From an uncultured Eubacteriales bacterium (GTDB lineage Bacteria > Bacillota > Clostridia > Christensenellales > Aristaeellaceae), in assembly GCA_902789795.1 (NCBI GenBank), contig CADAPM010000008.1:1-64000 (forward strand): a stretch of DNA of 64,000 nt, written 5' to 3'. Below are positions 1 to 64,000 of this stretch, piece by piece (positions within the stretch are counted from its first letter, which is position 1; each line of letters begins with the position of its first letter). Below the pieces are notes generated by a model. That model saw nothing but the letters and a program-made list of their open reading frames with translations. It was not told the origin of the DNA and ran no database searches. A program made the translations under genes and the position numbers.

Positions 1-2188
1 CTTGTCGCCAGTCAGGTCGTCCGTGACCTCGATGTCCGTGATCGTCAGGTTACCGTCATTCAGAACCGTGATCTTGTAAGAGATCTCCTCGCCCAGAGCG
101 TAGGCCTTGCCATTCTCCGGTTCAGAGGTCGTCGTCTTGGTGATGGTGACATGACCGTTCATCTCAATATCAACGGTCGCCTCTGCACTCACCTCAGCCG
201 GATCGTCTCCACATGCCGCGGTCGCATTTGCCTTGACTACGTTCACGATCTCGCCGGCATCCACATCCGCCTGAGTCACAGTGTAGGTATAGGTGAATTC
301 TGCCGTTTCGGTCGGAGCCAGCGCAAAGGTCTTGTCGCTCAGATCAGCATGGTCGTCGACCAGCGCGCCTTCCTTCACACTTACGTTACCAATGTTGGTA
401 ACAACTACCGTGTAGGTGATGACATCGCCCACCGCAACGTTGCTCTTCGGATCAGCCGTCTTCGTAATGCTCAGCTTGGCCGCCGCTTCCTCAGTAGCCA
501 CATCAGCTTCATCGGAATCGGTTACGTCTACGTTCTGAGGATCCTTACCGGTCGCTGTCGCGGTATTCTTGATCTCGCCTGCGTCGACATCGGCCTGAGT
601 TACGGTATAGGTGTAGGTAATCGTCTTCGTGCCTTCCGGCGCCAAGTCGAACGCTTCAGGCGCATCGGCTTCCGCCATCAGTGCGTCATCAAGCGTGATG
701 CCTGTCACTGTGACATTTCCGCTGTTGGTAACCTTAACAGTATAGGTGACCTTGTCACCAACACCCACACCCTCGGTCGGGGCGGCTGTCTTTTCAACGC
801 TCAGCTTAGCGTCCTTCTTGACCGTCGTTACCGTTGCGCTAGCCTCATCTGTGACCTTCGTCTCGCCATCCGGTGCAGTGCCAATTGCGTTAACGGTATT
901 GTCGATCTGTCCCTTGTCCACATCCGCCTGGGTCACAGTATAGGTATATGTGATGGCCATGCCTTCGTTCGGCGCAAGGGTCGTCTTATTCAGCTTGTCC
1001 TTGACGTTGTCGACCAACGTATCGCTCAGCTCAATATTCTTCAGCGTAACATTGCCGTCATTCAGGATAGTGACTTCGTACGCAACAGTATCACCAACCT
1101 GAACATTATCGGTCGGGCTTGCGCTCTTGTTCACATCAATGGACGGTTCAGCCTTAACAGTGGTGACCTTGGCGCTGTCAGAATCGGTTACATCATTCGT
1201 ACCGTTCGGGCTGCTGCCGGTCGCTGTCGCCGTGTTATTGATAACGCCAGCATCAACATCAGCCTGGAGAACAGTGTAGCTGTAGGTGATAGTTTCAGAC
1301 GCACCAGGCTCAAGCGTGACACCCGCACCGCTGAGTGTGACCAGGCTATCCTTCAGGATGACGCCCTTGATCGTTACGTTGCCGGTGTTCTCCACGGTGA
1401 CCGTGTAAGCCACCTTGTCGCCCACCTTCACGCCGGAAGTCGGGTTCGCCTTCTTCGTCACCGTCAGCGCGCCGGCTGCGTCTTCCGTCGTTACCTTCGC
1501 GCTCGCCGTGCCGCTCACATCCGCATTCTTCGGATCCTTACCGGTCGCCGTCACGGTGTTGTTGATCTCGCCCGCGTCTACATCCGCCTGAGTGACGGTG
1601 TATTCGTAGCTGATATCTTCCTTCTTCGCGCCAGGCGCCAGGTCAAACGCTGCGACATTCAGCTTGACCAGCGTGTCGCTCAGCGCGATCCCCTTGATCG
1701 TTACGTTGCCGGTGTTCTCCACGGTGACCGTGTACGCCACCTTGACCTTCACGCCAGAAGTCGGGTTCGCCGTCTTCGTCACCGTCAGCGCGGCTGCAGC
1801 TTCGACCGTCGTGACCGTCGCACTCGCGTCCTTGGTCACGTCGTTATTCTTCGGATCCTTGCCCGTCGCAGTTACGGTGTTCTTAATCTCGCCCGCATCC
1901 ACGTCGGCCTGGGTCACTGTGTACTTGTAGGTAATGGTCTCGCTCGCGCCGACCGCCAGGTCAAACGCTTCAGGCGCATCGGCTTCCGCCATCAGCGCGT
2001 CTTCAAGCGTAATCCCCTTCACCGTCACGTTGCCGCTGTTCGTTACGACCACTGTATACGTTACGGTGTCATTCACCTTCACGCCACTGGTCGGATTCGC
2101 TGTCTTTTCAACCGTCAGCGCAGCAGCAGCTTCGACTGTCGTGACTTCCGCGTCATCGGACGCCGTTACGTTGTTATTCTTCGGATCC
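1..2188 (-). pseudogene. Adhesin continuation, DUF11 repeats, runs off window
   Basis: Reading leftward, the frame used by the 2730-residue adhesin part is restored here and stays open to base 1. It encodes about seven more DUF11-like repeats of roughly 105 residues each (pattern ADPTSGVxVGDxVTYTV, later YTYTVTQADVDAGEIKNTAT). One repeat near 1740 has lost two residues in frame. The segment would belong to the same polypeptide if the two indels at 2144-2253 and 2556 were absent. The C-terminal anchor lies outside the window. Confidence is high that it is coding-derived and low that it is expressed as it stands. Confidence 0.65.
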
Positions 2189-2253
2189 TTACCGGTCGAC
2201 TTCCGCGTCATCGGACGCCGTTACGTTGTTATTCTTCGGATCCTTACCGGTCG
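2144..2253. repeat. 55-bp perfect tandem duplication
   Basis: Bases 2144-2198 and 2199-2253 are identical 55-mers beginning ACTTCCGCGTCATCGG. A 55-bp gain shifts the adhesin frame by +1. Together with the 19-bp loss at 2556/2557 the net change is +36, which explains why the original frame resumes downstream. Confidence 0.9.
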
Positions 2254-2550
2254 CTGTCGCCGTGTTCTCAATCTTGCCCGCGTCGACATCGTCCTGGCTC
2301 ACTGTATAGGTGTAGGTTACCGTCTTGCTCGCGCCGACCGCCAGGTCAAACGCTTCCGGTGCATCCGCTTCCGCCATCAGCGCGTCTTCAAGCGTAATCC
2401 CCTTCACCGTTACGTTGCCGCTGTTCGTTACCACGACTGTGTAGGTCACACTGTCGCCAACCTTCACGCCGCTCGTCGGATCAGCTGTCTTTTCAACCGT
2501 CAGCGCAGCAGCAGCTTCGACTGTCGTGACTTCCGCGTCATCGGACGCCG
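2189..2550 (-). pseudogene. Adhesin segment in shifted frame between two indels
   Basis: This stretch encodes one further DUF11-like repeat of the same adhesin (KVGDSVTYTVVVTNSGNVTV pattern) but in a different frame from the upstream 2730-residue part. It is separated from it by the stop at 2551 and closes at 2189 with a stop created by the 55-bp duplication. No ribosome site precedes it, so it is unlikely to be translated alone. It is either a real disruption or an assembly error in near-identical repeats. Confidence 0.7.
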
Positions 2551-5500
2551 TTACGTGCCCGTCGCCGTCGCTGTGTTGTCAATCTTGCCCGCGTCGACAT
2601 CCTTCTGCTGCACCGTGTAGGTGTAGCTTACCGTCTTCGTCCCCGCAGGCGCCAGGTCGAACGCCGCTTCATTCAGCGTCACCAGGCTGTCGGTCAGCGC
2701 AATGCCGCTCACCGTCACGTTGCCGCTGTTCGTTACCACGACTGTGTAGGTCACACTGTCGCCAACCTTCACGCCGCTCGTCGGATCAGCTGTCTTCTCA
2801 ACAGTCAGCTTCGCATCCGCGGCTACTGTCGTGACTTCCGCGTCATCGGACGCCGTCACTTCTTTGTCAGCCGGATCCTTGCCCGTCGCAGTCGCCGTGT
2901 TCTCAATCTTGCCCGCGTCCACGTCGGCCTGAGTTACTTCGTAGGTGTAGGTGATCGTCTTGCTGCCTTCCGGTGCCAGCGTGCCAATTGCCTTCTGCGC
3001 ATCCGTCAGCGTTACAAGCGTATCTGCCAGCGTAATGTCGCTCACTGTCACGTTGCCGCTGTTCGTCACCTTCACGGTGTACGTCACAGTCGCGCCAACT
3101 TCAACGCCGCTCTCAGGAGACGCTGTCTTATCGACCTTGATCGCGGCCGCCATTTTCACCGTATTCACCGTATCGCTGGCCTTATAGGTCTTGCCTTCCA
3201 GCGTCGCGGTTACGGTATTGGTGAAGCTGCCAACGGCAACATCGGCAGACTTAATTACGTAGGTCGCGGTGGTGGTCACTGTTTTACCGGCGGCTACGTT
3301 TTCAAAGCTGCTCTGTGCCAGGGTCACACCGTCAATTTCTGCCAGCGTGATGGACTTAGCTTCATTATAAATGTTCTTAACAGTAATAGTGAAGGTTACA
3401 GTGTCGCCCTCGGCGTACTTGTAATCATCCTCTTTTCCATCGTTCTTCGTCACAACGAGGGAAGGATTGGTGGGCTCGGTGATCTTCAGCGTACCATTGA
3501 CATACTTGATGTCATAGTTTGCTATGACATCCGTCTCGCCGTTCTTCACTACCGCTGCGCTCGGAATGTTGTTTTCCGTGCCAACGTTCGTGATCGTACC
3601 GGTCACCGTCACACTGTCAACGGCGTCCGTTCCCTGCAGGCCTACAGGCGCAGTATCCTGCCACCCGTCGTCCGTCAGCGGCGTGCCGTCATACGGCTTG
3701 CTGTTGCTGTCCGCTGTGATCGTCAGTGTCGCAGGCGTAATCTTCAGCCAGCCGTCCGACTGCACGGTGAACGTCACGTCGAAATTATTATTGTTGTTTG
3801 TAAACTGGCTGTTATCCAGGCCCATGGGATAGGAGCGATCGGTGTTGGAGCCGCCGTTGGCGTTGGTGCCCTTGGCTACAGCTGACCCGCTGAAGGTGAA
3901 GTCAGACTCTTTGTACAGCGAGTTGCTGATCGTGACAGTATAGCCTTCGACCTTCTGTTCGCTGCCGTTATAAGTCTTGGTATCGGTTTTACCGACAATG
4001 GTGACTGTGACGGCAAGAGGCTTGATCTCCAGATCGCCGTTTACATATTTGATCGTGTAGTTACTCGTCGCTTCGCCGATCTCTGCTGCGCTCGGGACGA
4101 TTTCGCCCGTGTACGTGCCCACATCGGTCTTCTTGCCTGCCAGCGTAATGCTCGTCAGAGTGTCTTCGCCTACCAGGCCAACCACTGTTACATACGTGCC
4201 AAACTCATCAGTATAGGTGCCCGCCGGGCCCTGCGCCGTTCCGTTGTATACGTAGCTCTGCGGCTTCGCTGTGATCGTCACGGTCTTCGCTGTGATCTTC
4301 AGCGTGCCCGACACGTATTTTACTTTGTAGTTCCCTTGGCTTACATTGCCCGATGCAGAAATCTCATAGTCACCTACGTTTTCGCCGGGCATACGGGAAA
4401 CGGTAAAGCTGAGAACGCTTTCAGTATCATTATTTTTGAGCCCGGTGACAGTCGCGGTAAGATTCGGATCTGCCTCGCCGTAGACCTTTGTCTTGTTATT
4501 AGCGGTCACTGTGACTTCTGCCTGATCAATGGTCAGAGTGCCGTTTTCATAGACTACGGTGTAATTCCCCTGCTCCTTTGCGCCAGTGGGAATAATGCTA
4601 TAATTTCCGACGTTTTCGCCAGGATCGCGGCTGATCGTATAGCTGATGATGCTCTCGTCTTCATCGTTCTTCAGACCGCTAACTGTTGCTGTCAGATCAG
4701 GATCTGCATCACCATATGTTTTGCTCTTGTTGTCCGCTGTTACGGTGACCGTCGCCTTCTTGATCTCAAAGTTGCCCTTGGTGACACTAACTTCGTAGTT
4801 GTCATTCGGCGTATACCGGGCATCCAAAACACCGTTATAGGTGCCGGCATTTTGGACCTTCGCATTTGTCCTATAATATGAGATGGTTCCCAGGTCGTTT
4901 TCATTGACCAGACCCTGGACTTCTCCCGTAAACTCAGGATCATCATCACCATATTCTTTTTCTGCGTTTTCAACAGTAATGGTTACCTGTTTCGGTTTGA
5001 TCTTCAGTGTTCCCGGAATCGTCTCTTTTACTACATAATTTCCGGTGCTGTCCTTCGTTTCCCCGACAGTTACACCGGAGAAGTTGACAGGGTAGTCACC
5101 CACATCGATACCGGCGCCCTTTGCGGAAACACCTGTAAACGTGAGCCCTTCAACACTGGAAGTAAAGCCGGTCACTTCCTGTTCCTGACCATTATAAATT
5201 TTCGAAATGTCACTGTTCGCAGTCAGTGTGACAGGAGCGGGATTGATCGTCAGAGAGCCCTTATTCAGGACAACGCTATAGCTCTTCGTCAGGTCGATGG
5301 TCTTATCGCCGACAGTGCGTGTTATGGTATACTTACCAAACAAACCGTTATTGTATGTGCCAACATTGGTACCAGAAGCAGGACTATAGATGACGCTGAG
5401 CACATCACCTTTAGCCAAACCGGTCACCGTATACTCATCAGTCTCAATGCTTGCTTCTGCGGTGCCAGTAATTGTACCGGTAACATTATTACCGTTCTGC

Positions 5501-8500
5501 TTTTCTCCATTATAGGTAGCAGTCTTGGGCTTAATCGTCAGCACAACTTCACCCAGATCGCCTTCATTGGTAACGGTCAAGGTGCCGAGCTGCTCATTAA
5601 TGATATAGTTCTTTGCTTTTTCCGGGTTCGTAAATGTAAGCGTATAATTATTTGTGCTGCTGCCGGGATCGGTCTGGGTACCGGTAACGGCGAATGTCAC
5701 CTCATCACCAGTCGCCAGGTTACTGGTGCCCGGATTCGCAGTACCATGACTGATGGTTTCGTCTTTGCCTGAGATATTCTTATCCCAGTAGTCATAGCTG
5801 ATGAGCGCGCCCTCCGCTTCGGTCAGTTCAGTACCGTCATAAGCTTTTTCAGCGTCGGGGGTAGTAATGTTCAATGGCAGTTTCTCAATTTTCAGCTGGC
5901 TATCGCGTGCATAGAAGGAAATGACATAGTTTGGATCTTCGAAGATCGTCTTGGAAGGATCACTTACAGATGGAATTGCAGCAATTAGCTCTTTCTGCTG
6001 CGCACCAGTATATGTGTAAGTACCTTCGCCCACATCTGTCGCCACGATGCGCGCTCCGTCCTCCGTACCGTAAAGCGCATTCCAGATTGCTTCACCGTAC
6101 TGTTCCGCAAACAAGTCATAATTGGTGCTGTTAACGGTGATATATGCAGATTTTTTGTTGCTCGTATCCGCACCATTCTTAATATGCTGCTTTCCGGGGT
6201 TCGTGAAGCCAACCCGGAATTCCTGTCCGGTGTAGTAGTTCGGACCGCCAGTTCCGCCGGAGTGAGTGAGCCACTGGTCTGCAGAAATGGTCAGATACAC
6301 GCTGACTGGCTGTACTGTCAGAGTGCTCGCCACATAGATGATATCATAGTATTCTTCAGGCCTTACATTGCCTGTAGAGCCTTCGGTAATCGTGGCGTTT
6401 TTCGGTGTCGTAGCGCTGGTGCCGACGTTCGTTTGGCTGCCGTCAAATTCAAGCCCTGTGACTTCATCGCCACGCATCTTGCCTACGATTTCATAATCAT
6501 TTTCATTAGTGAAACTACTGATTAATGCCTGACCATCATACACCTTTACCTTCGGTTGGGCAGTTATGATCAGTTTTCTCTTATAGTATACATCGATGGT
6601 GAAGTCGCCCTCTTCACCGGTGATGAAGTAGGCCGGCTGAGCTTCTTCTGTCGTACCATTCAAATACGCTTTATGGAACACGTATCCTTCCGGCGCGTCT
6701 TTCTGCAGGGTAAAGGTATCGCCAACCTCAGTATATGTGATCTCTGTCTTTGTATTGCCGATCAGGTTTCCATCCATATCACGGTGATTGACTGTGATCT
6801 TGGAGGAATTGTAGCTGACATAGTAGAAGACGATTTCATTATCGGTAAGCGCCAATGTTTTTTCGATTGAGGCTTCTTCAGCCCGGTAATGCTTGCCCAG
6901 AATTTCAGCGTCTTCTGTCTGCGTTGCAAGATAATCGTTATCAACCTCAGCAGCCGCTTCCAATACAGTGTTGGTATGGCCGTCCACTGTTACGGTTTTG
7001 GGCGCTGCGACTGCGATTTCAGGATTGCTGCGCAGGACATACTTGACTGTATATTCCAACGTCTCCGGCTGAGTTTCATAGTAGAAGGTGATTACGTTAT
7101 TCTCAATGGGGAAATTGAGGGTGATCGTATCTTCCGTCTTGTCCACGACATAACCCGCTACTGAAGGCGCCGTTTCCGTAACAGACTGCCCTACTGTATA
7201 CTCAGGTCCTGATACGATCTTATCCGGAACCAGAGAGTTGGTGGTATCCTTCTCGTAGTAGTGTACTGTATATCCCAAAGTCTTCTGCTGCCAGCGGGCA
7301 TAAATGGTGGTATCCGCTGTGACAGGTGTTTCAAAGTCATACCGGGTATTGCCGTCAGCCGTAGTGAACCAGCCGAGGAAATTATAATTTTCCCTAGTTA
7401 CAGGCTCATTCTCGACTTTTTCTTCATATTCAACGGTCTTGACTTTATTCTCAGTGGTATCATCCTCAAACTTACCACCCTGCGGATCGTATGTAAACTG
7501 ATAGGTCGGGAACTCGAAATCACCGTAGAGCACCAGACCCGCGGGCATCTTGACACCACCACTGTAGGGATTCGTATGTTCTGCATCAGTAAACCAACCA
7601 CGCCATGCCGCTCCAGTCACCGGTGCGGTAGGAATATTACTGGTAAGGTAGGTGGAGATATCCGCATTCAGCTTTACTTCCTGCGTGCTAATCTGTACGC
7701 CATTATAATTATAGAACGTGAGAGGATATGACTGAGTAGCATAGTAGAAATGTACTGTAAGCTCTGCATTTGGCGTATAATAACCTAATGTATATGTGCT
7801 TTCACCCTCTCGTTCAATTGTATAATAATAATCGTAGGTCTCCCGCCAGCCACCATTTCTTCTATCAGTTATTCTATATGTTTCTCCATTGTAAACATAA
7901 TTAGCACCTATATTATAGTAAGTGTTGGATCCTATATTATTATGCGTAATTGTGCTTGGATATGTTGCTGAATAACCATCTTTGGTATAACCGACTATTT
8001 CATAAAAATCCTCGCCATCAGTCAAATAATTAAACTTAACAGTAATCTGCTTTACACGCCCATACGTTTTTCCTTCACGTGTTGTTGTGACACTACTGTC
8101 AAAATTCTCAAGCCAATAGTTTAATATCTGTGTTTTGGAAACATTTGCCCCGTGGCCATAAACAATTATAGTATTCCCGGTACCAGCTGTCCGTACACTC
8201 AGGGACGGCATTTTATCAATGCCCGAGAACTTATTATTGTTTACATTATCATAACTCCAGCCAAAACCTGGATAAGCATTATTAAACTTTGTTGCGAATT
8301 CCTGTGTAATATCAGCGCCATACTTCGCCGTGACTTTAACATTCGAATTGCTATTATACTGAAGTGTATATACATTTCTGCTATACCGAACTACGATTGC
8401 AGTTGTGCCGTCCGCTTTCACAATTTCAGTAGTAGAATCCTTAAATGTGAAATTCGTTGTATCCAGCTTAGACGGTTTAGTCCCTACTGCTTCAGCTGTA

Positions 8501-10743
8501 GCAGCCGTCATAGTCACTTCTATGCCCGTTTCCGCCTGTTGTGTTACATCCGCCAGGAAGGAATAACCATCGTCATCGGCGTTTTCGATCATATAAGTGA
8601 TCTTGTAATTCACCTGCGCAGGCGTCCACTTGGCATAGACAGAAGTATCCTTTTCCAGGGTAATGCTGGTTCCCGCGGACTCGCTAAGCGCAGCATCTTT
8701 GTACCAGCCTTCGAAGGTATATCCCTGACGGTTAGCGGATTCAGGCAGCGTAATCGTCGTCCCATAGGGGCGTGTCACCGCATCAATATAGTCACCGCCA
8801 TTGGTGTTGTAGGACAAGGTGAAGTCCTTCCGGGTATAATAGACCTTCAGTTCCTGTCCGGAAGTACCGGTAATAACAACGTCCGTGTCACGATCTTCTT
8901 TCTCTGCGAAAGAATATGACTCTCTGAACGCCGGTGTAACGACCGATTTCTTAACACCGGTCTTTTCTTCCGGGTTTGGATTCTCATCTGTGCTGGGGAT
9001 CAGGCTGTAACCGTTGCCATTGAGATCCTTCAGATAATGCCCAATGGTATATTCCGCGTCTGCCTCAACATACTGAACCTCAACAGATGCCTTATACACG
9101 CCATCCGTTTCATTCCACACAAACGCTGACTTGGCAGGCGCACTGACCGTCGTCTGTTCAGGATAATAAATATCAGGCTGCCCTGCAACACTAACAGGAG
9201 ACTGCTGCGGTACATCAGTAGTATAACCTTCAGTCACTTGCGCTTCCGTAAGGTTAATAATCTGGCTGTTGAAATCTCTCCGAGTGGCTCCATCCATATA
9301 GTAATACTGGATGGTGAATTCATAAACATTTATATCACTGAAGTATGCTTCCGCTGTAATATTATTATTTACTACGGTTGTTGCGGTAACTTCATTTTCC
9401 GGGACATCAGGATCCGAGCCTTCGAGGATCCATTTGACAAACGCACGTCCCGCGATAAAAGGATCCTCCGGCATTGTGCCGACTGTACCGCCAACGGTCG
9501 TTTCTGTGAAGTATTGAGACTTGTCAGCAATCACGTTGCCATTCTTGTCTTTTACAATGAAGTTAACGCGAACAAGGCCCTCGAAATTCGCGTAGAGAGT
9601 CACATCTTCAGTGATCTGGGTTTCGTTCGTATACTGAGTTCCCTGACCTTCCTGTTCGGTAAACCAGCCAGCAAAGCTTGCACCGGTCTTTACAGGTTCG
9701 CTGGGCAGAGGCAGCGCTACGCCCTTATAAACGGTCACTGTATCATAAACAGCTTCTCCGACTTTGAAAGTTACAGTAAATACGTTCTGCTCGTAATGGG
9801 CTTCTACCGTCACATCGCCGCCCAGTGTCGTTCCGGGCATGAACTGACTGGCAGTCCCTTCGTATACCCACATGCCTTCCTGGTTTTCTTTCTTGGGAAT
9901 TTCAGGAAGTTCTCTCAACGCAAAACCGCTGTCAACGTCGACCGTGCGAGTGAAGGGGTCGCCTTCTTCAGGAATGAAGGTAACCGTGTAGACGATTTTT
10001 TCATAAGAAGGAACAGCGGTAAAAGCAGATTCAACAATAGTATCTGCTTTCACTTCATCCGTGGTATTCTGTTTGACCCACTTGCCGATATAGCCCGGAT
10101 TTTCCGGCACCTCGGGAAGTGACCCGACCGGTTCACCCTTCGGGATCTGAACGGTAGTGATACGCGTTGTTTCATCATCCGACGCATCGAATGTAACTGT
10201 GATCAGCTCAGTAAACCGTGCAACGACTGTCATGTCGTCGCTGACTACGGTCTCGGCACCGACATGCGTTTCACCGGCAAACCAGCCGTCGAAACGATAA
10301 CCATCACGCACCGGGTCGGCAGGCATGTTTTTACCAACGGTCGCGCCGTCTTCAAGGGTGACCGTGATATCATCACTGCCTTCTGCTTTGAAAGTGACAG
10401 TATGATAGACGATTTCTTCAAATTGGGCAATGACCGTAATTGCCGCTGTCACCGGTGTGCTGACGTCGATGTCGTTGCCATCGGCGTCTTTCCAACCGAT
10501 GAAATGGTATCCCGCTTTCTTGGGCGAAGCGGGAACAATATCGCTGAGCAGCGTTCCATCTGCCGCAGCGTAACTGCCGACTTCACCATCCACATTCCAG
10601 GTGACAGTCCAATAGTCACCGGTGCTGCGCAAGATCGTACCCTTGAAACTCTTCCAGCCGCTGTTGTCCGCCGCCAATACAGACGTCGGCACCAGCTGCA
10701 GGACCATGGTCAATGCGAGAACCAGGGCGAAAAACCGTTTCAT
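2551..10743 (-). CDS. Giant secreted surface adhesin, N-terminal part (InlB-B/MucBP/MBG/DUF11 repeats)
   Basis: Very large extracellular protein, probably an adhesin or matrix protein; 2730 residues are read before a stop. The start MKRFFALVLALT follows a GGAGG site 9 nt upstream and begins a signal peptide (cleavage near residue 24, SVLA-AD). Residues about 25-800 hold repeated InlB-B (Listeria-Bacteroides, Flg_new) units with the GYxFxGWF/W signature. MucBP-like segments lie near 1160-1400. MBG-type units with the TYGDADPDLTATV pattern run from about 1480 to 2410, and DUF11-like Ig repeats start near 2425. No enzyme motif is visible. The ending TATGT-stop lies inside a DUF11 repeat at a 19-bp deletion relative to sister repeats, and homologous repeats continue downstream, so this stop is not a natural C-terminus. 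The cell-wall anchor must lie beyond the window. Family assignment is firm; the ligand is unknown. Confidence 0.85.
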   Translation of the reverse strand: MKRFFALVLALTMVLQLVPTSVLAADNSGWKSFKGTILRSTGDYWTVTWNVDGEVGSYAAADGTLLSDIVPASPKKAGYHFIGWKDADGNDIDVSTPVTAAITVIAQFEEIVYHTVTFKAEGSDDITVTLEDGATVGKNMPADPVRDGYRFDGWFAGETHVGAETVVSDDMTVVARFTELITVTFDASDDETTRITTVQIPKGEPVGSLPEVPENPGYIGKWVKQNTTDEVKADTIVESAFTAVPSYEKIVYTVTFIPEEGDPFTRTVDVDSGFALRELPEIPKKENQEGMWVYEGTASQFMPGTTLGGDVTVEAHYEQNVFTVTFKVGEAVYDTVTVYKGVALPLPSEPVKTGASFAGWFTEQEGQGTQYTNETQITEDVTLYANFEGLVRVNFIVKDKNGNVIADKSQYFTETTVGGTVGTMPEDPFIAGRAFVKWILEGSDPDVPENEVTATTVVNNNITAEAYFSDINVYEFTIQYYYMDGATRRDFNSQIINLTEAQVTEGYTTDVPQQSPVSVAGQPDIYYPEQTTVSAPAKSAFVWNETDGVYKASVEVQYVEADAEYTIGHYLKDLNGNGYSLIPSTDENPNPEEKTGVKKSVVTPAFRESYSFAEKEDRDTDVVITGTSGQELKVYYTRKDFTLSYNTNGGDYIDAVTRPYGTTITLPESANRQGYTFEGWYKDAALSESAGTSITLEKDTSVYAKWTPAQVNYKITYMIENADDDGYSFLADVTQQAETGIEVTMTAATAEAVGTKPSKLDTTNFTFKDSTTEIVKADGTTAIVVRYSRNVYTLQYNSNSNVKVTAKYGADITQEFATKFNNAYPGFGWSYDNVNNNKFSGIDKMPSLSVRTAGTGNTIIVYGHGANVSKTQILNYWLENFDSSVTTTREGKTYGRVKQITVKFNYLTDGEDFYEIVGYTKDGYSATYPSTITHNNIGSNTYYNIGANYVYNGETYRITDRRNGGWRETYDYYYTIEREGESTYTLGYYTPNAELTVHFYYATQSYPLTFYNYNGVQISTQEVKLNADISTYLTSNIPTAPVTGAAWRGWFTDAEHTNPYSGGVKMPAGLVLYGDFEFPTYQFTYDPQGGKFEDDTTENKVKTVEYEEKVENEPVTRENYNFLGWFTTADGNTRYDFETPVTADTTIYARWQQKTLGYTVHYYEKDTTNSLVPDKIVSGPEYTVGQSVTETAPSVAGYVVDKTEDTITLNFPIENNVITFYYETQPETLEYTVKYVLRSNPEIAVAAPKTVTVDGHTNTVLEAAAEVDNDYLATQTEDAEILGKHYRAEEASIEKTLALTDNEIVFYYVSYNSSKITVNHRDMDGNLIGNTKTEITYTEVGDTFTLQKDAPEGYVFHKAYLNGTTEEAQPAYFITGEEGDFTIDVYYKRKLIITAQPKVKVYDGQALISSFTNENDYEIVGKMRGDEVTGLEFDGSQTNVGTSATTPKNATITEGSTGNVRPEEYYDIIYVASTLTVQPVSVYLTISADQWLTHSGGTGGPNYYTGQEFRVGFTNPGKQHIKNGADTSNKKSAYITVNSTNYDLFAEQYGEAIWNALYGTEDGARIVATDVGEGTYTYTGAQQKELIAAIPSVSDPSKTIFEDPNYVISFYARDSQLKIEKLPLNITTPDAEKAYDGTELTEAEGALISYDYWDKNISGKDETISHGTANPGTSNLATGDEVTFAVTGTQTDPGSSTNNYTLTFTNPEKAKNYIINEQLGTLTVTNEGDLGEVVLTIKPKTATYNGEKQNGNNVTGTITGTAEASIETDEYTVTGLAKGDVLSVIYSPASGTNVGTYNNGLFGKYTITRTVGDKTIDLTKSYSVVLNKGSLTINPAPVTLTANSDISKIYNGQEQEVTGFTSSVEGLTFTGVSAKGAGIDVGDYPVNFSGVTVGETKDSTGNYVVKETIPGTLKIKPKQVTITVENAEKEYGDDDPEFTGEVQGLVNENDLGTISYYRTNAKVQNAGTYNGVLDARYTPNDNYEVSVTKGNFEIKKATVTVTADNKSKTYGDADPDLTATVSGLKNDEDESIISYTISRDPGENVGNYSIIPTGAKEQGNYTVVYENGTLTIDQAEVTVTANNKTKVYGEADPNLTATVTGLKNNDTESVLSFTVSRMPGENVGDYEISASGNVSQGNYKVKYVSGTLKITAKTVTITAKPQSYVYNGTAQGPAGTYTDEFGTYVTVVGLVGEDTLTSITLAGKKTDVGTYTGEIVPSAAEIGEATSNYTIKYVNGDLEIKPLAVTVTIVGKTDTKTYNGSEQKVEGYTVTISNSLYKESDFTFSGSAVAKGTNANGGSNTDRSYPMGLDNSQFTNNNNNFDVTFTVQSDGWLKITPATLTITADSNSKPYDGTPLTDDGWQDTAPVGLQGTDAVDSVTVTGTITNVGTENNIPSAAVVKNGETDVIANYDIKYVNGTLKITEPTNPSLVVTKNDGKEDDYKYAEGDTVTFTITVKNIYNEAKSITLAEIDGVTLAQSSFENVAAGKTVTTTATYVIKSADVAVGSFTNTVTATLEGKTYKASDTVNTVKMAAAIKVDKTASPESGVEVGATVTYTVKVTNSGNVTVSDITLADTLVTLTDAQKAIGTLAPEGSKTITYTYEVTQADVDAGKIENTATATGKDPADKEVTASDDAEVTTVAADAKLTVEKTADPTSGVKVGDSVTYTVVVTNSGNVTVSGIALTDSLVTLNEAAFDLAPAGTKTVSYTYTVQQKDVDAGKIDNTATATGT

Positions 10744-10854
10744 ACTATATTACCTCCAAGGCAGTTTGGGGAAATGCGATAGAATTGTCACGTGCGGACT
10801 GTAAACCAGCCCAAGGAAGGGTATTTGCAACATCTCATGTTTTAGCGCACAAAG

Positions 10855-10884
10855 GCCTGCGGACAGGTTCCGCCCGCAGGACAT
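10855..10884 (-). terminator. Probable terminator after VEEP-repeat gene
   Basis: Read leftward, an imperfect hairpin with arms CCTGCGG and CCGCAGG is followed by CCTTTGTG, shortly after the stop of the 573-residue protein. The U-tract is weak. Confidence 0.5.
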
Positions 10885-10893
10885 ATGATCATC

Positions 10894-12615
10894 TTACCGG
10901 CACAGCACCTCGAGCTGCCAGCCCCAAGTCAGGGACTCGGAGTCGGCGGGGAAGGTGTAGTTCGGTTCGTTCGCGCCAGGTACTTCCTCAAAGCCGTTAC
11001 CTTTGTCGCAGTACCAGATGTACATGAACTCGGTGTAGTCCTCGAAGCCTTCCAGCTTGCTGGTCAGGTAGACGGGCTCGCCCACTTCCATGACGGTGCG
11101 GCGGGAGGTGAAGATGGTCACCTTCGGCTCAGCCTTGGGGGCGTCCGCTTCAGCGGGTTCCTCTTCCGGGAGGTCCAGGTAGCCAGCAATATCTTCCTTA
11201 TATATATATCCCTTCTGGCCGTCCACGGTGACGGACACCCAGTCGCCATTGACGCCGATCACGGTCACTTCCGCGCCCTCGGGCAGGGAGGTGAAGATGG
11301 CGGCCAGGCCGTCAGCGCCTTCGCGCACATTCACTTCCTGGAACTCTTCGTCCTCAGTGCCTTCCAGGGTGATGGTCTGCTGATCCTGGGCTTCGGGCTC
11401 CGCAACGGGAGCGGCGGCGAAGTTGAAGACAGTGGCGGCGGGCTCTTCTTCGGTGGGAGCCGCTTCCGTCTCGGTGGCCTCGTCCGCTTTCACGGTTTCT
11501 GCCGCGCTATGGTTGGATTCCACTTTCTTCGGTTCGACCTCTGCAGCGGGTTCCTCGACGGCCGGTTCTTCGACAACGGGTTCTTCGACAGCGGGTTCTT
11601 CAACGACCGGCTCTTCGGTCACGGGTTCCTCGATGACAGGTTCTTCAACAACGGGTTCCTCAGCCACCGGTTCCTCGGTCACGGGCTCTTCAACGACCGG
11701 TTCTTCGACAACAGGTTCCTCGGTCACCGGCTCTTCAACGGCCGGCTCTTCGACAACGGGTTCCTCGACCACCGGTTCCTCGGCGATCGGCTCAGATTCG
11801 TTGTTCTGCAGCAGGCTCACCGGCAGGCGGTATTCTTCGATCAGCTTGGTGCCGTCCTTGGCGGTCACCACGCAGCGGTAGGTCAGCTTGAAGGCGGCCG
11901 TGGTGATCGGGAGCTCGTAGATATCGCCCTCGATGATGTCCTTCCAGGGCTCGTCCTTGATGGCGGTGGTCTTGCTCTGCCAGAGGACGGAGTAGCTCAT
12001 GTTCGCCTTGGTCACGTAAGCCACCAGGATGGCGTTGCCGCCCAGGCGGAGGTCGTCCTCGTTGTGGACCCGGATGCGGAGGCTGCCGGCGAAGGCCTCG
12101 ACCTCTGCGGCCGGTTCCTCAACGGCGGGTTCCTCGGCCACAGGCTCTTCGACGACCGGTTCTTCAACCACGGGTTCCTCGGCCACAGGTTCTTCGGTCA
12201 CGGGCTCTTCAGCCACGGGCTCTTCGCCCACGGGTTCCTCGGTCACAGGCTCCTCGGTCACAGGCTCTTCGACTACAGGCTCCTCGACGACCGGTTCTTC
12301 GACGGCAGGCTCCTCGGCCACAGGCTCTTCAGCCACGGGCTCCTCAGCCACGGGTTCTTCCGCAGCGGGTTCTTCCACGGCGGGCTCTTCCACGGCGGGT
12401 TCCTCGGCTGCCGGCGCTTCGGCCTGCGGCTCTTCTGCCGCTGGGGCTTCCGCTGCGGGCGCTTCCACCGTCGGTTCTTCGACGACCGGCTGTTCGGCCG
12501 GGGTCTGCTCGACGACGGCGGGCTCTTCGACGCCCTCCACCAACGCCGCCACGGGCATGCCGAGCAGCATCGCGAGAACCATCAGAATCGAGATCATCCT
12601 GCGCATCTTCTTCAT
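10894..12615 (-). CDS. Secreted VEEP-repeat protein with SH3 domain
   Basis: Secreted, probably wall-associated protein of 573 residues. The start at 12615 (MKKMRRMISILM) was chosen because AGGAG lies 8 nt upstream and a signal peptide begins there. In-frame codons further upstream lack a ribosome site. Two acidic, proline-rich blocks of VEEPV/TEEP pentapeptides cover about residues 25-165 and 275-362; these would be extended spacers. Between them (about 177-275) lies a beta-rich, Ig-like region. A bacterial SH3-like domain is at about 425-480 (VNVREGADG ... GDWVSVTVDGQKGYIY), a fold that often binds peptidoglycan or peptides. A second Ig-like region (IFTSRRTVMEVGEPVYL) ends the protein. No catalytic motif or LPXTG is visible. 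The role is inferred as surface attachment or display; the exact partner is unknown. Confidence 0.75.
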   Translation of the reverse strand: MKKMRRMISILMVLAMLLGMPVAALVEGVEEPAVVEQTPAEQPVVEEPTVEAPAAEAPAAEEPQAEAPAAEEPAVEEPAVEEPAAEEPVAEEPVAEEPVAEEPAVEEPVVEEPVVEEPVTEEPVTEEPVGEEPVAEEPVTEEPVAEEPVVEEPVVEEPVAEEPAVEEPAAEVEAFAGSLRIRVHNEDDLRLGGNAILVAYVTKANMSYSVLWQSKTTAIKDEPWKDIIEGDIYELPITTAAFKLTYRCVVTAKDGTKLIEEYRLPVSLLQNNESEPIAEEPVVEEPVVEEPAVEEPVTEEPVVEEPVVEEPVTEEPVAEEPVVEEPVIEEPVTEEPVVEEPAVEEPVVEEPAVEEPAAEVEPKKVESNHSAAETVKADEATETEAAPTEEEPAATVFNFAAAPVAEPEAQDQQTITLEGTEDEEFQEVNVREGADGLAAIFTSLPEGAEVTVIGVNGDWVSVTVDGQKGYIYKEDIAGYLDLPEEEPAEADAPKAEPKVTIFTSRRTVMEVGEPVYLTSKLEGFEDYTEFMYIWYCDKGNGFEEVPGANEPNYTFPADSESLTWGWQLEVLCR

Positions 12616-13207
12616 CTTACAAACTCCTATCTTTGCGCTAACGCGCGAATCACATGGGTGAGCGGGCATTTCCTGCCCAAGGGGAGAGGCGTGGGCTCAG
12701 GGAGACAGATTATCCGTGTCCCGTCCCAGGATTGTTTTTCTGTACTTTTTCAGGCGCCCCCGAAAACGTTTTACGATAATCGTACGTAAAATTATCCTCG
12801 TATATCAAGCTGATTCACTTTCGATGAAACAACCATGAAGTTTTCGGCACCGTCAGCGTTCCCGGAAATCAAACAGGACAAGCCGCTGAGGAGACAGATA
12901 GACTCTCCCAAATCGACATTGTACAATATAAATACTAAATTTGCAATATCAATGTGAACAAATTGTGAATAGTTTTTTGCAGTTATTTTGTTCCTTTGAC
13001 TGGGCTGTTAAGAAGTTATACACAGATTGTGGATTGTTTTATTACTCTTTTGCTGCTCATGGCGGAGCAGGCTTTCCACAGTTCATGCACATGGCCACGA
13101 AATTGCCCCATTTTTCGGGGTTTTGAGCACTTCCAAAGGGGGATTTTGTGTGCTATACTGTAATGTGCTACAAATATGACTGACGACGGACCATCAGAGA
13201 GGTGGAC
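12616..13207. other. AT-rich intergenic region with DnaA-box-like sites
   Basis: This 592-bp gap separates the leftward VEEP-repeat gene from rightward truA. It holds an inverted repeat TTTTACG/CGTAAAA at 12769-12791, in the likely promoter region of the leftward gene. A strongly AT-rich stretch at 12915-13010 precedes a perfect DnaA-box match TTATACACA at 13016-13024 and a near match TGTGGATTG at 13028-13036. A small CCCC/GGGG hairpin followed by TTTT lies at 13107-13124, and a -10-like TATACT at 13154-13159 may serve truA. No gene is seen. Confidence 0.55.
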
Positions 13208-13945
13208 ATGAAACGGCTGAAGCTGATCCTGGCCTACGACGGCACCCGCTATGACGGGTGGCAGCGCCAGGGGAACACGGGAAATACTGTCCAGGGGCGG
13301 ATCGAGGCGCTGCTGACCCGCACGATGGGCGCGCCCGTCGAGATCCACGGCTGCGGGCGGACGGACGCGGGCGTCCACGCCCGGATGCAGGTCTGCCATT
13401 TTGACGTGCCGGATGAGGAAGATCCGTCCCGCCTGCTGGCGGCGCTCCGGCAGTACCTGCCCGAGGACATCGCCGCAAGGTCGCTGACGGAGACGGACCC
13501 GCGCTTCCACGCGCGGCTCTCCTGCCAGGAAAAGACCTATCTCTACCGCGTGAACACCGGGGAGACGCGGGACGTGTTTTCCCGGAAGTACGAGCTGTTT
13601 TTGCCGGAGCGGCTGGACGACGGGGTCATGCTTGAGGCCGCGAAGCTCCTGACCGGCACCCACGATTTCCGCGCCTTCACCAACAACAGCCGCACGAAAA
13701 AGTCCACCGTGCGCACCGTTTCCGGCATCCGGCTGGAGCGGGAGGGCGACAGGCTGCGCCTGTGGTTCACGGGGGACGGGTTCCTCTACAACATGGTGCG
13801 CATCCTGACCGGCACCCTGCTCGAAGTGGGTGAGGGCAAGCGCCGGCCGGAGGAGATGCCGCAGATCCTCGCTTCACTGGACCGCACCCAGGCGGGGCCG
13901 CTCGCGCCCGCCCAGGGGCTGACATTGTGGGAGGTCGTCTATTGA
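13208..13945 (+). CDS. truA: tRNA pseudouridine(38-40) synthase TruA
   Basis: Converts uridines 38-40 of the tRNA anticodon arm to pseudouridine in the cytoplasm. The 245-residue length is normal for the family. The catalytic aspartate is D53 in GCGRTDAGVHA, preceded by the N-terminal LAYDGTRYDGWQRQ motif and followed by FTGDGFLYNMVR near the C-terminus. The ATG at 13208 has GAGAGG 5 nt upstream; a GTG two codons earlier overlaps that site and is less likely. It is the first gene of a tight run with the SNF2 helicase (overlapping TTGA) and the SRAP gene. The identity is certain from motifs. Confidence 0.96.
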   Translation: MKRLKLILAYDGTRYDGWQRQGNTGNTVQGRIEALLTRTMGAPVEIHGCGRTDAGVHARMQVCHFDVPDEEDPSRLLAALRQYLPEDIAARSLTETDPRFHARLSCQEKTYLYRVNTGETRDVFSRKYELFLPERLDDGVMLEAAKLLTGTHDFRAFTNNSRTKKSTVRTVSGIRLEREGDRLRLWFTGDGFLYNMVRILTGTLLEVGEGKRRPEEMPQILASLDRTQAGPLAPAQGLTLWEVVY

Positions 13946-16767
13946 ATACACAGTCTTATCCGCAGGATACCCTGCTTTCACTGGGAGATCAGCTGCTTTC
14001 CGAGCGGCTGCCCCTGACCCTGGAGCCGATCCTGGTGATCCGGCCCGACCGGGTGGAGCTGGCGCTGAACGTCCTGGACGAGCGCCGGCACGCCGTCCGG
14101 CAGCTGCGGCGATTCCTGAACGAATGGCGCGAGGGCAGCCGCATCGCCCTGGACGCGCGGCACGTGATCGACCTGACGGAATGGCGATTCCATCGGAAGG
14201 ATCAGGCGTTTCTGTATGATCTTTACCTCATGTACGCCGACGAGGGCGACGGCCTGCACGTGGTGGACGGCAGGCGCTGCCTGCCCTTGCACGAGGCCGC
14301 GCTGCGGCGCGTGCTGGAGCTCCTGGAGCACCGGAAATTCATCCTGTACCACGACAAGCAGAAGACGCGGCTGGACGGCGTCAAAAGCGGCGAGCTGCCC
14401 CTGGTCTGCCAGGTCAGCGGCAGCGTCCGCGAGGTGGAGGCGCGCATCAGCCTCGAAGGCCCCCTGCGCCCCCTGACGAAAGACGGAAAATACGTGATCT
14501 GGCAGGACGCCGTGTGGGCGCTGCCGGAAAAGCAGCGCGCGCTCATCAGCCGCATCCGGGACGCGCTGGCCCGGGACGACGCCATTTTCTGCTACCGCGG
14601 GGACGCGGTCAGCCGGTTTCTCAACTCCGCGCTGCCGCTGCTCTACGACGCCATGGCCGTGCACCTGGACGGGCAATTGGCCTCGCAGCTCAAGCGTTTT
14701 AAGCTGAAAGCCAAGATCTACCTGGATCGCCAGGGCCCCGACGTGGAGGCCCGGGTCCGCTACTATTACGACCGGTACGAGATCAACCCCTTCGCGCCCG
14801 AGCCCGGCGGCATCATGCTGTACCGGGACGCCGTGGCAGAGGCGGAGATCATGCGCTGCCTGTCTGACACCGGCTTTCACGTACAGGGCGGGGAGGCCGC
14901 GCTGCACGAGACGGAGGGCATCTGGTACCTGATGCACGAGGGCGTCGCGCGGCTGGAAGGCCTGGCGGAGGTGTACATGAGCCGCACCTTCCTGGACATG
15001 AAGCCGCGCCAGCCTCACCTGTCCGGCCGCATGACCGCCCGGGGCGGCGGCATCCAGCTGGAAATGCTGGACGGCGACCGGCCCATCGAGGAAATGTACC
15101 CCCTGATGCGGGCCATTTACGAAAAACAGCACTATTTCCGCCTGCGCAGCGGCGAATTTCTGGACCTGACCGGCCTCACCGGCTGGGAGGAGCTGGCCCG
15201 GGCGCTGACGGAGGACGAGCAGGCCGAGCGCGCCGCCCTGCAGGAGGACCGCCGGCCCCTGAGCGCCTTCCGCGCCAGCTACCTGAAGCACCTGCTGGAA
15301 GAGGCGAATCTGCCCTTCACCGCCGATGAGCAGACCGAGGAGCTGACCAGCTTCCGCTATCAGGCCCCGCCCGCGAACATCGACGGGCTCAAATCCTACC
15401 AGGAGGTGGGCTACCAGTGGCTGATGATGCTGGACCATCTGCAGATGGGCGGCATCCTGGCCGACGAAATGGGCCTGGGCAAGACGGTGCAGACCCTCGC
15501 GGCCATCGAGCGCACCGCCGCGCTGGAGCCTAATTGCCCGCCCTCGCTGATCGTGGCGCCCACGTCGCTGATCTTCAACTGGGCGCGGGAGTGCGAGCGC
15601 TTCGCGCCGCAGCTGACCGTGCAGGTGATCCAGGGATCCCAGCCCGAGCGCGAGGCGGTCTACCGCGAGATGGCAGAGCATCCCGCCCAGCTGCTGATCA
15701 CCAGCTATCCGCTGCTTAGGCGGGACATCGAGCTGGCGGAAAAGCTGCCCCTGCGTTTTGCCGTGCTGGATGAGGCCCAGCAGATCAAGAACAACCAGTC
15801 CGTGTCCGCCCGGGCGGTCAAGCGCCTGAACGCCCGCACCCGCATCGCCCTGACCGGCACCCCGCTGGAGAATCACGTGGGCGAGCTGTGGTCGCTGATG
15901 GACTTCTGCCTGCCCGGCTATCTGCCCGGCTACGGCAGCTTCCTGCGCCGGTACGACGAGGAGGGCGACCTGACCGACCTGCGCCGCCGCATCCGGCCTT
16001 TCCTGCTGCGCCGCGTGAAGGAGGACGTGCTGGCCGAGCTGCCCGAACGCCTGGAGCAGACGCTGTACGCGGAGATGACGGAGCCCCAGAAGAAGGTCTA
16101 CGACGCCGTGGTCTGGCAGTGCCGGAACCGGCTGGAGCGTTCCCTGCGGGAGCGGGGCTTCGAGCGCTCCCGGGCGGAGATCCTGTCCGCCATGACCCAG
16201 CTGCGCGAGATCTGCTGCCATCCCGGCCTGTGCATGGACGGGTATATCGAGGGCTCCGGCAAGGAGGAGCTGTTCATCGACGTGGCGCTGCCGGCCCTGA
16301 ATGCGGGGCACAGGATCCTGGTATTTTCCCAGTTCACGCGGATGCTTTCGCTGCTGGAGCAGCGCTTGAGGGCCGAGGGGGTCTCCACCCTGTACCTGGA
16401 CGGCGCGACGCCCACCGCCGAGCGGCTGGACCTGACCGAACGCTTTAATAGCGGGGAGGGCCAGGTATTCCTGATCTCGCTGAAGGCCGGCGGCACGGGC
16501 CTGAACCTGACCGGCGCGGACATGGTGATCCACTACGACCCGTGGTGGAACCCCACCGCCCAGGAGCAGGCCACCTCCCGCGCCCACCGGCTCGGCCAGA
16601 CGAAGCCCGTGACCGTTTTGAGCCTGGTCACCCACGGCACCATCGAGGAGCAGGTCGTCCACCTGGGCGAACGCAAAAAGAACCTGTTCGACCGGCTCAT
16701 CACCCCCGGCGAGGCGCTGCCCGAGGCCCTCACCCAGGAGGAGATCATGAGCCTGTTCAAGAATTGA
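13942..16767 (+). CDS. SNF2-family DEAD/DEAH-like helicase
   Basis: Bacterial SNF2/Rad54-type double-stranded DNA translocase, about 941 residues, presumably remodelling protein-DNA complexes during transcription or repair. The N-terminal half resembles the bacterial SNF2-associated domain. The ATPase core begins near residue 480, with Walker A DEMGLGKTVQT, Walker B DEAQQIKNNQS, motif III LTGTPLEN, and C-terminal helicase motifs SQFTRML, SLKAGGTGLNL and SRAHRLGQTKPV. I chose TTG at 13942, which overlaps the truA stop as TTGA and has GGGAGG 7 nt upstream; the in-frame GTG at 13927 lacks such a site. No SWIM zinc finger is seen at the N-terminus. The SRAP gene follows after 7 nt, so the cluster reads as a DNA-damage-related operon (inference). 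Confidence 0.93.
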   Translation: MNTQSYPQDTLLSLGDQLLSERLPLTLEPILVIRPDRVELALNVLDERRHAVRQLRRFLNEWREGSRIALDARHVIDLTEWRFHRKDQAFLYDLYLMYADEGDGLHVVDGRRCLPLHEAALRRVLELLEHRKFILYHDKQKTRLDGVKSGELPLVCQVSGSVREVEARISLEGPLRPLTKDGKYVIWQDAVWALPEKQRALISRIRDALARDDAIFCYRGDAVSRFLNSALPLLYDAMAVHLDGQLASQLKRFKLKAKIYLDRQGPDVEARVRYYYDRYEINPFAPEPGGIMLYRDAVAEAEIMRCLSDTGFHVQGGEAALHETEGIWYLMHEGVARLEGLAEVYMSRTFLDMKPRQPHLSGRMTARGGGIQLEMLDGDRPIEEMYPLMRAIYEKQHYFRLRSGEFLDLTGLTGWEELARALTEDEQAERAALQEDRRPLSAFRASYLKHLLEEANLPFTADEQTEELTSFRYQAPPANIDGLKSYQEVGYQWLMMLDHLQMGGILADEMGLGKTVQTLAAIERTAALEPNCPPSLIVAPTSLIFNWARECERFAPQLTVQVIQGSQPEREAVYREMAEHPAQLLITSYPLLRRDIELAEKLPLRFAVLDEAQQIKNNQSVSARAVKRLNARTRIALTGTPLENHVGELWSLMDFCLPGYLPGYGSFLRRYDEEGDLTDLRRRIRPFLLRRVKEDVLAELPERLEQTLYAEMTEPQKKVYDAVVWQCRNRLERSLRERGFERSRAEILSAMTQLREICCHPGLCMDGYIEGSGKEELFIDVALPALNAGHRILVFSQFTRMLSLLEQRLRAEGVSTLYLDGATPTAERLDLTERFNSGEGQVFLISLKAGGTGLNLTGADMVIHYDPWWNPTAQEQATSRAHRLGQTKPVTVLSLVTHGTIEEQVVHLGERKKNLFDRLITPGEALPEALTQEEIMSLFKN

Positions 16768-16774
16768 GGTCATT

Positions 16775-17371
16775 ATGTGCGGCAGATTTTATGTGCCTGA
16801 GGAGGGCGAAAACGAGCTGATCCTGCGCATCCTGGAAACCGCAGAGGAAAGGGCGAAGAAGCTCGACGCCCCACCCATCGCGAAGGGCGAAGTCTTCCCG
16901 ACCCAGACGGTCGCGGCCCTGGCCCTGAGCAAGCGCGGCGCGAAAGAGGCCTTTCCCATGCGCTGGGGCTACACGCTGTCCGGCGGCAAACAGCTGATCA
17001 ACACCCGCTCGGAGACCGCAGGAGAAAAGCCCCTTTTCAGGGACTCCTTCTCCCGCCGGCGCTGCCTGATCCCCGCGGGCTGGTACTTTGAATGGGAGCG
17101 CGCCGGCAAGGCCCGGACCCGCTACGCCCTCCGCCCCCAGTGGGACGGCCCCGTCTGGCTGATGGGCATTTACCGCTTCGAGGAGAGGCAGAAACTGCCC
17201 GCCCTCTCCATCCTGACCCGGGAAGCCGCGCCGGAGATCGCCTTCATCCACGACCGGATGCCGGCCATCTGCCCGCCCGATAAAACAGAGGAATGGCTGG
17301 ACCCCGCCGCCGATCCCGCCGCCTTCGTGCGCCTTCATCAGCCCATGGTGTGCAGAAAGGATCCTTCCTGA
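16775..17371 (+). CDS. SRAP-domain abasic-site protein (YedK/HMCES-like)
   Basis: SRAP proteins form a thiazolidine DNA-protein crosslink with abasic sites in single-stranded DNA through cysteine 2, shielding them during replication. This 198-residue protein begins MCGRF, so Cys2 becomes N-terminal after Met removal. Other family residues are visible: the Asn/Arg motif INTRSETA, the glutamate in WYFEW, and the histidine in FIHDRMPAIC. The length matches YedK. It starts 7 nt after the SNF2 helicase stop, with GAGG overlapping that stop, so the two are probably co-translated. The family is certain; the link to the helicase is by context only. Confidence 0.93.
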   Translation: MCGRFYVPEEGENELILRILETAEERAKKLDAPPIAKGEVFPTQTVAALALSKRGAKEAFPMRWGYTLSGGKQLINTRSETAGEKPLFRDSFSRRRCLIPAGWYFEWERAGKARTRYALRPQWDGPVWLMGIYRFEERQKLPALSILTREAAPEIAFIHDRMPAICPPDKTEEWLDPAADPAAFVRLHQPMVCRKDPS

Positions 17372-17418
17372 CGCGAATATCATTGACAAAACCCGGGAAA
17401 CATGGTATTTTACCCCCT

Positions 17419-17517
17419 GTGCAGGGGAGTAGCCGAACGCCGGGAACGGCGGGTTTGCATTCCGTCAGCCGTCCGCGCTATGGCGGACCGGAACAAATGA
17501 GATGGCAAGACTTGCGC
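17419..17517 (+). ncRNA. yybP-ykoY manganese riboswitch
   Basis: The segment contains the two conserved internal-loop strands of the Mn2+-sensing yybP-ykoY aptamer: GGGGAGTAGC at 17424-17433 and TGAGATGGCAAGAC near 17497-17510. The closing helix P1 can be drawn exactly: GTGCAGG (17419-17425) pairs with CTTGCGC (17511-17517) with two G-U pairs. Internal hairpins (CGCCGGGAACGGCG; CCGTCCGCGCTATGGCGG) supply the other arms. It lies upstream of a cation exchanger gene, the usual kind of target. Confidence 0.83.
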
Positions 17518-17547
17518 TATGATCATCATGGCGCAGTCTTTTTATTT
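17509..17547 (+). terminator. Riboswitch expression-platform terminator
   Basis: GACTTGCGCTAT (17509-17520) pairs with ATGGCGCAGTC (to 17538), followed by TTTTTATTTG. The left arm includes the 3' strand of riboswitch helix P1, so aptamer folding and terminator formation exclude each other. Metal binding should therefore switch transcription on. Confidence 0.8.
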
Positions 17548-17574
17548 GAGCCTGCGCAGAAAGAAGGCAATATC

Positions 17575-18543
17575 ATGCTTGTACCCGTACTCCTGTTTAT
17601 CGTCGGCCTCGTCTGCCTGATCAAGGGCGGCGACTGGTTCGTGGACGGCGCCATCGGCGTCGCGCGGCGGTTCCACGTGCCGGAGATCCTGATCGGCGCC
17701 ACCGTCGTCTCCATCGGCACCACCCTGCCCGAGGTGCTGGTATCCGCCGCCGGCGCGCTGGGCGGCCACGGCCAGATCGCTTATGGCAACGCCATCGGCT
17801 CCATCATCTGCAATACGGCCCTGATCTCCGCCATCACCATCGCGGTGAGCCCCGGAAAGACGGACAGCAAGAGCCTGCGCCTGCCGGTGTGCTTCTTCTT
17901 CCTGGCCGCTGTCCTGTTTGCCGGCGTGGCCTACACCACCGGCCAGTTCACCCGGGCCATCGGCCTCGTCCTGCTGGCCATCTTCATCGTGTACATGGTC
18001 CTGAGCGTCCTCTCCCTCAAAAAAGATCCCGCCCCCTCCGTGCCGGAAGAGGCGGAAAACGCCGAGGAAATGCCCATCGGCAAGACGATCCTGCTGCTGG
18101 TGGTCGGCGCTGCGCTGATCGCCGTGGGCGCGCGCCTGCTGGTGGATAACGGCACCCTGATCGCGGCGGCACTGGGCGTGCCGGAATCCGTGATCGCCCT
18201 GACCTTCGTGGCCCTGGGCACCTCCCTGCCGGAGCTGGTCACGGCCATCACCTCCCTGGTGAAGGGCCACGGCTCCCTGTCCCTGGGCAACATCATCGGC
18301 GCGAACCTGTTCAACCTGGTACTGGTGTCGGGCCTGTCCATTACCCTGGCGCCCTTCGGCATCCCCGAGGGCAGCACCATCGCCGGCATGAACGCCTCCC
18401 TGGTGCTGGACATCCCGGTCATGTTCTTCGTGATGTGCCTGCTGACCATCCCAGCGCTGCTGAAGGGCCGGCTCTACCGCGCCCAGGGCATCATCCTGCT
18501 CTGCGTGTACGCGGCCTTCTGCGCGATCCAGTTCATGATGTGA
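17575..18543 (+). CDS. Sodium/calcium exchanger family cation transporter
   Basis: CaCA-superfamily membrane antiporter (YrbG/CaxA-like), 322 residues with about ten membrane helices in two inverted five-helix repeats. The paired alpha-repeat signatures are GTTLPEVLVSAAGALGGHG with GNAIGSIICN in the first half, and GTSLPELVTAITSL with GNIIGANLFN in the second. The central loop is short and acidic (PEEAENAEEM). The start is ATG 17575 with AAGAAGG 7 nt upstream; longer in-frame readings run through the riboswitch and are not coding. Control by a Mn2+ riboswitch suggests that manganese export, rather than or besides calcium, is its job (inference). It converges on addA and overlaps its 3' end by 11 bp. 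Confidence 0.92.
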   Translation: MLVPVLLFIVGLVCLIKGGDWFVDGAIGVARRFHVPEILIGATVVSIGTTLPEVLVSAAGALGGHGQIAYGNAIGSIICNTALISAITIAVSPGKTDSKSLRLPVCFFFLAAVLFAGVAYTTGQFTRAIGLVLLAIFIVYMVLSVLSLKKDPAPSVPEEAENAEEMPIGKTILLLVVGAALIAVGARLLVDNGTLIAAALGVPESVIALTFVALGTSLPELVTAITSLVKGHGSLSLGNIIGANLFNLVLVSGLSITLAPFGIPEGSTIAGMNASLVLDIPVMFFVMCLLTIPALLKGRLYRAQGIILLCVYAAFCAIQFMM

Positions 18544-21500
18544 TCTCGGCCCACTCGCCGAGGCGCACAGAATACAGATACGTTTCCCGCACGGGGATGC
18601 CGGTCAGCTCGTTGAGGGCTTTGCGGTACCAGCTTAGCTGATCCCTGTAGCGGTCCACCAGGACGGATGCCGAATCGACGGCATCCGTTTTATAATCCAC
18701 TAAGATCCACGCGCCGTCCTCCATGAAGCACAGGTCGATGACGCCCTGCAGATACTTGTCCGGCGCAGCCCGGAGGGAGAAGGGCCATTCGCGGCGCACG
18801 TTATCGCTCGCCAGCGCCCGCCGGCCCAGATCGGACTGCAGGAAGCGCAATAGGTCCCTGGCTCGGACGGCCTTGCGTTCCTGGCCGGTCAGGCGCTCCT
18901 CCGCCCGCATCCGGTCGAGCATGCGGGAAAGGTTTGCCTCGGTCAGCGCGCCCGCTTCCCTGAGCGGCGCGTAGGGCAGGAGGCCCAAGGCCTTGTGCAC
19001 GGCAGAGCCGCGCTCCGCCGGCGTGAGCTCGTGCTCCTGCATGAACCGGGGGTGGCGCTCCATTGTTTCACGTGAAACATTGCGTTTCGTCTCCGGCGTC
19101 TCGGTCTGATCCTCCTCGGTCACCGGATGGTGGCTCAAGGCGCTGACCGAGACCTTCAAAGGCTCGCCTTCGGGCATCCGGGCGCTCAAAAGCGCTTCAA
19201 GCCCCGGCGAGACATAGCCCGTTTCCGGCTGCGGCCGGACGCGGGCTTTTTCTTCTTCCTCCGCCTGCAGGCGCTCCACGGATTCCAGGGTCACCCGCCA
19301 GCGGGAGCCGTTGCCCGCCGTAAAGCTCTGGTCGGGCTCAGGCTGCGGGAGATTGAGGGCCGGGATGATCCAGTCCAGCATGCAGCCGGCCTCCAGGGCG
19401 GCCTGCGGGTCCGCCATGCCCTGCCACTTTTCGAGGGCCGTGTGGAAGAAGGCCGGCGCGCCATACAGGAGCAGCCGCTCCTTGGCGCGGGTCATGGCCA
19501 CATACAGGATGCGGGCCTCCTCGGCCTTCATTTTGCGGTCCAGGCAGGCCTCCATGGCGTATTGGGTGATGGTGTGCCGGAGGATGCGCTCCTCGGGGTC
19601 GATCATGCTCATGGCGATGCCCAGGTCCTTGTCCAACATGGGCTGCTCCGTGCTCACGGAGCGGAACTGCCGGGCCAGGCCCGCTAAAAAGACCACCGGG
19701 AACTCCAGGCCCTTGGACTTGTGCATGGTCAGGATGCGCACCACGTCCTCCTGGTCGCTCAGGGACTTGGCGGTCCGGCTGTCGTCCGCTGCCGCCCGTA
19801 GGTCCGTGCGGGCCAGGAAGTCAAACAGGGTGCCGCTCTCCGCCGCCTTTTCGCACAGCAGGCGCAGGTTCGCCTGGCGGCTCTGCCCGTCCTCAGCAGC
19901 CCCCGCCAGGTAATAGATGCCCGACTCGTCCATCAGCAAGCGGATGAAGTCCTCCAGGGGCATGTGCCCGCAGAGGAAGCGCCAGCGCCCAATGCGTTTA
20001 AGCAGGTCCGCGGCCTTCCTGCCCAGGGCCGACCCATCCTCGGCGGCATGGGCGAAGAACACCTTATGGTAGGGCGTCTTGGGGGACGTGTCCCGGATGC
20101 GGATGGCGGCCAGCTCGTGCTCGGTGAACCCGAAGCAGGGGATGCGGCAGACGGCCAGCAGGGGGAGGTCCTGATAGGGATTGTCGATGACCCTGAGCAG
20201 GTTCATCACGTCCTGGATCTCCTGCAGCTCGTAGTACTGGGCGTCCGCGTCCGAATAGACGGGGATGCCCGCCTGCTGCAGTGCAGCGGCATAGACGCTC
20301 GCCCGGCCCGCCACGCTGCGCAGCAGGATCACGATGTCCCGATAGCGGTAACGGGGCTTCAGAGGTTCGCCGGAGGCGCGCTCCTTCATCAGGGCTTGGA
20401 TGCGCTCCACGATAAAGCGGGCCTCCCAGGCGGCGCTGTCCTTGACCCGCTGCTCCTCGCCCGTCTCCTCGTCGGCGGAGATCAGCAGGTGCACCTCGGT
20501 CTCCGGGCCGTCAGGCGCGTCAGGGCCAGGCTTGAGGGCCGCCGCCTCGTCGTATTCGATCTCCAGGGTCTCCTCCCGCATGGCGTGGCTGAACACCTGG
20601 TTGACCGAGGCCAGCACGTTCTTCGCGGACCGGAAGTTCTGCTGCAGCAGGATCTTCCTTTCCCGCTGGCCGGGGGTCAGGGGATAGCGGGCATACTTGT
20701 CCATGAACAGCCCCGGGTCCGCCTGGCGGAAGCGGTAGATGCTCTGCTTGACGTCGCCCACTAAGAAGAGCTGGTTGTCCCGGTGCAGGGCCTGGATGAT
20801 CTCCTCCTGGATGGGGCTGATGTCCTGATATTCGTCGATGAACAGGGCATCGAAGGAGGCGGAAAGCTCAGATGCCACCCGCTCCTCCCGGAGCAGCCGC
20901 AGGCAGAAGTGCTCCAGGTCGCTGTAGTCCAGCACGTTCTTTTCGTTTTTGAGCTGCAAGAACCGGTCCTGGATGTCCCGGGTCAGCTGCACGAGGCCCC
21001 GGGCCAGCCTGCGGGCCGCCCGGTCGTCCTCCAGGGCCTGGCGGTCGTCGCCGGGCAGGGGGCCCACCGCCGCCTTCATCTGGGCCTTAAAGCGGTCCCG
21101 CAGGTCCAGATAGGCCTGCTTCCCGTCTTCGTCGTCCACGTCGGTCTTTTTGCCCCGGGGAATGGCCGCAAATTTGACGTCCCCGCCCCGCAGCAGGCCC
21201 TGGTCCGCGGCGGCCTTGTATTCCTGCAGCAGGGCGCGGTCGGCGTCCACCGCCTTTTCAAACCGGGCGGGCGTGCGCGGGTCGGACAGCAGGTCCTCGC
21301 ACTGGTCCAGGGTGCGCTCCGCCTCCTTCAGCCTCCGCTCGGTCATCTCCATGAGCAAGCGGAAGGCCGGCAAGTCCTCCAAGCTGCCCTCCTGGGGGTC
21401 CGTGGCCTTTTCCGCCCATTCCCAGGGGTCGGGCATGGCCAGCAGGAACTTGCGCAGGCGCTCTGCCATCTCCGCGATGGTGTCCGGGGCCGCCGTATCG

Positions 21501-21949
21501 AACAGCACTTCCTGCTCCTCGGTGGGCGTCTCGTAGGCGGCCTCCATGGCCTCCTCCACCGCCCGGTTCAAAAGCCGCTCCAGCAGGGCCTCGTCCCCGA
21601 CGCGCACCAGGGGGTCGACGCCCAGGAGCTCAAAGTGCCGTCGGATCACCTCCTGGCAGAAGGTGTGCAGGGTCGAGATATGGGCCCGGGCCAGCCGCTG
21701 CTGCTGGCGGTACAGGTGGGGGTCCGAGATTTCCTTCTCGAGGGCGTCGGAAATGCGCTCCCGCATCTCGGAGGCCGCCGCCCGGGTAAAGGTGACGATC
21801 AGCATCCGGGTGATCTCGCCGCCGCCCCGGAGCATGCGCAGCACCCGCGCCACCAGCACCGCCGTCTTTCCCGATCCGGCGGCCGCGCTGATCAACAGCT
21901 CCGGCTGGTCGGTCTGGATGGCATCCAGTTGTTCAGGCGTCCAGTTCAT
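18533..21949 (-). CDS. addA: ATP-dependent helicase/nuclease subunit A
   Basis: AddA is the UvrD-like helicase plus nuclease subunit of the AddAB enzyme, which resects double-strand breaks for RecA recombination. The 1138 residues are slightly shorter than typical AddA. Motifs in order: Walker A AAAGSGKTAVLVARV near residue 20, Walker B FIDEYQDISPIQ, GDVKQSIYRFRQA, the superfamily-1 motif LTMHKSKGLEFPVVFL, and the C-terminal RecB-type nuclease core WILVDYKTD. The start MNWTPEQLDAI has AGGAAGG/GGTGA upstream. Its usual partner addB is not adjacent; upstream on the same strand lies the GH3 operon. A perfect parS site is embedded in the gene, translated as NVSRET, and another lies just before the start. 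Confidence 0.95.
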   Translation of the reverse strand: MNWTPEQLDAIQTDQPELLISAAAGSGKTAVLVARVLRMLRGGGEITRMLIVTFTRAAASEMRERISDALEKEISDPHLYRQQQRLARAHISTLHTFCQEVIRRHFELLGVDPLVRVGDEALLERLLNRAVEEAMEAAYETPTEEQEVLFDTAAPDTIAEMAERLRKFLLAMPDPWEWAEKATDPQEGSLEDLPAFRLLMEMTERRLKEAERTLDQCEDLLSDPRTPARFEKAVDADRALLQEYKAAADQGLLRGGDVKFAAIPRGKKTDVDDEDGKQAYLDLRDRFKAQMKAAVGPLPGDDRQALEDDRAARRLARGLVQLTRDIQDRFLQLKNEKNVLDYSDLEHFCLRLLREERVASELSASFDALFIDEYQDISPIQEEIIQALHRDNQLFLVGDVKQSIYRFRQADPGLFMDKYARYPLTPGQRERKILLQQNFRSAKNVLASVNQVFSHAMREETLEIEYDEAAALKPGPDAPDGPETEVHLLISADEETGEEQRVKDSAAWEARFIVERIQALMKERASGEPLKPRYRYRDIVILLRSVAGRASVYAAALQQAGIPVYSDADAQYYELQEIQDVMNLLRVIDNPYQDLPLLAVCRIPCFGFTEHELAAIRIRDTSPKTPYHKVFFAHAAEDGSALGRKAADLLKRIGRWRFLCGHMPLEDFIRLLMDESGIYYLAGAAEDGQSRQANLRLLCEKAAESGTLFDFLARTDLRAAADDSRTAKSLSDQEDVVRILTMHKSKGLEFPVVFLAGLARQFRSVSTEQPMLDKDLGIAMSMIDPEERILRHTITQYAMEACLDRKMKAEEARILYVAMTRAKERLLLYGAPAFFHTALEKWQGMADPQAALEAGCMLDWIIPALNLPQPEPDQSFTAGNGSRWRVTLESVERLQAEEEEKARVRPQPETGYVSPGLEALLSARMPEGEPLKVSVSALSHHPVTEEDQTETPETKRNVSRETMERHPRFMQEHELTPAERGSAVHKALGLLPYAPLREAGALTEANLSRMLDRMRAEERLTGQERKAVRARDLLRFLQSDLGRRALASDNVRREWPFSLRAAPDKYLQGVIDLCFMEDGAWILVDYKTDAVDSASVLVDRYRDQLSWYRKALNELTGIPVRETYLYSVRLGEWAEITS
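19064..19079. promoter_or_regulatory. parS site (ParB/Spo0J binding), inside addA
   Basis: The 16-bp palindrome TGTTTCACGTGAAACA is an exact match to the Firmicute parS consensus. It lies in the addA reading frame and is translated as VSRET. Confidence 0.9.
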
Positions 21950-21966
21950 CTCGTCACCTTCCTGTA

Positions 21967-21982
21967 TGTTTCACGTGAAACA
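21967..21982. promoter_or_regulatory. parS site (ParB/Spo0J binding), upstream of addA
   Basis: A second exact TGTTTCACGTGAAACA palindrome, 17 bp before the addA start and 2.9 kb from the first. parS sites cluster around the chromosome origin in Firmicutes. Confidence 0.9.
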
Positions 21983-22032
21983 AAGTATCGGTTCAATTAT
22001 ACCAACAGCGGCCCCGCAATTCAAGGGCCGCG

Positions 22033-22070
22033 CAAAACAAAGACCCGCCCGGGAAGAACCCGGACGGGCC
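22033..22070 (-). terminator. Terminator of the GH3 operon
   Basis: Leftward, GGCCCGTCCGGG pairs with CCCGGGCGGGTC around a TTCTT loop and is followed by TTTGTTTTG. It sits 14 bp after the stop of the 138-residue membrane protein. Confidence 0.8.
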
Positions 22071-22083
22071 GAAGGGTTAAACG

Positions 22084-22500
22084 TCAGTCTTTCGCGCTGA
22101 AGGCCTTCAGCAGCGTCGCCAGGAAGCCAACGAACATGCAGGCGATACCGGCGCAGCTGATATACAGGGAGGTCTTCTCCGCGGCGGGATAGTTGACGGG
22201 GATGAACCAGATATCCGCCGCCGGATCCACCCGGTTGAGCACGAAGAAGCTGATGGCCACGATCAGGCACAGGCCGCCGCCCACGATGCAGATGTCTCTG
22301 AGCAGCTTGGGCACGGTCTCACCGGCGTAGGCCACCACGGCCAGCAGGAAGCAGCTGACCAGGCCAGCCGCGATCACCTGCCAGCCCAGGATGGACTTGG
22401 AGGGGAAGATCAGGCTGGAGACGAGGTAGAGGATCAGGCCAACGACGATCGCGCATACGGCGATCCAGGCCAGCTTGCTCTGTTTCTTGGTATTCGCCAT
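22084..22500 (-). CDS. Small four-helix membrane protein
   Basis: A 138-residue protein with four predicted membrane helices (IAVCAIVVGLILYLVSSLIF; VIAAGLVSCFLLAVVAYA; DICIVGGGLCLIVAISFF; YISCAGIACMFVGFLATLL) and a Lys-rich N-terminus. I do not recognise a named family. It starts 1 nt after the stop of the GH3 gene, with GGAGG 9 nt upstream, so it is co-transcribed and probably works with that membrane-anchored enzyme, for example as an accessory or stabilising subunit (inference). A strong terminator follows. Confidence 0.75.
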   Translation of the reverse strand: MANTKKQSKLAWIAVCAIVVGLILYLVSSLIFPSKSILGWQVIAAGLVSCFLLAVVAYAGETVPKLLRDICIVGGGLCLIVAISFFVLNRVDPAADIWFIPVNYPAAEKTSLYISCAGIACMFVGFLATLLKAFSAKD

Positions 22501-22501
22501 C

Positions 22502-25500
22502 TTACTTGGCCTCCTTCTTGGATTTCTTGTTGAACTTCGCGATCACCGCAAAGATGCAGCTCAGGGCCGCCAGGGCGGCGAAGCCGTAGGTGCAACCCTT
22601 GTACAGGATGCGCCACCATGTCTGCACCTGCTGAGTATAGGTTTCAGGGCCATTCAATGCTGCAGAATTAGCCAGAGCATAAAGCAGATTGTGCATGTCC
22701 TCCTTGATAGAGAGCAGCATCTGGCGGTCGCCGGACAGGGCTTCCGCATTCCAGTAATCCACGCTCGCGCCGAAACCGCAGAAGGCGGTGGTGCCGTTCA
22801 TGATGGATTCCTTGGGCATGGCGCGCAGGGAGACGCCGGTGAAGTCGGTCACGTTGTAGCCGTGGAAGCCCCACTCGTTCATCATGATGTTGCGGATCAC
22901 GCTGACGTTGGCGGACGGAGCCACCGCGCCGATGCGGTTGTAGGAGGTCATGACGCCCAGCGCGCCCATGGTGTAGGTCTCGTTCTTGGAAGCGTCGTTC
23001 ACGAAGGAAGCGGGCTTACCGTTGCCTTCAAAGGCCTGCTGCAGGTTCCTGAGCTCCAGCTCACGGGCCTTCTGCTCGCTCATGAAAACCGCGATGCCGG
23101 AGCGGTTGATCTCCTGATCGTTGAAGGCGGCGTGCTTGATGTTGACCAGCGTGCCCTTGCTCTGGGCGCCCTGGACCACGGCGCTGCCGGTGTAGCCGGA
23201 CAGGACGGGATCTTCGGAGTAGTATTCCACGTGGCGGCCGTTGTAGGCGTTGCGGTGGATGTTCAGGCCGGGGCCGATCATGATGGGCAGGTTCAGCACC
23301 AGGGTGGATTCGCCCAGGATGATCTCGCCGTTCTCATACTGCAGCTCCTTGTTCCAGGAGTAGGCCAGGTTGGTGGGCGACGGGGCCACGCGTGTACCGC
23401 TGTTGTAGTCCGCAGCGTCCGCATAAGGCACGCCCTGATAGCTGCCCTCGTTCAGGTAGTGGCTGTCGGAGCCGCCGGGGCCGTCGTCGCAGCCGGACTG
23501 GTTGAAACCCACGGAGGGGATGGCGGCGATGTTATGGAAGGCATTGGCCGCGAAGTTCAGGAACTCTTCCACGGTGGTCTTGCTGACCAGCTCGTCCCAG
23601 CGCGGGTCGTCCCAGGCGGCGCCCTTCATATCGTTGATGGTCAGGTCGGACTTGGTATCGCCGAACACGATGTCGCTCACGTCCTCGCCAGCCTTGATCT
23701 TGTACAGGTCGCCAGACAGGAGCTCCTTCAGGCGGCCGTCCGCCACGAGGCCTTCATACTTCTTGGGGTAGGTGCCGTTCCAGTCAGAGCGGCTCATGTA
23801 GGTGACGGTGCCGGGCTTGAAGTAGTTCATGTCCATGGCATAGTCACCTTCGGTCAGCTGGTTCACGATCTTTTCGCCGGTCTTGGCCACGGAGAAGGTG
23901 GTGGCGTCCACTTCGCCGTCCCAATTCCAGGTGTAGGTCTTGGCGGCGTCGCCGTCGGCGGTCATGCCGTCGGCCACGGTCTTGCCCTGGGCCGCCAGCA
24001 CGTTGTTGAGGGCGTCATGGGCGTCCTCGCCCAGCGCGAAGTAGTAGGTGCCCGGATCCACGATGAAGGTGCCCGCGCCGAAGGCGTCGTAGCTGGCCAG
24101 CAGGCTCATATCCACATTCACGGTGATGGTCTGGCTCTCGCCGGGCTTCAGGGTGTTGGTCTTCTCATAGTTCATCAGCTGGATGGCGGCCTTTTCCACG
24201 CCGTTGGCCTTGTCGTACTCGGTGTAAGGCACGGAAGCGTAGAGCTCGATGACGGACTTGCCCGCCACGTCGCCCACATTCTTGACGGTCACGATGGCCT
24301 GGGCGGTCTTCTTGTCCGCGGCCACGGTCACCTGACCCAGCGTCTGCTCGAAGGTGGTGTAGGACAGGCCGTAACCGAAGGGGTACACGACCTGCTCGTT
24401 ATACTTCCATTCGCCGTCCGCGGTGGCCACGGTGCCGTCCGGCGCGGCGTAGGTGCCGGCGGAAGCGGTCTCGCCGCCGTTGCCCAGCACGATGTCCGCG
24501 TAACGGGTCTCGTAATAGCGGTAGCCGGTGTAGATGCCCTCGGCCTCGATCAGGTAGCTGTTCACGTTCTGATCAGCCACGAAGTCCGCCGCGTTGGCCC
24601 AGGGGATGTTGCCCGCGCTCTGCATGGCGGGATCCACCGCGGTGTTGGCAGCCATGGTATCGCCCAGGTGCGCGGAGGGCGCCACGGTGCCGTTCAGCAC
24701 GTCCGCCACGCCGTAGAAGCCGTAAGCGCCGGGGAAGCCGATCCACAGCACCGCGTCGATGCCGGGGTCATTCTTCAGGCTGCCGATCTCCATGGGGTTC
24801 ACGGCGTTGATGAGCACGATGACCTTGTCAAAGTTCGCCTTCGCTTCTTCGATCAGGGCCACTTCGTTCTCGCTCAGGCCCAGGATGTTGCCGGTCTGGG
24901 TCTTGACGCCCTCGGCCAGGCCCTCCTGGCCGGCATAGTAAGCGCCGCCCTCGGAGCCGGGACGGCCCACCACCACGATGGCCGCGTCCGCATAATCCGC
25001 GTAATCCTTGCGGAAGTCCGCGTTCAGCGCCAGCACCTCGTCCATGGTGAACTCATGGGGATCGTTGTAGCTGGTGATCTCCGCGTACTCGGGGATGATG
25101 CCGCCGCCGAAGCGGGGCTTGGTCCACTCCTTATCGGCAAAGAACTTCTGGTAGGCCGCCAGGGTGGAGGGGTTCAGCTGGAAGCCCCGGTCCTGGAAGC
25201 ACTTGGTGATCTGCACGGTGGCGTTGCCATCGGTGATGGAGCCGCCGGAAGAGCCGTACACCGGGGCGTAGGAGCGGACGCCCAGCAGGGTGATCTTCGC
25301 GTCCTTCGCGATGGGCAGCGCGCCGCCCTCATTCTTCAGCAGGGCCACCGTTTCCTGGCTCTCGCGGATAGCAAATTCTTGCAACCCCGAAAAAGCAGCC
25401 ATTGCTGTTTTGTACTTACTCTCATATTGCCAGATTTCTTTGCCATCACTACTCTTGATTGGTATTTGAACCTGGCTACGGGTGTTAAAGAAGGCGTCAA

Positions 25501-25606
25501 CAGAAGAGCTAAACTTCTCCAGGATGCTGCCGCCCACCATAGATACGGCCAGCATAAACGCAAAAACCAGCGTCAGGCCGCGCCATACTCGGGTAGATTT
25601 GAACAT
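22502..25606 (-). CDS. Membrane-anchored GH3 beta-glucosidase with swapped domain order
   Basis: Family 3 glycoside hydrolase, about 1034 residues, acting outside the membrane on beta-glucosides or related glycans. The start at 25606 (MFKSTRVWRGL) has AGGAGG upstream and opens a hydrophobic anchor at about residues 10-32. The order is permuted relative to most GH3 enzymes. The alpha/beta sandwich (ESQETVALLKNEGGALPI; WIGFPGAYGFYGVADVLNG) and fibronectin-III-like domain (YPFGYGLSYTTFEQT ... PGESQTITVNVD) come first. The TIM barrel follows (GLNIHRNAYNGRHVEYYSED; NIKHAAFNDQEINRS; nucleophile region NVTDFTGVS). A second hydrophobic segment and a Lys-rich tail end the protein. The same domain order is known from Butyrivibrio and Ruminococcus beta-glucosidases. 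Substrate is uncertain. Confidence 0.9.
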   Translation of the reverse strand: MFKSTRVWRGLTLVFAFMLAVSMVGGSILEKFSSSVDAFFNTRSQVQIPIKSSDGKEIWQYESKYKTAMAAFSGLQEFAIRESQETVALLKNEGGALPIAKDAKITLLGVRSYAPVYGSSGGSITDGNATVQITKCFQDRGFQLNPSTLAAYQKFFADKEWTKPRFGGGIIPEYAEITSYNDPHEFTMDEVLALNADFRKDYADYADAAIVVVGRPGSEGGAYYAGQEGLAEGVKTQTGNILGLSENEVALIEEAKANFDKVIVLINAVNPMEIGSLKNDPGIDAVLWIGFPGAYGFYGVADVLNGTVAPSAHLGDTMAANTAVDPAMQSAGNIPWANAADFVADQNVNSYLIEAEGIYTGYRYYETRYADIVLGNGGETASAGTYAAPDGTVATADGEWKYNEQVVYPFGYGLSYTTFEQTLGQVTVAADKKTAQAIVTVKNVGDVAGKSVIELYASVPYTEYDKANGVEKAAIQLMNYEKTNTLKPGESQTITVNVDMSLLASYDAFGAGTFIVDPGTYYFALGEDAHDALNNVLAAQGKTVADGMTADGDAAKTYTWNWDGEVDATTFSVAKTGEKIVNQLTEGDYAMDMNYFKPGTVTYMSRSDWNGTYPKKYEGLVADGRLKELLSGDLYKIKAGEDVSDIVFGDTKSDLTINDMKGAAWDDPRWDELVSKTTVEEFLNFAANAFHNIAAIPSVGFNQSGCDDGPGGSDSHYLNEGSYQGVPYADAADYNSGTRVAPSPTNLAYSWNKELQYENGEIILGESTLVLNLPIMIGPGLNIHRNAYNGRHVEYYSEDPVLSGYTGSAVVQGAQSKGTLVNIKHAAFNDQEINRSGIAVFMSEQKARELELRNLQQAFEGNGKPASFVNDASKNETYTMGALGVMTSYNRIGAVAPSANVSVIRNIMMNEWGFHGYNVTDFTGVSLRAMPKESIMNGTTAFCGFGASVDYWNAEALSGDRQMLLSIKEDMHNLLYALANSAALNGPETYTQQVQTWWRILYKGCTYGFAALAALSCIFAVIAKFNKKSKKEAK

Positions 25607-25697
25607 GGGATACCTCCTATACGATTTACTGCCCCGGCCCGGAGCGCCGCAAAACAAGCTTCAGGCAGATCCGGGTCTCCTGAGCAGCATTGATTGG

Positions 25698-25726
25698 ATT
25701 ATAGTAGATATTTAAAGGAAAGTAAA
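25698..25726 (-). promoter_or_regulatory. Promoter of the GH3 operon
   Basis: On the minus strand TTTACT and TATAAT are separated by 17 bp, about 90 bp before the GH3 start. Confidence 0.65.
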
Positions 25727-25766
25727 GTATTTTATCTTCTGTTCTGTTCAGCGCAAGCGGCGCAGA

Positions 25767-25949
25767 TCACAGCTGTTTCGTAAACTCCCGCATCTTTTCA
25801 AAGTTCTTTTTCAGGTACTTCTGCAGCGCCCGCTCCACGACGGCGGTCTTGCTCTGGCCCGAGATTTTACAGTACTCCTCCAGCTTCTCAAAGATCTCCC
25901 GATCCAGCTTACAGGCGAAATTCCTCGCGTCTTTCTTCTCTCTCGGCAC
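25767..25949 (-). CDS. Small ribbon-helix-helix-like DNA-binding protein
   Basis: A 60-residue basic protein. The pattern ARNFACKLDREIFEKLEEYC followed by SGQSKTAVVERALQKYLKKN resembles CopG/Arc-type ribbon-helix-helix repressors or antitoxins (beta strand, then two helices). I placed the start at the GTG at 25949, with CGGAGG 8 nt upstream; the earlier GTG overlaps that site. No toxin gene is adjacent, so it is an orphan. It may repress its own or a neighbouring promoter (inference). Confidence 0.6.
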   Translation of the reverse strand: MPREKKDARNFACKLDREIFEKLEEYCKISGQSKTAVVERALQKYLKKNFEKMREFTKQL

Positions 25950-26080
25950 AGTGATCACCTCCGTTCTGCCCCTGATACCCCATATATATCTGTTTATTCA
26001 TGTTTTGTCAATATTTTTCATGATGATTCATGTGTGTTATCAAAGGTGCCTTCCGTCTGCCGCATCAGCGGAGATTGCGG

Positions 26081-26109
26081 TTGAATTTCCCGCCTTTCGA
26101 TGATACAAT
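26081..26109 (+). promoter_or_regulatory. Promoter of the yitT-like gene
   Basis: TTGAAT and TACAAT with a 17-bp spacer, 65 bp before the start codon. Confidence 0.65.
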
Positions 26110-26174
26110 AAAAAAACAGGACCGCCGGCGCTACGCCGCGGTCCGTCATAACGGAGAACAGGAGCTTTCTTCCC

Positions 26175-27071
26175 ATGTCCGAACGCAAACAGATGGACCC
26201 CCGGCTGAAAACCGTAGTGGATTACATCGTGATCCTCGCGATGGCGGCCCTGATGGCGCTCAACTACCAGATCTTCATCCTGCACAACGCCTTCGCGCCC
26301 TCCGGCGTCAACGGCCTGGCCACCATGATCCAGTACCTGTTCGACTTCAGCGTCGGCTACTTCTCGCTGATCATGAACATCCCGCTGGCCATCTTCTGCG
26401 CCATTTTCGTGGACAAGCGCTTCGCCCTGCGCACGATGGTCTTTACCCTGGTCTTTTCCGGGATCCTGCTGTTTTTGCAGAATGAAGTGGATATGACGCC
26501 CTTCATCTACCATACGGACGACGGGCGCTCCACCCTGCTGGCGCCGGTGGTATCCGGCACCATCAACGGCTTCATCTACGGCATGACCATCCGCCACGGC
26601 GCGTCCACCGGCGGCACCGACTTCATCGGCGAGTTCGTGCACAAGAAGCACCCCAGCTACTCCATGACCCACGTGGTCTTTGTGGCCAACGTGGTGGTGG
26701 CCTCCCTGTCCTACTTCGTATACGGCTACAACATCGAGCCCGTGGCCCTGTGCATCATCTACGCGCTGCTGACCACCCTCGTTTCGGACCGCTGCGTGCA
26801 CTCCGGCAAGCAGGCCTGGAAGGTGGAGATGATCACCGCCCACCCCGAGGAGGTCACCCGGGCCGTCATCCAGGAGCTGCACCACTCCACCACCATCATC
26901 CAGGTGGAGGGCGGCTACTCCCACCAGGGCAAGACCATGCTGGTCTGCGTCATCAACCGCCACCAGATCGTGCGCATGGAGGAGATCCTGAGCCAGTTCC
27001 CGGATACCTTCGCCTGCGTGTCCATGGTCAGCGAGACCGTGGGCAACTTCCGGAAGGTCAAACGGCAATAA
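26175..27071 (+). CDS. YitT family membrane protein (DUF161 + DUF2179)
   Basis: Integral membrane protein of 298 residues with about five to six helices forming the YitT/DUF161 region, including the glycine-rich FAPSGVNGLATM and GTINGFIYGMTIRHGASTGG motifs. A cytoplasmic DUF2179 domain follows (KVEMITAHPEEVTRAVIQEL ... GKTMLVCVINRHQI). The molecular function of the family is not established. It is a single-gene unit with its own promoter and is followed by a 237-bp inverted-repeat element. Confidence 0.9.
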   Translation: MSERKQMDPRLKTVVDYIVILAMAALMALNYQIFILHNAFAPSGVNGLATMIQYLFDFSVGYFSLIMNIPLAIFCAIFVDKRFALRTMVFTLVFSGILLFLQNEVDMTPFIYHTDDGRSTLLAPVVSGTINGFIYGMTIRHGASTGGTDFIGEFVHKKHPSYSMTHVVFVANVVVASLSYFVYGYNIEPVALCIIYALLTTLVSDRCVHSGKQAWKVEMITAHPEEVTRAVIQELHHSTTIIQVEGGYSHQGKTMLVCVINRHQIVRMEEILSQFPDTFACVSMVSETVGNFRKVKRQ

Positions 27072-27085
27072 CGATCCATACAGTT

Positions 27086-27322
27086 AAGGGGCTGTTGCAC
27101 CATAGTACACAACCCTCATCCGACCTCACTTCGCTCGGCCACCTTCCCCCGAAATCGGGGGAAGGCTTTTGGTATCCGCCGCCCACAAAAACATTAAAGC
27201 CATTGTAGATTCAACTAATTTGAAGCATCACAAAGCGAGAGCCTTCCCCCGATCTCGGGGGAAGGTGGCACGCCGTAGGCGTGACGGATGAGGGCGTTCA
27301 TATACTTGTGCAACTGCCCCTT
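27086..27322. mobile_element. MITE-like element with 15-bp terminal inverted repeats
   Basis: The ends AAGGGGCTGTTGCAC (27086-27100) and GTGCAACTGCCCCTT (27308-27322) are inverted repeats with one mismatch. Inside, a second inverted pair is nested: CCACCTTCCCCCGA with TCGGGGGAAGG on the left, and CCTTCCCCCGATCTCGGGGG with CGGATGAGGG on the right. There is no open reading frame. It fills the gap between two convergent genes. Confidence 0.6.
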
Positions 27323-27345
27323 TTCATTTCATTCTCTGTATCGTC

Positions 27346-28161
27346 TCAGTAAAACTTCTGCAGCCTGCGGTTGATGGTCTCCCCGTAGTCCAGCTCCCGC
27401 CAGAGGCCCACGCAGTTCCAGCTGTTTTTCATCGTCGTTCCATTAAATTCGGAATAGATGACTCCTTTTTGGGAATAGCTCGAAGCCATCGCGCCTTTGT
27501 TAGTCCCCGTGTAGATGCCGATGTGGGAGGCGTTGCCCAGATCATCCATGTAGTAGGCGGGCTCCCCGCCGTCAAAGGCGTGGATGTACAAAAACGCGCC
27601 CTTGGGGATGCTGCCGAACACGGCGATGCACTCCTCAGGGGTGCCGACCCAATCCATCCTGCGGTACCAGGCGTTGCTGCCCGCCAGGTTCAGGTTGATC
27701 CCCGCGTCAAAGAGGCAGGCCTCCACAAAGGCCTGGCAGTCCATGACGCTGTAAGGTGTACCAAGATACTTATCCCCCTGCAGGGAGACGGACAGGGCCG
27801 TCACCGCGGGCGTGACATAAGGCGTGCTGCCATAGGAATAGGAGACGCCGTGAATCCTGCACCAGGTCTCGGCATAGCTGCCTTCGGCCACAGTAGCGAA
27901 AAAGTCCGCCGCCACCCCTTCAAAGGCCGTGTTGTCGATGGCGCTCACCGAGGGCGGGAGGATCACGTGCCTGAGCGCTGCGGAGGAAAATGCGCGGGCG
28001 GCGATGGTCTGCAGGCCCTCCGGCAGGGTGAACTCCGTCACCGGGACCCCGGCAAAGGCTTCCTCTTCTACAGTCAGCATTCCGGAGGGCAGCGTGGCGG
28101 CACAGGCACAGGCCGTCCACAAAATCAGCACGGCCAGCATCACACAGAAGCCCCGTCGCAC
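27346..28161 (-). CDS. Secreted LRR + NlpC/P60-like protein
   Basis: A 271-residue exported protein. A signal peptide (VMLAVLILWTACACA) is followed at about residues 25-90 by BspA-type leucine-rich repeats (VPVTEFTLPEGLQTIAARAF; LRHVILPPSVSAIDNTAFEG). The C-terminal half resembles NlpC/P60 papain-fold peptidases: the likely nucleophile is Cys near 140 in DCQAFVEACL and the histidine near 213 in ASHIGIYTG. It may cleave cell-wall peptides, with the LRR part as binding module (inference). The start is GTG at 28161 behind GAGGAGG. An LRR fused to NlpC is an uncommon order. Confidence 0.7.
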   Translation of the reverse strand: MRRGFCVMLAVLILWTACACAATLPSGMLTVEEEAFAGVPVTEFTLPEGLQTIAARAFSSAALRHVILPPSVSAIDNTAFEGVAADFFATVAEGSYAETWCRIHGVSYSYGSTPYVTPAVTALSVSLQGDKYLGTPYSVMDCQAFVEACLFDAGINLNLAGSNAWYRRMDWVGTPEECIAVFGSIPKGAFLYIHAFDGGEPAYYMDDLGNASHIGIYTGTNKGAMASSYSQKGVIYSEFNGTTMKNSWNCVGLWRELDYGETINRRLQKFY

Positions 28162-28322
28162 GCGGTCCCGCCCTCCTCTCCGCCGCCTGTCGGCAGCTTT
28201 ATTCTATTTATAATACACGAAAACGGCGGATTTTGCAAATAGGCCTGCCGTCTGCCCGGAAAACGCCGCGCAATCGGCCTGCAATTCCTTGCGTCGATTG
28301 CCATTTTTGGGAGATTTTTAGC

Positions 28323-28351
28323 TTGCGGCAGGGGGCAAAACGTTGTATACT
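28323..28351 (+). promoter_or_regulatory. Promoter of the ireB-ruvX operon
   Basis: TTGCGG and TATACT separated by 17 bp, 32 bp before ireB. Confidence 0.65.
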
Positions 28352-28383
28352 GTATTGGATAGCAAGAAAGGAGATGACCGATC

Positions 28384-28650
28384 ATGTCCGAGCTGAACGG
28401 CACCACCAAATTCACGCGGTTCTCCGAAGGCCAGGAGACGGCGTCCCTGATCCTCGCGCACGTATACAGTGCCCTGGAGGCAAAAGGCTACGACCCGGTC
28501 ACCCAGCTGGTCGGCTTCATCCTGACCGGCGACCCGACCTATATCACCAGCTACAACAACGCCCGCAGCATGATCTGCCGTCTGGAGCGCGACGAGATCC
28601 TGGAGGAGCTGGTCCGCTACTACCTGCAGGGCCACTTCCCCGCCCGATGA
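28384..28650 (+). CDS. ireB: IreB family regulatory phosphoprotein (UPF0297)
   Basis: An 88-residue protein matching the IreB/YrzL family over its full length (KFTRFSEGQETASLILAHVY ... GFILTGDPTYITSYNNARS). In Enterococcus IreB is a substrate of the PASTA kinase IreK and lowers cephalosporin resistance. A ribosome site AAAGGAG precedes the ATG. Its stop overlaps the ruvX start as ATGA, and this pairing is conserved in Firmicutes. Confidence 0.93.
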   Translation: MSELNGTTKFTRFSEGQETASLILAHVYSALEAKGYDPVTQLVGFILTGDPTYITSYNNARSMICRLERDEILEELVRYYLQGHFPAR

Positions 28651-29393
28651 GCCGCGTCCTGGGCCTGGATGTGGGCGATGCCCGCATCGGCGTCGCGCTG
28701 AGCGACGAAGGGCGGCTGATCGCGTCGCCCCTCACGGTCATCCACTCCGTGGGCTGGGGGCCGGACAGCCGGGAGATCCTGCGCCTGATGCAGGAGCACG
28801 GCGCGGACCTGATCGTCTGCGGCCTGCCCCGGAACATGGACGGCTCCGTGGGCTTCCAGGCCGAGAAGGTGCAGCGCTTCATGCAGGTGCTCACCGACCA
28901 GGGCGTGCCCGTGGAATGGATGGACGAGCGCCTGACCACCGTCAGCGCCACCCGCGCGCTGATCGAGGGCGGCGTGCGCCGGGAGGACCGGAAAAAATCT
29001 GTGGATAAAGTCGCCGCCGCCGTGATTTTGCAGGCGTGGCTGGACAACCAACAAAACAAGAAGGAGAACGAAGAAATGGCTAACGACGAGATCATCCGCC
29101 CCGACCAGGAACCGGAGACCGACGAGATCCCCGATGTGATCGAGCTCACCGATGAGGACGGCAATACCACCCGCTTTGAATACATCACCACCCTGGACCA
29201 GGAAGGTGAGCTGTACATCGCCCTGATGCCCATCGAGGACGAGGAAAACGCCGACGACGAAAACGGCTACGTGGTCTTCATGAAGATCGAGCAGGACGAA
29301 AACGGCGAGGACTACTATGTCTCCATCGACGACGACGCGCTGGTGGATACTTTGTTCGCGAGACTGACCCAGCTGCTGGATGAAGAGGAATAA
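28647..29393 (+). CDS. ruvX: Holliday junction resolvase RuvX fused in frame to DUF1292
   Basis: One open frame of 248 residues. Residues 1-138 are RuvX/YqgF, an RNase-H-fold protein needed for pre-16S rRNA processing and proposed to resolve Holliday junctions. Visible motifs are D8 in LGLDVGDARIGVA, IVCGLPRNMDG, WMDERLTT, and the final acidic residue in AAAVILQAWLD. Without a stop, the frame continues through QQNKKENEE into a DUF1292 (YrzB-like) acidic domain (DVIELTDEDGNTTRFEYI ... YYVSIDDDALVDTLF). These are separate genes in the usual ireB-ruvX-yrzB order. A ribosome site and ATG for the DUF1292 part remain inside the frame, so both a fusion and a free short product are possible. Confidence 0.88.
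   Translation: MSRVLGLDVGDARIGVALSDEGRLIASPLTVIHSVGWGPDSREILRLMQEHGADLIVCGLPRNMDGSVGFQAEKVQRFMQVLTDQGVPVEWMDERLTTVSATRALIEGGVRREDRKKSVDKVAAAVILQAWLDNQQNKKENEEMANDEIIRPDQEPETDEIPDVIELTDEDGNTTRFEYITTLDQEGELYIALMPIEDEENADDENGYVVFMKIEQDENGEDYYVSIDDDALVDTLFARLTQLLDEEE
29061..29078 (+). promoter_or_regulatory. Internal ribosome site and start for the DUF1292 domain
   Basis: AAGGAG at 29061-29066 lies 9 nt before ATG 29076 (MANDEIIRP), in frame with ruvX. This is the signature of a formerly separate yrzB-like gene and could give a 105-residue free DUF1292 protein. Confidence 0.65.
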
Positions 29394-29394
29394 T

Positions 29395-29943
29395 ATGGAA
29401 TTCTCCGGAAAAAAATCCATCATCACGCCCGAGTGCGTGCTGATCATCGGCACCTATGACGAAAACGGCGTGCCCAACGCCATGAACGCGGCCTGGGGCA
29501 TGCAGAGCGACGAGGGCGAGATCACCATCATGCTCTCCAAGCACAAGACCACCGAAAACTTCGAGAAGACCGGCGCTTTCACCGTGGCCTTCGGCACGGC
29601 GGACACGGTGCTCATCTCCGATTACTTCGGCGTGGAGAGCGGCAAAAACGTCAACAAGATCGAAAAGGCCGGCTGCCACACCCACAAGAGCGCCCACGTG
29701 GACGCCCCCATCATCGAGGAATACCCCCTGACCCTGGAGTGCAGAGTCCGTAATTGGGATCCCTCCTCCGGCTACCTGATCGGCGAGATCGTGGCCTCCC
29801 AGGCGGACGAAAGCATCCTGACCGACGGCAAGGTCGATCTGGGCAAGCTCCGCCCCATCATCTTCGACCCGTCCTTCAACGCCTACCGCGTGGTGGGCGA
29901 GGTCGTCGGCAAAGCCTTCAGCGACGGACTGAAGCTCAAATAA
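29395..29943 (+). CDS. Flavin reductase-like FMN-binding protein
   Basis: A 182-residue protein of the flavin reductase-like (split-barrel, FMN-binding) family, presumably a cytoplasmic NAD(P)H-dependent FMN reductase or oxidoreductase. Typical features are the N-terminal PECVLIIGTYDENGVPNAMNA strand pair and the segment HKTTENFEKTGAFTVAFG. The start at 29395 (MEFSGKKS) has AAGAGG 6 nt upstream and is 1 nt after the ruvX-DUF1292 stop, so it is co-transcribed. The substrate is unknown. Confidence 0.85.
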   Translation: MEFSGKKSIITPECVLIIGTYDENGVPNAMNAAWGMQSDEGEITIMLSKHKTTENFEKTGAFTVAFGTADTVLISDYFGVESGKNVNKIEKAGCHTHKSAHVDAPIIEEYPLTLECRVRNWDPSSGYLIGEIVASQADESILTDGKVDLGKLRPIIFDPSFNAYRVVGEVVGKAFSDGLKLK

Positions 29944-29953
29944 GGATATTATT

Positions 29954-31372
29954 TTGAATAGACGTTTCAACTGGCCCTCTTTCCTGCGCCGGGTGGCGGT
30001 GATCGCCGTGCCGGTGGCGCTGCAGAACCTGCTGTCGACCACCGGGTCCATGGTGGACACCATGATGATCGCCTCGCTGGGAAATACGGAAGTCGGTGCC
30101 GTCGGCCTCTGCGCCCAGTTCTCCTCGCTGATGTTCAGCGGGTACTGGGGGTTCGTGGGCGGCGGCATGCTTTTTTTCTCGCAGTATTGGGGCGCCAAGG
30201 ACGATGAGGGCATCAACCGCTCCTACGGTCTGACCCTGACCTGCATGATGGCGGTGGGCCTGACCTTCGGCCTGCTGGCGGTGCTGTTCCCTGAGGGGAT
30301 CATGCGCCTGTACACGGACAAGCCCGCCATCCAGTTAATCGGCGTCCAGTACCTGCGCATCGTGGGCTTCGCCTATCCGCTGATGGTCCTCTCCATGGCC
30401 ATGGCGGCGCTCTTGCGCTGCACGGAGCGCGTGCGCATCCCGCTGTACGGGTCCATCGCGTCGGTCTTCACCAATATCGTCCTGAACTGGGTGCTCATCT
30501 TCGGCCACCTGGGCCTGCCCGCCCTGGGCGTACGCGGCGCGGCCCTGGCCACCGTCATTGCCCAGGCAGCGAACATCCTGACCATCGTGTTGCTGGCAAA
30601 GCGCAGCGGACACAGGTACCTGCTGGCCTTCCGCCGCCATTTCCGGTGGGATCGGAGCCTCGTCACGGCCTACCTGCGCAAGTGCTTCCCCATCATCTGC
30701 AATGAGGTGCTGATCGGCGTCGGCAACATGGTCATCAATATCGTGCTGGGCCGCCAGCCGGAGGAGGCCATCGCCGCCCTGGCGGTGTTCCGCACCCTGG
30801 AGGGCCTGGTCATCGGCTTCTTCGCGGGCTTTTCCAGCGCCTCGTCGGTGCTGGTGGGCACGAACGTGGGCGCCGGGGAGCCCCAGACCGCCTACGCCCG
30901 GGCCTGGCGGCTGGTCTATATGTGCCAGCTGTTCATCGGCCTGCTGGGCGCTGTGCTGATCGCGCTGCACCAGCCCATCCTGACCATGATGGGCATGAGC
31001 GGCGAAAGCTTCCGCCTCGCCTTCGGTATGCTGGCGATCTACCTCGCCTTCGCCATCATCCGCATGGGTAACTGGACCCAGAACGACACCTTCCGCGCCG
31101 CAGGCGACGCCACCACCGGCACGGTGCTGGAGATCATATTCATGTGGGCGATGGTGCTGCCCCTGGTCTGGCTGACGGGCATGGTCTGGCATTGGCCCAC
31201 CCTGCTGGTCTTCGCCTGCTGCTATGTGGACGAGCCCATCCGCTACATCCTGATGCAGCGCCACCTGTTCAAGGGCACCTGGATCCGCCCCGTGACCCCG
31301 GAGGGCCTCCGGGCGCTGGCGCAATGGTGCCCCGACCGGAAGGACCCGGGGACGGACGTCCAGTGCAGCTGA
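29954..31372 (+). CDS. MATE family efflux transporter
   Basis: A 472-residue inner-membrane antiporter of the MATE (NorM/DinF) type with about 12 helices, exporting cationic compounds or drugs with Na+ or H+. Recognisable segments are PVALQNLLSTTGSMVDTMMI in the first helices and the paired second-half helix near SSASSVLVGTNVGAG. The start is TTG at 29954 with AAGGA 7 nt upstream; no ATG fits. It is the last gene of the ireB operon and a hairpin terminator follows. The substrate cannot be told from sequence. Confidence 0.92.
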   Translation: MNRRFNWPSFLRRVAVIAVPVALQNLLSTTGSMVDTMMIASLGNTEVGAVGLCAQFSSLMFSGYWGFVGGGMLFFSQYWGAKDDEGINRSYGLTLTCMMAVGLTFGLLAVLFPEGIMRLYTDKPAIQLIGVQYLRIVGFAYPLMVLSMAMAALLRCTERVRIPLYGSIASVFTNIVLNWVLIFGHLGLPALGVRGAALATVIAQAANILTIVLLAKRSGHRYLLAFRRHFRWDRSLVTAYLRKCFPIICNEVLIGVGNMVINIVLGRQPEEAIAALAVFRTLEGLVIGFFAGFSSASSVLVGTNVGAGEPQTAYARAWRLVYMCQLFIGLLGAVLIALHQPILTMMGMSGESFRLAFGMLAIYLAFAIIRMGNWTQNDTFRAAGDATTGTVLEIIFMWAMVLPLVWLTGMVWHWPTLLVFACCYVDEPIRYILMQRHLFKGTWIRPVTPEGLRALAQWCPDRKDPGTDVQCS

Positions 31373-31391
31373 ATAACCACATCATCTTCGA

Positions 31392-31437
31392 CGCTTGTTC
31401 CGGATGTCATTGTGATCCTCGGAACAGGCGCCTTTTC
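31392..31437 (+). terminator. Terminator after MATE gene
   Basis: CGCTTGTTCCG and CGGAACAGGCG form a stem with one G-U pair, followed by CCTTTTCTATT. Confidence 0.7.
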
Positions 31438-31520
31438 TATTGGACAATTTTCTGATTTTTGAAATATTGTACAGTAGTGCTGGACAAAAAACAGAAAACA
31501 AGGTAGAATGTCCAATAGAA
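31435..31520. repeat. 12-bp perfect inverted repeat around AAA gene promoter
   Basis: TTCTATTGGACA (31435-31446) and TGTCCAATAGAA (31509-31520) are exact inverted copies 62 bp apart, ending just before the ribosome site of the AAA/DUF4143 gene. They could be an operator pair or the ends of an inserted segment. Confidence 0.7.
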
Positions 31521-31543
31521 ACACCCTTCAGGAGGTCTCAAAC

Positions 31544-32728
31544 ATGATTCAGCGCGAAAAATATATGGAACCCATCCGGGAATTCTATAACAGCGATCTG
31601 ATCAAGATCATCACCGGTATCCGGCGATGCGGGAAATCCGTCATCCTGAACAACATATATCACGAAATCCAGACTCATACGAATAATATCATTTTTCTGG
31701 ATTTCGAAGACACCGCGGTTTTAAACGCAATACCCGATGAAACAGCCCTTCTCTCCCATGTTGACAGCCACCGGAAGGCCGACTTGTGTTATGTTTTTCT
31801 TGATGAGGTGCAAAGGGTCAATGGCTGGGCGAGCGCTTGCAGAACACTGCGCGTTCGGAATTGTTCGGTGTTCATCAGCGGTTCCAATTCAAAACTATTG
31901 TCCAGAGAATTCACCAAAGAACTCTCTGGGCGATACGTTTCTTTCCGGATCCGTCCGTTTGTATACAGAGAGCTTGCAGAATATGCCAAGGATTTGGGAA
32001 AAGACGTGTCTCTGACGGATTATATCATCTGGGGCGGTTTTCCGAAGAGGATCGAATACGACAGCGAAGCCTCGCTGAGGATCTATCTGAATGACCTGAA
32101 TGAAACGATTATTCTGAACGATATCATCAACCGTTACAGCATCCGGAAAACCGAAGTATTCAAGCGGTTAGCCAATTATGTTTTTTTATCCAACAGCCGA
32201 ATCCTGTCAGCGAGATCTATAGAAAAAGCCATGACTGGCGCAGGATTGCCCTGTTCACTGACAACGATCACCAAATATATCGGGTATTTGGAAGAGGCTT
32301 ATGCCATAGAAAGCGTCAAAAGATACTCTACGAAAGCGAAACGGGAACTGGCTTATTTTCAGAAAATATATAATGAAGATGTGGCACTGAATTCCATCCG
32401 GGTCCTGAATCACCGGTATGACATGACGCACAATTTTGAAAACATCGTGTACAATGAGCTTGTGTTTATGGGATACAACATCCAGGTATATTTTGACGGC
32501 GCTCATGAGATCGACTTTGTGGCAAATAAAGGTAATAAGGAATACTATATTCAGGTAGCATACTCCGTCGCAGAGGAAAAAGCTTATGAGCGAGAATTTG
32601 GCGCCTTTTCAAAGCTGGATAATTCTTGCCAGAAGATCGTAATCACCAATGACGAGATCGACTACAGCACCAGCACGATCCGGCATATCCGTTTTCGGGA
32701 TCTGGTCTGGATGAAAGAGTTGTCATAA
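31544..32728 (+). CDS. AAA ATPase with DUF4143 domain
   Basis: A 394-residue protein of the AAA_14/DUF4143 family. The P-loop is GIRRCGKSVIL near residue 24, Walker B is YVFLDEVQRV, and sensor 1 is VFISGSNSKLLS. DUF4143, with a restriction-endonuclease-like fold, follows after residue 200 (EIDFVANKGNKEYYIQVAYS). The role is not established; such genes are common accessory genes. ATG 31544 with AGGAGG 8 nt upstream is preferred over an ATG 36 nt earlier. Codon use is clearly AT-richer than the flanking genes, and a perfect inverted repeat flanks its promoter, which suggests horizontal acquisition. Confidence 0.85.
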   Translation: MIQREKYMEPIREFYNSDLIKIITGIRRCGKSVILNNIYHEIQTHTNNIIFLDFEDTAVLNAIPDETALLSHVDSHRKADLCYVFLDEVQRVNGWASACRTLRVRNCSVFISGSNSKLLSREFTKELSGRYVSFRIRPFVYRELAEYAKDLGKDVSLTDYIIWGGFPKRIEYDSEASLRIYLNDLNETIILNDIINRYSIRKTEVFKRLANYVFLSNSRILSARSIEKAMTGAGLPCSLTTITKYIGYLEEAYAIESVKRYSTKAKRELAYFQKIYNEDVALNSIRVLNHRYDMTHNFENIVYNELVFMGYNIQVYFDGAHEIDFVANKGNKEYYIQVAYSVAEEKAYEREFGAFSKLDNSCQKIVITNDEIDYSTSTIRHIRFRDLVWMKELS

Positions 32729-32762
32729 ACCTCTGGCCTTTACTTATTTTCCCGCCTTTCCG

Positions 32763-32791
32763 TTGACAATCTCCCCCGATTGCGATAGACT
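32763..32791 (+). promoter_or_regulatory. Promoter of gpmI
   Basis: TTGACA and TAGACT with a 17-bp spacer, 64 bp before the start. Confidence 0.7.
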
Positions 32792-32855
32792 GACTGCGGC
32801 GGGGGAGCACCCCCGCTGCCATACAGATCGTACATTTCTAAGGAGGTATTTCGAT

Positions 32856-34430
32856 ATGAAGAAACCCGTGGTTCTCGTCGTCATGGACGGCGTGGGCGAA
32901 ACGCCCGAAGAACTCGGCAACATGGTCAAAAAGGCCACCACCCCGACCCTGGATGAGTTCAAGGCGACCTGCCCCTGGCAGTGCATCAAGGCCCACGGCG
33001 GTGCCGTCGGCCTGCCCACCGACGATGACATGGGCAACAGCGAGGTGGGCCATAACGCCCTGGGCTGCGGCCAGATCTATTCTCAGGGCGCCAAGCTGGT
33101 CAACGAGTCCATCGAGTCCGGCTCCATCTACCAGAGCGCGACCTGGAAGGACCTGGCGGGCTCCGTAGTCGAAAAGGGCACGACCCTGCACTTCATCGGC
33201 CTGCTCTCTGACGGCAACGTCCACTCCAACATCTCCCACCTGATCGCGATGCTGAAGGAAGCCAAGAAGGAAGGCGTCAGCAAGGTCCGCGTCCACGTGC
33301 TGCTGGACGGCCGCGACGTGCCCGCCACCTCCGCGCCAGAATACATCGCCCAGCTCGAAAGCGTGCTTTCCGAGCTCAATGACGGGAGCTTCGACGGCCG
33401 GATCGCTTCCGGCGGCGGCCGCATGCAGATCACCATGGACCGCTACCAGGCCAACTGGCCCATGGTCAAGGCCGGCTGGGACGTGCACGTCCACGGCGAA
33501 GGCCGCTACTTCGCCAGCGCCGCGGAGGCCGTGGAGACCCTGCGGGCCGAGACCGGCGCCATCGACCAGGACCTGCCCGCCTTCGTCATCGCCGAAAACG
33601 GCAAGCCCGTGGGCGCGATGCAGGACGGCGACAGCGTGATCCTGTTCAACTTCCGCGGCGACCGCGCCCTGGAGCTCTCCATGGCCTTCGACGGCGACGC
33701 TTCCTTTGACAAGTTTGACCGCGGCGCAGTCCCGCAGGTCAAGTACGCCGGCATGCTGGAGTACGACGGCGACCTGCACATCCCCCACAAGTACCTGGTG
33801 AACCCGCCCCAGATCCGCGATACCCTGACCGAGCTGCTGGTGGCCGCGGGCATCAAGGAATACGCCGTGTCCGAGACTCAGAAGTACGGCCACGTGACCT
33901 ATTTCTGGAACGGCAACCGCTCCGGCAAGGTCTCCGAGGAGCTGGAAGACTACTGCGAGATCCCCAGCGACGTGCGCTCCTTTGACGAGTGCCCCTGGAT
34001 GAAGGCCACCGAGATCGCCGACAAGGTCATCGAGGCCATGCAGAGCCACCAGTACGGCTTCATCCGCTGCAACTTCCCCAACGGCGACATGGTAGGCCAT
34101 ACCGGCAACCTGTACGCCACGGAGATCGCGGTGGAGAGCGTCGACCTGGAGCTGGCGCGCATCAAGAAGGTCTGCGACGCCGAGGGCTACATCCTGATCG
34201 TCACCGCCGACCACGGCAACTCCGACCAGATGCTCGAAAAGAACAAGAAGGGCAAGATCGAGGTCCGCACGGCCCACAGCCTGAACCCCGTCCCCTTCAT
34301 CATCTACGACAAGGACGAGCGCCACGAGATGAAGGAAGGCGCCTTCGGCCTGGCCAACGTGGCTCCCACCGTCGCTCAGCTCCTGGAGCTGAAGCCCTTC
34401 GACAGCTGGGAAGAGAGCATGCTGAAATAA
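32856..34430 (+). CDS. gpmI: Cofactor-independent phosphoglycerate mutase
   Basis: Interconverts 3- and 2-phosphoglycerate in glycolysis. The 524-residue metalloenzyme of the alkaline phosphatase superfamily needs Mn2+. Metal ligands and nucleophile are visible: D11 in VVMDGVGE, the nucleophile S62 in DDDMGNSEVGHNALG, and the late motifs TADHGNSDQM and VRTAHSLNPVPF. ATG 32856 has AAGGAGG close upstream; longer readings overlap the promoter. It is a single gene with its own promoter and terminator. Identity is firm. Confidence 0.96.
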   Translation: MKKPVVLVVMDGVGETPEELGNMVKKATTPTLDEFKATCPWQCIKAHGGAVGLPTDDDMGNSEVGHNALGCGQIYSQGAKLVNESIESGSIYQSATWKDLAGSVVEKGTTLHFIGLLSDGNVHSNISHLIAMLKEAKKEGVSKVRVHVLLDGRDVPATSAPEYIAQLESVLSELNDGSFDGRIASGGGRMQITMDRYQANWPMVKAGWDVHVHGEGRYFASAAEAVETLRAETGAIDQDLPAFVIAENGKPVGAMQDGDSVILFNFRGDRALELSMAFDGDASFDKFDRGAVPQVKYAGMLEYDGDLHIPHKYLVNPPQIRDTLTELLVAAGIKEYAVSETQKYGHVTYFWNGNRSGKVSEELEDYCEIPSDVRSFDECPWMKATEIADKVIEAMQSHQYGFIRCNFPNGDMVGHTGNLYATEIAVESVDLELARIKKVCDAEGYILIVTADHGNSDQMLEKNKKGKIEVRTAHSLNPVPFIIYDKDERHEMKEGAFGLANVAPTVAQLLELKPFDSWEESMLK

Positions 34431-34448
34431 TCCCACTGAACCACAAGA

Positions 34449-34484
34449 CCGCCGGCACAGAACCTGTGCCGGCGGCCTTTTTTG
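34449..34484 (+). terminator. Terminator between gpmI and hydA
   Basis: CCGCCGGCACA and TGTGCCGGCGG form a perfect stem followed by CCTTTTTTG. It ends gpmI and lies just beyond the convergent hydA stop. Confidence 0.85.
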
Positions 34485-34493
34485 CTTTCCTCG

Positions 34494-36311
34494 TCATCCT
34501 TTGACGACGAAGTTTTCATCTGTCAGCTCGTTGTATTTGCCGCGCTTCACGTAATGGGTGTGCAGGTATTCGTGGGACTTATGGCAGCCCGGCTCGCCCC
34601 ATTCCTTGTAGAAGGCCAGCAGGGCGGGATTCTCGTGGGATTTCCGGATCGGCTTGCGCTCATCCTCCTTGTAGATAGCCTCCAGCCGCTTCTGGCGCGT
34701 GACGCGGATATCCCCCCGGGGACGGGGCTGGCCGCCGCCCGTGATGCAGCCGCCGGGGCAGCCCATGACCTCAATGAAGTGGTAGGGGCTCTCTCCCGCC
34801 CGGATCTGATCCATCAGCTTGCGCGCGCCCTCGTAGCCGCTGGTCACGGCGATGCGCACTTCAAAGCCCTCCGCGGCCTTCCACTCCGGCTTCACGTTCT
34901 CCAGCCTGATCACCGCCTCCCGGATCTGCTCCAGACCCACGATGGGCGACACGTGCAGGTTGGGGAAGGGCAGCTCCCGGCCGGTCACGATCTCATACAC
35001 AGTGCGCAGCGCCGCCTCCATGACGCCGCCGGTGACGCCGAAGATGTCCGCCGCGCCCGTAGACAGGCCCAGGGGCGCGTCGAACTCCTCTTCAGGCAGG
35101 TCCAGGAAGTCGATGCCCATGGACTTGATCATGTCGCCCAGCTCCCGGGTGGTCAGCACCGCGTCCACATTGGGCACGCCGTCGTTGCTCAGCTCCGGGC
35201 GCGCGCACTCGGTCTTTTTGGCGGTGCAGGGCATCACGGACACCACGTACATGTCCTCCGGCTTCCTGCCGATCTTCTGCGCGTAATAGCTCTTGATGAC
35301 CGCGCCGAACATCTCATGCGGGGATTTGCAGGTGGACAGGTGCTCGAGCTGGTCCGGGAAATTGTGCTCGATGAACTGGATCCAGCCCGGGGAGCAGGAG
35401 GTCATCATCGGCAGCACGGCTTTTCCGCCGGAGAGCACGTCCTTGAAGCGCTGCAGGAATTCCGTGCCCTCCTCCAGGATGGTCAGATCCGCGCTCCAGT
35501 TGGTGTCAAACACCGCGTCAAAGCCCATGCGCCGGAGGGCCGCGGCCAGGCGTCCGGTCTCGCAGGAGCCCGCCGGCAGGCCGAAGCACTCGCCTATGCC
35601 CACGCGCACGGCGGGCGCGGGCTGCACCACCACATATTTGCTGGGGTCGCCCAGGGCCCTGAGCACGCGATCCTTGTGGCTGGTCTCCCTCAGAGCGCCC
35701 ACCGGGCATACCACCACGCACTGGCCGCAGAAGGTGCAGGCCGAGCTGCCGATGGGCAGGTTGAACCCGGGGCTGATGACGGTGTGGAAGCCGCGGTTCT
35801 CCGCCGTGAGCACGGAGGTCGTCTGGATGTCACGGCACACGCTCACGCAGCGGCGGCACAGGATGCACTTGTTGGGGTCCCGGGTGATGGATTCGCTCAC
35901 GTCCAGGGGCAAAAGCTCCCGTTCGCCCTCGTAGGGGGAGTCCTCCACGCCCAGCTCCCGTCCCAGGGCCTGGAATTCGCAGTCCTGGTTGCGGGCACAG
36001 GTCAGGCACTTCATGTCGTGGTTGGACAAGAGCAGCTCGTACATGGCCTTGCGGGCTTCCCTCACGCGGGCGGAGTTGGTCTCGATCACCATGCCGTCCC
36101 GGGCCTCCACCACGCAGGCCGCCTGCAGGTTCCTCGCCGGAGGGCTGACCTGCTCCACCACGCAGATGCGGCACGCGCCGTATTTGTGGATCCCCTTCAG
36201 GTAGCACAGCCGGGGGATGTGGATATTGTTCAGGTCCGCCGCTTCCAGGATGGTGCTCCCGGCAGGGGCGGTACAGGCTCTGCCATTGATGGTCAGTTTG
36301 ATATCCGCCAT
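34494..36311 (-). CDS. hydA: NADH-dependent [FeFe] hydrogenase, catalytic subunit
   Basis: H2-evolving or bifurcating group A hydrogenase subunit of about 605 residues. The N-terminus has a [2Fe-2S] ferredoxin domain (CYLKGIHKYGACRICVVE) and the His-Cys3 cluster (HDMKCLTCARNQDCE). Two [4Fe-4S] motifs follow (CILCRRCVSVC; CTFCGQCVVVCP). The H-cluster signatures are L1 TSCSPGW near residue 304, L2 MPCTAKKTE and L3 EVMGCPGGCITGGGQP; L1 has Ser in place of the second Cys. A small-subunit tail ends the protein. The second ATG (36311), 8 nt after AGGAGG, is preferred over the ATG overlapping the hydB stop. It is the last gene of hydCBA. Confidence 0.94.
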   Translation of the reverse strand: MADIKLTINGRACTAPAGSTILEAADLNNIHIPRLCYLKGIHKYGACRICVVEQVSPPARNLQAACVVEARDGMVIETNSARVREARKAMYELLLSNHDMKCLTCARNQDCEFQALGRELGVEDSPYEGERELLPLDVSESITRDPNKCILCRRCVSVCRDIQTTSVLTAENRGFHTVISPGFNLPIGSSACTFCGQCVVVCPVGALRETSHKDRVLRALGDPSKYVVVQPAPAVRVGIGECFGLPAGSCETGRLAAALRRMGFDAVFDTNWSADLTILEEGTEFLQRFKDVLSGGKAVLPMMTSCSPGWIQFIEHNFPDQLEHLSTCKSPHEMFGAVIKSYYAQKIGRKPEDMYVVSVMPCTAKKTECARPELSNDGVPNVDAVLTTRELGDMIKSMGIDFLDLPEEEFDAPLGLSTGAADIFGVTGGVMEAALRTVYEIVTGRELPFPNLHVSPIVGLEQIREAVIRLENVKPEWKAAEGFEVRIAVTSGYEGARKLMDQIRAGESPYHFIEVMGCPGGCITGGGQPRPRGDIRVTRQKRLEAIYKEDERKPIRKSHENPALLAFYKEWGEPGCHKSHEYLHTHYVKRGKYNELTDENFVVKG

Positions 36312-36316
36312 GTTCA

Positions 36317-39300
36317 TTACCTCCTGTCACAGCGCAGGCAGCGGCTGGCTTCAGCCCGGGCATCCAGCTCGTGCATGCCCAGATTGCGCTCACAGAAACT
36401 GCCGATGGCTTCTTCCGCGCCCACCTGGCGGGTCAGGAACCGGTTATGGGGGACGATATCGCCTTCGATATGGTAGTCCGTGATGGGCTGGTCAAAGCCT
36501 TTGTACAGCTCTCCCTTGCCGCCCAGGTATTTGTCGATGCTGGCGGCGGCCTTCTTGGCTTCGCACACGGCGTTCACGATGTCCTCCGGGCCCCGGTGCG
36601 CGTCGCCGCCCACGAAGACCCCGGGCATGGAGGTGGCCTGGGTATAGCGGTCCGCCTTCACGCGGTCGCGGTTCAGGTCCACCTTGCCCCTGAGGAACTC
36701 GGTGTCCGGCCGCTGGGAGATGGCGGGAATGACCACGTCGAAGTCCTCGATCACGGTCTCGCCGCTGGGCACCGCCCTGCGCCTGCCGGACTCGTCGAAG
36801 GCGCCCAGGGTCTGCTTCATGATGACCAGGTAGCGCAGCTTGCCGTTGACGCCCAGGAACTCCACCGGGTTCACCAGGGTGCGCAGCTTGACGCCTTCCT
36901 CCAGCGCGTCCTTGATCTCCGCCTTGTCCGCCGGCATATCCTCCCGGTTGCGGCGGTACAGGATGGTCACCTCCCGGGCGTTCAGGCGGATGGCCGTGCG
37001 GGCGGAGTCGATGGCGGTGTTGCCGCCGCCGATGATGGCCACCTTCTTGCCCGTGAAGTCCAGGTCCCGCTCCAGGTAGTGCCGCTTGAGGAAGTCCAGG
37101 CCGTGGTACACGCCCTCCAGGTCCTCCCCGGGTAGGCCCATGGTCAGGGCCTTCTGGGCGCCGATGCCGATGAACACCGCGTCGTATTTCTTGCGCAGGG
37201 CGCTGAAGGTGATGTCCCTGCCCACCCGCGTGTTCAGGATGATGCGGACGCCGGCGCGCTCGATATTGTGGATCTCGCGCTCCAGGATGTCCGGGGGCAG
37301 GCGGTAGTCGGGGATGCCGTAGGTCATGACGCCGCCGGCGCGCTTTTCCGCCTCATAGATATCCACCTGATAGCCCAGCCGCGCCAGGTAGTAGCCGCAG
37401 GTCAGGCCGGAAGGCCCCGCGCCGATGATGCCCACCTTCTTGTCCAGGTGCGCGATGGGCTTCAGGTCTTCGTCCGTGGGCACGCCCTGGCGGTAGGCCC
37501 AGTCGGTGGCAAAGCGCTTGAGCTCGCAGATGTTCATGGCCTCGTCCACCGTGGCGCGGCGGCAGCGCCGCTCGCAGGGGTGGGTGCACACGCGCCCGCA
37601 GATGCCGGACAGCGGGTTGTCCCTGAGCATGATCCGCGCCGCGCCCATATAGTCGCCGGTGGCGATCAGGCTCATGTAGCCGGGGATGTTGATGCCCGCG
37701 GGGCAGGTGTTCTCGCAGGGGCTGCTGACCAGGTCGCCGCAGACGCCGGCGGCGCACTTGTGGCTGTAGATATGGTCCTCATACTCCTCGCGGAAGTTCT
37801 TGATGGTGGACAGCACGGGGTTGGGCGCGCTCTGGCCCAGGCCGCACATGGCGGTGTCCTTGATGATGTCGCCCAGCTTCTCCAGGGCCGGGATGTCGCA
37901 GGGCTTGCCCTGGCCCGCGCAGATGCGGTTCAGGATCTCCAGCATGCGCTTGGTGCCCACGCGGCAGGCGGTGCACTTGCCGCAGGATTCCTCCTGGATG
38001 AAGTCCAGGTAGAACCGGGCGGTATCCACCATACAGGTGTCCTCATCCATGACGATCAGGCCGCCGGAGCCGATGATGGAGCCCAGCGCCGCCAGGGACT
38101 CATAGTCCAGGGGCGTGTTGATGTTCTCCCGGGTAATGCACCCGCCGGAGGGTCCGCCGGTCTGGGCCGCCTTGAAGGCCTTGCCGCCGGGGATGCCGCC
38201 GCCGATGGAGAACACCACCTCGGACAGGGGCGTGCCCATGGGCACCTCCACCAAGCCCGTGTTCACGATATTGCCCGAAAGGGCAAAGACCTTGGTGCCC
38301 GGGCTCTTTTCCGTGCCGTACTGCCGGAACCAGTCCGCCCCGTGCAGCATGATGGCGGGCACGGTGGCCAGGGTCTCCACGTTGTTGATGATGGTGGGCT
38401 TGCCGAACAGGCCGCTCTGGAAGGGGAAGGGCGGCTTTTGTCGGGGCTCGCCGCGCTGGCCCTCCACCGACGCCATCAGCGCCGTCTCCTCGCCGCACAC
38501 GAAGGCGCCCGCGCCGATGCGGATCTCGATGTCGAAGCTGAAGCCGGAGCCCATGATGTTTTCACCCAGCAGGCCGACGCGCCGGGCCTCCTCCAGGGCG
38601 GGCTCCAGGCGCTGCATGGCCACGGGGTACTCGGCGCGCAGGTAGACCACGCCGTGGCTCGCGCCGATGGCGTAGCCGCCGATCAGCATGCCCTCAATGA
38701 CGCTGTGGGGATCGCCCTCGAACACGGAGCGGTCCATGAACGCGCCGGGGTCGCCCTCGTCGGCGTTGCAGATGATGTACTTTTCCTCCCCGGGCTGCTT
38801 AAAGGCGGCCTCCCACTTGACCCCAGTGGGGAAGCCCGCGCCGCCGCGGCCGCGCAGGCCGGAGCGCTTCATCTCCTCGATGACCGCGCCGCGGTCGCCC
38901 TGCTCCAGGATGCGCGCGAGGGCCAGATAGCCGTCCTTGGCCACATAGCTGTTGATGCAGTTCACGTCGATCAGGCCGCAGTTGCGCAGGGCGATGCGCA
39001 CCTGATCCCGGAAAAAGGGCACGTCCCGGATATCCAGCATGTGCTTCTGCTGGATATTGTCAAAGAAGGTGTATTCCTCCACGGCCTTGCCGCCGATGAA
39101 GTGCCGCCGCACCACGTCCCGCACCTTCTCCGGGTTCATTTCGGTATAGTAGGTGCCTTCCGGCAGGATGTACACCACGGGCCCCACCGCGCAGGTGCCC
39201 ATGCAGCCCGCCTCGATCACCGCCACCTGCTTTTCCAGGTGATGGTTCTCGACCTCCTCCACCATGGCGTCCCGCACGGCCTTGCAGCCGGAAGACAGGC

Positions 39301-39400
39301 AGCCCGTGGAATAGCATACCAGCGCCAGGTACTTGTACTGGCCCATCCTGGCCAGGTAGGATTCCTTCATCCGCTGAAGATCATCGATGGTCCTGATCAC
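36317..39400 (-). CDS. HydB/NuoF-like subunit fused to GltD-like flavoprotein
   Basis: A 1027-residue electron-transfer subunit. Residues about 25-105 are a thioredoxin-like [2Fe-2S] domain (CYSTGCLSSGC; AGCMGTCAVGP). About 130-540 is NuoF/HydB, with the NADH and FMN region GLRGRGGAGFPTGVKWE and the [4Fe-4S] motif ESCGKCTACRVGTKRM. In place of the usual C-terminal two-cluster ferredoxin there is a GltD/NfnB-like module: an Fe-S motif (CENTCPAG; CGRVCTHPCERRC), an FAD Rossmann motif GIIGAGPSGLTCGYYLARLG and a second nucleotide site AIIGGGNTAIDSARTA. This could let the hydrogenase exchange electrons with NADPH as well as NADH (inference). It overlaps hydC by ATGA and abuts hydA. Confidence 0.9.
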   Translation of the reverse strand: MIRTIDDLQRMKESYLARMGQYKYLALVCYSTGCLSSGCKAVRDAMVEEVENHHLEKQVAVIEAGCMGTCAVGPVVYILPEGTYYTEMNPEKVRDVVRRHFIGGKAVEEYTFFDNIQQKHMLDIRDVPFFRDQVRIALRNCGLIDVNCINSYVAKDGYLALARILEQGDRGAVIEEMKRSGLRGRGGAGFPTGVKWEAAFKQPGEEKYIICNADEGDPGAFMDRSVFEGDPHSVIEGMLIGGYAIGASHGVVYLRAEYPVAMQRLEPALEEARRVGLLGENIMGSGFSFDIEIRIGAGAFVCGEETALMASVEGQRGEPRQKPPFPFQSGLFGKPTIINNVETLATVPAIMLHGADWFRQYGTEKSPGTKVFALSGNIVNTGLVEVPMGTPLSEVVFSIGGGIPGGKAFKAAQTGGPSGGCITRENINTPLDYESLAALGSIIGSGGLIVMDEDTCMVDTARFYLDFIQEESCGKCTACRVGTKRMLEILNRICAGQGKPCDIPALEKLGDIIKDTAMCGLGQSAPNPVLSTIKNFREEYEDHIYSHKCAAGVCGDLVSSPCENTCPAGINIPGYMSLIATGDYMGAARIMLRDNPLSGICGRVCTHPCERRCRRATVDEAMNICELKRFATDWAYRQGVPTDEDLKPIAHLDKKVGIIGAGPSGLTCGYYLARLGYQVDIYEAEKRAGGVMTYGIPDYRLPPDILEREIHNIERAGVRIILNTRVGRDITFSALRKKYDAVFIGIGAQKALTMGLPGEDLEGVYHGLDFLKRHYLERDLDFTGKKVAIIGGGNTAIDSARTAIRLNAREVTILYRRNREDMPADKAEIKDALEEGVKLRTLVNPVEFLGVNGKLRYLVIMKQTLGAFDESGRRRAVPSGETVIEDFDVVIPAISQRPDTEFLRGKVDLNRDRVKADRYTQATSMPGVFVGGDAHRGPEDIVNAVCEAKKAAASIDKYLGGKGELYKGFDQPITDYHIEGDIVPHNRFLTRQVGAEEAIGSFCERNLGMHELDARAEASRCLRCDRR

Positions 39401-39921
39401 GCCTGGACACCTCCCTCCTCCGCTTCCCGGGCATACCGGGCCAGGATCCCGCGCAGCTTGGTGGGCGACACTTGTTTATACACGTCGTCGTCCACCATCA
39501 TGGCCGGGGCCAGGCCGCAGGAGCCGATGCAGCGCACGATCTCAAAGGTGAACTGTCCGTCCTCGGTGGTGCCGCCCACCTCCACGTTCAGTTCCTTTTT
39601 GATCTCGTCCACCACCTTTTTGCCGCCGCGCACATAGCAGGCCGTCCCCTGGCACATGCGGATGGTGTGTTTGCCGCGCTTCTGGGTGGAAAAGAAGGAA
39701 TAGAAGCTGATGACGCCGCAGATCTCCGACAGGGGGATGCCCATCCCGTCGGCAATGAACTGCTGCAGCTTCTCCGGCAGGTACCCGAAGATCTGCTGGG
39801 CGGCGTGCAGCACCATGATCAGGGATCCCGGCCGGTCTTTGTACCGTTCGATCACTTCGGCGACCTGGTCGTACAGCGCCTGTTCATCGACGGCACAGCA
39901 GGTGTCTCTTTTGTCGTCCAT
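39397..39921 (-). CDS. hydC: HydC/NuoE-like [2Fe-2S] subunit
   Basis: A 174-residue thioredoxin-like ferredoxin subunit of the trimeric hydrogenase. The four-cysteine motif is MCQGTACYVRGG with RCIGSCGLAPAMMV, and the N-terminal helical part has the family pattern YLPEKLQQFIADGMGI. The start ATG has AGGAGG 5 nt upstream. It is the first gene of the hydCBA operon, which has a strong promoter 93 bp upstream. Confidence 0.93.
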   Translation of the reverse strand: MDDKRDTCCAVDEQALYDQVAEVIERYKDRPGSLIMVLHAAQQIFGYLPEKLQQFIADGMGIPLSEICGVISFYSFFSTQKRGKHTIRMCQGTACYVRGGKKVVDEIKKELNVEVGGTTEDGQFTFEIVRCIGSCGLAPAMMVDDDVYKQVSPTKLRGILARYAREAEEGGVQA

Positions 39922-40013
39922 ACGCTCCTCCTGATTCTTCTGCGGTCCCTCGGCCCGCGCTCATCCGGTAGCTAAATACGCTATTGTCTTTATCTGCGAT
40001 ATTTCTACCAGAT

Positions 40014-40042
40014 ATTATATGGCGCTCCCGGCCGCCCGTCAA
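40014..40042 (-). promoter_or_regulatory. Promoter of the hydCBA operon
   Basis: On the minus strand TTGACG and TATAAT are separated by exactly 17 bp. A leader of roughly 90 nt precedes hydC; no known riboswitch was recognised in it. Confidence 0.75.
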
Positions 40043-40096
40043 TATTCCGGGTTTATGCCAATGGTCAAAATCGTTTCATGCAAACAGCCAAAAAAT

Positions 40097-40135
40097 GCCG
40101 GTTTTTACTGCGTGTGCAATAAAAACCGGCTTTTT
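40097..40135. terminator. Bidirectional terminator
   Basis: GCCGGTTTTTA and TAAAAACCGGC form an 11-bp stem flanked by T-runs on both strands. It ends the AI-2E-family gene leftward. Confidence 0.8.
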
Positions 40136-40180
40136 GAGCGTTTTATTCTGTTGGACAATTCAGGCGGGGCCGCCGGGGCG

Positions 40181-41317
40181 TCACTGCCCCTTCTGCCGCG
40201 CGTCCTCCCGCTTGAGCTTTCTGCGGATCCACTTAACGCCGTCCTTAAAGTCGCTGACGGCCCCGTTGAAGAACCCGGCCCGGACGGCGGCGGTGATGAC
40301 CACCGCGATGATCGGCGCCAGGGTCAGGCCCAGCACGCCGCCCAGCTGCAGGCCCAGGTACATGCTCACGAGAGACAGCACCGGGCTCAGGCCCATCTGC
40401 CGCTTCATCAGGCGCGGTTCAGACACCTTGCGCCCGATGTAGAAGAACAGGTGCACCACCAGGATGATGGTGGCGATGCGCGGCTCCCGCGCCAGGTACA
40501 GGATGATGATCAGCGGCACGTACAGGGTGCCGTTGCCGAAGATGGGCAGGAATTCCAGCAGCGCCGCCACGCAGGCGATCACAAAGGCGTAGGGGACGCC
40601 GAACAGCGTGAAGACCGCCGCGGAGACCAGCAGCACCACCAGTGTATAGAACACCTGCACCCTGAGATACCCGCCCACCGCCTCCACCGCGGAGACGCGC
40701 AGGCGCTCGGTGGCGCTGTCTCCCTTCGAGGGGAACAGCCGTCCGCGCCAGACCGGGTAGTCCCGGGTGATGAAGTAGCTGCTCAGGATCAGGAAGTTGG
40801 CGAACAGCAGGAAGCCCGGCAGGCTCTTGGCGGTGTTCACCGTGGCCGAGACCAGCGTGCCCGCCAGCTGGGTGGCCCAGGCCGTCAGCTGGGTCAGGGC
40901 TTGGTCGATCAGATTGTCCAGCCGGGTCAGGTCAAAGCTCGCCTCGAACTGCCGCGTCAGCCACTCCCGGAACCCGCGGTACAGCTGCGTGAGCACCTCG
41001 ATGCTCTGAGGCGCGTTCTGCAGCGCCGCGATGGCCTGGGTGACCGCGAAGGACATGAACCAGTAGACGAACAGCCCGATGACCACGAATACCAGCAAGA
41101 GCATCACCATCACGGCGATGCCGCGCTGGAGCCGCAGCTGCTTCTGCAGCCAGGCGATGGGCCGCTGCAGGGGGGCCGCCAGCAAAAGCGCCATCAAAAA
41201 GGGCCCGAACAGGTACCAGCAGGCCGGCAGGCCCATGGTGACCAGCGGGATCAGCGCGGCCAGGATCAGACAGCGTATCCCGATGCGCTGCCAGAGCTGC
41301 CGCGAATCCTCAGGCAT
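40181..41317 (-). CDS. AI-2E family transporter (YtvI-like permease)
   Basis: A 378-residue polytopic membrane protein of the AI-2E exporter/PerM superfamily, with about eight helices and the C-terminal family signature (FLPIFGNGTLYVPLIIILYL; YIGRKVSEPRLMKRQMGLSP). Sporulation protein YtvI and small-molecule exporters belong here; the substrate is unknown. The start MPEDSRQLW at 41317 has GAGAGG 8 nt upstream; earlier in-frame codons run through the vapBC promoter and are not used. It is divergent from vapBC. Confidence 0.88.
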   Translation of the reverse strand: MPEDSRQLWQRIGIRCLILAALIPLVTMGLPACWYLFGPFLMALLLAAPLQRPIAWLQKQLRLQRGIAVMVMLLLVFVVIGLFVYWFMSFAVTQAIAALQNAPQSIEVLTQLYRGFREWLTRQFEASFDLTRLDNLIDQALTQLTAWATQLAGTLVSATVNTAKSLPGFLLFANFLILSSYFITRDYPVWRGRLFPSKGDSATERLRVSAVEAVGGYLRVQVFYTLVVLLVSAAVFTLFGVPYAFVIACVAALLEFLPIFGNGTLYVPLIIILYLAREPRIATIILVVHLFFYIGRKVSEPRLMKRQMGLSPVLSLVSMYLGLQLGGVLGLTLAPIIAVVITAAVRAGFFNGAVSDFKDGVKWIRRKLKREDARQKGQ

Positions 41318-41384
41318 GTTGCTCACCTCTCCGTGCCGCAGCAGAGCCGCGGCCTTCATCTCCGTCGGTCCAGCCGACCTCCCC

Positions 41385-41413
41385 ATGATACAACGGGATG
41401 GCGGGGAATGCAA
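41385..41413 (-). promoter_or_regulatory. Promoter of the AI-2E-family gene
   Basis: On the minus strand TTGCAT and TATCAT with a 17-bp spacer, 68 bp before the start. Confidence 0.6.
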
Positions 41414-41432
41414 GGTATCCCATGAATTCTGC

Positions 41433-41462
41433 TTGACGAAGATATCTATCATGATATATACT
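41433..41462 (+). promoter_or_regulatory. vapBC promoter with overlapping palindrome
   Basis: TTGACG and TATACT lie 18 bp apart. The palindrome TATCATGATA (41447-41456) fills the end of the spacer against the -10 box, the position expected for an autoregulatory VapB/VapBC operator. Confidence 0.6.
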
Positions 41463-41485
41463 GTGTGTGAAAGGGGGGTTCCCAT

Positions 41486-41719
41486 ATGACTTACACCCGC
41501 ACGTTTATGACCGGCCGCAGCCAGGCGATCCGCATCCCGTTGGAGTACCGGCTGCCGGATGAGGAGATCCTGATCAATCGGATCGGGGACACCATCACGC
41601 TGACACCCAAGAGCAAACTCAGGTCCACTTTTCTTGAGGGGCTGGACGGTTTTACAGATGATTTCATGGCAGACGGCCGGCCTCAACAATCCCGGCAGGA
41701 ACCGGAGGCCGCGCTGTAA
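41486..41719 (+). CDS. vapB: VapB-type antitoxin (AbrB family)
   Basis: A 77-residue AbrB/SpoVT-like DNA-binding antitoxin: TYTRTFMTGRSQAIRIPLEY is the swapped-hairpin DNA-binding half, and the acidic C-terminal tail would wrap the toxin. Its stop overlaps the vapC start as TAATG. Being encoded directly before a PIN toxin under a palindrome-bearing promoter fits an autorepressed type II toxin-antitoxin unit. Confidence 0.88.
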   Translation: MTYTRTFMTGRSQAIRIPLEYRLPDEEILINRIGDTITLTPKSKLRSTFLEGLDGFTDDFMADGRPQQSRQEPEAAL

Positions 41720-42117
41720 TGTACATGCTGGATACCAACATCCTGGTGACTGCCATACGGCATAAGGACCATCCACTCCGAAACAGATTGCTGGACGCGA
41801 TCGAGGACGGCCTGTGCATCAGCACGATCACTTATATGGAGCTGATGTACGGCGTGAACCGTTCCACCAATCCTGAAAAAAACCGGATGTCGCTGAACGC
41901 CCTGCTTGCCTGGATCCAGATCCTTCCATTTGATGAAGATGCCGCAGCCTGTGCCGGAGAGATCATGGCTTTTCTCGCTGAAAAAGGAACGCCCATCGGT
42001 GACCGGGACGTGCTGATCGCCGGGCACGCGAGATCTCTTTCGATCCCGTTGATCACACACAATATGCGCGAGTTTGAACGCGTCCCCGGCCTGAAAGTTG
42101 AAGACTGGCTGGTGTGA
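41719..42117 (+). CDS. vapC: VapC-type PIN-domain ribonuclease toxin
   Basis: A 132-residue PIN-domain endoribonuclease. The Mg2+-binding acidic residues are in place: D5 (MYMLDTNILV), E41 (ITYMELMYG), D95 and D97 (PIGDRDVLIAGHA), with THNMREFERVPGL at the C-terminus. VapC toxins usually cleave tRNA or rRNA. The start overlaps the vapB stop. All catalytic positions are intact, so it should be active. The target RNA cannot be predicted. Confidence 0.92.
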   Translation: MYMLDTNILVTAIRHKDHPLRNRLLDAIEDGLCISTITYMELMYGVNRSTNPEKNRMSLNALLAWIQILPFDEDAAACAGEIMAFLAEKGTPIGDRDVLIAGHARSLSIPLITHNMREFERVPGLKVEDWLV

Positions 42118-42147
42118 CCGTCCTGCAACCGTGATCTGGAGGCCCCC

Positions 42148-42834
42148 ATGTCCGACCAATTGACCGTCATCGCCCGCATCCGCACCGATTTTCCAGAAAA
42201 GTTCGGCCTGCCCCGCCAGAGCGGCCTGGGCAGCGATATCACCGGGCGGGTGGTGTTTGAAAAACCTTACGATACGCCCGATGCCCTGCGCGGCATCGAG
42301 CAGTTCAGCCATCTGTGGCTGATCTGGGGCTTTTCCGCCGTGCCGGAGCGCGATAGCTTTGAGCCCCTGGTGCGCCCGCCGCGCCTGGGCGGGAACGAGC
42401 GGGTGGGCGTGTTCGCCAGCCGTTCGCCCTTCCGCCCGAACCGGCTGGGGCTCTCCTTGGTGCGGCTGATCGCCGTGGAGGAGGAGGCCGGCCGCGCCCG
42501 GCTGCTGGTCAGCGGGGTCGACCTGATGGACGGCACGCCCATCTACGACGTGAAGCCCTACCTGCCCTATGCCGAGGCCGTGCCCGACGCGTCGGGCGGC
42601 TTTGCCGACGCCCACAGCGGCGACGCGCTCAAGGTCGTCTTCCCGCCGGAGCTGCTCGAACAGATCCCCGAGGCCAAACGCCCGGCCCTGCTCCAGGCCC
42701 TGTCCCTGGACCCCCGCCCCGCCTACCAGCAGGACCCCGGCCGCGTCTACGGCTTCCTGTTCGCCGGGCACAACGTCCGCTTCCGGGTGGAAGGCGGGAC
42801 AGTGACCGTGGTGGAGGTGCAAAGCGCCCCGTAA
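42148..42834 (+). CDS. trmO: tRNA (t6A37) methyltransferase TrmO
   Basis: A 228-residue member of the TsaA/TrmO family, which methylates N6-threonylcarbamoyladenosine 37 of tRNA using S-adenosylmethionine. Family motifs are GLPRQSGLGSDITGRVVFE near the N-terminus, SHLWLIWGF, and FASRSPFRPNRLGLSLVRL; the C-terminal part (DPGRVYGFLFAGHNVRF) is also typical. GGAGG lies 5 nt before the ATG. It follows vapC by 30 bp but is functionally unrelated to it. Confidence 0.9.
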   Translation: MSDQLTVIARIRTDFPEKFGLPRQSGLGSDITGRVVFEKPYDTPDALRGIEQFSHLWLIWGFSAVPERDSFEPLVRPPRLGGNERVGVFASRSPFRPNRLGLSLVRLIAVEEEAGRARLLVSGVDLMDGTPIYDVKPYLPYAEAVPDASGGFADAHSGDALKVVFPPELLEQIPEAKRPALLQALSLDPRPAYQQDPGRVYGFLFAGHNVRFRVEGGTVTVVEVQSAP

Positions 42835-42847
42835 CGGCGGCTGCGTC

Positions 42848-42876
42848 TTGCAAATCTCCGCCGGTTCAGGTATAAT
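42848..42876 (+). promoter_or_regulatory. Promoter of glmS
   Basis: TTGCAA and TATAAT separated by 17 bp. The 88-nt leader to the ATG shows no glmS ribozyme core. Confidence 0.75.
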
Positions 42877-42963
42877 CATCATGGTCTTTGTAATGATCAT
42901 TCTATTTGCAAATGAAGAAAACTGATCGCAAGAACTTTTACAGCATACAGGAGGAATCAATAC

Positions 42964-44829
<1,866 letters not shown>

Positions 44830-44831
44830 AA

Positions 44832-44905
44832 GGTAGGAAGTAGGAGTTAGGAAGTAGGAAGTAATGATTGTTTGAGTGTGAAGTGTGGAGAGTGAAGAGT
44901 GGAGT
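44832..44905. repeat. TAGGAAG dispersed repeat, half copy
   Basis: Repeated GTAGGAAGTAGGAGTTAGGA units run into TTTGAGTGTGAAGTGTGGAG. The same two blocks recur in inverted orientation at 50717-50780. Confidence 0.7.
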
Positions 44906-44912
44906 TATGGAA

Positions 44913-44938
44913 GAAACCGCGCGATTGCGCGGTTTCTT
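44913..44938 (+). terminator. glmS terminator
   Basis: GAAACCGCGC and GCGCGGTTTC form a perfect 10-bp stem with a GATT loop, followed by TTTG. A near-identical hairpin lies at 50648-50671. Confidence 0.75.
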
Positions 44939-44940
44939 TG

Positions 44941-45101
44941 ATTTTGATGCCGCCGGACTGGACGGTTGGACGGGTGAAAAGGGTACATTCAATTCGGCGC
45001 TATATGTTTAACCGCACACGGGATGGACACTGGCCCCGGCATGCTTTCATATTATCGCCAAAGCTCAACAAACAAAAGAACCGACATCTCGGATATCGCC
45101 G
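44941..45101. other. Intergenic spacer, no gene seen
   Basis: Between the glmS terminator and the left inverted repeat. No credible ribosome site or family-like reading frame is visible. Confidence 0.5.
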
Positions 45102-45321
45102 TAGGGGCGGATCACCCGATCCGCCCGCCCAGTTGGCGTAAAGACCGTTTATGAAAGAAGCAGAATTACATTCACTATCCGGATTGAATTTACGCGTAAC
45201 AGGACGGGCGGATCGGGTGATCCGCCCCTACGATGTGATCCAACGCGGCTTTACGCTTGCTTGTCGGCTTTTGATGTAAATTGAGCAACAACACATAACA
45301 AAAAAAGGAAGCATCACCCCC
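45102..45321. repeat. Left ~220-bp inverted repeat of the accessory island
   Basis: Inverted, about 97% identical copy of 50219-50438 (roughly five substitutions). The outer ~130 bp is itself MITE-like, with GTAGGGGCGGATCACCCGAT at one end and its complement near 45212-45231. Homology continues about 87 bp further inward and stops abruptly at the outer GTAGGGG. Confidence 0.88.
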
Positions 45322-45340
45322 CTTTCACGAATTCACCCAA

Positions 45341-45395
45341 AATGATACCTTTTTGATAGCAATTTGATAGCGTTTTGCACCTGTTTTGATCCTAC
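45341..45395. repeat. 11-bp phased repeat array (iteron-like)
   Basis: Five consecutive 11-bp units start at 45341, 45352, 45363, 45374 and 45385: AATGATACCTT, TTTGATAGCAA, TTTGATAGCGT, TTTGCACCTGT, TTTGATCCTAC. The second and third are nearly identical, the others degenerate. A -10-like TATACT follows at 45416. The location directly before primase and helicase genes suggests a replication-initiator or regulator site. Confidence 0.6.
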
Positions 45396-45505
45396 CGCCC
45401 CCTATTATTTGGTGCTATACTATCACCATCAGATCCGTCCGGCCACCCGGGCGGGTCGTTTATTTTGAAAGGAGGAGAAAACCAGTTAGGAATGAGGAGT
45501 AAAAA

Positions 45506-45619
45506 AGTAGGAAGTAGGAGTTAGGAAGTAGGAAGTAATTAGTGTTTTTGCCGCGGCGTTTGCAGCGCCATGTGCAGGAGTAGAATTACTTCCTACTTTC
45601 TACTTCCTCCTTCCTACCT
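45506..45619. repeat. TAGGAAG dispersed palindromic repeat, full copy (reverse core)
   Basis: Arms of GTAGGAAG units and their complement flank a core CGGCGTTTGCAGCGCC. The core is in the opposite orientation to the copies at 46265, 56708 and 61742. Confidence 0.75.
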
Positions 45620-45668
45620 TGCCCGCCTCCTCACTCCTGATCTTCCTCCTCCCGAAAGGAGTGATCCC

Positions 45669-46238
45669 TTGTCCCAAATCTTTTCCCTGGTCCGTTCGTC
45701 GGTGACCGCGCGTCAGGCGGCGGAGCTGTACGGACTGAAGGTGGGGCGGAACGGCATGGTTTGCTGTCCGTTCCACGATGACAAGCGCCCGTCCATGAAG
45801 GTGGACGAGCGCTATTATTGTTTCGGGTGCCATGAGACGGGCAGCGTGATCGACCTGACGGCGAAGCTGTTCGGCCTGACGCCCCTGGAGGCCGCGCGCA
45901 AGCTGGCCGCGGACTTCCTCCTGGACCCGGACGCGCCGCCGCCCGCCCGCGCCGCGCCGACGAAATGGCAGCTCGAAGCCCGTAACCGCGACCTGGAGGA
46001 CCGCTGCCTGCGCGTGCTCACCCGCGAGGAGCGCCGGCTCAAGCAGCAAAAGGCCGCCCTCGCCCCCGCGACGCCCGACCAGGACTTCCCCCCGGACTAC
46101 GCCGCCGTCTGCCGCCGCCTGCTGGGCATCAGCCACTGGCTGGACCTGCTCTGCGCCCCAGACGCAGACACAAGACGGGACACGGCGGAAGCGCTGATTA
46201 GGAGCGGAGCAATAGAAAGAATGGAGAAGAGCGCGTGA
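45669..46238 (+). CDS. CHC2 zinc-finger (DNA primase-type) protein
   Basis: A 189-residue protein whose residues about 20-80 match the DnaG-type CHC2 zinc-binding domain: CCPFHDDKRPSMKVDE followed by YYCFGCHETGSVIDL. It lacks the TOPRIM catalytic domain, and the C-terminal half (KWQLEARNRDLEDRCLRVL) is helical and charged. Such split primase zinc fingers accompany P4/D5-type helicases in phages, satellites and plasmids, as here. The TTG at 45669 with AAGGAG 7 nt upstream is the likely start; earlier in-frame codons fall inside the palindromic repeat. It is presumably part of the island's replication module (inference). Confidence 0.82.
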   Translation: MSQIFSLVRSSVTARQAAELYGLKVGRNGMVCCPFHDDKRPSMKVDERYYCFGCHETGSVIDLTAKLFGLTPLEAARKLAADFLLDPDAPPPARAAPTKWQLEARNRDLEDRCLRVLTREERRLKQQKAALAPATPDQDFPPDYAAVCRRLLGISHWLDLLCAPDADTRRDTAEALIRSGAIERMEKSA

Positions 46239-46264
46239 TTCAGGGTGAAGGGAGATAGTCAGGG

Positions 46265-46376
46265 AGGAAGTAGGAAGTAGAAAGTAGGAAGTAATTCTGC
46301 TCCTGCGCACGGCGCTGCAAACGCCACCGCAAAAACATTAATTGCTTCCTACTTCCTAACTCCTAACTCCTACCTT
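46265..46376. repeat. TAGGAAG dispersed palindromic repeat, full copy
   Basis: GTAGGAAG arms with core GGCGCTGCAAACGCC between the CHC2 and helicase genes. Outer GGGTGAAGG/CCTTCACCCTT arms lie just beyond it on both sides. Confidence 0.75.
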
Positions 46377-46421
46377 AAACCTTCACCCTTCACCCTAACA
46401 ACAAAGGAGGTATCCCCACCC

Positions 46422-47715
46422 ATGCCATCCCCCAACCCAAATTGGCCTTCCTGGTTCAACGGGTCCCGGATCAATGAGATCGAGTTTTGCCGGGAATTCA
46501 TTGCACAACACCGTCTCGCGTATGCGGAGGGTGCTTTTTTTACGCCGAAAGGGCGCGTGAACGACGAGGCGGCCATCCGCAAGGCAATTTTCCGGCTGGT
46601 GGAGCCGCTGATCACCACCAACGTGACCCAGCGCATCAGCAGCCTGATCGACCTGATGCGGATCGCGGCGGCCACGGATATGCTGGTCCCGCAGACGGAC
46701 CGCATCCATTTATCCAACGGCACGCTCTACCTGGACGGGCGCTTCGAGCCCGGGCAGGACCAGATCGTGCGCTCCCGCTTCCCCATCCCCTATCTCCCAG
46801 ACGCGCCCAAGCCCGCCCTGTGGCTCAACTTCCTCTCCGAACTGCTCTATGAGGAGGACATCCCCACCCTGCAGGAAATACATCGGCTACTGCCTGATCC
46901 CCAGCAACAAGGGCCAGCGCATGATGGTGATCAAGGGCCGGGGCGGCGAGGGCAAGAGCGTGGTGGGCGCGGTGCTCGCCCGCCTGTTCGGCCCCAACAT
47001 GAAGGACGGCTCCGTGGGCAAGATCTCGGAAAACCGCTTCGCCCGCGCGGACCTGGAAAACATCCTGCTGATGGTGGACGACGACATGCAGATGGAGGCC
47101 CTGAAGCAGACCAACTACGTGAAAAGCCTGGTCACCGCCCAGGGCCTGATGGACCTCGAAAAGAAGGGCAAGCAGAGCTACCAGGGCTGGCTGTTCGCGC
47201 GCATCCTCGCCTTTTCCAACGGCGACCTGCAAAGCCTGTACGACCGCAGCGACGGCTTCTACCGCCGCCAGCTGATCCTGGAGACCCGCGAGCGCCGCGC
47301 CGACCGCAAGGACGAGCCTGACCTCGCCGACTGGATGACCAACGAGCTTCCCGGCATCTTCAACTGGGCCTTCGCGGGCCTGCAGCGCCTGTTCAGCAAC
47401 AACTGGCGCTTTACCGAGAGCGCCCGCGCCCGGAAAAACCGCGAGACCGTCCGGAAAGACGCCAACAACGTGCTGGAGTTTCTGGAGGCGGCTGATTATA
47501 TCTGCCTCGCCCCGGAAAAGTCCATCAGCTCCAAAGCGCTCTACATGAAATACTGCGGCTGGTGCGACGATAACGCCTACGACGCCCTCCGGCAGCGCTC
47601 TTTCAGCGAGTACCTGATCGCCAACCAAGCCAAGTACGGCATAGAGATCGACACTCACCACATCCTTCCGTCCGGTCAGCGGGTGCGGGGATTCAAGGGC
47701 ATCGGTCTGCCGTAA
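46422..47715 (+). pseudogene. P4/D5-family SF3 helicase, single-base frameshift
   Basis: Phage/plasmid primase-helicase C-terminal type (SF3), about 430 residues if read through. The first part (MPSPNPNWPSWF ... FLSELLYEEDIPTLQE) is in one frame. The ATPase part continues from YIGYCLIPSNKGQRMMVIKG in the +1 frame. An extra A in GGAAATAC at 46876-46878 would explain the shift. The SF3 motifs are intact: Walker A KGRGGEGKSVVG, Walker B NILLMVDDDMQ and sensor FSNGDLQSLYDR, followed by a C-terminal winged-helix-like region. It could be a recently broken gene, a sequencing error or programmed +1 frameshifting. AAAGGAGG precedes the ATG. It would unwind DNA for replication of the element. Confidence 0.8.
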
Positions 47716-47767
47716 CAACAAACACTATTAAATTGGGCACAGCCCGCAAATCGAAAGGAGAAACACC

Positions 47768-48124
47768 ATGAAAGCAGATATCACGGAAAGGGAAGCTATG
47801 AGAAGAGACGCCATGAAAAGGGACACCAACTACAGGATCAGTAAAGAACACAGCCAGATCGTCAGGAGCACTTACCCCATGCGGGAAGATATCACGATCA
47901 AAGCATCCATTTTCAACGATTCCTTCAGGCTGCACATGGATCAGCTGAACAGGGCTTTTCCCGGCCGCAGCACCATTCCCGTGCCCATGACCAAGGAGAA
48001 GTACGCGCAGGCCTGTGCGGTGGACGTATGCCTGATGACTCAGCGCCTGTACGATTCGATCATGCAGAAGGCCGCCGCACGTGCAGTATGTACAGAAGAG
48101 CATGACTGGGAGGAAGATGAATGA
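47768..48124 (+). CDS. Hypothetical protein of the island (118 aa)
   Basis: A 118-residue, soluble, charged protein with AAAGGAG 7 nt before the ATG. No family is recognised. The N-terminus is rich in Arg, Asp and Met (TEREAMRRDAMKRDTNYR); the middle has VPMTKEKYAQACAVDVC and the tail is acidic. The pattern TKE-x-YA-x-C recurs in the next small ORF (KMTKEDYAEFIACSYC), so the two may be related. It overlaps that ORF by ATGA, implying coupled translation. Confidence 0.65.
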   Translation: MKADITEREAMRRDAMKRDTNYRISKEHSQIVRSTYPMREDITIKASIFNDSFRLHMDQLNRAFPGRSTIPVPMTKEKYAQACAVDVCLMTQRLYDSIMQKAAARAVCTEEHDWEEDE

Positions 48125-48324
48125 TGAACGACACCATTCAGTTTGACCGCAAAAATTATGAGCAGATGTACGCCTCCGCCATGAAGGACATCCTGAAGAA
48201 ATACCCCTATCACAAATTCGTCTATATCAAGATGACCAAGGAAGACTACGCGGAATTCATTGCCTGCTCCTACTGCAAGAAGCTGAACGACCTGATCGGC
48301 AATCCGCTGGAAACTGCTGAGTAA
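48121..48324 (+). CDS. Hypothetical protein of the island (67 aa)
   Basis: A 67-residue protein beginning at an ATG that overlaps the preceding stop, with GGGAGG 7 nt upstream. It shares the motif MTKEDYAEFIAC with the upstream protein. No known family is recognised. A small partner of the same replication or accessory unit is the best guess. Confidence 0.6.
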   Translation: MMNDTIQFDRKNYEQMYASAMKDILKKYPYHKFVYIKMTKEDYAEFIACSYCKKLNDLIGNPLETAE

Positions 48325-48332
48325 CTGAAAAC

Positions 48333-48487
48333 CATCCGTGCGTGCCAACGTGCGCACGGATCTTTTCATTTTTGGCACGCTTTGTTTTCAGTCGTTTGTG
48401 CGTTGCATTCCTGTTTTATGTACTATATGGTTTGTTTCATTTACCATTTATTGCGGTTAGCACGTCGGCACGGATGCACGGATGTTT
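48333..48487. mobile_element. CCGTGC inverted-repeat element, copy A
   Basis: A ~155-bp non-coding element with ends CATCCGTGCGTGCC and GGCACGGATGCACGGATG. A diverged, inverted second copy lies at 49797-49976; shared interior marks include GTTTTCAGTC/GTTTTCGGTC and TATGTACTATATGG/TATGTACTATACGG. Confidence 0.65.
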
Positions 48488-48517
48488 TTCAAGTCGCTCA
48501 AAGAAGCCCCTCGCCCC

Positions 48518-48546
48518 TTGTACCTTTTTTAGGATTATAGTATAAT
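48518..48546 (+). promoter_or_regulatory. Promoter of the membrane peptide/LRR cargo
   Basis: TTGTAC and TATAAT separated by exactly 17 bp, 26 bp before the 39-residue membrane peptide. Confidence 0.7.
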
Positions 48547-48572
48547 CATAGAGTAAAAGGAGGACTTGGGTA

Positions 48573-48692
48573 ATGGCTGAGAGAAAGTATAATCGAACGC
48601 TTTCCATCGCATTTATTGTGGGAATTATTGGGTTTTTATTATCTATTCTCATAACAAGAATAATGGTTAATAATATTAAGGAATGTCAATAA
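48573..48692 (+). CDS. Small single-pass membrane peptide (39 aa)
   Basis: ATG 48573 with AGGAGG upstream opens a 39-residue frame: a charged N-terminus (MAERKYNR), one membrane helix (SIAFIVGIIGFLLSILI) and a short polar tail. It has its own strong promoter. The frame stops exactly where a second reading frame with protein-like sequence begins, so it may instead be the first part of an ~83-residue frameshifted gene. A type I toxin-like peptide is an alternative; nothing in the sequence decides. Confidence 0.5.
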   Translation: MAERKYNRTLSIAFIVGIIGFLLSILITRIMVNNIKECQ

Positions 48693-48822
48693 GGTTCTAT
48701 TTATCAATGGTGGTTTTGCGCTGATCCAAATCAAAGGTGAGAATGGGCGAATCAATCTTAGAGAGAGCAGAATTTTCGCAACAAAAGAAGAAGTTATAGC
48801 AAGCGCGAAAAGAAACATCTAG
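48691..48822 (+). pseudogene. Coding-like fragment without start
   Basis: A frame of about 44 codons (KVLFINGGFALIQIKGENGR then INLRESRIFATKEEVIAS, then a stop) lacks a start codon and a ribosome site. It lies +1 relative to the membrane peptide and overlaps its stop. A one-base indel near 48688 would join the two. I do not recognise a family. Confidence 0.35.
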
Positions 48823-48841
48823 GATGAAAGGAGAAATCTCA

Positions 48842-49585
48842 ATGCGTAAACTTATTAGGCTATTTATCATTCTGTTTGCGTTGCTGATCTCATTTTCCGC
48901 AGTTGCTGACACGCTTGATGAATTACTTGTTCAGCGCGACACACTGTTAACGCAATTGTCTGCTGTTAACGAACAAATTGCTCAGATTAATAAGACCTCG
49001 TCTCCCGAAGGTAGCCTTGGTAAGATTTGTGATGTTTTCCCTGATGAAGTAATGGCTCTGACTGTTCGTGATGCGTGCGGTAAATTTAGCATTCAGCAGG
49101 AGGTAACAGCAGAAGAATTAGCCAATGTAAAGAGTTTAGAACCAGCGGCTGGTCAAAAGATCACAAATCTTATGGGCATTGGCTATCTGACAGGCTTAAC
49201 CAGCATTCGGCTTGACTGGTATAGGGGTGAATTCGAAGAGTTTCCCGACGAGATGAAAAACTGTAAAAAGCTTATGTTCATTGATGTTCAGTCGACAGGA
49301 TTAAAACGTTTGCCTGATTGGATCGGTGATTTAACAGAACTATATAGATTAAATATAAGTGGCAATGAAATTGATTATCTCCCTGATTCCCTATGCAGCC
49401 TAGTCAAGTTGGGTGATTTGAATATCAGGTCGAATAAAAGCATCACAAAACTGCCCGAAAATATAGGTAATCTCGTGTCACTTAAAGAACTAGATATTTC
49501 ATACACAGGGATCACAACACTACCAGACAGCATCTATGCATTAGATTTTCGCGAGTTGAAGATGGAAGGCCTTCCAATCAAATGA
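48842..49585 (+). CDS. Secreted leucine-rich-repeat protein
   Basis: A 247-residue exported protein with a signal peptide (LIRLFIILFALLISFSAVA) and then a short coiled-coil stretch (LDELLVQRDTLLTQLSAVNE). About five to six LRRs of roughly 23 residues follow (LYRLNISGNEIDYLPDSLCS; LKELDISYTGITTLPDSIYA). It resembles bacterial LRR proteins that bind other proteins. ATG 48842 has AAAGGAG 8 nt upstream. Its base composition is clearly more AT-rich than the core genes, and it lies between inverted copies of the CCGTGC element, which points to imported cargo. The role is unknown. Confidence 0.75.
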   Translation: MRKLIRLFIILFALLISFSAVADTLDELLVQRDTLLTQLSAVNEQIAQINKTSSPEGSLGKICDVFPDEVMALTVRDACGKFSIQQEVTAEELANVKSLEPAAGQKITNLMGIGYLTGLTSIRLDWYRGEFEEFPDEMKNCKKLMFIDVQSTGLKRLPDWIGDLTELYRLNISGNEIDYLPDSLCSLVKLGDLNIRSNKSITKLPENIGNLVSLKELDISYTGITTLPDSIYALDFRELKMEGLPIK

Positions 49586-49698
49586 TCAATTCGACATAGT
49601 TTTTGCAAAGAGCAAGTGGAGCAAGATTTAGTGTAATTTATTGTCTGCTCTCAGGTGGATGTTTCCACCTCATACAAACCTACGAGCGCTAGAATGAA

Positions 49699-49733
49699 AA
49701 TGCTCTGTCAATTTGACAGAGCATTTCTTTTAT
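49699..49733 (+). terminator. Terminator after the LRR gene
   Basis: AATGCTCTGTCA and TGACAGAGCATT form a 12-bp stem followed by TCTTTTAT. Confidence 0.8.
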
Positions 49734-49796
49734 ATCATTAATTTGATGTACTTATAACTCTACCGAATGGTTGAATAATACTATTATCCGGGGAGT

Positions 49797-49976
49797 AACC
49801 CAAAAAACATCCGTGCATCCGTGCCAATGTGCAGCCTGCAATATATGGCATATTTGTTATGCCGTATAGTACATATAATCGCAGTATATCACCCGCATGA
49901 CCGAAAACGAAGCGTGTCGGATCGCGTGCGAAGCGTGCCGGCACATTGGCACGCACGCACGGATGTTTTTCAGTTG
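49797..49976. mobile_element. CCGTGC inverted-repeat element, copy B (inverted)
   Basis: A ~180-bp element with ends ACATCCGTGCATCCGTGCC and GGCACGCACGCACGGATG, in opposite orientation to copy A at 48333-48487. No reading frame is supported. Confidence 0.65.
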
Positions 49977-50059
49977 CCCGGCAGAAAAAACACTATGGCG
50001 CCAATCCTTATAATGGAAGCAGAATGATCTTGTTTGTTGACCGTAGAACAACAGTTGTA

Positions 50060-50201
50060 TCGCGCACGCACCGCGGGCGCCAGCGCCTCACGCACCGCGC
50101 ACGAGATGAACGATTCTTCGCTCGCCCTCTAAATGGGGAGAGGGCGGTTGAATCGCGCGCGCACCGCGGGTGCAAGCACCTCACGCACCGCGCACGACAT
50201 G
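50060..50201. repeat. Pair of ~49-bp GC-rich direct repeats
   Basis: 50060-50108 and 50153-50201 share the pattern TCGCGCxCGCACCGCGGG ... CCTCACGCACCGCGCACGA, separated by GATTCTTCGCTCGCC-type sequence. Related GAAGAATCT/TCATTCTGAG motifs appear again near 50536-50585. This is non-coding repeat debris. Confidence 0.55.
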
Positions 50202-50218
50202 CTCAGAATGACAGCGGG

Positions 50219-50438
50219 GGATGGTGCTTCCTTTTTTTGTTATGTGTTGTTGCTCAATTTACATCAAAAGCCGACAAGCAAGCGTAAAGCTGCGTTGGAT
50301 CACATCGTAGGGGCGGATCACCCGATCCGCCCGTCCTGTTACGCGTAAATTCGATCCGGATAGTGAATGCAATTCTGCTTCCTTCATAAACGGTCTTTAC
50401 GCCAACTGGGCGGGCGGATCGGGTGATCCGCCCCTACA
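50219..50438. repeat. Right ~220-bp inverted repeat of the accessory island
   Basis: Inverted near-identical copy of 45102-45321, see the left copy. With it, the repeats delimit a 5337-bp segment. No obvious target-site duplication is seen at the outer ends. Confidence 0.88.
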
Positions 50439-50814
50439 GGGATAACTGAGGTTTTCCCGCCCTTTGTTTGTTGGGTTTTAGCGTGAGAATAAACGCAAAG
50501 TGTTCAAATAACAATGGAAAAAACAACAACTGCTGTCATTCTGAGCAACCGCCCCCACGCCTGGGCGGTTAGCGAAGAATCTGTTCTGTAGCAAACCTAA
50601 GTCAACACGGGCAGAGTAAAACAAAAAACGTATAGCCCCGAATGGAAGAAACCGCGCTCCCGCGCGGTTTCAACCTGAACTTATCACTTATCTCTTATCA
50701 CTTATCACTTATCTCATTCCTAACTCCTACTTCCTACTTCCTAACTCCACTCTCCACTCTTCACACTTCACACTCAAACAAAACTCCCTCCCTCCTCCTT
50801 CCTCCCTGAAAAAG
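50439..50814. other. Intergenic repeat debris, no gene
   Basis: Holds a GAAGAATCTG-type palindromic remnant (50536-50590), a GAAACCGCG hairpin matching the glmS terminator (50648-50671), CTTATCACTTAT tandem units (50688-50714) and an inverted half copy of the TAGGAAG repeat (50717-50780). Confidence 0.55.
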
Positions 50815-50845
50815 GCCTGCCGCAAAGCTGATTGCAGCAGGCCGT
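50815..50845 (-). terminator. Terminator of the feo operon
   Basis: Leftward, GGCCTGC and GCAGGCC close a hairpin followed by TTTTTC, just after the small Cys-rich gene. Confidence 0.75.
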
Positions 50846-50850
50846 TTTCG

Positions 50851-51024
50851 TTATGCTTTTTTGTGGCAGGAGCCGGACATGGGACAGCAGCCGCAGTTGG
50901 CGCCGCAGGAGGATTTTCCCTTCTTTTTGTCCCTGCGCAGCTGCAGGATGATCAGGGCGACGAGCCCGATCAGGAGCAGGCTGATCCCGAGGGTCCCCGC
51001 GTTTAAGGTGATCCATTCAAGCAT
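50851..51024 (-). CDS. FeoB-associated Cys-rich membrane protein
   Basis: A 57-residue protein: one membrane helix (ISLLLIGLVALIILQL), a Lys/Arg stop-transfer, then a cysteine cluster SCGANCGCCPMSGSCHKK. This matches the small Cys-rich proteins that follow feoB in Firmicutes and are thought to assist ferrous-iron transport, perhaps by metal binding at the membrane. ATG 51024 has GAAGGTG upstream, overlapping the end of the previous frame. It is the last gene of the feo operon. Confidence 0.85.
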   Translation of the reverse strand: MLEWITLNAGTLGISLLLIGLVALIILQLRRDKKKGKSSCGANCGCCPMSGSCHKKA

Positions 51025-51028
51025 GGGC

Positions 51029-51241
51029 TCACACCTTCTTCGTCAGCTTGGTGGACTCCTGGTACTTCTTGAAGAAGAGCATGTAGATCATGACGCCCAG
51101 CACGGCGCAGGCCGCGATGAGGCCGATCACGTTCACGTTTCCGGTGAAGAGGCCGCCGAACTGATAGATCATCAGGCTGACAGCGTAGGCGAAGCCGCAC
51201 TGATAGGCGATGGCGAACCAGGTCCAGCCTGCGTTGTTCAT
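51029..51241 (-). pseudogene. C-terminal 70 residues of FeoB, cut off by a stop
   Basis: The frame (MNNAGWTWFAIAYQCGFAYA ... FFKKYQESTKLTKKV) is the conserved C-terminal end of clostridial FeoB, including the last two membrane helices. It is in the same frame as feoB and directly follows its TAA. In relatives a Glu codon (GAA) normally stands at this point (KRE-MNN), so one G-to-T change explains the split. No ribosome site precedes the ATG; translation would need coupling or readthrough. The alternative is a sequencing error. Confidence 0.7.
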
Positions 51242-53488
51242 TTAACGCTTGATGGCGCCGATGGCCGCGAAGCAAGGCGCGCACAGGAGGTTGAACACCA
51301 GGAAGGAGAAGGCGGAGATGGCGGTGAAGGCCGCGGCCATGTTGGCATAGGCTTCGGTGCCGCCGTAGAGGATGCCCATGGTGCCCACGATGTTCTCCTT
51401 GGCGACCAGGCCGGTAATGGACGCCACCGTGGCCTGCCAGGTGCCGAAGCCGAGGGGCGCGAAGATCCAGGCGATGGCGCTGCCGACGCGGGCCAGGATG
51501 GAGAGCTCCAGCTCTTCCTCCTCCAGCATGCGGAAGCCGCCGTCCGCGAAGCCGAACCGGCTCAGGAACCACACCACGATGGTGGAGAGCAGGATGATGG
51601 TGCCGGCCTTCTTGATGAAGCTCCAGCCGCGCTCCCACATGGAGCGGAGCACGTTGGTCAGGGTCGGCCAGTGGTAGGCGGGCAGCTCCATGACGAAGGG
51701 AGCGGGATCGCCCGCAAAGCGGCGGGTCTTCTTGAGCATGATGCCGCTGACGATGATCGCGGCCATGCCGATGAAGTACGCGCTGGTGGAGATCCAGGGC
51801 GAGCCGCCGAAGATGGCGCCGGCGATCATGGCGATGAAGGGCACCTTCGCGCCGCAGGGGATGAAGGTGGTGGTCATGATGGTCATGCGCCGGTCGCGCT
51901 CGTTCTCAATGGTACGGGAGGCCATGATGCCCGGCACGCCGCAGCCCACGCCCACGAGCATGGGGATGAAGGATTTGCCGGACAGGCCGAACTTGCGGAA
52001 GACGCGGTCCAGCACGAAGGCGATACGCGCCATGTAGCCGCAGGCCTCCAGGAAGGCCAGCAGGAAGAACAGCACCAGCATCTGGGGCACGAAGCCCAGC
52101 ACCGCGCCGACACCGGCCACGATGCCGTCCAGGATCAGGCCCTTGAGCCAGTCCGCAGCGTTGGCCGCGTCCAGCCAGCCTTCCACGATGGCCGGGACGC
52201 CGGGCACCCAGGTGCCGTAGGCGGCGGGATCGGGCGCGCCGACGTCAGACTTATAGCCTTCCTCGGTGCTCAGGTATTCCTGGATGGCGGCAGCCAGGTC
52301 CGCCTTGCCGGTGCCCGGATGCTCTTCGATCTCCAGGGTCTCTTCGTCCTGGGTGATGTAGGTGACGCTGGCATCCTCCGGCACCTTGGCCAGCAGGGCG
52401 TTCAGGGAGCCTTCCGGATCCTCCTCGCTGAGCTCCGCGCCGTATTCGGACGCGAAGGCCTCGATGATCTGGTCCGTGTCGCCGTAGCGCTCGGCAGCCG
52501 CCTCGTACTCGGCGGTGCCTTTGCCGAACAGGTGATAGCCGTCGCCGAACAGGCCGTCATTGGCCCAGTCCGTGGCGGGGGTGCCGACCGCCACCATGGC
52601 GATCCAGTAGACCAGGAACATGACCAGGGCAAAGATGGGCAGGCCCAGCCAGCGGTTGGTGACCACCTTGTCGATCTTGTCCGAGGTGCTCAGCTTGACG
52701 GGCTTCTTTTTGAGGCAGGACTTGATCACCTGCGCGATGTAGACATAGCGCTCGTTGGTGATGATGCTCTCCGCGTCGTCGTCCAGCTCCTTTTCCGCCG
52801 CACTGATGTCCGCCTCGATGTGCTTGAGGGTGTCCGCGGGGATGTTCAGCTGCTCCATGACCTTGTCGTCCCGCTCGAAGACCTTGATGGCGTACCAGCG
52901 CTGCTGCTCCTCGGGCATGTTGTGCACCACGGCTTCCTCGATGTGGGCCAGCGCGTGCTCCACCGGACCGGAGAAGGTGTGCTGCGGCACGGTCCTGGTG
53001 CCCCGGGCCGCCTCGACGGCCGCTTCGGCAGCCTCGGCCACGCCCGTGCCCTTCAGGGCGGAGATGGCCACCACCTTGCAGCCCAACTGCTTGGAGAGCT
53101 GGTCCAGGCGGATGGTGTCACCGGCCTTTTCGACCATGTCCATCATGTTGATGGCCACGACCACGGGGATGCCCAGCTCCACCAGCTGGGTGGTCAGGTA
53201 CAGGTTGCGCTCCAGGTTCGTGCCGTCCACGATGTTCAGGATGGCGTCCGGGCGCTCCCCGATCAGGTAGTTCCGGGCCACGACCTCTTCCAAAGTGTAG
53301 GGGGAAAGGCTGTAGATGCCGGGCAGGTCGGTGATGATGACGCCCTCATGCTTCTTGAGCTTGCCCTCTTTCTTTTCCACAGTGACGCCCGGCCAGTTGC
53401 CCACAAACTGGTTGGAACCGGTCAGGGCGTTGAACAGGGTCGTTTTGCCGCTGTTGGGGTTGCCCGCCAGCGCGATACGGATATCCAT
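51242..53488 (-). CDS. feoB: Ferrous iron transporter FeoB (lacking last helices)
   Basis: GTP-dependent Fe2+ permease in the membrane, 748 residues as read. The G domain is intact: G1 GNPNSGKTTLFN, switch NWPGVTVEKKEG, G3 DLPGIYSL, G4 NMMD and G5 SALKG. The Gate motifs GVGCGVPGIMASR and FIPCGAKVPFIAM carry the conserved cysteines. A roughly 110-residue acidic extracytoplasmic insert follows the first helix (about 320-430, EYEAAAERYGDTDQIIE). The frame ends in AAIGAIKR then TAA, about 70 residues early, with the missing end encoded in frame immediately after. It lies in the feoA-feoA-feoB operon under a DtxR-like operator. Confidence 0.93.
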   Translation of the reverse strand: MDIRIALAGNPNSGKTTLFNALTGSNQFVGNWPGVTVEKKEGKLKKHEGVIITDLPGIYSLSPYTLEEVVARNYLIGERPDAILNIVDGTNLERNLYLTTQLVELGIPVVVAINMMDMVEKAGDTIRLDQLSKQLGCKVVAISALKGTGVAEAAEAAVEAARGTRTVPQHTFSGPVEHALAHIEEAVVHNMPEEQQRWYAIKVFERDDKVMEQLNIPADTLKHIEADISAAEKELDDDAESIITNERYVYIAQVIKSCLKKKPVKLSTSDKIDKVVTNRWLGLPIFALVMFLVYWIAMVAVGTPATDWANDGLFGDGYHLFGKGTAEYEAAAERYGDTDQIIEAFASEYGAELSEEDPEGSLNALLAKVPEDASVTYITQDEETLEIEEHPGTGKADLAAAIQEYLSTEEGYKSDVGAPDPAAYGTWVPGVPAIVEGWLDAANAADWLKGLILDGIVAGVGAVLGFVPQMLVLFFLLAFLEACGYMARIAFVLDRVFRKFGLSGKSFIPMLVGVGCGVPGIMASRTIENERDRRMTIMTTTFIPCGAKVPFIAMIAGAIFGGSPWISTSAYFIGMAAIIVSGIMLKKTRRFAGDPAPFVMELPAYHWPTLTNVLRSMWERGWSFIKKAGTIILLSTIVVWFLSRFGFADGGFRMLEEEELELSILARVGSAIAWIFAPLGFGTWQATVASITGLVAKENIVGTMGILYGGTEAYANMAAAFTAISAFSFLVFNLLCAPCFAAIGAIKR

Positions 53489-53509
53489 GGCAGTTTCTCC
53501 TCCCGTCCT

Positions 53510-53731
53510 TTACTCGACTTCGACGCTCTCGGCGTCCGCTTTGCGCAGGGAAAGCTCATAGCCCCGCACGTTCACCTCGATGGGGTCGCCCAGTGGCGCC
53601 ACCTTGCGCACGTAGATCTCGATGCCCTTGGTGATGCCCATGTCCATGATGCGGCGCTTGACCGCGCCCTCGCCGTGGATTTTGACCACTTTCGCGCTCT
53701 GTCCCACCGGCACATCCCTGAGTGTGTACAT
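53510..53731 (-). CDS. feoA: FeoA domain protein
   Basis: A 73-residue SH3-like FeoA protein that supports FeoB-mediated ferrous iron uptake (typical segments VKRRIMDMGITKGIEIYV; VRGYELSLRKADA). AGGAGG lies 8 nt before the ATG. It is the second gene of the operon, 21 bp before feoB. Confidence 0.9.
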   Translation of the reverse strand: MYTLRDVPVGQSAKVVKIHGEGAVKRRIMDMGITKGIEIYVRKVAPLGDPIEVNVRGYELSLRKADAESVEVE

Positions 53732-53744
53732 GTTCCCTTCCTCC

Positions 53745-53957
53745 TTATACGATCATGATCTTCCCGGCCAGCTCGTTGTTGATGGCTACCCGGGAATCCT
53801 TGATTTTCACGATGACGTTCCCGTTCAGCGACGAGATCACCGACACGGTCTCGCCGACGACGAAGCCCATGTCCTCCAGATGCTTCTTGGTTTCCGGACC
53901 TCCGCCGACCTTCCGGATCACGGACTCCTCACCAGGCCTTGAAAAGCACAGCGGCAT
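53745..53957 (-). CDS. feoA: Second FeoA domain protein
   Basis: A 70-residue FeoA-type protein (KKHLEDMGFVVGETVSVISS; GNVIVKIKDSRVAINNELAG), the first gene of the feo operon. ATG 53957 is chosen; a TTG one codon earlier is possible, and the ribosome site (GGGGATGG) is modest. Two tandem feoA copies are common in Clostridia. Confidence 0.87.
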   Translation of the reverse strand: MPLCFSRPGEESVIRKVGGGPETKKHLEDMGFVVGETVSVISSLNGNVIVKIKDSRVAINNELAGKIMIV

Positions 53958-54011
53958 CAAGCAGATCCATCCCCTTTACCTGTTAAACTACACTAACTCT
54001 GCTGCCAAATA

Positions 54012-54035
54012 AACGGTTAGCATTGGCTAACCGTT
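54012..54035. promoter_or_regulatory. DtxR/IdeR-like iron operator
   Basis: Perfect 10-bp inverted repeat AACGGTTAGC-ATTG-GCTAACCGTT. The GGTTAGC...GCTAACC core resembles DtxR/IdeR boxes more than Fur boxes. It sits just downstream of the -10 of the feo promoter, so binding would block transcription. Confidence 0.75.
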
Positions 54036-54039
54036 CTCT

Positions 54040-54068
54040 ATTATAGTTAAACGTATCTAATTTGTCAA
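54040..54068 (-). promoter_or_regulatory. feo operon promoter
   Basis: Minus-strand TTGACA and TATAAT with a 17-bp spacer, a full consensus promoter next to the iron operator. Confidence 0.85.
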
Positions 54069-54148
54069 TATATAATTTCAGTGTTTTTTTCGGGAATGCT
54101 GAGATAATCCGCCCAAAAAAAGAAAAAGTCTTTGAAGAAGAGGGGTTC

Positions 54149-54186
54149 GGGGAGGAGGGACTTTCTCCAGAAAGTCCTTCCTCCCC
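54149..54186 (-). terminator. Hairpin after the histidine kinase gene
   Basis: A long stem GGGGAGGA(A)GGACTTTCT / AGAAAGTCCCTCCTCCCC lies just after the kinase stop. The T-run precedes rather than follows it, so its strength as a terminator is uncertain. Confidence 0.5.
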
Positions 54187-54194
54187 GAAAAAAA

Positions 54195-55670
54195 CTATTC
54201 TTCCTTTATAGGTATCTCCGCAATAAAGGTCGATCCCTTGCCCTCCTCGCTCTCTACGCGCACGCTGCCGTCGTGCAGGGCGATGAGCTGCTTGACGATG
54301 GAGAGGCCGAGGCCAGTGCCGCCGGTCTCGCGGGAGCGCGCCTTGTCCACGCGATAGAAGCGCTCGAAGATGTGCGGCAGCGCGTCCGCGGGGATGCCGG
54401 GGCCGTTGTCCTTGACCGAGAACACGGCGTTGCCGTCCTCCCGGACCAGGGTCACGTCGATCTCGCCGCCGTCCTGGGTGTACTTGATGGCGTTTTCCAT
54501 CAGGTTGTAGATGATCTGGTTCAGCTTGCCGCGGTCGCCCTGGGTCTCGCAGTCGTCCTGCACGTCGATGTTCAGGGTCTGCCCGCGCTTGCGCACCATG
54601 GTATTCAGGCGGTGCGCGTTTTCCTCCACCAGGTCGCCCACGCAGAGGGTCTCCAGGTGCAGCTGCAGGGAGCCCGCGTCCATGCGCACCAGGGTCAGCA
54701 GGTCGCTGACGATGGCGCTCAGGCGGTCGATCTCCTTGTTCACGTCCTGCAAAAACTCGATGCGCAGGGACTTGTCCATGTCCGGCTGGTAGACCAGCGA
54801 CTCGATGAGCACCTTCATGGCCGCCAGGGGCGTCTTGAGCTCGTGGGAGGCGTTGGCCACGAACTGGTTGCGCGTCTCGTCCAGGGCCTCCAGCTTTTCA
54901 GACATGCTGTTGAAGGCCGAGGCCAGGTGGCGCACCTCGCCCGCGCCCTTTTCGGGCACGCGCAGCTTGAAGTTGCCCTTGCTCATGCGCTGGATGACCT
55001 TGGTCATGTCCGAGACCGGCTTCGTGAGCACGGACGCAAAGAGGAAGCCCACCGCCACCGCAGCCAGGGCCACCAGCACGAAGATGAGGATCATTTGCCG
55101 GCGGAAGCTGAACAGGCCGGTCATCATGTCCGTGACGGGGGAGATGAGCATCAGCACGCCGATGACCTCGTCGCGGGAGACCAGCCGCGCGGAGCAATAG
55201 CTGTTCCACGCGCCGGAGGGGTTCAGGGTGAAAAGGATGCCCTGGGTGTTGACCATGCGCCCGGTGTCGCTCTCGTGCACGCCGAAGGAGACGCTCTGGC
55301 CGCGGCGGACGATGGCGTCCACCTCTTCCGACTCGAAGACCGTGCCGGTCAGCTCGTGGTCCGTGTCCAGGTGCACCTTGCCCGAGGTGTCCAGCACCAA
55401 CAGACGGCCGGTGATATCCCGGTCGTGCTCATTGATCAGGGCGTTCAGCGCCTCCGTGTCCGCGCGGTCGAACAGGGGCGCGGCGGACTCGCCCAGCTTT
55501 TCCAGCTCGGCCCGCTCCGTGCGCACCCGCTCGTCAAATAAAAAATCGCCCACCATCCCATTCAGGCTGCCGGCTGTGATCACAAAGCTCAAGCCTAAGA
55601 TGAGCAGGATGGTCAGCGATATGCGGACGCGGAAGCCTGAAAAGAAGCCGTCAGTCCTTGTCCGTGAAAT
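54195..55670 (-). CDS. Sensor histidine kinase (HAMP, PhoR/WalK-like)
   Basis: Membrane sensor kinase of about 490 residues. The first helix (ISLTILLILGLSFVITAGSL) and second helix (MILIFVLVALAAVAVGFLFA) flank an extracytoplasmic sensor region. HAMP follows (LTKPVSDMTKVIQRMSKGNF), then HisKA with the phospho-acceptor His in ANASHELKTPLAAMK, and HATPase with N-box LMENAIKYTQ, DNGPGIP and GTGLGLSI. It follows the response regulator with overlap. No ATG, GTG or TTG occurs in frame before the first helix. An ATT at 55670 preceded by GGGGAG at 9 nt is the best candidate, so the start is uncertain. It phosphorylates the adjacent regulator; the signal is unknown. Confidence 0.85.
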   Translation of the reverse strand: MSRTRTDGFFSGFRVRISLTILLILGLSFVITAGSLNGMVGDFLFDERVRTERAELEKLGESAAPLFDRADTEALNALINEHDRDITGRLLVLDTSGKVHLDTDHELTGTVFESEEVDAIVRRGQSVSFGVHESDTGRMVNTQGILFTLNPSGAWNSYCSARLVSRDEVIGVLMLISPVTDMMTGLFSFRRQMILIFVLVALAAVAVGFLFASVLTKPVSDMTKVIQRMSKGNFKLRVPEKGAGEVRHLASAFNSMSEKLEALDETRNQFVANASHELKTPLAAMKVLIESLVYQPDMDKSLRIEFLQDVNKEIDRLSAIVSDLLTLVRMDAGSLQLHLETLCVGDLVEENAHRLNTMVRKRGQTLNIDVQDDCETQGDRGKLNQIIYNLMENAIKYTQDGGEIDVTLVREDGNAVFSVKDNGPGIPADALPHIFERFYRVDKARSRETGGTGLGLSIVKQLIALHDGSVRVESEEGKGSTFIAEIPIKEE

Positions 55671-56343
55671 AGTAGCCCACTCCCCACTTGGTAAAGATAA
55701 ATTCAGGCTGTGAGGGCACGCGCTCGATCTTTTCGCGCAGGCGGCGGATATGCACGTCCACGGTGCGGGCGTCTCCCATATAGTCGTACTTCCAGACCGT
55801 CTCCAGCATGGCCTCGCGGCTGAACACCTTGCCCCGGTTCTGGATAAAGAGCTGCAGCAGGTCAAACTCCTTGGCCGTCAGGCGGATATCCTTGCCGCCC
55901 AGGGTCACGGAACGGTTGACCAGGTTGACCTCCATGTCGTGCACACGGACGGTCTTCTTTTCCTCCACGCGAACGGGCTGGGTGGTGCGGCGGAAGATGG
56001 ACTTGATGCGCGCCTTGACCTCGAGCACGTTGAAGGGCTTGGTCATATAATCATCCGCGCCGTATTCCAGACCCAGGATCTTATCCATATCCTCGCCCTT
56101 GGCGGTGAGCATGATGATGGGCACGTTGCTCTGCTCGCGGATGCGCTGGCACACCTGGATGCCGTCCATCTTGGGCAGCATGACATCCAGCAGCACCAGG
56201 TCCACTTCATTATCAAAAAAGACGCTCAGCGCTTCCTCGCCGTCCTGCGCCGTCAGTATTTCATATCCGTCCTGCTCCAGGGAGTATTTGAGGCCCTTGA
56301 GCATCGTCGGTTCATCGTCAACAAGCAATATCTTTTTCGCCAT
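55651..56343 (-). CDS. OmpR/PhoB-family response regulator
   Basis: A 230-residue regulator. The receiver domain has acidic D9/D10 (LVDDEP), phospho-acceptor D53 (LVLLDVMLPKMDG), T80 and K102 (DDYMTKPF). The C-terminal winged-helix DNA-binding domain (LTAKEFDLLQLFIQNRGKVF; YMGDARTVDVHIRRLREKIE) ends GVGYYFTDKD. It is closest in style to WalR/PhoB. It overlaps the kinase gene and is preceded by an 8-residue leader ORF with a strong ribosome site and by a DnaA-box-rich region. Confidence 0.93.
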   Translation of the reverse strand: MAKKILLVDDEPTMLKGLKYSLEQDGYEILTAQDGEEALSVFFDNEVDLVLLDVMLPKMDGIQVCQRIREQSNVPIIMLTAKGEDMDKILGLEYGADDYMTKPFNVLEVKARIKSIFRRTTQPVRVEEKKTVRVHDMEVNLVNRSVTLGGKDIRLTAKEFDLLQLFIQNRGKVFSREAMLETVWKYDYMGDARTVDVHIRRLREKIERVPSQPEFIFTKWGVGYYFTDKD

Positions 56344-56362
56344 GATCCAGCGCTTCCTTCCC

Positions 56363-56389
56363 TCAACCCGGGCGAACCCGTTTTTTCAT
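56363..56389 (-). CDS. Eight-residue leader peptide
   Basis: ATG at 56389 directly follows GAGGAGGTT and opens MKKRVRPG-stop. The response regulator starts 19 nt later. The codons for GVRP include a CGGG-TTCG-CCCG stem. The excellent ribosome site suggests real translation, perhaps coupling to or attenuating the regulator. It may simply be chance. Confidence 0.4.
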   Translation of the reverse strand: MKKRVRPG

Positions 56390-56399
56390 AACCTCCTCT

Positions 56400-56640
56400 A
56401 TTCTACAATAAATTCTTCATAAAAATCAAGTATTTTTGAAACAATTTTTAACAATTCTGAAATAAATTTTTCCCCAGTTTCCACGGTCACAGATTGTGGA
56501 TAACTTTGTTACAATCCTGTTTCTTTCCCCCGAATCGTGGCAAAATCACGTCTTTTAAGGGCTTTTTGGACCAAAAACTGGGGATAACCCTGTGGATAAT
56601 GTGGAAAAGTCACAAATCCCGCCACGAATTCGCTGCGATG
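56400..56640. other. AT-rich region with DnaA-box cluster
   Basis: An AT-rich tract (56400-56472) is followed by two perfect DnaA boxes, TGTGGATAA at 56495-56503 and 56591-56599. One-mismatch boxes lie at 56579-56587 (TGGGGATAA) and 56600-56608 (TGTGGAAAA), all in one orientation. This is an origin-like or DnaA-regulated arrangement. It also contains a likely promoter for the two-component genes (minus-strand TTGATT/TAGAAT). Confidence 0.55.
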
Positions 56641-56707
56641 AATTACGAAATTGTAAATGGAGAAATGGAATTGTAACAAATTTGGAAAAGGAAGGGGAGA
56701 GAAAACA

Positions 56708-56820
56708 AGTAGGAAGGAGAAAGTAGGAAGTAGGAAGTAATTTTACTCCTGCTCACGGCGCTACAAACGCCACCGCAAGAACTATAATTACTTCCTACTT
56801 CCTAACTCCTACTTCCTACC
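56708..56820. repeat. TAGGAAG dispersed palindromic repeat, full copy
   Basis: GTAGGAAGTAGGAAGTAATT arms and complement around the core GCTCACGGCGCTACAAACGC. Confidence 0.75.
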
Positions 56821-56844
56821 TAAAACTCCTATTTTCCACTCAAA

Positions 56845-56955
56845 CTATTCTTTATTCTTTTTCGCATTCCCCACATTATACGCCACAATGCTCCCCACCA
56901 CGATCACCGCCCCAACAACGGAGAGTGGCGTGAGGGTCTCGCCGTAGAAGACTCA
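56845..56955 (-). pseudogene. Remnant of an EamA/DMT transporter C-terminus
   Basis: Minus strand reads FYGETLTPLSVVGAVIVVGS then IVAYNVGNAKKNKE and a stop. This matches the last helix of EamA-type drug/metabolite transporters. The upstream part is missing at about 56955, where the sequence runs into the end of the 2H phosphoesterase gene, so it is a deletion remnant. Confidence 0.6.
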
Positions 56956-56967
56956 TTTCAGCAGGTT

Positions 56968-57474
56968 TCAGTCTTTCAGACAGACGGTGCAGATCTCCCG
57001 CGTCGGCCAGAATGCACACAGGTGCAGCTTTGTCACTTTGCCCCTGAAGGGCCGGAACTCCTCCACCAGGACCGGCAGGGCCTTCCGGATGGTTTCCGCC
57101 TCGTCAATCAGGATCGTGGCATGGGGCGTCCAGGGGAACTTATCCCGGGTTTCCGTCCTGACCGCCCGGCGCAGATCCACAAGCTCCGGCGGATCCATGT
57201 CCGGCGCGGCAAACAGGACCCTCCCGCCGGGGAATAACCCGATATGGCTGATATGCACCGGGAGCGCGGAAAACCGCGCGGCCAATCCTTTCATTTCATC
57301 GACCACTTCCCGCTCCTTTTCCAGGGAGAAAGAAGCGATGCTGATATGAAACGGGAGGTTAGGCGTCTGTTTTCCCGTAAAGCCCGCGTCCCGCAGTTTC
57401 CCGTACCACGCGCCCAAAGTGCGCTGCGATTCCTCGTCCAGGTCCGCCATCAGGGTCAAGAATTCTTCTGCCAT
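56968..57474 (-). CDS. 2H phosphoesterase (2'-5' RNA ligase-like)
   Basis: A 168-residue protein of the 2H (LigT-like) phosphoesterase superfamily. The two active-site motifs are FHISIASF near residue 43 and PHATILID near 117. The family cleaves cyclic phosphodiesters or joins RNA ends; the true substrate is unknown. GAGGAG lies 8 nt before the ATG. A deleted transporter remnant follows directly, so its 3' neighbourhood has been rearranged. Confidence 0.85.
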   Translation of the reverse strand: MAEEFLTLMADLDEESQRTLGAWYGKLRDAGFTGKQTPNLPFHISIASFSLEKEREVVDEMKGLAARFSALPVHISHIGLFPGGRVLFAAPDMDPPELVDLRRAVRTETRDKFPWTPHATILIDEAETIRKALPVLVEEFRPFRGKVTKLHLCAFWPTREICTVCLKD

Positions 57475-57512
57475 GGTCTGCGCTCCTCAAAAATAGTTAT
57501 GGATGGGATTTT

Positions 57513-57983
57513 TCACGTCACGCAGAAGGAAAGCACGGTCTCCGTGTCATTCATGCGGGTCATTTGGGGGCGGTATTTCTCCGTCACCTTGTTCCACAGG
57601 CCTTTGGCCGCCACATTCTTTTCGTTGTACTTGACTTCCCAATGCCCTTTGAACTGCCCGAAGATCATTTCCGCGGCGGCTTTCGCCAGGTGCTTTCCGC
57701 GGTACATCGGGAAGATGGTGAACTCCGCCAGCACGTGATCCGGCGTCTTCCCCAGATAGGAATAGGGGTGGATCATGGCAAAGCCTACCAGCGCTCTGTG
57801 CTCATCATACAGGAAAAACGCATTGCGCTGCGGGTCCGTGAAGTAGGCGTCGAAGTATCCGTAATGCAGGTTGCCCTGCGGATCCAGCTCGTCGTCGTAG
57901 TAATTCGTCATTTCATACAGGTACTTCTGATTGATATTCCACAAAAGCTCCCGGTCCTCCGGTCTCACCGCCGCCAATTCCAT
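57513..57983 (-). CDS. GNAT family N-acetyltransferase
   Basis: A 156-residue GNAT protein. The acetyl-CoA-binding core is visible at about residues 88-110 (EFTIFPMYRGKHLAKAAAEM), with AFFLYDEHRALVGFAMIHPY as the preceding beta hairpin and YNEKNVAAKGLWNKV as the last conserved part. The start MELAAVRPED is used, with GAGGG 8 nt upstream; an earlier GTG is weaker. The acceptor substrate is unknown. Confidence 0.85.
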   Translation of the reverse strand: MELAAVRPEDRELLWNINQKYLYEMTNYYDDELDPQGNLHYGYFDAYFTDPQRNAFFLYDEHRALVGFAMIHPYSYLGKTPDHVLAEFTIFPMYRGKHLAKAAAEMIFGQFKGHWEVKYNEKNVAAKGLWNKVTEKYRPQMTRMNDTETVLSFCVT

Positions 57984-58241
57984 CTCTCTCGCCCTCACAG
58001 TTCCCGCTTCTCACAGGTCAAACATGCATCCAGTATTCGTTTCACAGATGATACCATAGTCCGCGCAGAAAATCCACAGGAATCACGCCTTACTGCAAGC
58101 GCCGATCCCACCGGCCCTTGCCGATGATCGTCCTTGCGATAAAGCGGTTTTTATGCTATCCTATGAGCAGTGCGGCGCGGTCCGCTGCGCCGGTCTGCGA
58201 ATGTTTGTGCCCGCCCGTCTGCGGCGTCGAAAGGATATAGG

Positions 58242-58757
58242 ATGGACAGGAAAAGGAACGGTCTGGTCATACTGGCGCTGCTGCTGATCATTGCCATTAT
58301 CACGGGCGTCAGCCTGCTGTGGCCGAAGGAGCGCCGGAACTCTGCGATCACCGTGACGGACCCGGGCGGGCAGAGCACCGACCTGCTCCCGGACGATCCG
58401 GAGGAGAACGAGGACGACCGGGTGGAGTTTGCCGAGCTGGAGCCCGGCGAGCCCCGGGCCTGGCTGCTGATCACTGTGGACGATAAGGTCTATCCGCCCT
58501 ATCCCCTCATCCGATCCGGACATTACACCGTCAGTCAGAAGAAAAAGAACGCCGTCAACGTGATCTACGTGACGGAGGACAGTATGCGGATGACCTCTTC
58601 CTCCTGCGACGACCAGCTCTGCGTCCGGGAGGACGCCGTCACGCTGGATAACAAGGCCGGGCGCAGCGAGGGCAGCCTCATCGTCTGCCAGCCCAACGGC
58701 GTGACCCTGGAACTGCTGGACGCCGATGAATACGCGGAATGGGCGGCCGGTCAGTGA
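58242..58757 (+). CDS. NusG domain II-containing exported protein
   Basis: A 171-residue membrane-tethered protein with an N-terminal helix (LVILALLLIIAIITGVSLLW), an acidic linker, and a C-terminal NusG-domain-II-like region (YPLIRSGHYTVSQKKKN; SMRMTSSSCDDQLCVRE; GSLIVCQPNGVTLEL). Two cysteines SCDDQLC are typical of this family. It is commonly encoded beside a Gx transporter gene, as here (28 bp downstream). The function is unknown. Confidence 0.85.
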   Translation: MDRKRNGLVILALLLIIAIITGVSLLWPKERRNSAITVTDPGGQSTDLLPDDPEENEDDRVEFAELEPGEPRAWLLITVDDKVYPPYPLIRSGHYTVSQKKKNAVNVIYVTEDSMRMTSSSCDDQLCVREDAVTLDNKAGRSEGSLIVCQPNGVTLELLDADEYAEWAAGQ

Positions 58758-58785
58758 CCGCCGACACCGAGGGGAGAACTGATAT

Positions 58786-59328
58786 ATGAGCAAGACCAAA
58801 GGCAATCTCGGCTACCGGGTGGCCCTGGGCGGGCTGCTGGTGGCCATGATGCTGATCCTGGGCTATGTGGAGACGCTTCTGCAGGGGCTGATCCCGATGC
58901 CCGTGCCGGGCATCAAGCTGGGCATCAGCAACGGCGTGCTGCTGTTCGCCCTGTACCTGATGGATATCCGCTCCACCGTCATCCTGATGGTGCTCAAGGT
59001 GCTGCTGTCGGGGCTCCTGTTCGGGAACCCCATGACCATGCTCTTCGCCTTCTGCGGCGGCGCGCTGAGCCTGATCGGCATGATCCCGCTCTCCCGCGTC
59101 AAGGGCCTGAACATCGTCACCGTCAGCATGGTGGGCGCCGTTCTGCACAACGTGGGCCAGATCATTGCCGCCATGTTCGTCATGACAGAAGTCTCCCCCG
59201 CCATCCTTCTGCGCTACCTGGCCATCCTGATGGTGGCCGCCCTCATCACCGGCGCCGCCACGGGCATCCTGGCCCGCGAGGTCATCAAAAGGCTCAGGCA
59301 TACGGTGAAAAGAAAGATGGGAAGATAA
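58786..59328 (+). CDS. Gx transporter family protein (Hpre_diP_synt_I)
   Basis: A 180-residue membrane protein with about five to six helices. The family signature is IPMPVPGIKLGISNGVLLFA, and LFGNPMTMLFAFCGGALSL is also typical. Members were once annotated as heptaprenyl diphosphate synthase component I but are now seen as probable ECF-like or quinone/thiamine-related transport components. It forms an operon with the NusG-II gene. Confidence 0.87.
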   Translation: MSKTKGNLGYRVALGGLLVAMMLILGYVETLLQGLIPMPVPGIKLGISNGVLLFALYLMDIRSTVILMVLKVLLSGLLFGNPMTMLFAFCGGALSLIGMIPLSRVKGLNIVTVSMVGAVLHNVGQIIAAMFVMTEVSPAILLRYLAILMVAALITGAATGILAREVIKRLRHTVKRKMGR

Positions 59329-59368
59329 GAGAATAGGGAGAAGGTTGAAGGTTTAAGGGTGAAGGTTA

Positions 59369-59400
59369 AGTAGGAAGGAGAAAGTAGGAAGTAGGAAGTA
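59369..59400. repeat. TAGGAAG dispersed repeat, half copy
   Basis: Only the left arm is present, preceded by GGTTGAAGGTTTAAGGGTG, the outer arm seen also near 61690-61900. Confidence 0.65.
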
Positions 59401-59424
59401 CCTCATGTCAATCATTCTGGAAAG

Positions 59425-59456
59425 GATTTCTGCAACATGTTGCAAAAATCCTTTAT
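59425..59456. terminator. Hairpin between Gx and DUF1292 genes
   Basis: AAAGGATTTCTGCAAC and GTTGCAAAAATCCTTT form a 16-bp stem with one mismatch and no loop to spare. The T-run is short. Confidence 0.45.
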
Positions 59457-59469
59457 AGAAATCGGCCTC

Positions 59470-59498
59470 TTGTCTTTCTAAGTGCTTCGCTGTATAAT
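59470..59498 (+). promoter_or_regulatory. Promoter of the DUF1292 gene
   Basis: TTGTCT and TATAAT separated by 17 bp, 32 bp before the start. Confidence 0.7.
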
Positions 59499-59530
59499 CG
59501 AAGTGCAATCACCGCAAGGAGGGGAAAAAC

Positions 59531-59824
59531 ATGGACGAAGAGCTGGATATCGTATCGTTGGAAGCGGAGGACGGCAGCGAGCTGCAGCTGCGGGTGGAGC
59601 GCTATTTCTACTTTAACGGCGAGGAGTACGTGATCCTCTCCAGCGACCTGGAAGGTACTATGGAGGACCCGGACCGCTACGTCATGCGCGTGACGCCGGT
59701 GGAGGGCGAAGAGGACATGGAAGAGTTCACGCCCATTGAGGATGAGGAGCTGGAGCAGCGCCTGATCAAGGCGGCGGAGACCGTGCTGGACAGCACCGGC
59801 CTGGATGACGACGAAGAGGAATAA
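59531..59824 (+). CDS. DUF1292 domain protein
   Basis: A 97-residue, strongly acidic protein with the DUF1292 pattern (DIVSLEAEDGSELQLRVER then YFYFNGEEYVILSSDLE). It is the second DUF1292 in the window, the first being fused to RuvX. The function is unknown. A good promoter and AAGGAGG precede it, and a terminator hairpin follows, so it is a single-gene unit. Confidence 0.85.
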   Translation: MDEELDIVSLEAEDGSELQLRVERYFYFNGEEYVILSSDLEGTMEDPDRYVMRVTPVEGEEDMEEFTPIEDEELEQRLIKAAETVLDSTGLDDDEEE

Positions 59825-59833
59825 TTCTGAAAC

Positions 59834-59867
59834 GGGGCTGTTGCACTTCATCGTGCAGCGGCCCCTT
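59834..59867 (+). terminator. Terminator between DUF1292 and uvrC
   Basis: GGGGCTGTTGCAC and GTGCAGCGGCCCC around TTCATC, followed by TTGG. It ends only 9 nt before the uvrC ATG. Its left arm matches the terminal repeat of the element at 27086. Confidence 0.6.
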
Positions 59868-59875
59868 GGTATATC

Positions 59876-61699
59876 ATGATGAACGAGACCTTGGAACTGA
59901 AGATCAAAAACCTGCCGGACAGTCCGGGCTGCTACCTGATGAAGGAGCGGGGGCAGATCATCTATGTGGGCAAGGCGGTCAACCTGAAAAACCGGGTGCG
60001 GAGCTATTTCCAGAATACCTACCACACCCCGAAGGTGGCCGCCATGGTCGCCCGCGTGGATGATTTTGATATCGTGCTGGCGCGCACGAATCTGGAGGCC
60101 CTGCTGCTGGAATGCAACCTGATCAAGCTGCACCGGCCTTTTTACAATATCCTTTTGAAGGACGACAAGGGCTACCCCTATATCCGCGTGAACGTGCAGG
60201 ACCCCTATCCCCGGGCCACGCTGGCCCGGCGCACCGCCAAGGACGGGGCCCGCTATTTTGGCCCCTACATCGGCGCCAGCGCCGTGCGCGACGTGCTGGA
60301 GCTTTTGCGCAAGACCTTCAGGCTGCGCACCTGCCGCCAGGAACTGCCGCGCAAGACCCCGGGCCGGCCCTGCATGAACTACGAGATCGGTCGCTGCATG
60401 GCGCCCTGCGCCGGGCTGTGCACTCAGGAGGAATACCGCTTGCAGGTGCTCCGGGCCCTGGCCTTCCTGAACGGGGATTACCAGGCCGTGCGGGACGAGC
60501 TGACGGCGGAGATGAAGGCGGCCTCGGCGAAGCTGGAATTCGAGCGCGCGGCCCAGATCCGCGACCGGATCGTGGATATCGACGGCCTCCGGGAGCGCCA
60601 GCAGGTGAACAGCACCGAGGCCCTGGACCGGGACGTGATCGCCCTCTCCCACGACGACCTGGACGCCATGGCCGCCGTGCTGCTGATCCGCAGCGGCAAG
60701 ATGGTGGGCGGCGAGACCTACGCCCTGGAGGGCGCGGGCGCGGACGCGCCGGAGGAGGCGCTGGCCGCCTTCCTGCTGCAGTACTATGACGGGCGCAAGC
60801 CGGCCCGGGAGGTGCTGTGCGAGAGCCTGCCCGAGGACGCGGAGGGCCTGCAGGATTACCTCAGGGAGCGCCGCCAGGCCGCGTGCACGCTGATCTCGCC
60901 CCAGCGCGGGGAAAAGCGCGCCCTGATCCTGATGGCGAAAAAGAACGCCGACGACGCACTGTACAAGCGCAACCAGCAGGCGGAGATCCGCCGCCAGCGC
61001 ACCATCGGCGCCTGCGAGGAGCTGGGGAAGGTGCTGGGCATGAAGACCGTGCCGCACCGCATCGAGGGCTACGACATCTCCAACACCCAGGGCGTCTTGT
61101 CCGTCGCCAGCATGGTGGTCTTCATCGACGGCGAGCCCGCGAAGAAGGAATACCGCCACTACCGCATCAAGACGGTCGAGGGCGCCAATGACTTCGCCTC
61201 CATGAACGAGGTGCTGGGCCGGCGCTTCCGCCGCGCCGTGATCGAGGACCCGAACGAGAAATGGCCCATGCCCGACCTGGTGCTGATCGACGGCGGTCCG
61301 GAACAACTGCGCTTCGCGCGCACGGCCATGCGCGCCGCCGGGGCGGACGTGCCCATGTTCGGCCTCGCCAAGCGCATGGAGGAGATCTTCCTCCCGGATC
61401 AGGAGGAGTCCATCCTCCTGGACCGCAAGAGCCCGGCTCTGCACCTGATCCAGCGCGTGCGCGACGAGAGCCACCGCTTCGCCATCACCTACCACACCGG
61501 CCTGCGCGGCAAGGCCACCGTCCACAGCCAGCTGGAGGACATCCCCGGCATCGGCCCCGCCCGCCGCCGCGCCCTCCTGACTCACTTCGGCAGCCTCAAG
61601 GCCATGAAAGAAGCAACACTGGAAGAATTGGCAGAAGTCCAAGGCATGACAAAAAACACCGCCGAAGCGGTGCATCAGTGGCTGAAGAATAAAGGTTGA
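59876..61699 (+). CDS. uvrC: Excinuclease ABC subunit C
   Basis: Nucleotide-excision-repair endonuclease that makes both incisions around a lesion held by UvrB. The 607 residues comprise the N-terminal GIY-YIG domain (PGCYLMKERGQIIYVGKAVN), a Cys-rich segment (CRQELPRKTPGRPCMNYEIG; CMAPC), a UVR motif near residue 200, the RNase-H-like UvrC domain (RIEGYDISNTQGVLSVASMV; PDLVLIDGGPEQL) and tandem HhH motifs (IPGIGPARRRALLTHFGSLK). Two adjacent ATGs (59876, 59879) are possible; no good ribosome site is seen because a terminator hairpin lies immediately upstream. Confidence 0.96.
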   Translation: MMNETLELKIKNLPDSPGCYLMKERGQIIYVGKAVNLKNRVRSYFQNTYHTPKVAAMVARVDDFDIVLARTNLEALLLECNLIKLHRPFYNILLKDDKGYPYIRVNVQDPYPRATLARRTAKDGARYFGPYIGASAVRDVLELLRKTFRLRTCRQELPRKTPGRPCMNYEIGRCMAPCAGLCTQEEYRLQVLRALAFLNGDYQAVRDELTAEMKAASAKLEFERAAQIRDRIVDIDGLRERQQVNSTEALDRDVIALSHDDLDAMAAVLLIRSGKMVGGETYALEGAGADAPEEALAAFLLQYYDGRKPAREVLCESLPEDAEGLQDYLRERRQAACTLISPQRGEKRALILMAKKNADDALYKRNQQAEIRRQRTIGACEELGKVLGMKTVPHRIEGYDISNTQGVLSVASMVVFIDGEPAKKEYRHYRIKTVEGANDFASMNEVLGRRFRRAVIEDPNEKWPMPDLVLIDGGPEQLRFARTAMRAAGADVPMFGLAKRMEEIFLPDQEESILLDRKSPALHLIQRVRDESHRFAITYHTGLRGKATVHSQLEDIPGIGPARRRALLTHFGSLKAMKEATLEELAEVQGMTKNTAEAVHQWLKNKG

Positions 61700-61741
61700 A
61701 GGGAGAAGGTTGAAGGTTGAAGGGAAAATAGGTTACAGGTT

Positions 61742-61853
61742 AAGTAGGAAAGAGAAAGTAGGAAGTAGGAAGTAATTCTACTTCTGCTCACGGCGTTACA
61801 AACGCCTCTGCGCAAACACTAATTACTTCCTACTTCCTAACTCCTACTTCCTA
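61742..61853. repeat. TAGGAAG dispersed palindromic repeat, full copy
   Basis: Arms and core (GCTCACGGCGTTACAAACGC) as at 56708. Outer arms GAAGGTTGAAGG (near 61695) and CCTTCAACCTTAAACCTTC (near 61875) add a second nested inverted repeat between the convergent uvrC and degV genes. Confidence 0.75.
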
Positions 61854-61905
61854 ATTCAAATCTTTCCTTCACCCTTCAACCTTAAACCTTCAACCTTATA
61901 TTTTT

Positions 61906-62775
61906 TTATCCTTCCCTCTCCTTGATCGTTATCCCTATCCCCAGCGCGTCCCAGCCGACGTGGCAGGCGATGGAGCAGGAGAGGGGGTGATAGCTGACCG
62001 AGAAGGCGGGGAAGGCCTCCTGCACCCGCGCGCGCCAGGCTTCGGCCTTTTCAGGGTCGATGAAGGTGCCGGCGGTGTACATGTCGATCTTCTCGGGAGA
62101 AATATACTGGAAACGCTTTTCCATGTCTGATTCCATCAGGCGGATGAGCGTTTTTTGCGTGTTCTTGTCGCCGTGCACCACGCATTGCGCGTCCAGCTTC
62201 CCGCCGCGGATGTTCAGGACCGGGTGCAGGTTGAAGGCGGAAGCCAGGGACGCCCCGGCCGCCGTGACGCGGTTGCTCTTTTTCAGGTGGTCCAGCGTCT
62301 GCACGCAGATGTAGATGCTGGCGTCAAAGGCGCTGCTCTCCAGGCGCTGGCGGATCATCTCCCCGGACAGGCCCTGGCGCGCGAAGTGCACCGCGTCCAG
62401 CACGCTGCTGCGCTGGGTCACGGAAATGCGGTGGTTGTCCACCACGAACACCCGGCCGCGGTACTTCTGTGCCTGCTTCTGCGCCATGGCGCAGGACCCG
62501 CTGAGGCCGCTGCTCATGGGGATGTACACGATCTCCTCCGCGCCCTCCTTCAGCAGCTGGTCCCACATGTCGGAAAGCTCCATGGGCGAGGGCTGGGAGG
62601 TCTGCACCGTCTGCCCCTCCGCCATGGCCTTGATGAGCGTTTCCTGATCGATATCGATGCCTTCCGTATATCCGCGCCCGCTCACGATGACCGGCATGGG
62701 CAGCACGTATACGCCGTGCTCCCGGCCCTCCCGGACGCTGATCCCGCTGTTGGTATCTGTCATGACTGCGACCAT
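61906..62775 (-). CDS. DegV family fatty-acid-binding protein
   Basis: A 289-residue DegV protein; these bind a fatty acid and, as FakB, present it to the FakA kinase for phospholipid synthesis. Recognisable are the N-terminal TDTNSGISVREGREHGVYVL, YTEGIDIDQETLIKAMAEG, the ligand-loop region TSQPSPMEL and PMSSGLSGSCAMAQ. Full length for the family. GGGAGG lies 9 nt before the ATG. FakA is not in the window. Confidence 0.92.
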   Translation of the reverse strand: MVAVMTDTNSGISVREGREHGVYVLPMPVIVSGRGYTEGIDIDQETLIKAMAEGQTVQTSQPSPMELSDMWDQLLKEGAEEIVYIPMSSGLSGSCAMAQKQAQKYRGRVFVVDNHRISVTQRSSVLDAVHFARQGLSGEMIRQRLESSAFDASIYICVQTLDHLKKSNRVTAAGASLASAFNLHPVLNIRGGKLDAQCVVHGDKNTQKTLIRLMESDMEKRFQYISPEKIDMYTAGTFIDPEKAEAWRARVQEAFPAFSVSYHPLSCSIACHVGWDALGIGITIKEREG

Positions 62776-62796
62776 GCGCAGGGTCCTCCCTCTTCA

Positions 62797-62832
62797 CAAA
62801 ACGAGCCTTCCCGCGATGGATAGGGAAGGCTC
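62797..62832 (-). terminator. Terminator after coiled-coil gene
   Basis: Leftward GAGCCTTCCC and GGGAAGGCTC close a perfect 10-bp stem followed by GTTTTGTG. Confidence 0.75.
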
Positions 62833-62848
62833 TCTTGGATTTGCTTTA

Positions 62849-63796
62849 TTATTCGATGGCAGCCGGGCTCTCCGCAGGAGCGTCTGCTCCGGCGTCTTCG
62901 GGCTCCTGGGCTTCTTCGGATGCAGGAATCTCGGCTTCTTCCGTCTCCGGGGCCGTTTCCTCGGCCGGTTCAGTCGCTTCAACGGTCTCCTCCGCGGCTT
63001 CCACGGTCTCTTCCTCTTCTTCCGGCTCCTCGGCTTCCTCAACGGCTTCGACAGCCGCTTCTTCCGCCGGTTCCTCGGCGGGCGCTTCTTCCTCGGCGGC
63101 GGGCGCGATCAGCGCAAACAGGGTGCGCAGGCTGTCGGCCACGGCGTTATACTTTTCTTCCGCCTCTTCCTTGGCGGCGACGGCTGCGGTCAGGTCACCG
63201 CGCACGGTCTCCAGCTCCGCGTTCAGCGCTTCGTTGGCGCTCAGGAGCTCGTTGTTCTGGTTCAGCACGGTCTCCGCCTGGGCGGAAAGCTGGGTCAGCT
63301 GCTCAGTCAGCACCTCCACGTTCTGCTCGGCGTCGTCAGCCCGGTTCTGCACGTCCTGCAGACTCTGTTCCGCGGCCACCAGCTGTTCAGACAGGGCCTG
63401 GGCGCTCTCCTCCGCGTTGACCGCGCGGGTCACCGCGTCCTCGATGGACTCGGCGGATTCCTTCAGCTGATCCTCGGACTCCTTCTTCTGGGCCTCGATC
63501 TCCGCCTGGGCGGCCGCCAGGGCCTCTTCCGCGGCAGCCAGCTTTTCTTCAGCGGCAGCGGCCTGGGCTTCGGCAGCCGTCAGCTTTTCCTGCAGCTCCG
63601 CCGCCAGCGCTTCCGCCGCGCTCTTTCCGCTCTCCAGGCCGGCCGCTTCGTCCGCGGCGGTCTTCAGGGAGTTCTCGGACATCTCCAGCTGCTCGGAAAG
63701 GATCGCCTTCTGGCCATTCAGGTTGTTCCAGACCACGCAAAGCGCCACCACCGCGATCAGCAGGCAGCAGCTGATGAGGATCAATGCTTTCTTCAT
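62849..63796 (-). CDS. Membrane-anchored coiled-coil protein with acidic tail
   Basis: A 315-residue protein: an N-terminal signal anchor (ALILISCCLLIAVVALCVVW), a long Ala/Glu/Leu-rich coiled coil over about residues 30-215 (AAEALAAELQEKLTAAEAQA; AEQNVEVLTEQLTQLSAQAE), then a Pro/Glu/Ala-rich, very acidic C-terminus with VEEAEEPEEEEE-like repeats. No enzymatic motif is seen. It is probably a structural or tethering envelope protein. The ATG at 63796 (MKKALIL) is preferred; AAAGGAG lies 11 nt upstream. The composition makes family assignment unsafe. Confidence 0.7.
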   Translation of the reverse strand: MKKALILISCCLLIAVVALCVVWNNLNGQKAILSEQLEMSENSLKTAADEAAGLESGKSAAEALAAELQEKLTAAEAQAAAAEEKLAAAEEALAAAQAEIEAQKKESEDQLKESAESIEDAVTRAVNAEESAQALSEQLVAAEQSLQDVQNRADDAEQNVEVLTEQLTQLSAQAETVLNQNNELLSANEALNAELETVRGDLTAAVAAKEEAEEKYNAVADSLRTLFALIAPAAEEEAPAEEPAEEAAVEAVEEAEEPEEEEETVEAAEETVEATEPAEETAPETEEAEIPASEEAQEPEDAGADAPAESPAAIE

Positions 63797-63867
63797 GACT
63801 GTCACAGCTCCTTTGCTACAAGATAACGTTCACAGGACTCTACTGTCCTGGAAAAATCGACTGTTCG

Positions 63868-64000
63868 TCAGGGTCCGGCCCGGGTCTCGGGCTCGGTGAT
63901 ATCCTCAAAGGAATTATAATGGTCCTCGGTGTAGTAGATCAGCCCGTCGTTGGAATAGACGATGCGCTTGATGCCGCGCCGTTTGCCGTCATAGTCAATA
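63868..64000 (-). CDS. Barnase-like guanyl-specific ribonuclease, C-terminal end
   Basis: Only the last 43 residues are in the window: IDYDGKRRGIKRIVYSNDG, then LIYYTEDHYNSFEDITEP and a stop. They align with the C-terminus of barnase (RILYSSDWLIYKTTDHYQTF), including the catalytic His in the DHY motif and the Arg/Tyr region. Secreted microbial ribonucleases of this family cleave RNA after G. The rest of the gene, the signal peptide and any barstar-type inhibitor lie beyond the window. Confidence 0.75.
   Translation of the reverse strand, partial: IDYDGKRRGIKRIVYSNDGLIYYTEDHYNSFEDITEPETRAGP

What the first reader, a model, noticed from the sequence alone, without database searches (positions are those of the whole stretch)
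45102..50438. 5.3-kb accessory island bounded by ~220-bp near-identical inverted repeats
The outer segments 45102-45321 and 50219-50438 are inverted copies with roughly five differences. Homology ends sharply at GTAGGGG on both outer sides. Between them lie an 11-bp repeat array, a CHC2 primase zinc finger, a P4/D5 SF3 helicase, paired small ORFs, and low-GC cargo. Replication genes without integrase or transposase inside a long inverted repeat do not match a standard IS, ICE or prophage. It could be a phage satellite, a defective replicon, or a unit mobilised in trans through its repeat ends.
Basis: partly seen in the sequence, partly recalled or inferred. Interest (0 to 1): 0.75.

Follow-up and report, generated by a model that had tools for sequence, protein, structure and literature searches.

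The report
Scattered phage genes sharing one switch
What looked like a small mobile island is one of several phage-type gene blocks scattered over the chromosome of an uncultured gut bacterium, each behind the same kind of promoter, and together they look like a domesticated virus that may move bacterial DNA between cells.

Summary
The inverted repeats exist (6 mismatches in 220), but they are copies of an interspersed repeat (31 match rows at 21 places in this genome), and a third copy matches straight through the claimed boundary. The real landmark lies just inward of the left arm: five 11-bp iterons fused to a promoter and a hairpin leader, upstream of primase and helicase. The same arrangement precedes four other own loci (lone helicase; DnaD-like loader; tail genes; terminase-portal-capsid-holin-endolysin); six integrase queries hit none of them. 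A composite motif at 0 mismatches finds 11 sites in 308 family genomes, all in this genus, control 0, all 11 before phage- or element-type genes; two sites were unseen predictions and both held. Iterons are more alike within than between species; head genes are under purifying selection. Best reading: the island is the replication locus, partly decayed here, of a dispersed phage-derived regulon, most likely a gene transfer agent resembling FpGTA of Faecalibacterium. Particles and DNA transfer are untested; positions are not conserved, one genus genome lacks it, and two viral contigs have 78-79% identical capsids.

The parts
45101..45320 (+). left arm of the inverted repeat: a 131-bp MITE-like unit (45101-45231, with about 34-bp terminal inverted repeats GTAGGGGCGG...CCGCCCCTAC) plus about 90 bp
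   Evidence: interspersed repeat, not an element end
50218..50437 (-). right arm of the inverted repeat, same family
   Evidence: homology to the C13 copy runs through both ends
45342..45391 (+). array of five 11-bp iterons (AAAATGATACC TTTTTGATAGC AATTTGATAGC GTTTTGCACCT GTTTTGATCCT), the shared regulatory array
45392..45421 (+). promoter: degenerate -35 region (CTACCG against CTTTACR elsewhere) and -10 TATACT at 45416-45421
   Evidence: inferred by comparison with the other arrays
45432..45466 (+). leader hairpin with U-rich tail (attenuator or terminator-like)
   Evidence: z -1.6; tail judged by eye
45570..46238 (+). CHC2 zinc-finger primase-like protein; homology to the G004 protein starts at residue 34, so the true start is probably near 45669
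46422..46880 (+). N-terminal piece of the D5/DUF5906 SF3 helicase (first frame)
46864..47715 (+). C-terminal piece of the same helicase (second frame) with the DUF5906/SF3 region
47768..48124 (+). small protein S118, distant paralogue of S67 (31% over 32 aa, E 1e-4)
48121..48324 (+). small protein S67; matches in 3 of 200 family genomes (own, G004, G002), each time behind the helicase
48824..49585 (+). leucine-rich-repeat protein with a signal-like N-terminus (by eye), between other repeat copies; probably not part of the system

Best explanation
The primase-helicase-small-ORF block is the replication locus of a phage-derived system whose genes are dispersed over at least five chromosomal loci in this genome and expressed together. 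Each locus has a tandem array of 11-bp iterons (inferred binding site of one trans-acting activator, not identified), overlapping a sigma-70-like promoter (CTTTACR, 17-18 bp, TANNNT at most sites), then a leader hairpin with a U-rich tail (inferred: anti-termination or attenuation). When switched on, the head locus (terminases, portal, scaffold, capsid, connector, holin, endolysin) and the tail locus (major tail protein in three other species, a 117-aa protein that is Dit-like by position only, and a 500-aa tail protein) would make small short-tailed particles and lyse the cell. Because the genes lie in separate loci with no integrase found, the particles could hardly carry the whole set and would package mainly host DNA: a gene transfer agent (GTA). 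The co-regulated primase-helicase and DnaD-like loader may amplify DNA before packaging (inferred). In this species the window locus is partly decayed (split helicase frame, weak -35), and a second helicase from another element lineage sits behind an intact copy of the promoter at C4. Shown: dispersal, shared regulatory architecture, phage or element origin of the genes, purifying selection on head genes. Inferred: co-activation, particle formation, DNA transfer, role of replication.
For: Motif: 11 exact composite sites in 5 of 308 family genomes, all in one genus, reversed-pattern control 0 in every genome; all 11 before phage- or element-type genes (contexts). The pattern was drawn from arrays seen before, including G007 C130 and G005 C40; the two unseen sites, G007 C154 and C26, precede TerS-TerL-portal and a DnaD-like protein. 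Arrays that the exact pattern misses: own C8 and C13, G002 C106, G004 C3, G003 C10. Iteron units are more alike within a species than between (0.73 against 0.60; 0 of 5000 label permutations, 15 arrays). Leader hairpin in 15 of 15 folds, U-rich tail by eye. Head genes: Terminase_3, SPP1 portal, capsid phrog_422, connector, holin, endolysin, scaffold phrog_172; tail: phrog_6616 and phrog_1194, major tail protein phrog_41. dN/dS TerL 0.22-0.39, portal 0.18-0.19, MCP 0.19-0.25, with dS in the range of three host genes. Six serine- and tyrosine-integrase queries hit none of 18 genus loci (290 kb, window included) and all 9 positive-control loci. Two helicases of different clades stand behind this type of array.
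Against: Genomic position is not conserved: of the flanks compared only carB is shared, between own and G002, on opposite sides of the tail locus. G005 and G003 carry a second lineage (TerL 56% and 63% to own) although FeoB of G005 is 84% identical, so descent is not simply vertical. G001 (90% complete) has no capsid or tail match. Two IMG/VR contigs have an MCP 78-79% identical, closer than the capsids of G003 and G005 (58-64%), so capsid exchange with phages is recent. Selection is weaker outside the head: dN/dS 0.22-0.46 for the 500-aa tail protein, 0.38-0.74 for the 117-aa one, about 0.2-0.5 for helicase pieces. The replication part is patchy: split helicase here; truncated in G007 without an array (by eye); no CHC2 found beside the G002 helicase; no helicase match in G003, G005, G006. 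The tape-measure query hit none of these loci (one query); the rest of the genomes was not searched. Leader z-scores range from -0.4 to -6.3 and a consensus fold had an unfavourable covariation term. All genomes are draft MAGs; the frame split could be an assembly error. The activator is unknown. Particles and transfer were not tested.
Confidence: 0.65

Rival explanations
1. Remnants of one or several prophages or integrative mobilisable elements, broken up by recombination between the abundant interspersed repeats; the shared promoter is just ancestral phage sequence and nothing works now.
For: Elements with the same primase-helicase plus serine recombinase and often a relaxase exist; helicase frame split here; no major tail gene seen in the own tail locus; repeats crowd these loci; positions differ between species.
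Against: Open head genes with dN/dS about 0.2 in own, G002 and G004; species-specific iterons kept in step across loci; two unseen loci predicted in G007; a helicase of another clade behind the same type of array.
Confidence: 0.18
2. A phage satellite (for example capsid-forming PICI-like; that comparison is recalled, not tested) or helper-dependent phage that keeps its genes in several loci and is packaged by, or borrows tails from, a helper.
For: Primase-helicase plus head genes, no tape measure found nearby; phages with related capsids exist.
Against: No integrase found with six queries, genes on separate contigs with host genes beside them, own lysis and tail genes present.
Confidence: 0.1
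3. One reading: a 5.3-kb unit mobilised in trans through its long inverted repeat ends.
For: Two near-identical arms around the gene set.
Against: Third copy runs through the boundary; repeats occur without the genes; four related loci lack the repeat pair, and homology to G004 starts inward of the arm, at about 45351.
Confidence: 0.03
4. The 11-bp arrays are replication origins or partition sites of an integrated plasmid-like element, not a transcriptional switch.
For: Tandem iterons next to primase and helicase genes.
Against: The same arrays stand at fixed distance from a -35/-10 pair in front of terminase and tail genes.
Confidence: 0.04

Closest known systems
FpGTA of Faecalibacterium prausnitzii (Borodovich et al. 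2026, PMC12946183; abstract, passages, sections 9 and 26 read)
   Same: Gut Clostridia; head genes (TerS without obvious DNA-binding domain, TerL, portal, scaffold, capsid) in one locus and further structural genes in another; holin and endolysin; probably short-tailed; the paper also reports GTA-like packaging in Christensenellaceae (3 of 25 events).
   Different: FpGTA has two operons, lysis genes with the baseplate locus, and no replication genes by their account; no shared iteron promoter is described in the parts read. Homology to FpGTA proteins was not tested here. FpGTA particles were seen; ours are predicted.
Caulobacter CcGTA control by GafY/GafZ (Tran and Le 2024, PMC11150451; abstract and passages read)
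   Same: Dedicated activation at a promoter plus anti-termination for the GTA cluster.
   Different: No 11-bp iterons or leader terminators of this kind in the passages read; relation of the genes not tested.
Bartonella BaGTA with run-off replication (PMC2697382, PMC3610622; search listings and starts of abstracts only, mechanism otherwise recalled)
   Same: A GTA associated with replication.
   Different: Here an SF3 helicase, CHC2 protein and DnaD-like loader in separate loci under a common type of promoter; no gene comparison made.
Integrative mobilisable elements with CHC2 primase, D5/DUF5906 helicase, MobV-type relaxase and large serine recombinase (L073, L076, L071; L072 and L084 with parts; labels by eye and by cross-search)
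   Same: Homologous helicase (66-69%) and primase.
   Different: Those carry a recombinase and usually a relaxase; neither was found at the own-genus loci.
Eggerthella phage PMBT5 (capsid 56%) and Marinitoga viruses (terminase about 46%)
   Same: Best listed deposited phages for capsid and terminase (for the capsid one more record at 60-80% was counted but not listed).
   Different: Deposited phage genomes; no iteron array was looked for in them.

Membership tests
Gene transfer agent (definition of Kogay et al. 2022, PMC9662315, section 3 read) | caudoviricete-derived proteins form the particle | tested here: met
   sequence-similarity part only: terminase, portal, capsid, scaffold, connector, tail families; particles not seen
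Gene transfer agent (definition of Kogay et al. 2022, PMC9662315, section 3 read) | mostly encapsidates random host DNA | not testable with these tools
   needs particle DNA
Gene transfer agent (definition of Kogay et al. 2022, PMC9662315, section 3 read) | genome fully endogenised, often across multiple loci | tested here: met
   own C4, C8, C13, C17, C25; G002 C1, C12, C106; G004 C3, C13, C52; G007 C26, C130, C154; draft assemblies
Gene transfer agent (definition of Kogay et al. 2022, PMC9662315, section 3 read) | genome cannot be fully packaged for lack of head size | not testable with these tools
   head size unknown; separate loci make joint packaging unlikely
Gene transfer agent (definition of Kogay et al. 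2022, PMC9662315, section 3 read) | mostly vertical inheritance, co-diversification with host | tested here: inconclusive
   host-like dS (three host genes) and own closest to G004 in head and helicase genes, not in the tail protein; positions not conserved (69), diverged lineage in G003/G005, absent from G001
Gene transfer agent (definition of Kogay et al. 2022, PMC9662315, section 3 read) | DNA delivered to other cells | not testable with these tools
   experiment
Integrative mobilisable element | integrase and relaxase with the replication genes | tested here: not met
   0 of 5 own-genus helicase loci (L020-L024) with LSR or MobV hit, against 6 and 9 (3 weak) of all 25 loci searched; window itself without integrase hit, not searched for MobV
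Prophage or phage satellite (PICI) | integrase and a contiguous excisable unit | tested here: not met
   three serine-recombinase and three tyrosine-integrase queries, 0 hits in 18 genus loci, positive controls 9 of 9; loci on different contigs; other integrase families not searched
Transposon or MITE-bounded unit | terminal inverted repeats that mark the ends | tested here: not met
   C13 copy homologous through the ends

The most novel reading that the evidence does not exclude
A replication-coupled gene transfer agent of gut and rumen Clostridia: a domesticated phage split into head, tail, helicase-loader and primase-helicase loci, held together only by a fast-evolving 11-bp iteron array and its unknown activator, with anti-termination at every leader, and with helicases recruited more than once from unrelated mobile elements.
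Probability: 0.4. Interest if true: 0.9.

Novelty: new variant of a known kind. Interest (0 to 1): 0.8.

Why it matters
GTA-like packaging of host DNA has been seen in gut Clostridia, including Christensenellaceae (PMC12946183), with candidate genes reported there for Faecalibacterium. A short regulatory motif that picks out several parts of a dispersed, unclustered phage-derived system gives a way to find such systems in genomes where the genes look like unrelated fragments, and makes the question of what controls GTAs outside Alphaproteobacteria testable. A co-regulated replication module would be unusual for a GTA.

Tried and rejected
Inverted repeat as element boundary: rejected. Empty-site comparison at glmS-feoB: not possible, since glmS and FeoB lie on different contigs in G002 and G005, glmS is followed by pyrG in G002 and G001 (by eye), and no FeoB match above 50% identity was found in G004 or G001. 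Defence system: PADLOC matched only the CHC2 zinc-finger region, to two DRT models (E 9e-15 and 1.3e-13), and nothing for the helicase, small ORFs or LRR protein. Known RNA family for the leaders: 10 loci searched, no match at gathering score. Consensus fold of five leaders: both hairpins predicted but covariation term unfavourable (+1.8; 2 of 17 pairs with a double change). The TTGAAAAWCCG 11-bp arrays of G001 and G006 (19 of 35 rows) were judged a different intergenic repeat, because neither phage genes nor a CTTTAC promoter follow in the loci viewed (G006 C66 not viewed), and were dropped. The first motif search hit only the own genome: too strict. The tblastx synteny output was noisy and cut and was used only for carB. 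IMG/VR searches: no relative of the tail protein, one 23% hit for TerL. Structure prediction was not used. Confidence lowered by 0.01 and the remnant rival raised by 0.01 for the first of these.
Full report
1. The repeat. The arms pair in the register 45101-45320 / 50218-50437 with 6 mismatches of 220. The 235-bp left arm gives 31 match rows at 21 places in its own genome (ten places match on both strands); three are nearly full length: both arms and G000:C13:36931-37163. The left part is a 131-bp MITE-like unit with its own terminal inverted repeats. The C13 copy matches window 50052-50526 at 94% over 476 columns, that is, 166 bp inward and 89 bp outward of the right arm, and 45052-45327 at 91%. 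The repeat pair does not flank the related genes in G000:C4, G002, G004 or G007; G004 has a single 44-bp end. The region holds further repeat families: 116-bp inverted repeats around the primase gene, 114-bp ones around the LRR gene, and a 55-bp direct repeat. So the long inverted repeat is incidental.

2. The genes. CHC2 zinc finger (PF01807), a D5/DUF5906 helicase in two overlapping frames, two small paralogous proteins and an LRR protein. The C-terminal helicase piece has matches in 51 of 200 family genomes; most full-length ones lie in open frames of about 440-495 aa. In IMG/VR 15 loci encode relatives; in the six read, the helicase sits with a large serine recombinase, and in three also with a MobV-type relaxase (labels by eye). 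Of 25 loci searched, 6 had a serine-recombinase hit and 9 a MobV hit (3 weak); 0 of the 5 own-genus loci had either. Several others have tyrosine-integrase-like genes (by eye). In a tree of 49 sequences (66 found, identical ones dropped), window, G004 and G002 form a clade (100/98), while the second own helicase, at C4, falls in another clade (100/97); window and C4 have long branches.

3. The shared array. Just inward of the left arm are five 11-bp iterons. TTGATAGSGTTTTGMACCTGTTTTGA at up to 3 mismatches occurs four times in the own genome and not in seven other genomes of the genus; reversed control 0. The four places are the window, the C4 helicase, a tail-gene cluster at C13 and, at C17, a terminase-portal-scaffold-capsid-connector-holin-endolysin cluster. 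A looser iteron pattern added C25, a DUF6291/DnaD-like protein, and arrays in front of the helicase and head clusters of G002 and G004. That call listed 35 rows; 19 rows from G001 and G006 belong to a different intergenic repeat. One reversed-control hit occurred, in G002.

4. Prediction. Aligning the arrays, including those seen by eye in G007 C130 and G005 C40, showed that the last iteron overlaps CTTTACR, 17 bp before TANNNT. The composite pattern at 0 mismatches gives 11 sites in 5 of 308 family genomes, all in the window's genus; reversed control 0 throughout. Nine sites were known; two, in G007, were new: C154 begins TerS, TerL and portal, and C26 a DnaD-like protein. All 11 stand in front of phage- or element-type genes. 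Further arrays that the exact pattern misses: window, own C13, G002 C106, G004 C3, and G003 with yet another unit (AAACGCTACAT type, by eye) before its head cluster. Among 127 other held relatives of capsid and helicase (1.66 Mb), only L151, L154 and L174, the G004, G005 and G002 contigs, match.

5. The array evolves as a set. Over 15 arrays (G003 not included), units of different loci are more alike within a species (0.73) than between (0.60); 0 of 5000 label permutations reached this. That is expected if one trans-acting protein binds all loci; duplication of the array within a species would also give it. The 15 leaders all fold into a hairpin, followed by a U-rich stretch (by eye), within 75 nt; z-scores range from -0.4 to -6.3. 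A consensus fold of five leaders gave an unfavourable covariation term. Anti-termination is therefore a hypothesis, suggested by CcGTA (PMC11150451).

6. Head and tail. Own, G002 and G004 share the head cluster with MCP 84-86% and TerL 80-84% identity. dN/dS is 0.22-0.39 for TerL (with G007), 0.18-0.19 for portal and 0.19-0.25 for MCP, 0.26-0.44 for connector and holin, 0.22-0.46 for the 500-aa tail protein, 0.38-0.74 for the 117-aa one, 0.32 for CHC2 and about 0.2-0.5 for the helicase pieces. dS of TerL, portal and MCP is 0.43-0.77, against 0.42 for carB, 0.65-0.89 for FeoB and 0.89-1.31 for glmS; only these host genes could be compared. The tail protein occurs in 6 of 8 genus genomes: 69-75% in G002, G004, G007 and 39-42% in G005, G006. 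G002, G004 and G007 have in addition a 134-aa major tail protein at the front of the tail locus (phrog_41, E 1e-7, 3e-6, 2e-4); it is not seen in the own locus, and the rest of the genome was not searched for it. In G005 head and tail genes form one continuous locus behind one array. The L240 tape-measure query hit none of the genus loci. The TerS candidates of about 80 aa scanned (own and G002) match no Pfam or PHROGs family, which recalls the TerS of FpGTA.

7. Results against the reading. Flanking genes differ between species; only carB is shared by own and G002, on opposite sides of the tail locus. TerL of G005 and G003 is 56% and 63% identical to own, while FeoB is 84% (own to G005). G001 has no capsid or tail match. 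Two IMG/VR contigs have MCPs of 78-79% identity; the longer one, L240, is a tailed phage by its genes, and no other query from this system hit it. The best listed deposited phages are at 56% (MCP) and 47% (TerL), and IMG/VR gave no close TerL or tail-protein relative. The replication module is the least conserved part.

8. Integrases. Three serine-recombinase and three tyrosine-integrase queries gave no hit (E 1e-3) in 18 genus loci, 290 kb, including the 64-kb window and all five own loci; they hit 9 of 9 control loci. Other integrase families were not searched.

9. Placement. Of the six GTA features of Kogay et al. 2022 (PMC9662315, section 3), two are met (phage-derived proteins, by sequence only; multi-locus endogenisation), one is inconclusive (vertical inheritance) and three cannot be tested here. 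The closest known system is FpGTA (PMC12946183). I therefore say that it most likely works like a GTA, not that it is one. Six literature searches listed no description of an iteron-linked dispersed GTA-like regulon in Clostridia; only listings were seen apart from the three papers named, and the library holds open-licence papers only.

10. Names. The family probably includes Candidatus Limiplasma (L163 and a G159 match start within 3 bases of each other). The GTDB name of the family was not given by any search.

Noticed in passing
window 45101-45231 and 50307-50437; G000 C13:36931, C7:56792, C3:92276, C37:396: 131-bp MITE-like repeat with about 34-bp terminal inverted repeats that are themselves partly palindromic; single ends also scattered in the genome; no transposase was looked for.
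   Followed up: partly
window 45504-45619 / 46261-46376 and 44829-44873, 50711-50761, 56725, 59386, 61760: AGGAAGTAGGA-type intergenic repeats, in inverted pairs around the primase gene and elsewhere in the window.
   Followed up: no
window 48376-48489 / 49803-49916 and G000 C7 (L012 6015-6924): CATCCGTGC-type inverted repeats around the LRR gene; a similar repeat set recurs at C7, where no phage gene was recognised by eye.
   Followed up: partly
G006 C19, C66, C116, C145, C228, C312; G001 C92: Another 11-bp tandem array (TTGAAAAWCCG units), followed in several G006 copies by a GCTGATATATCAGC-like stretch, scattered in intergenic regions.
   Followed up: partly
L240 (IMGVR_UViG_3300033463_000892): Tailed phage with a capsid 78% identical to the C17 capsid, but no hit to the C17 terminase or portal: probably a capsid swap.
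   Followed up: partly
G000 C13:30623-31230 (L011 624-1231): Possible toxin-antitoxin pair (by eye) between the tail locus and carA.
   Followed up: no
L071, L073, L076, L084: Compact mobilisable elements: D5 helicase, MobV-type relaxase, large serine recombinase, mostly with CHC2 primase; three of the four are listed as viral in IMG/VR.
   Followed up: partly
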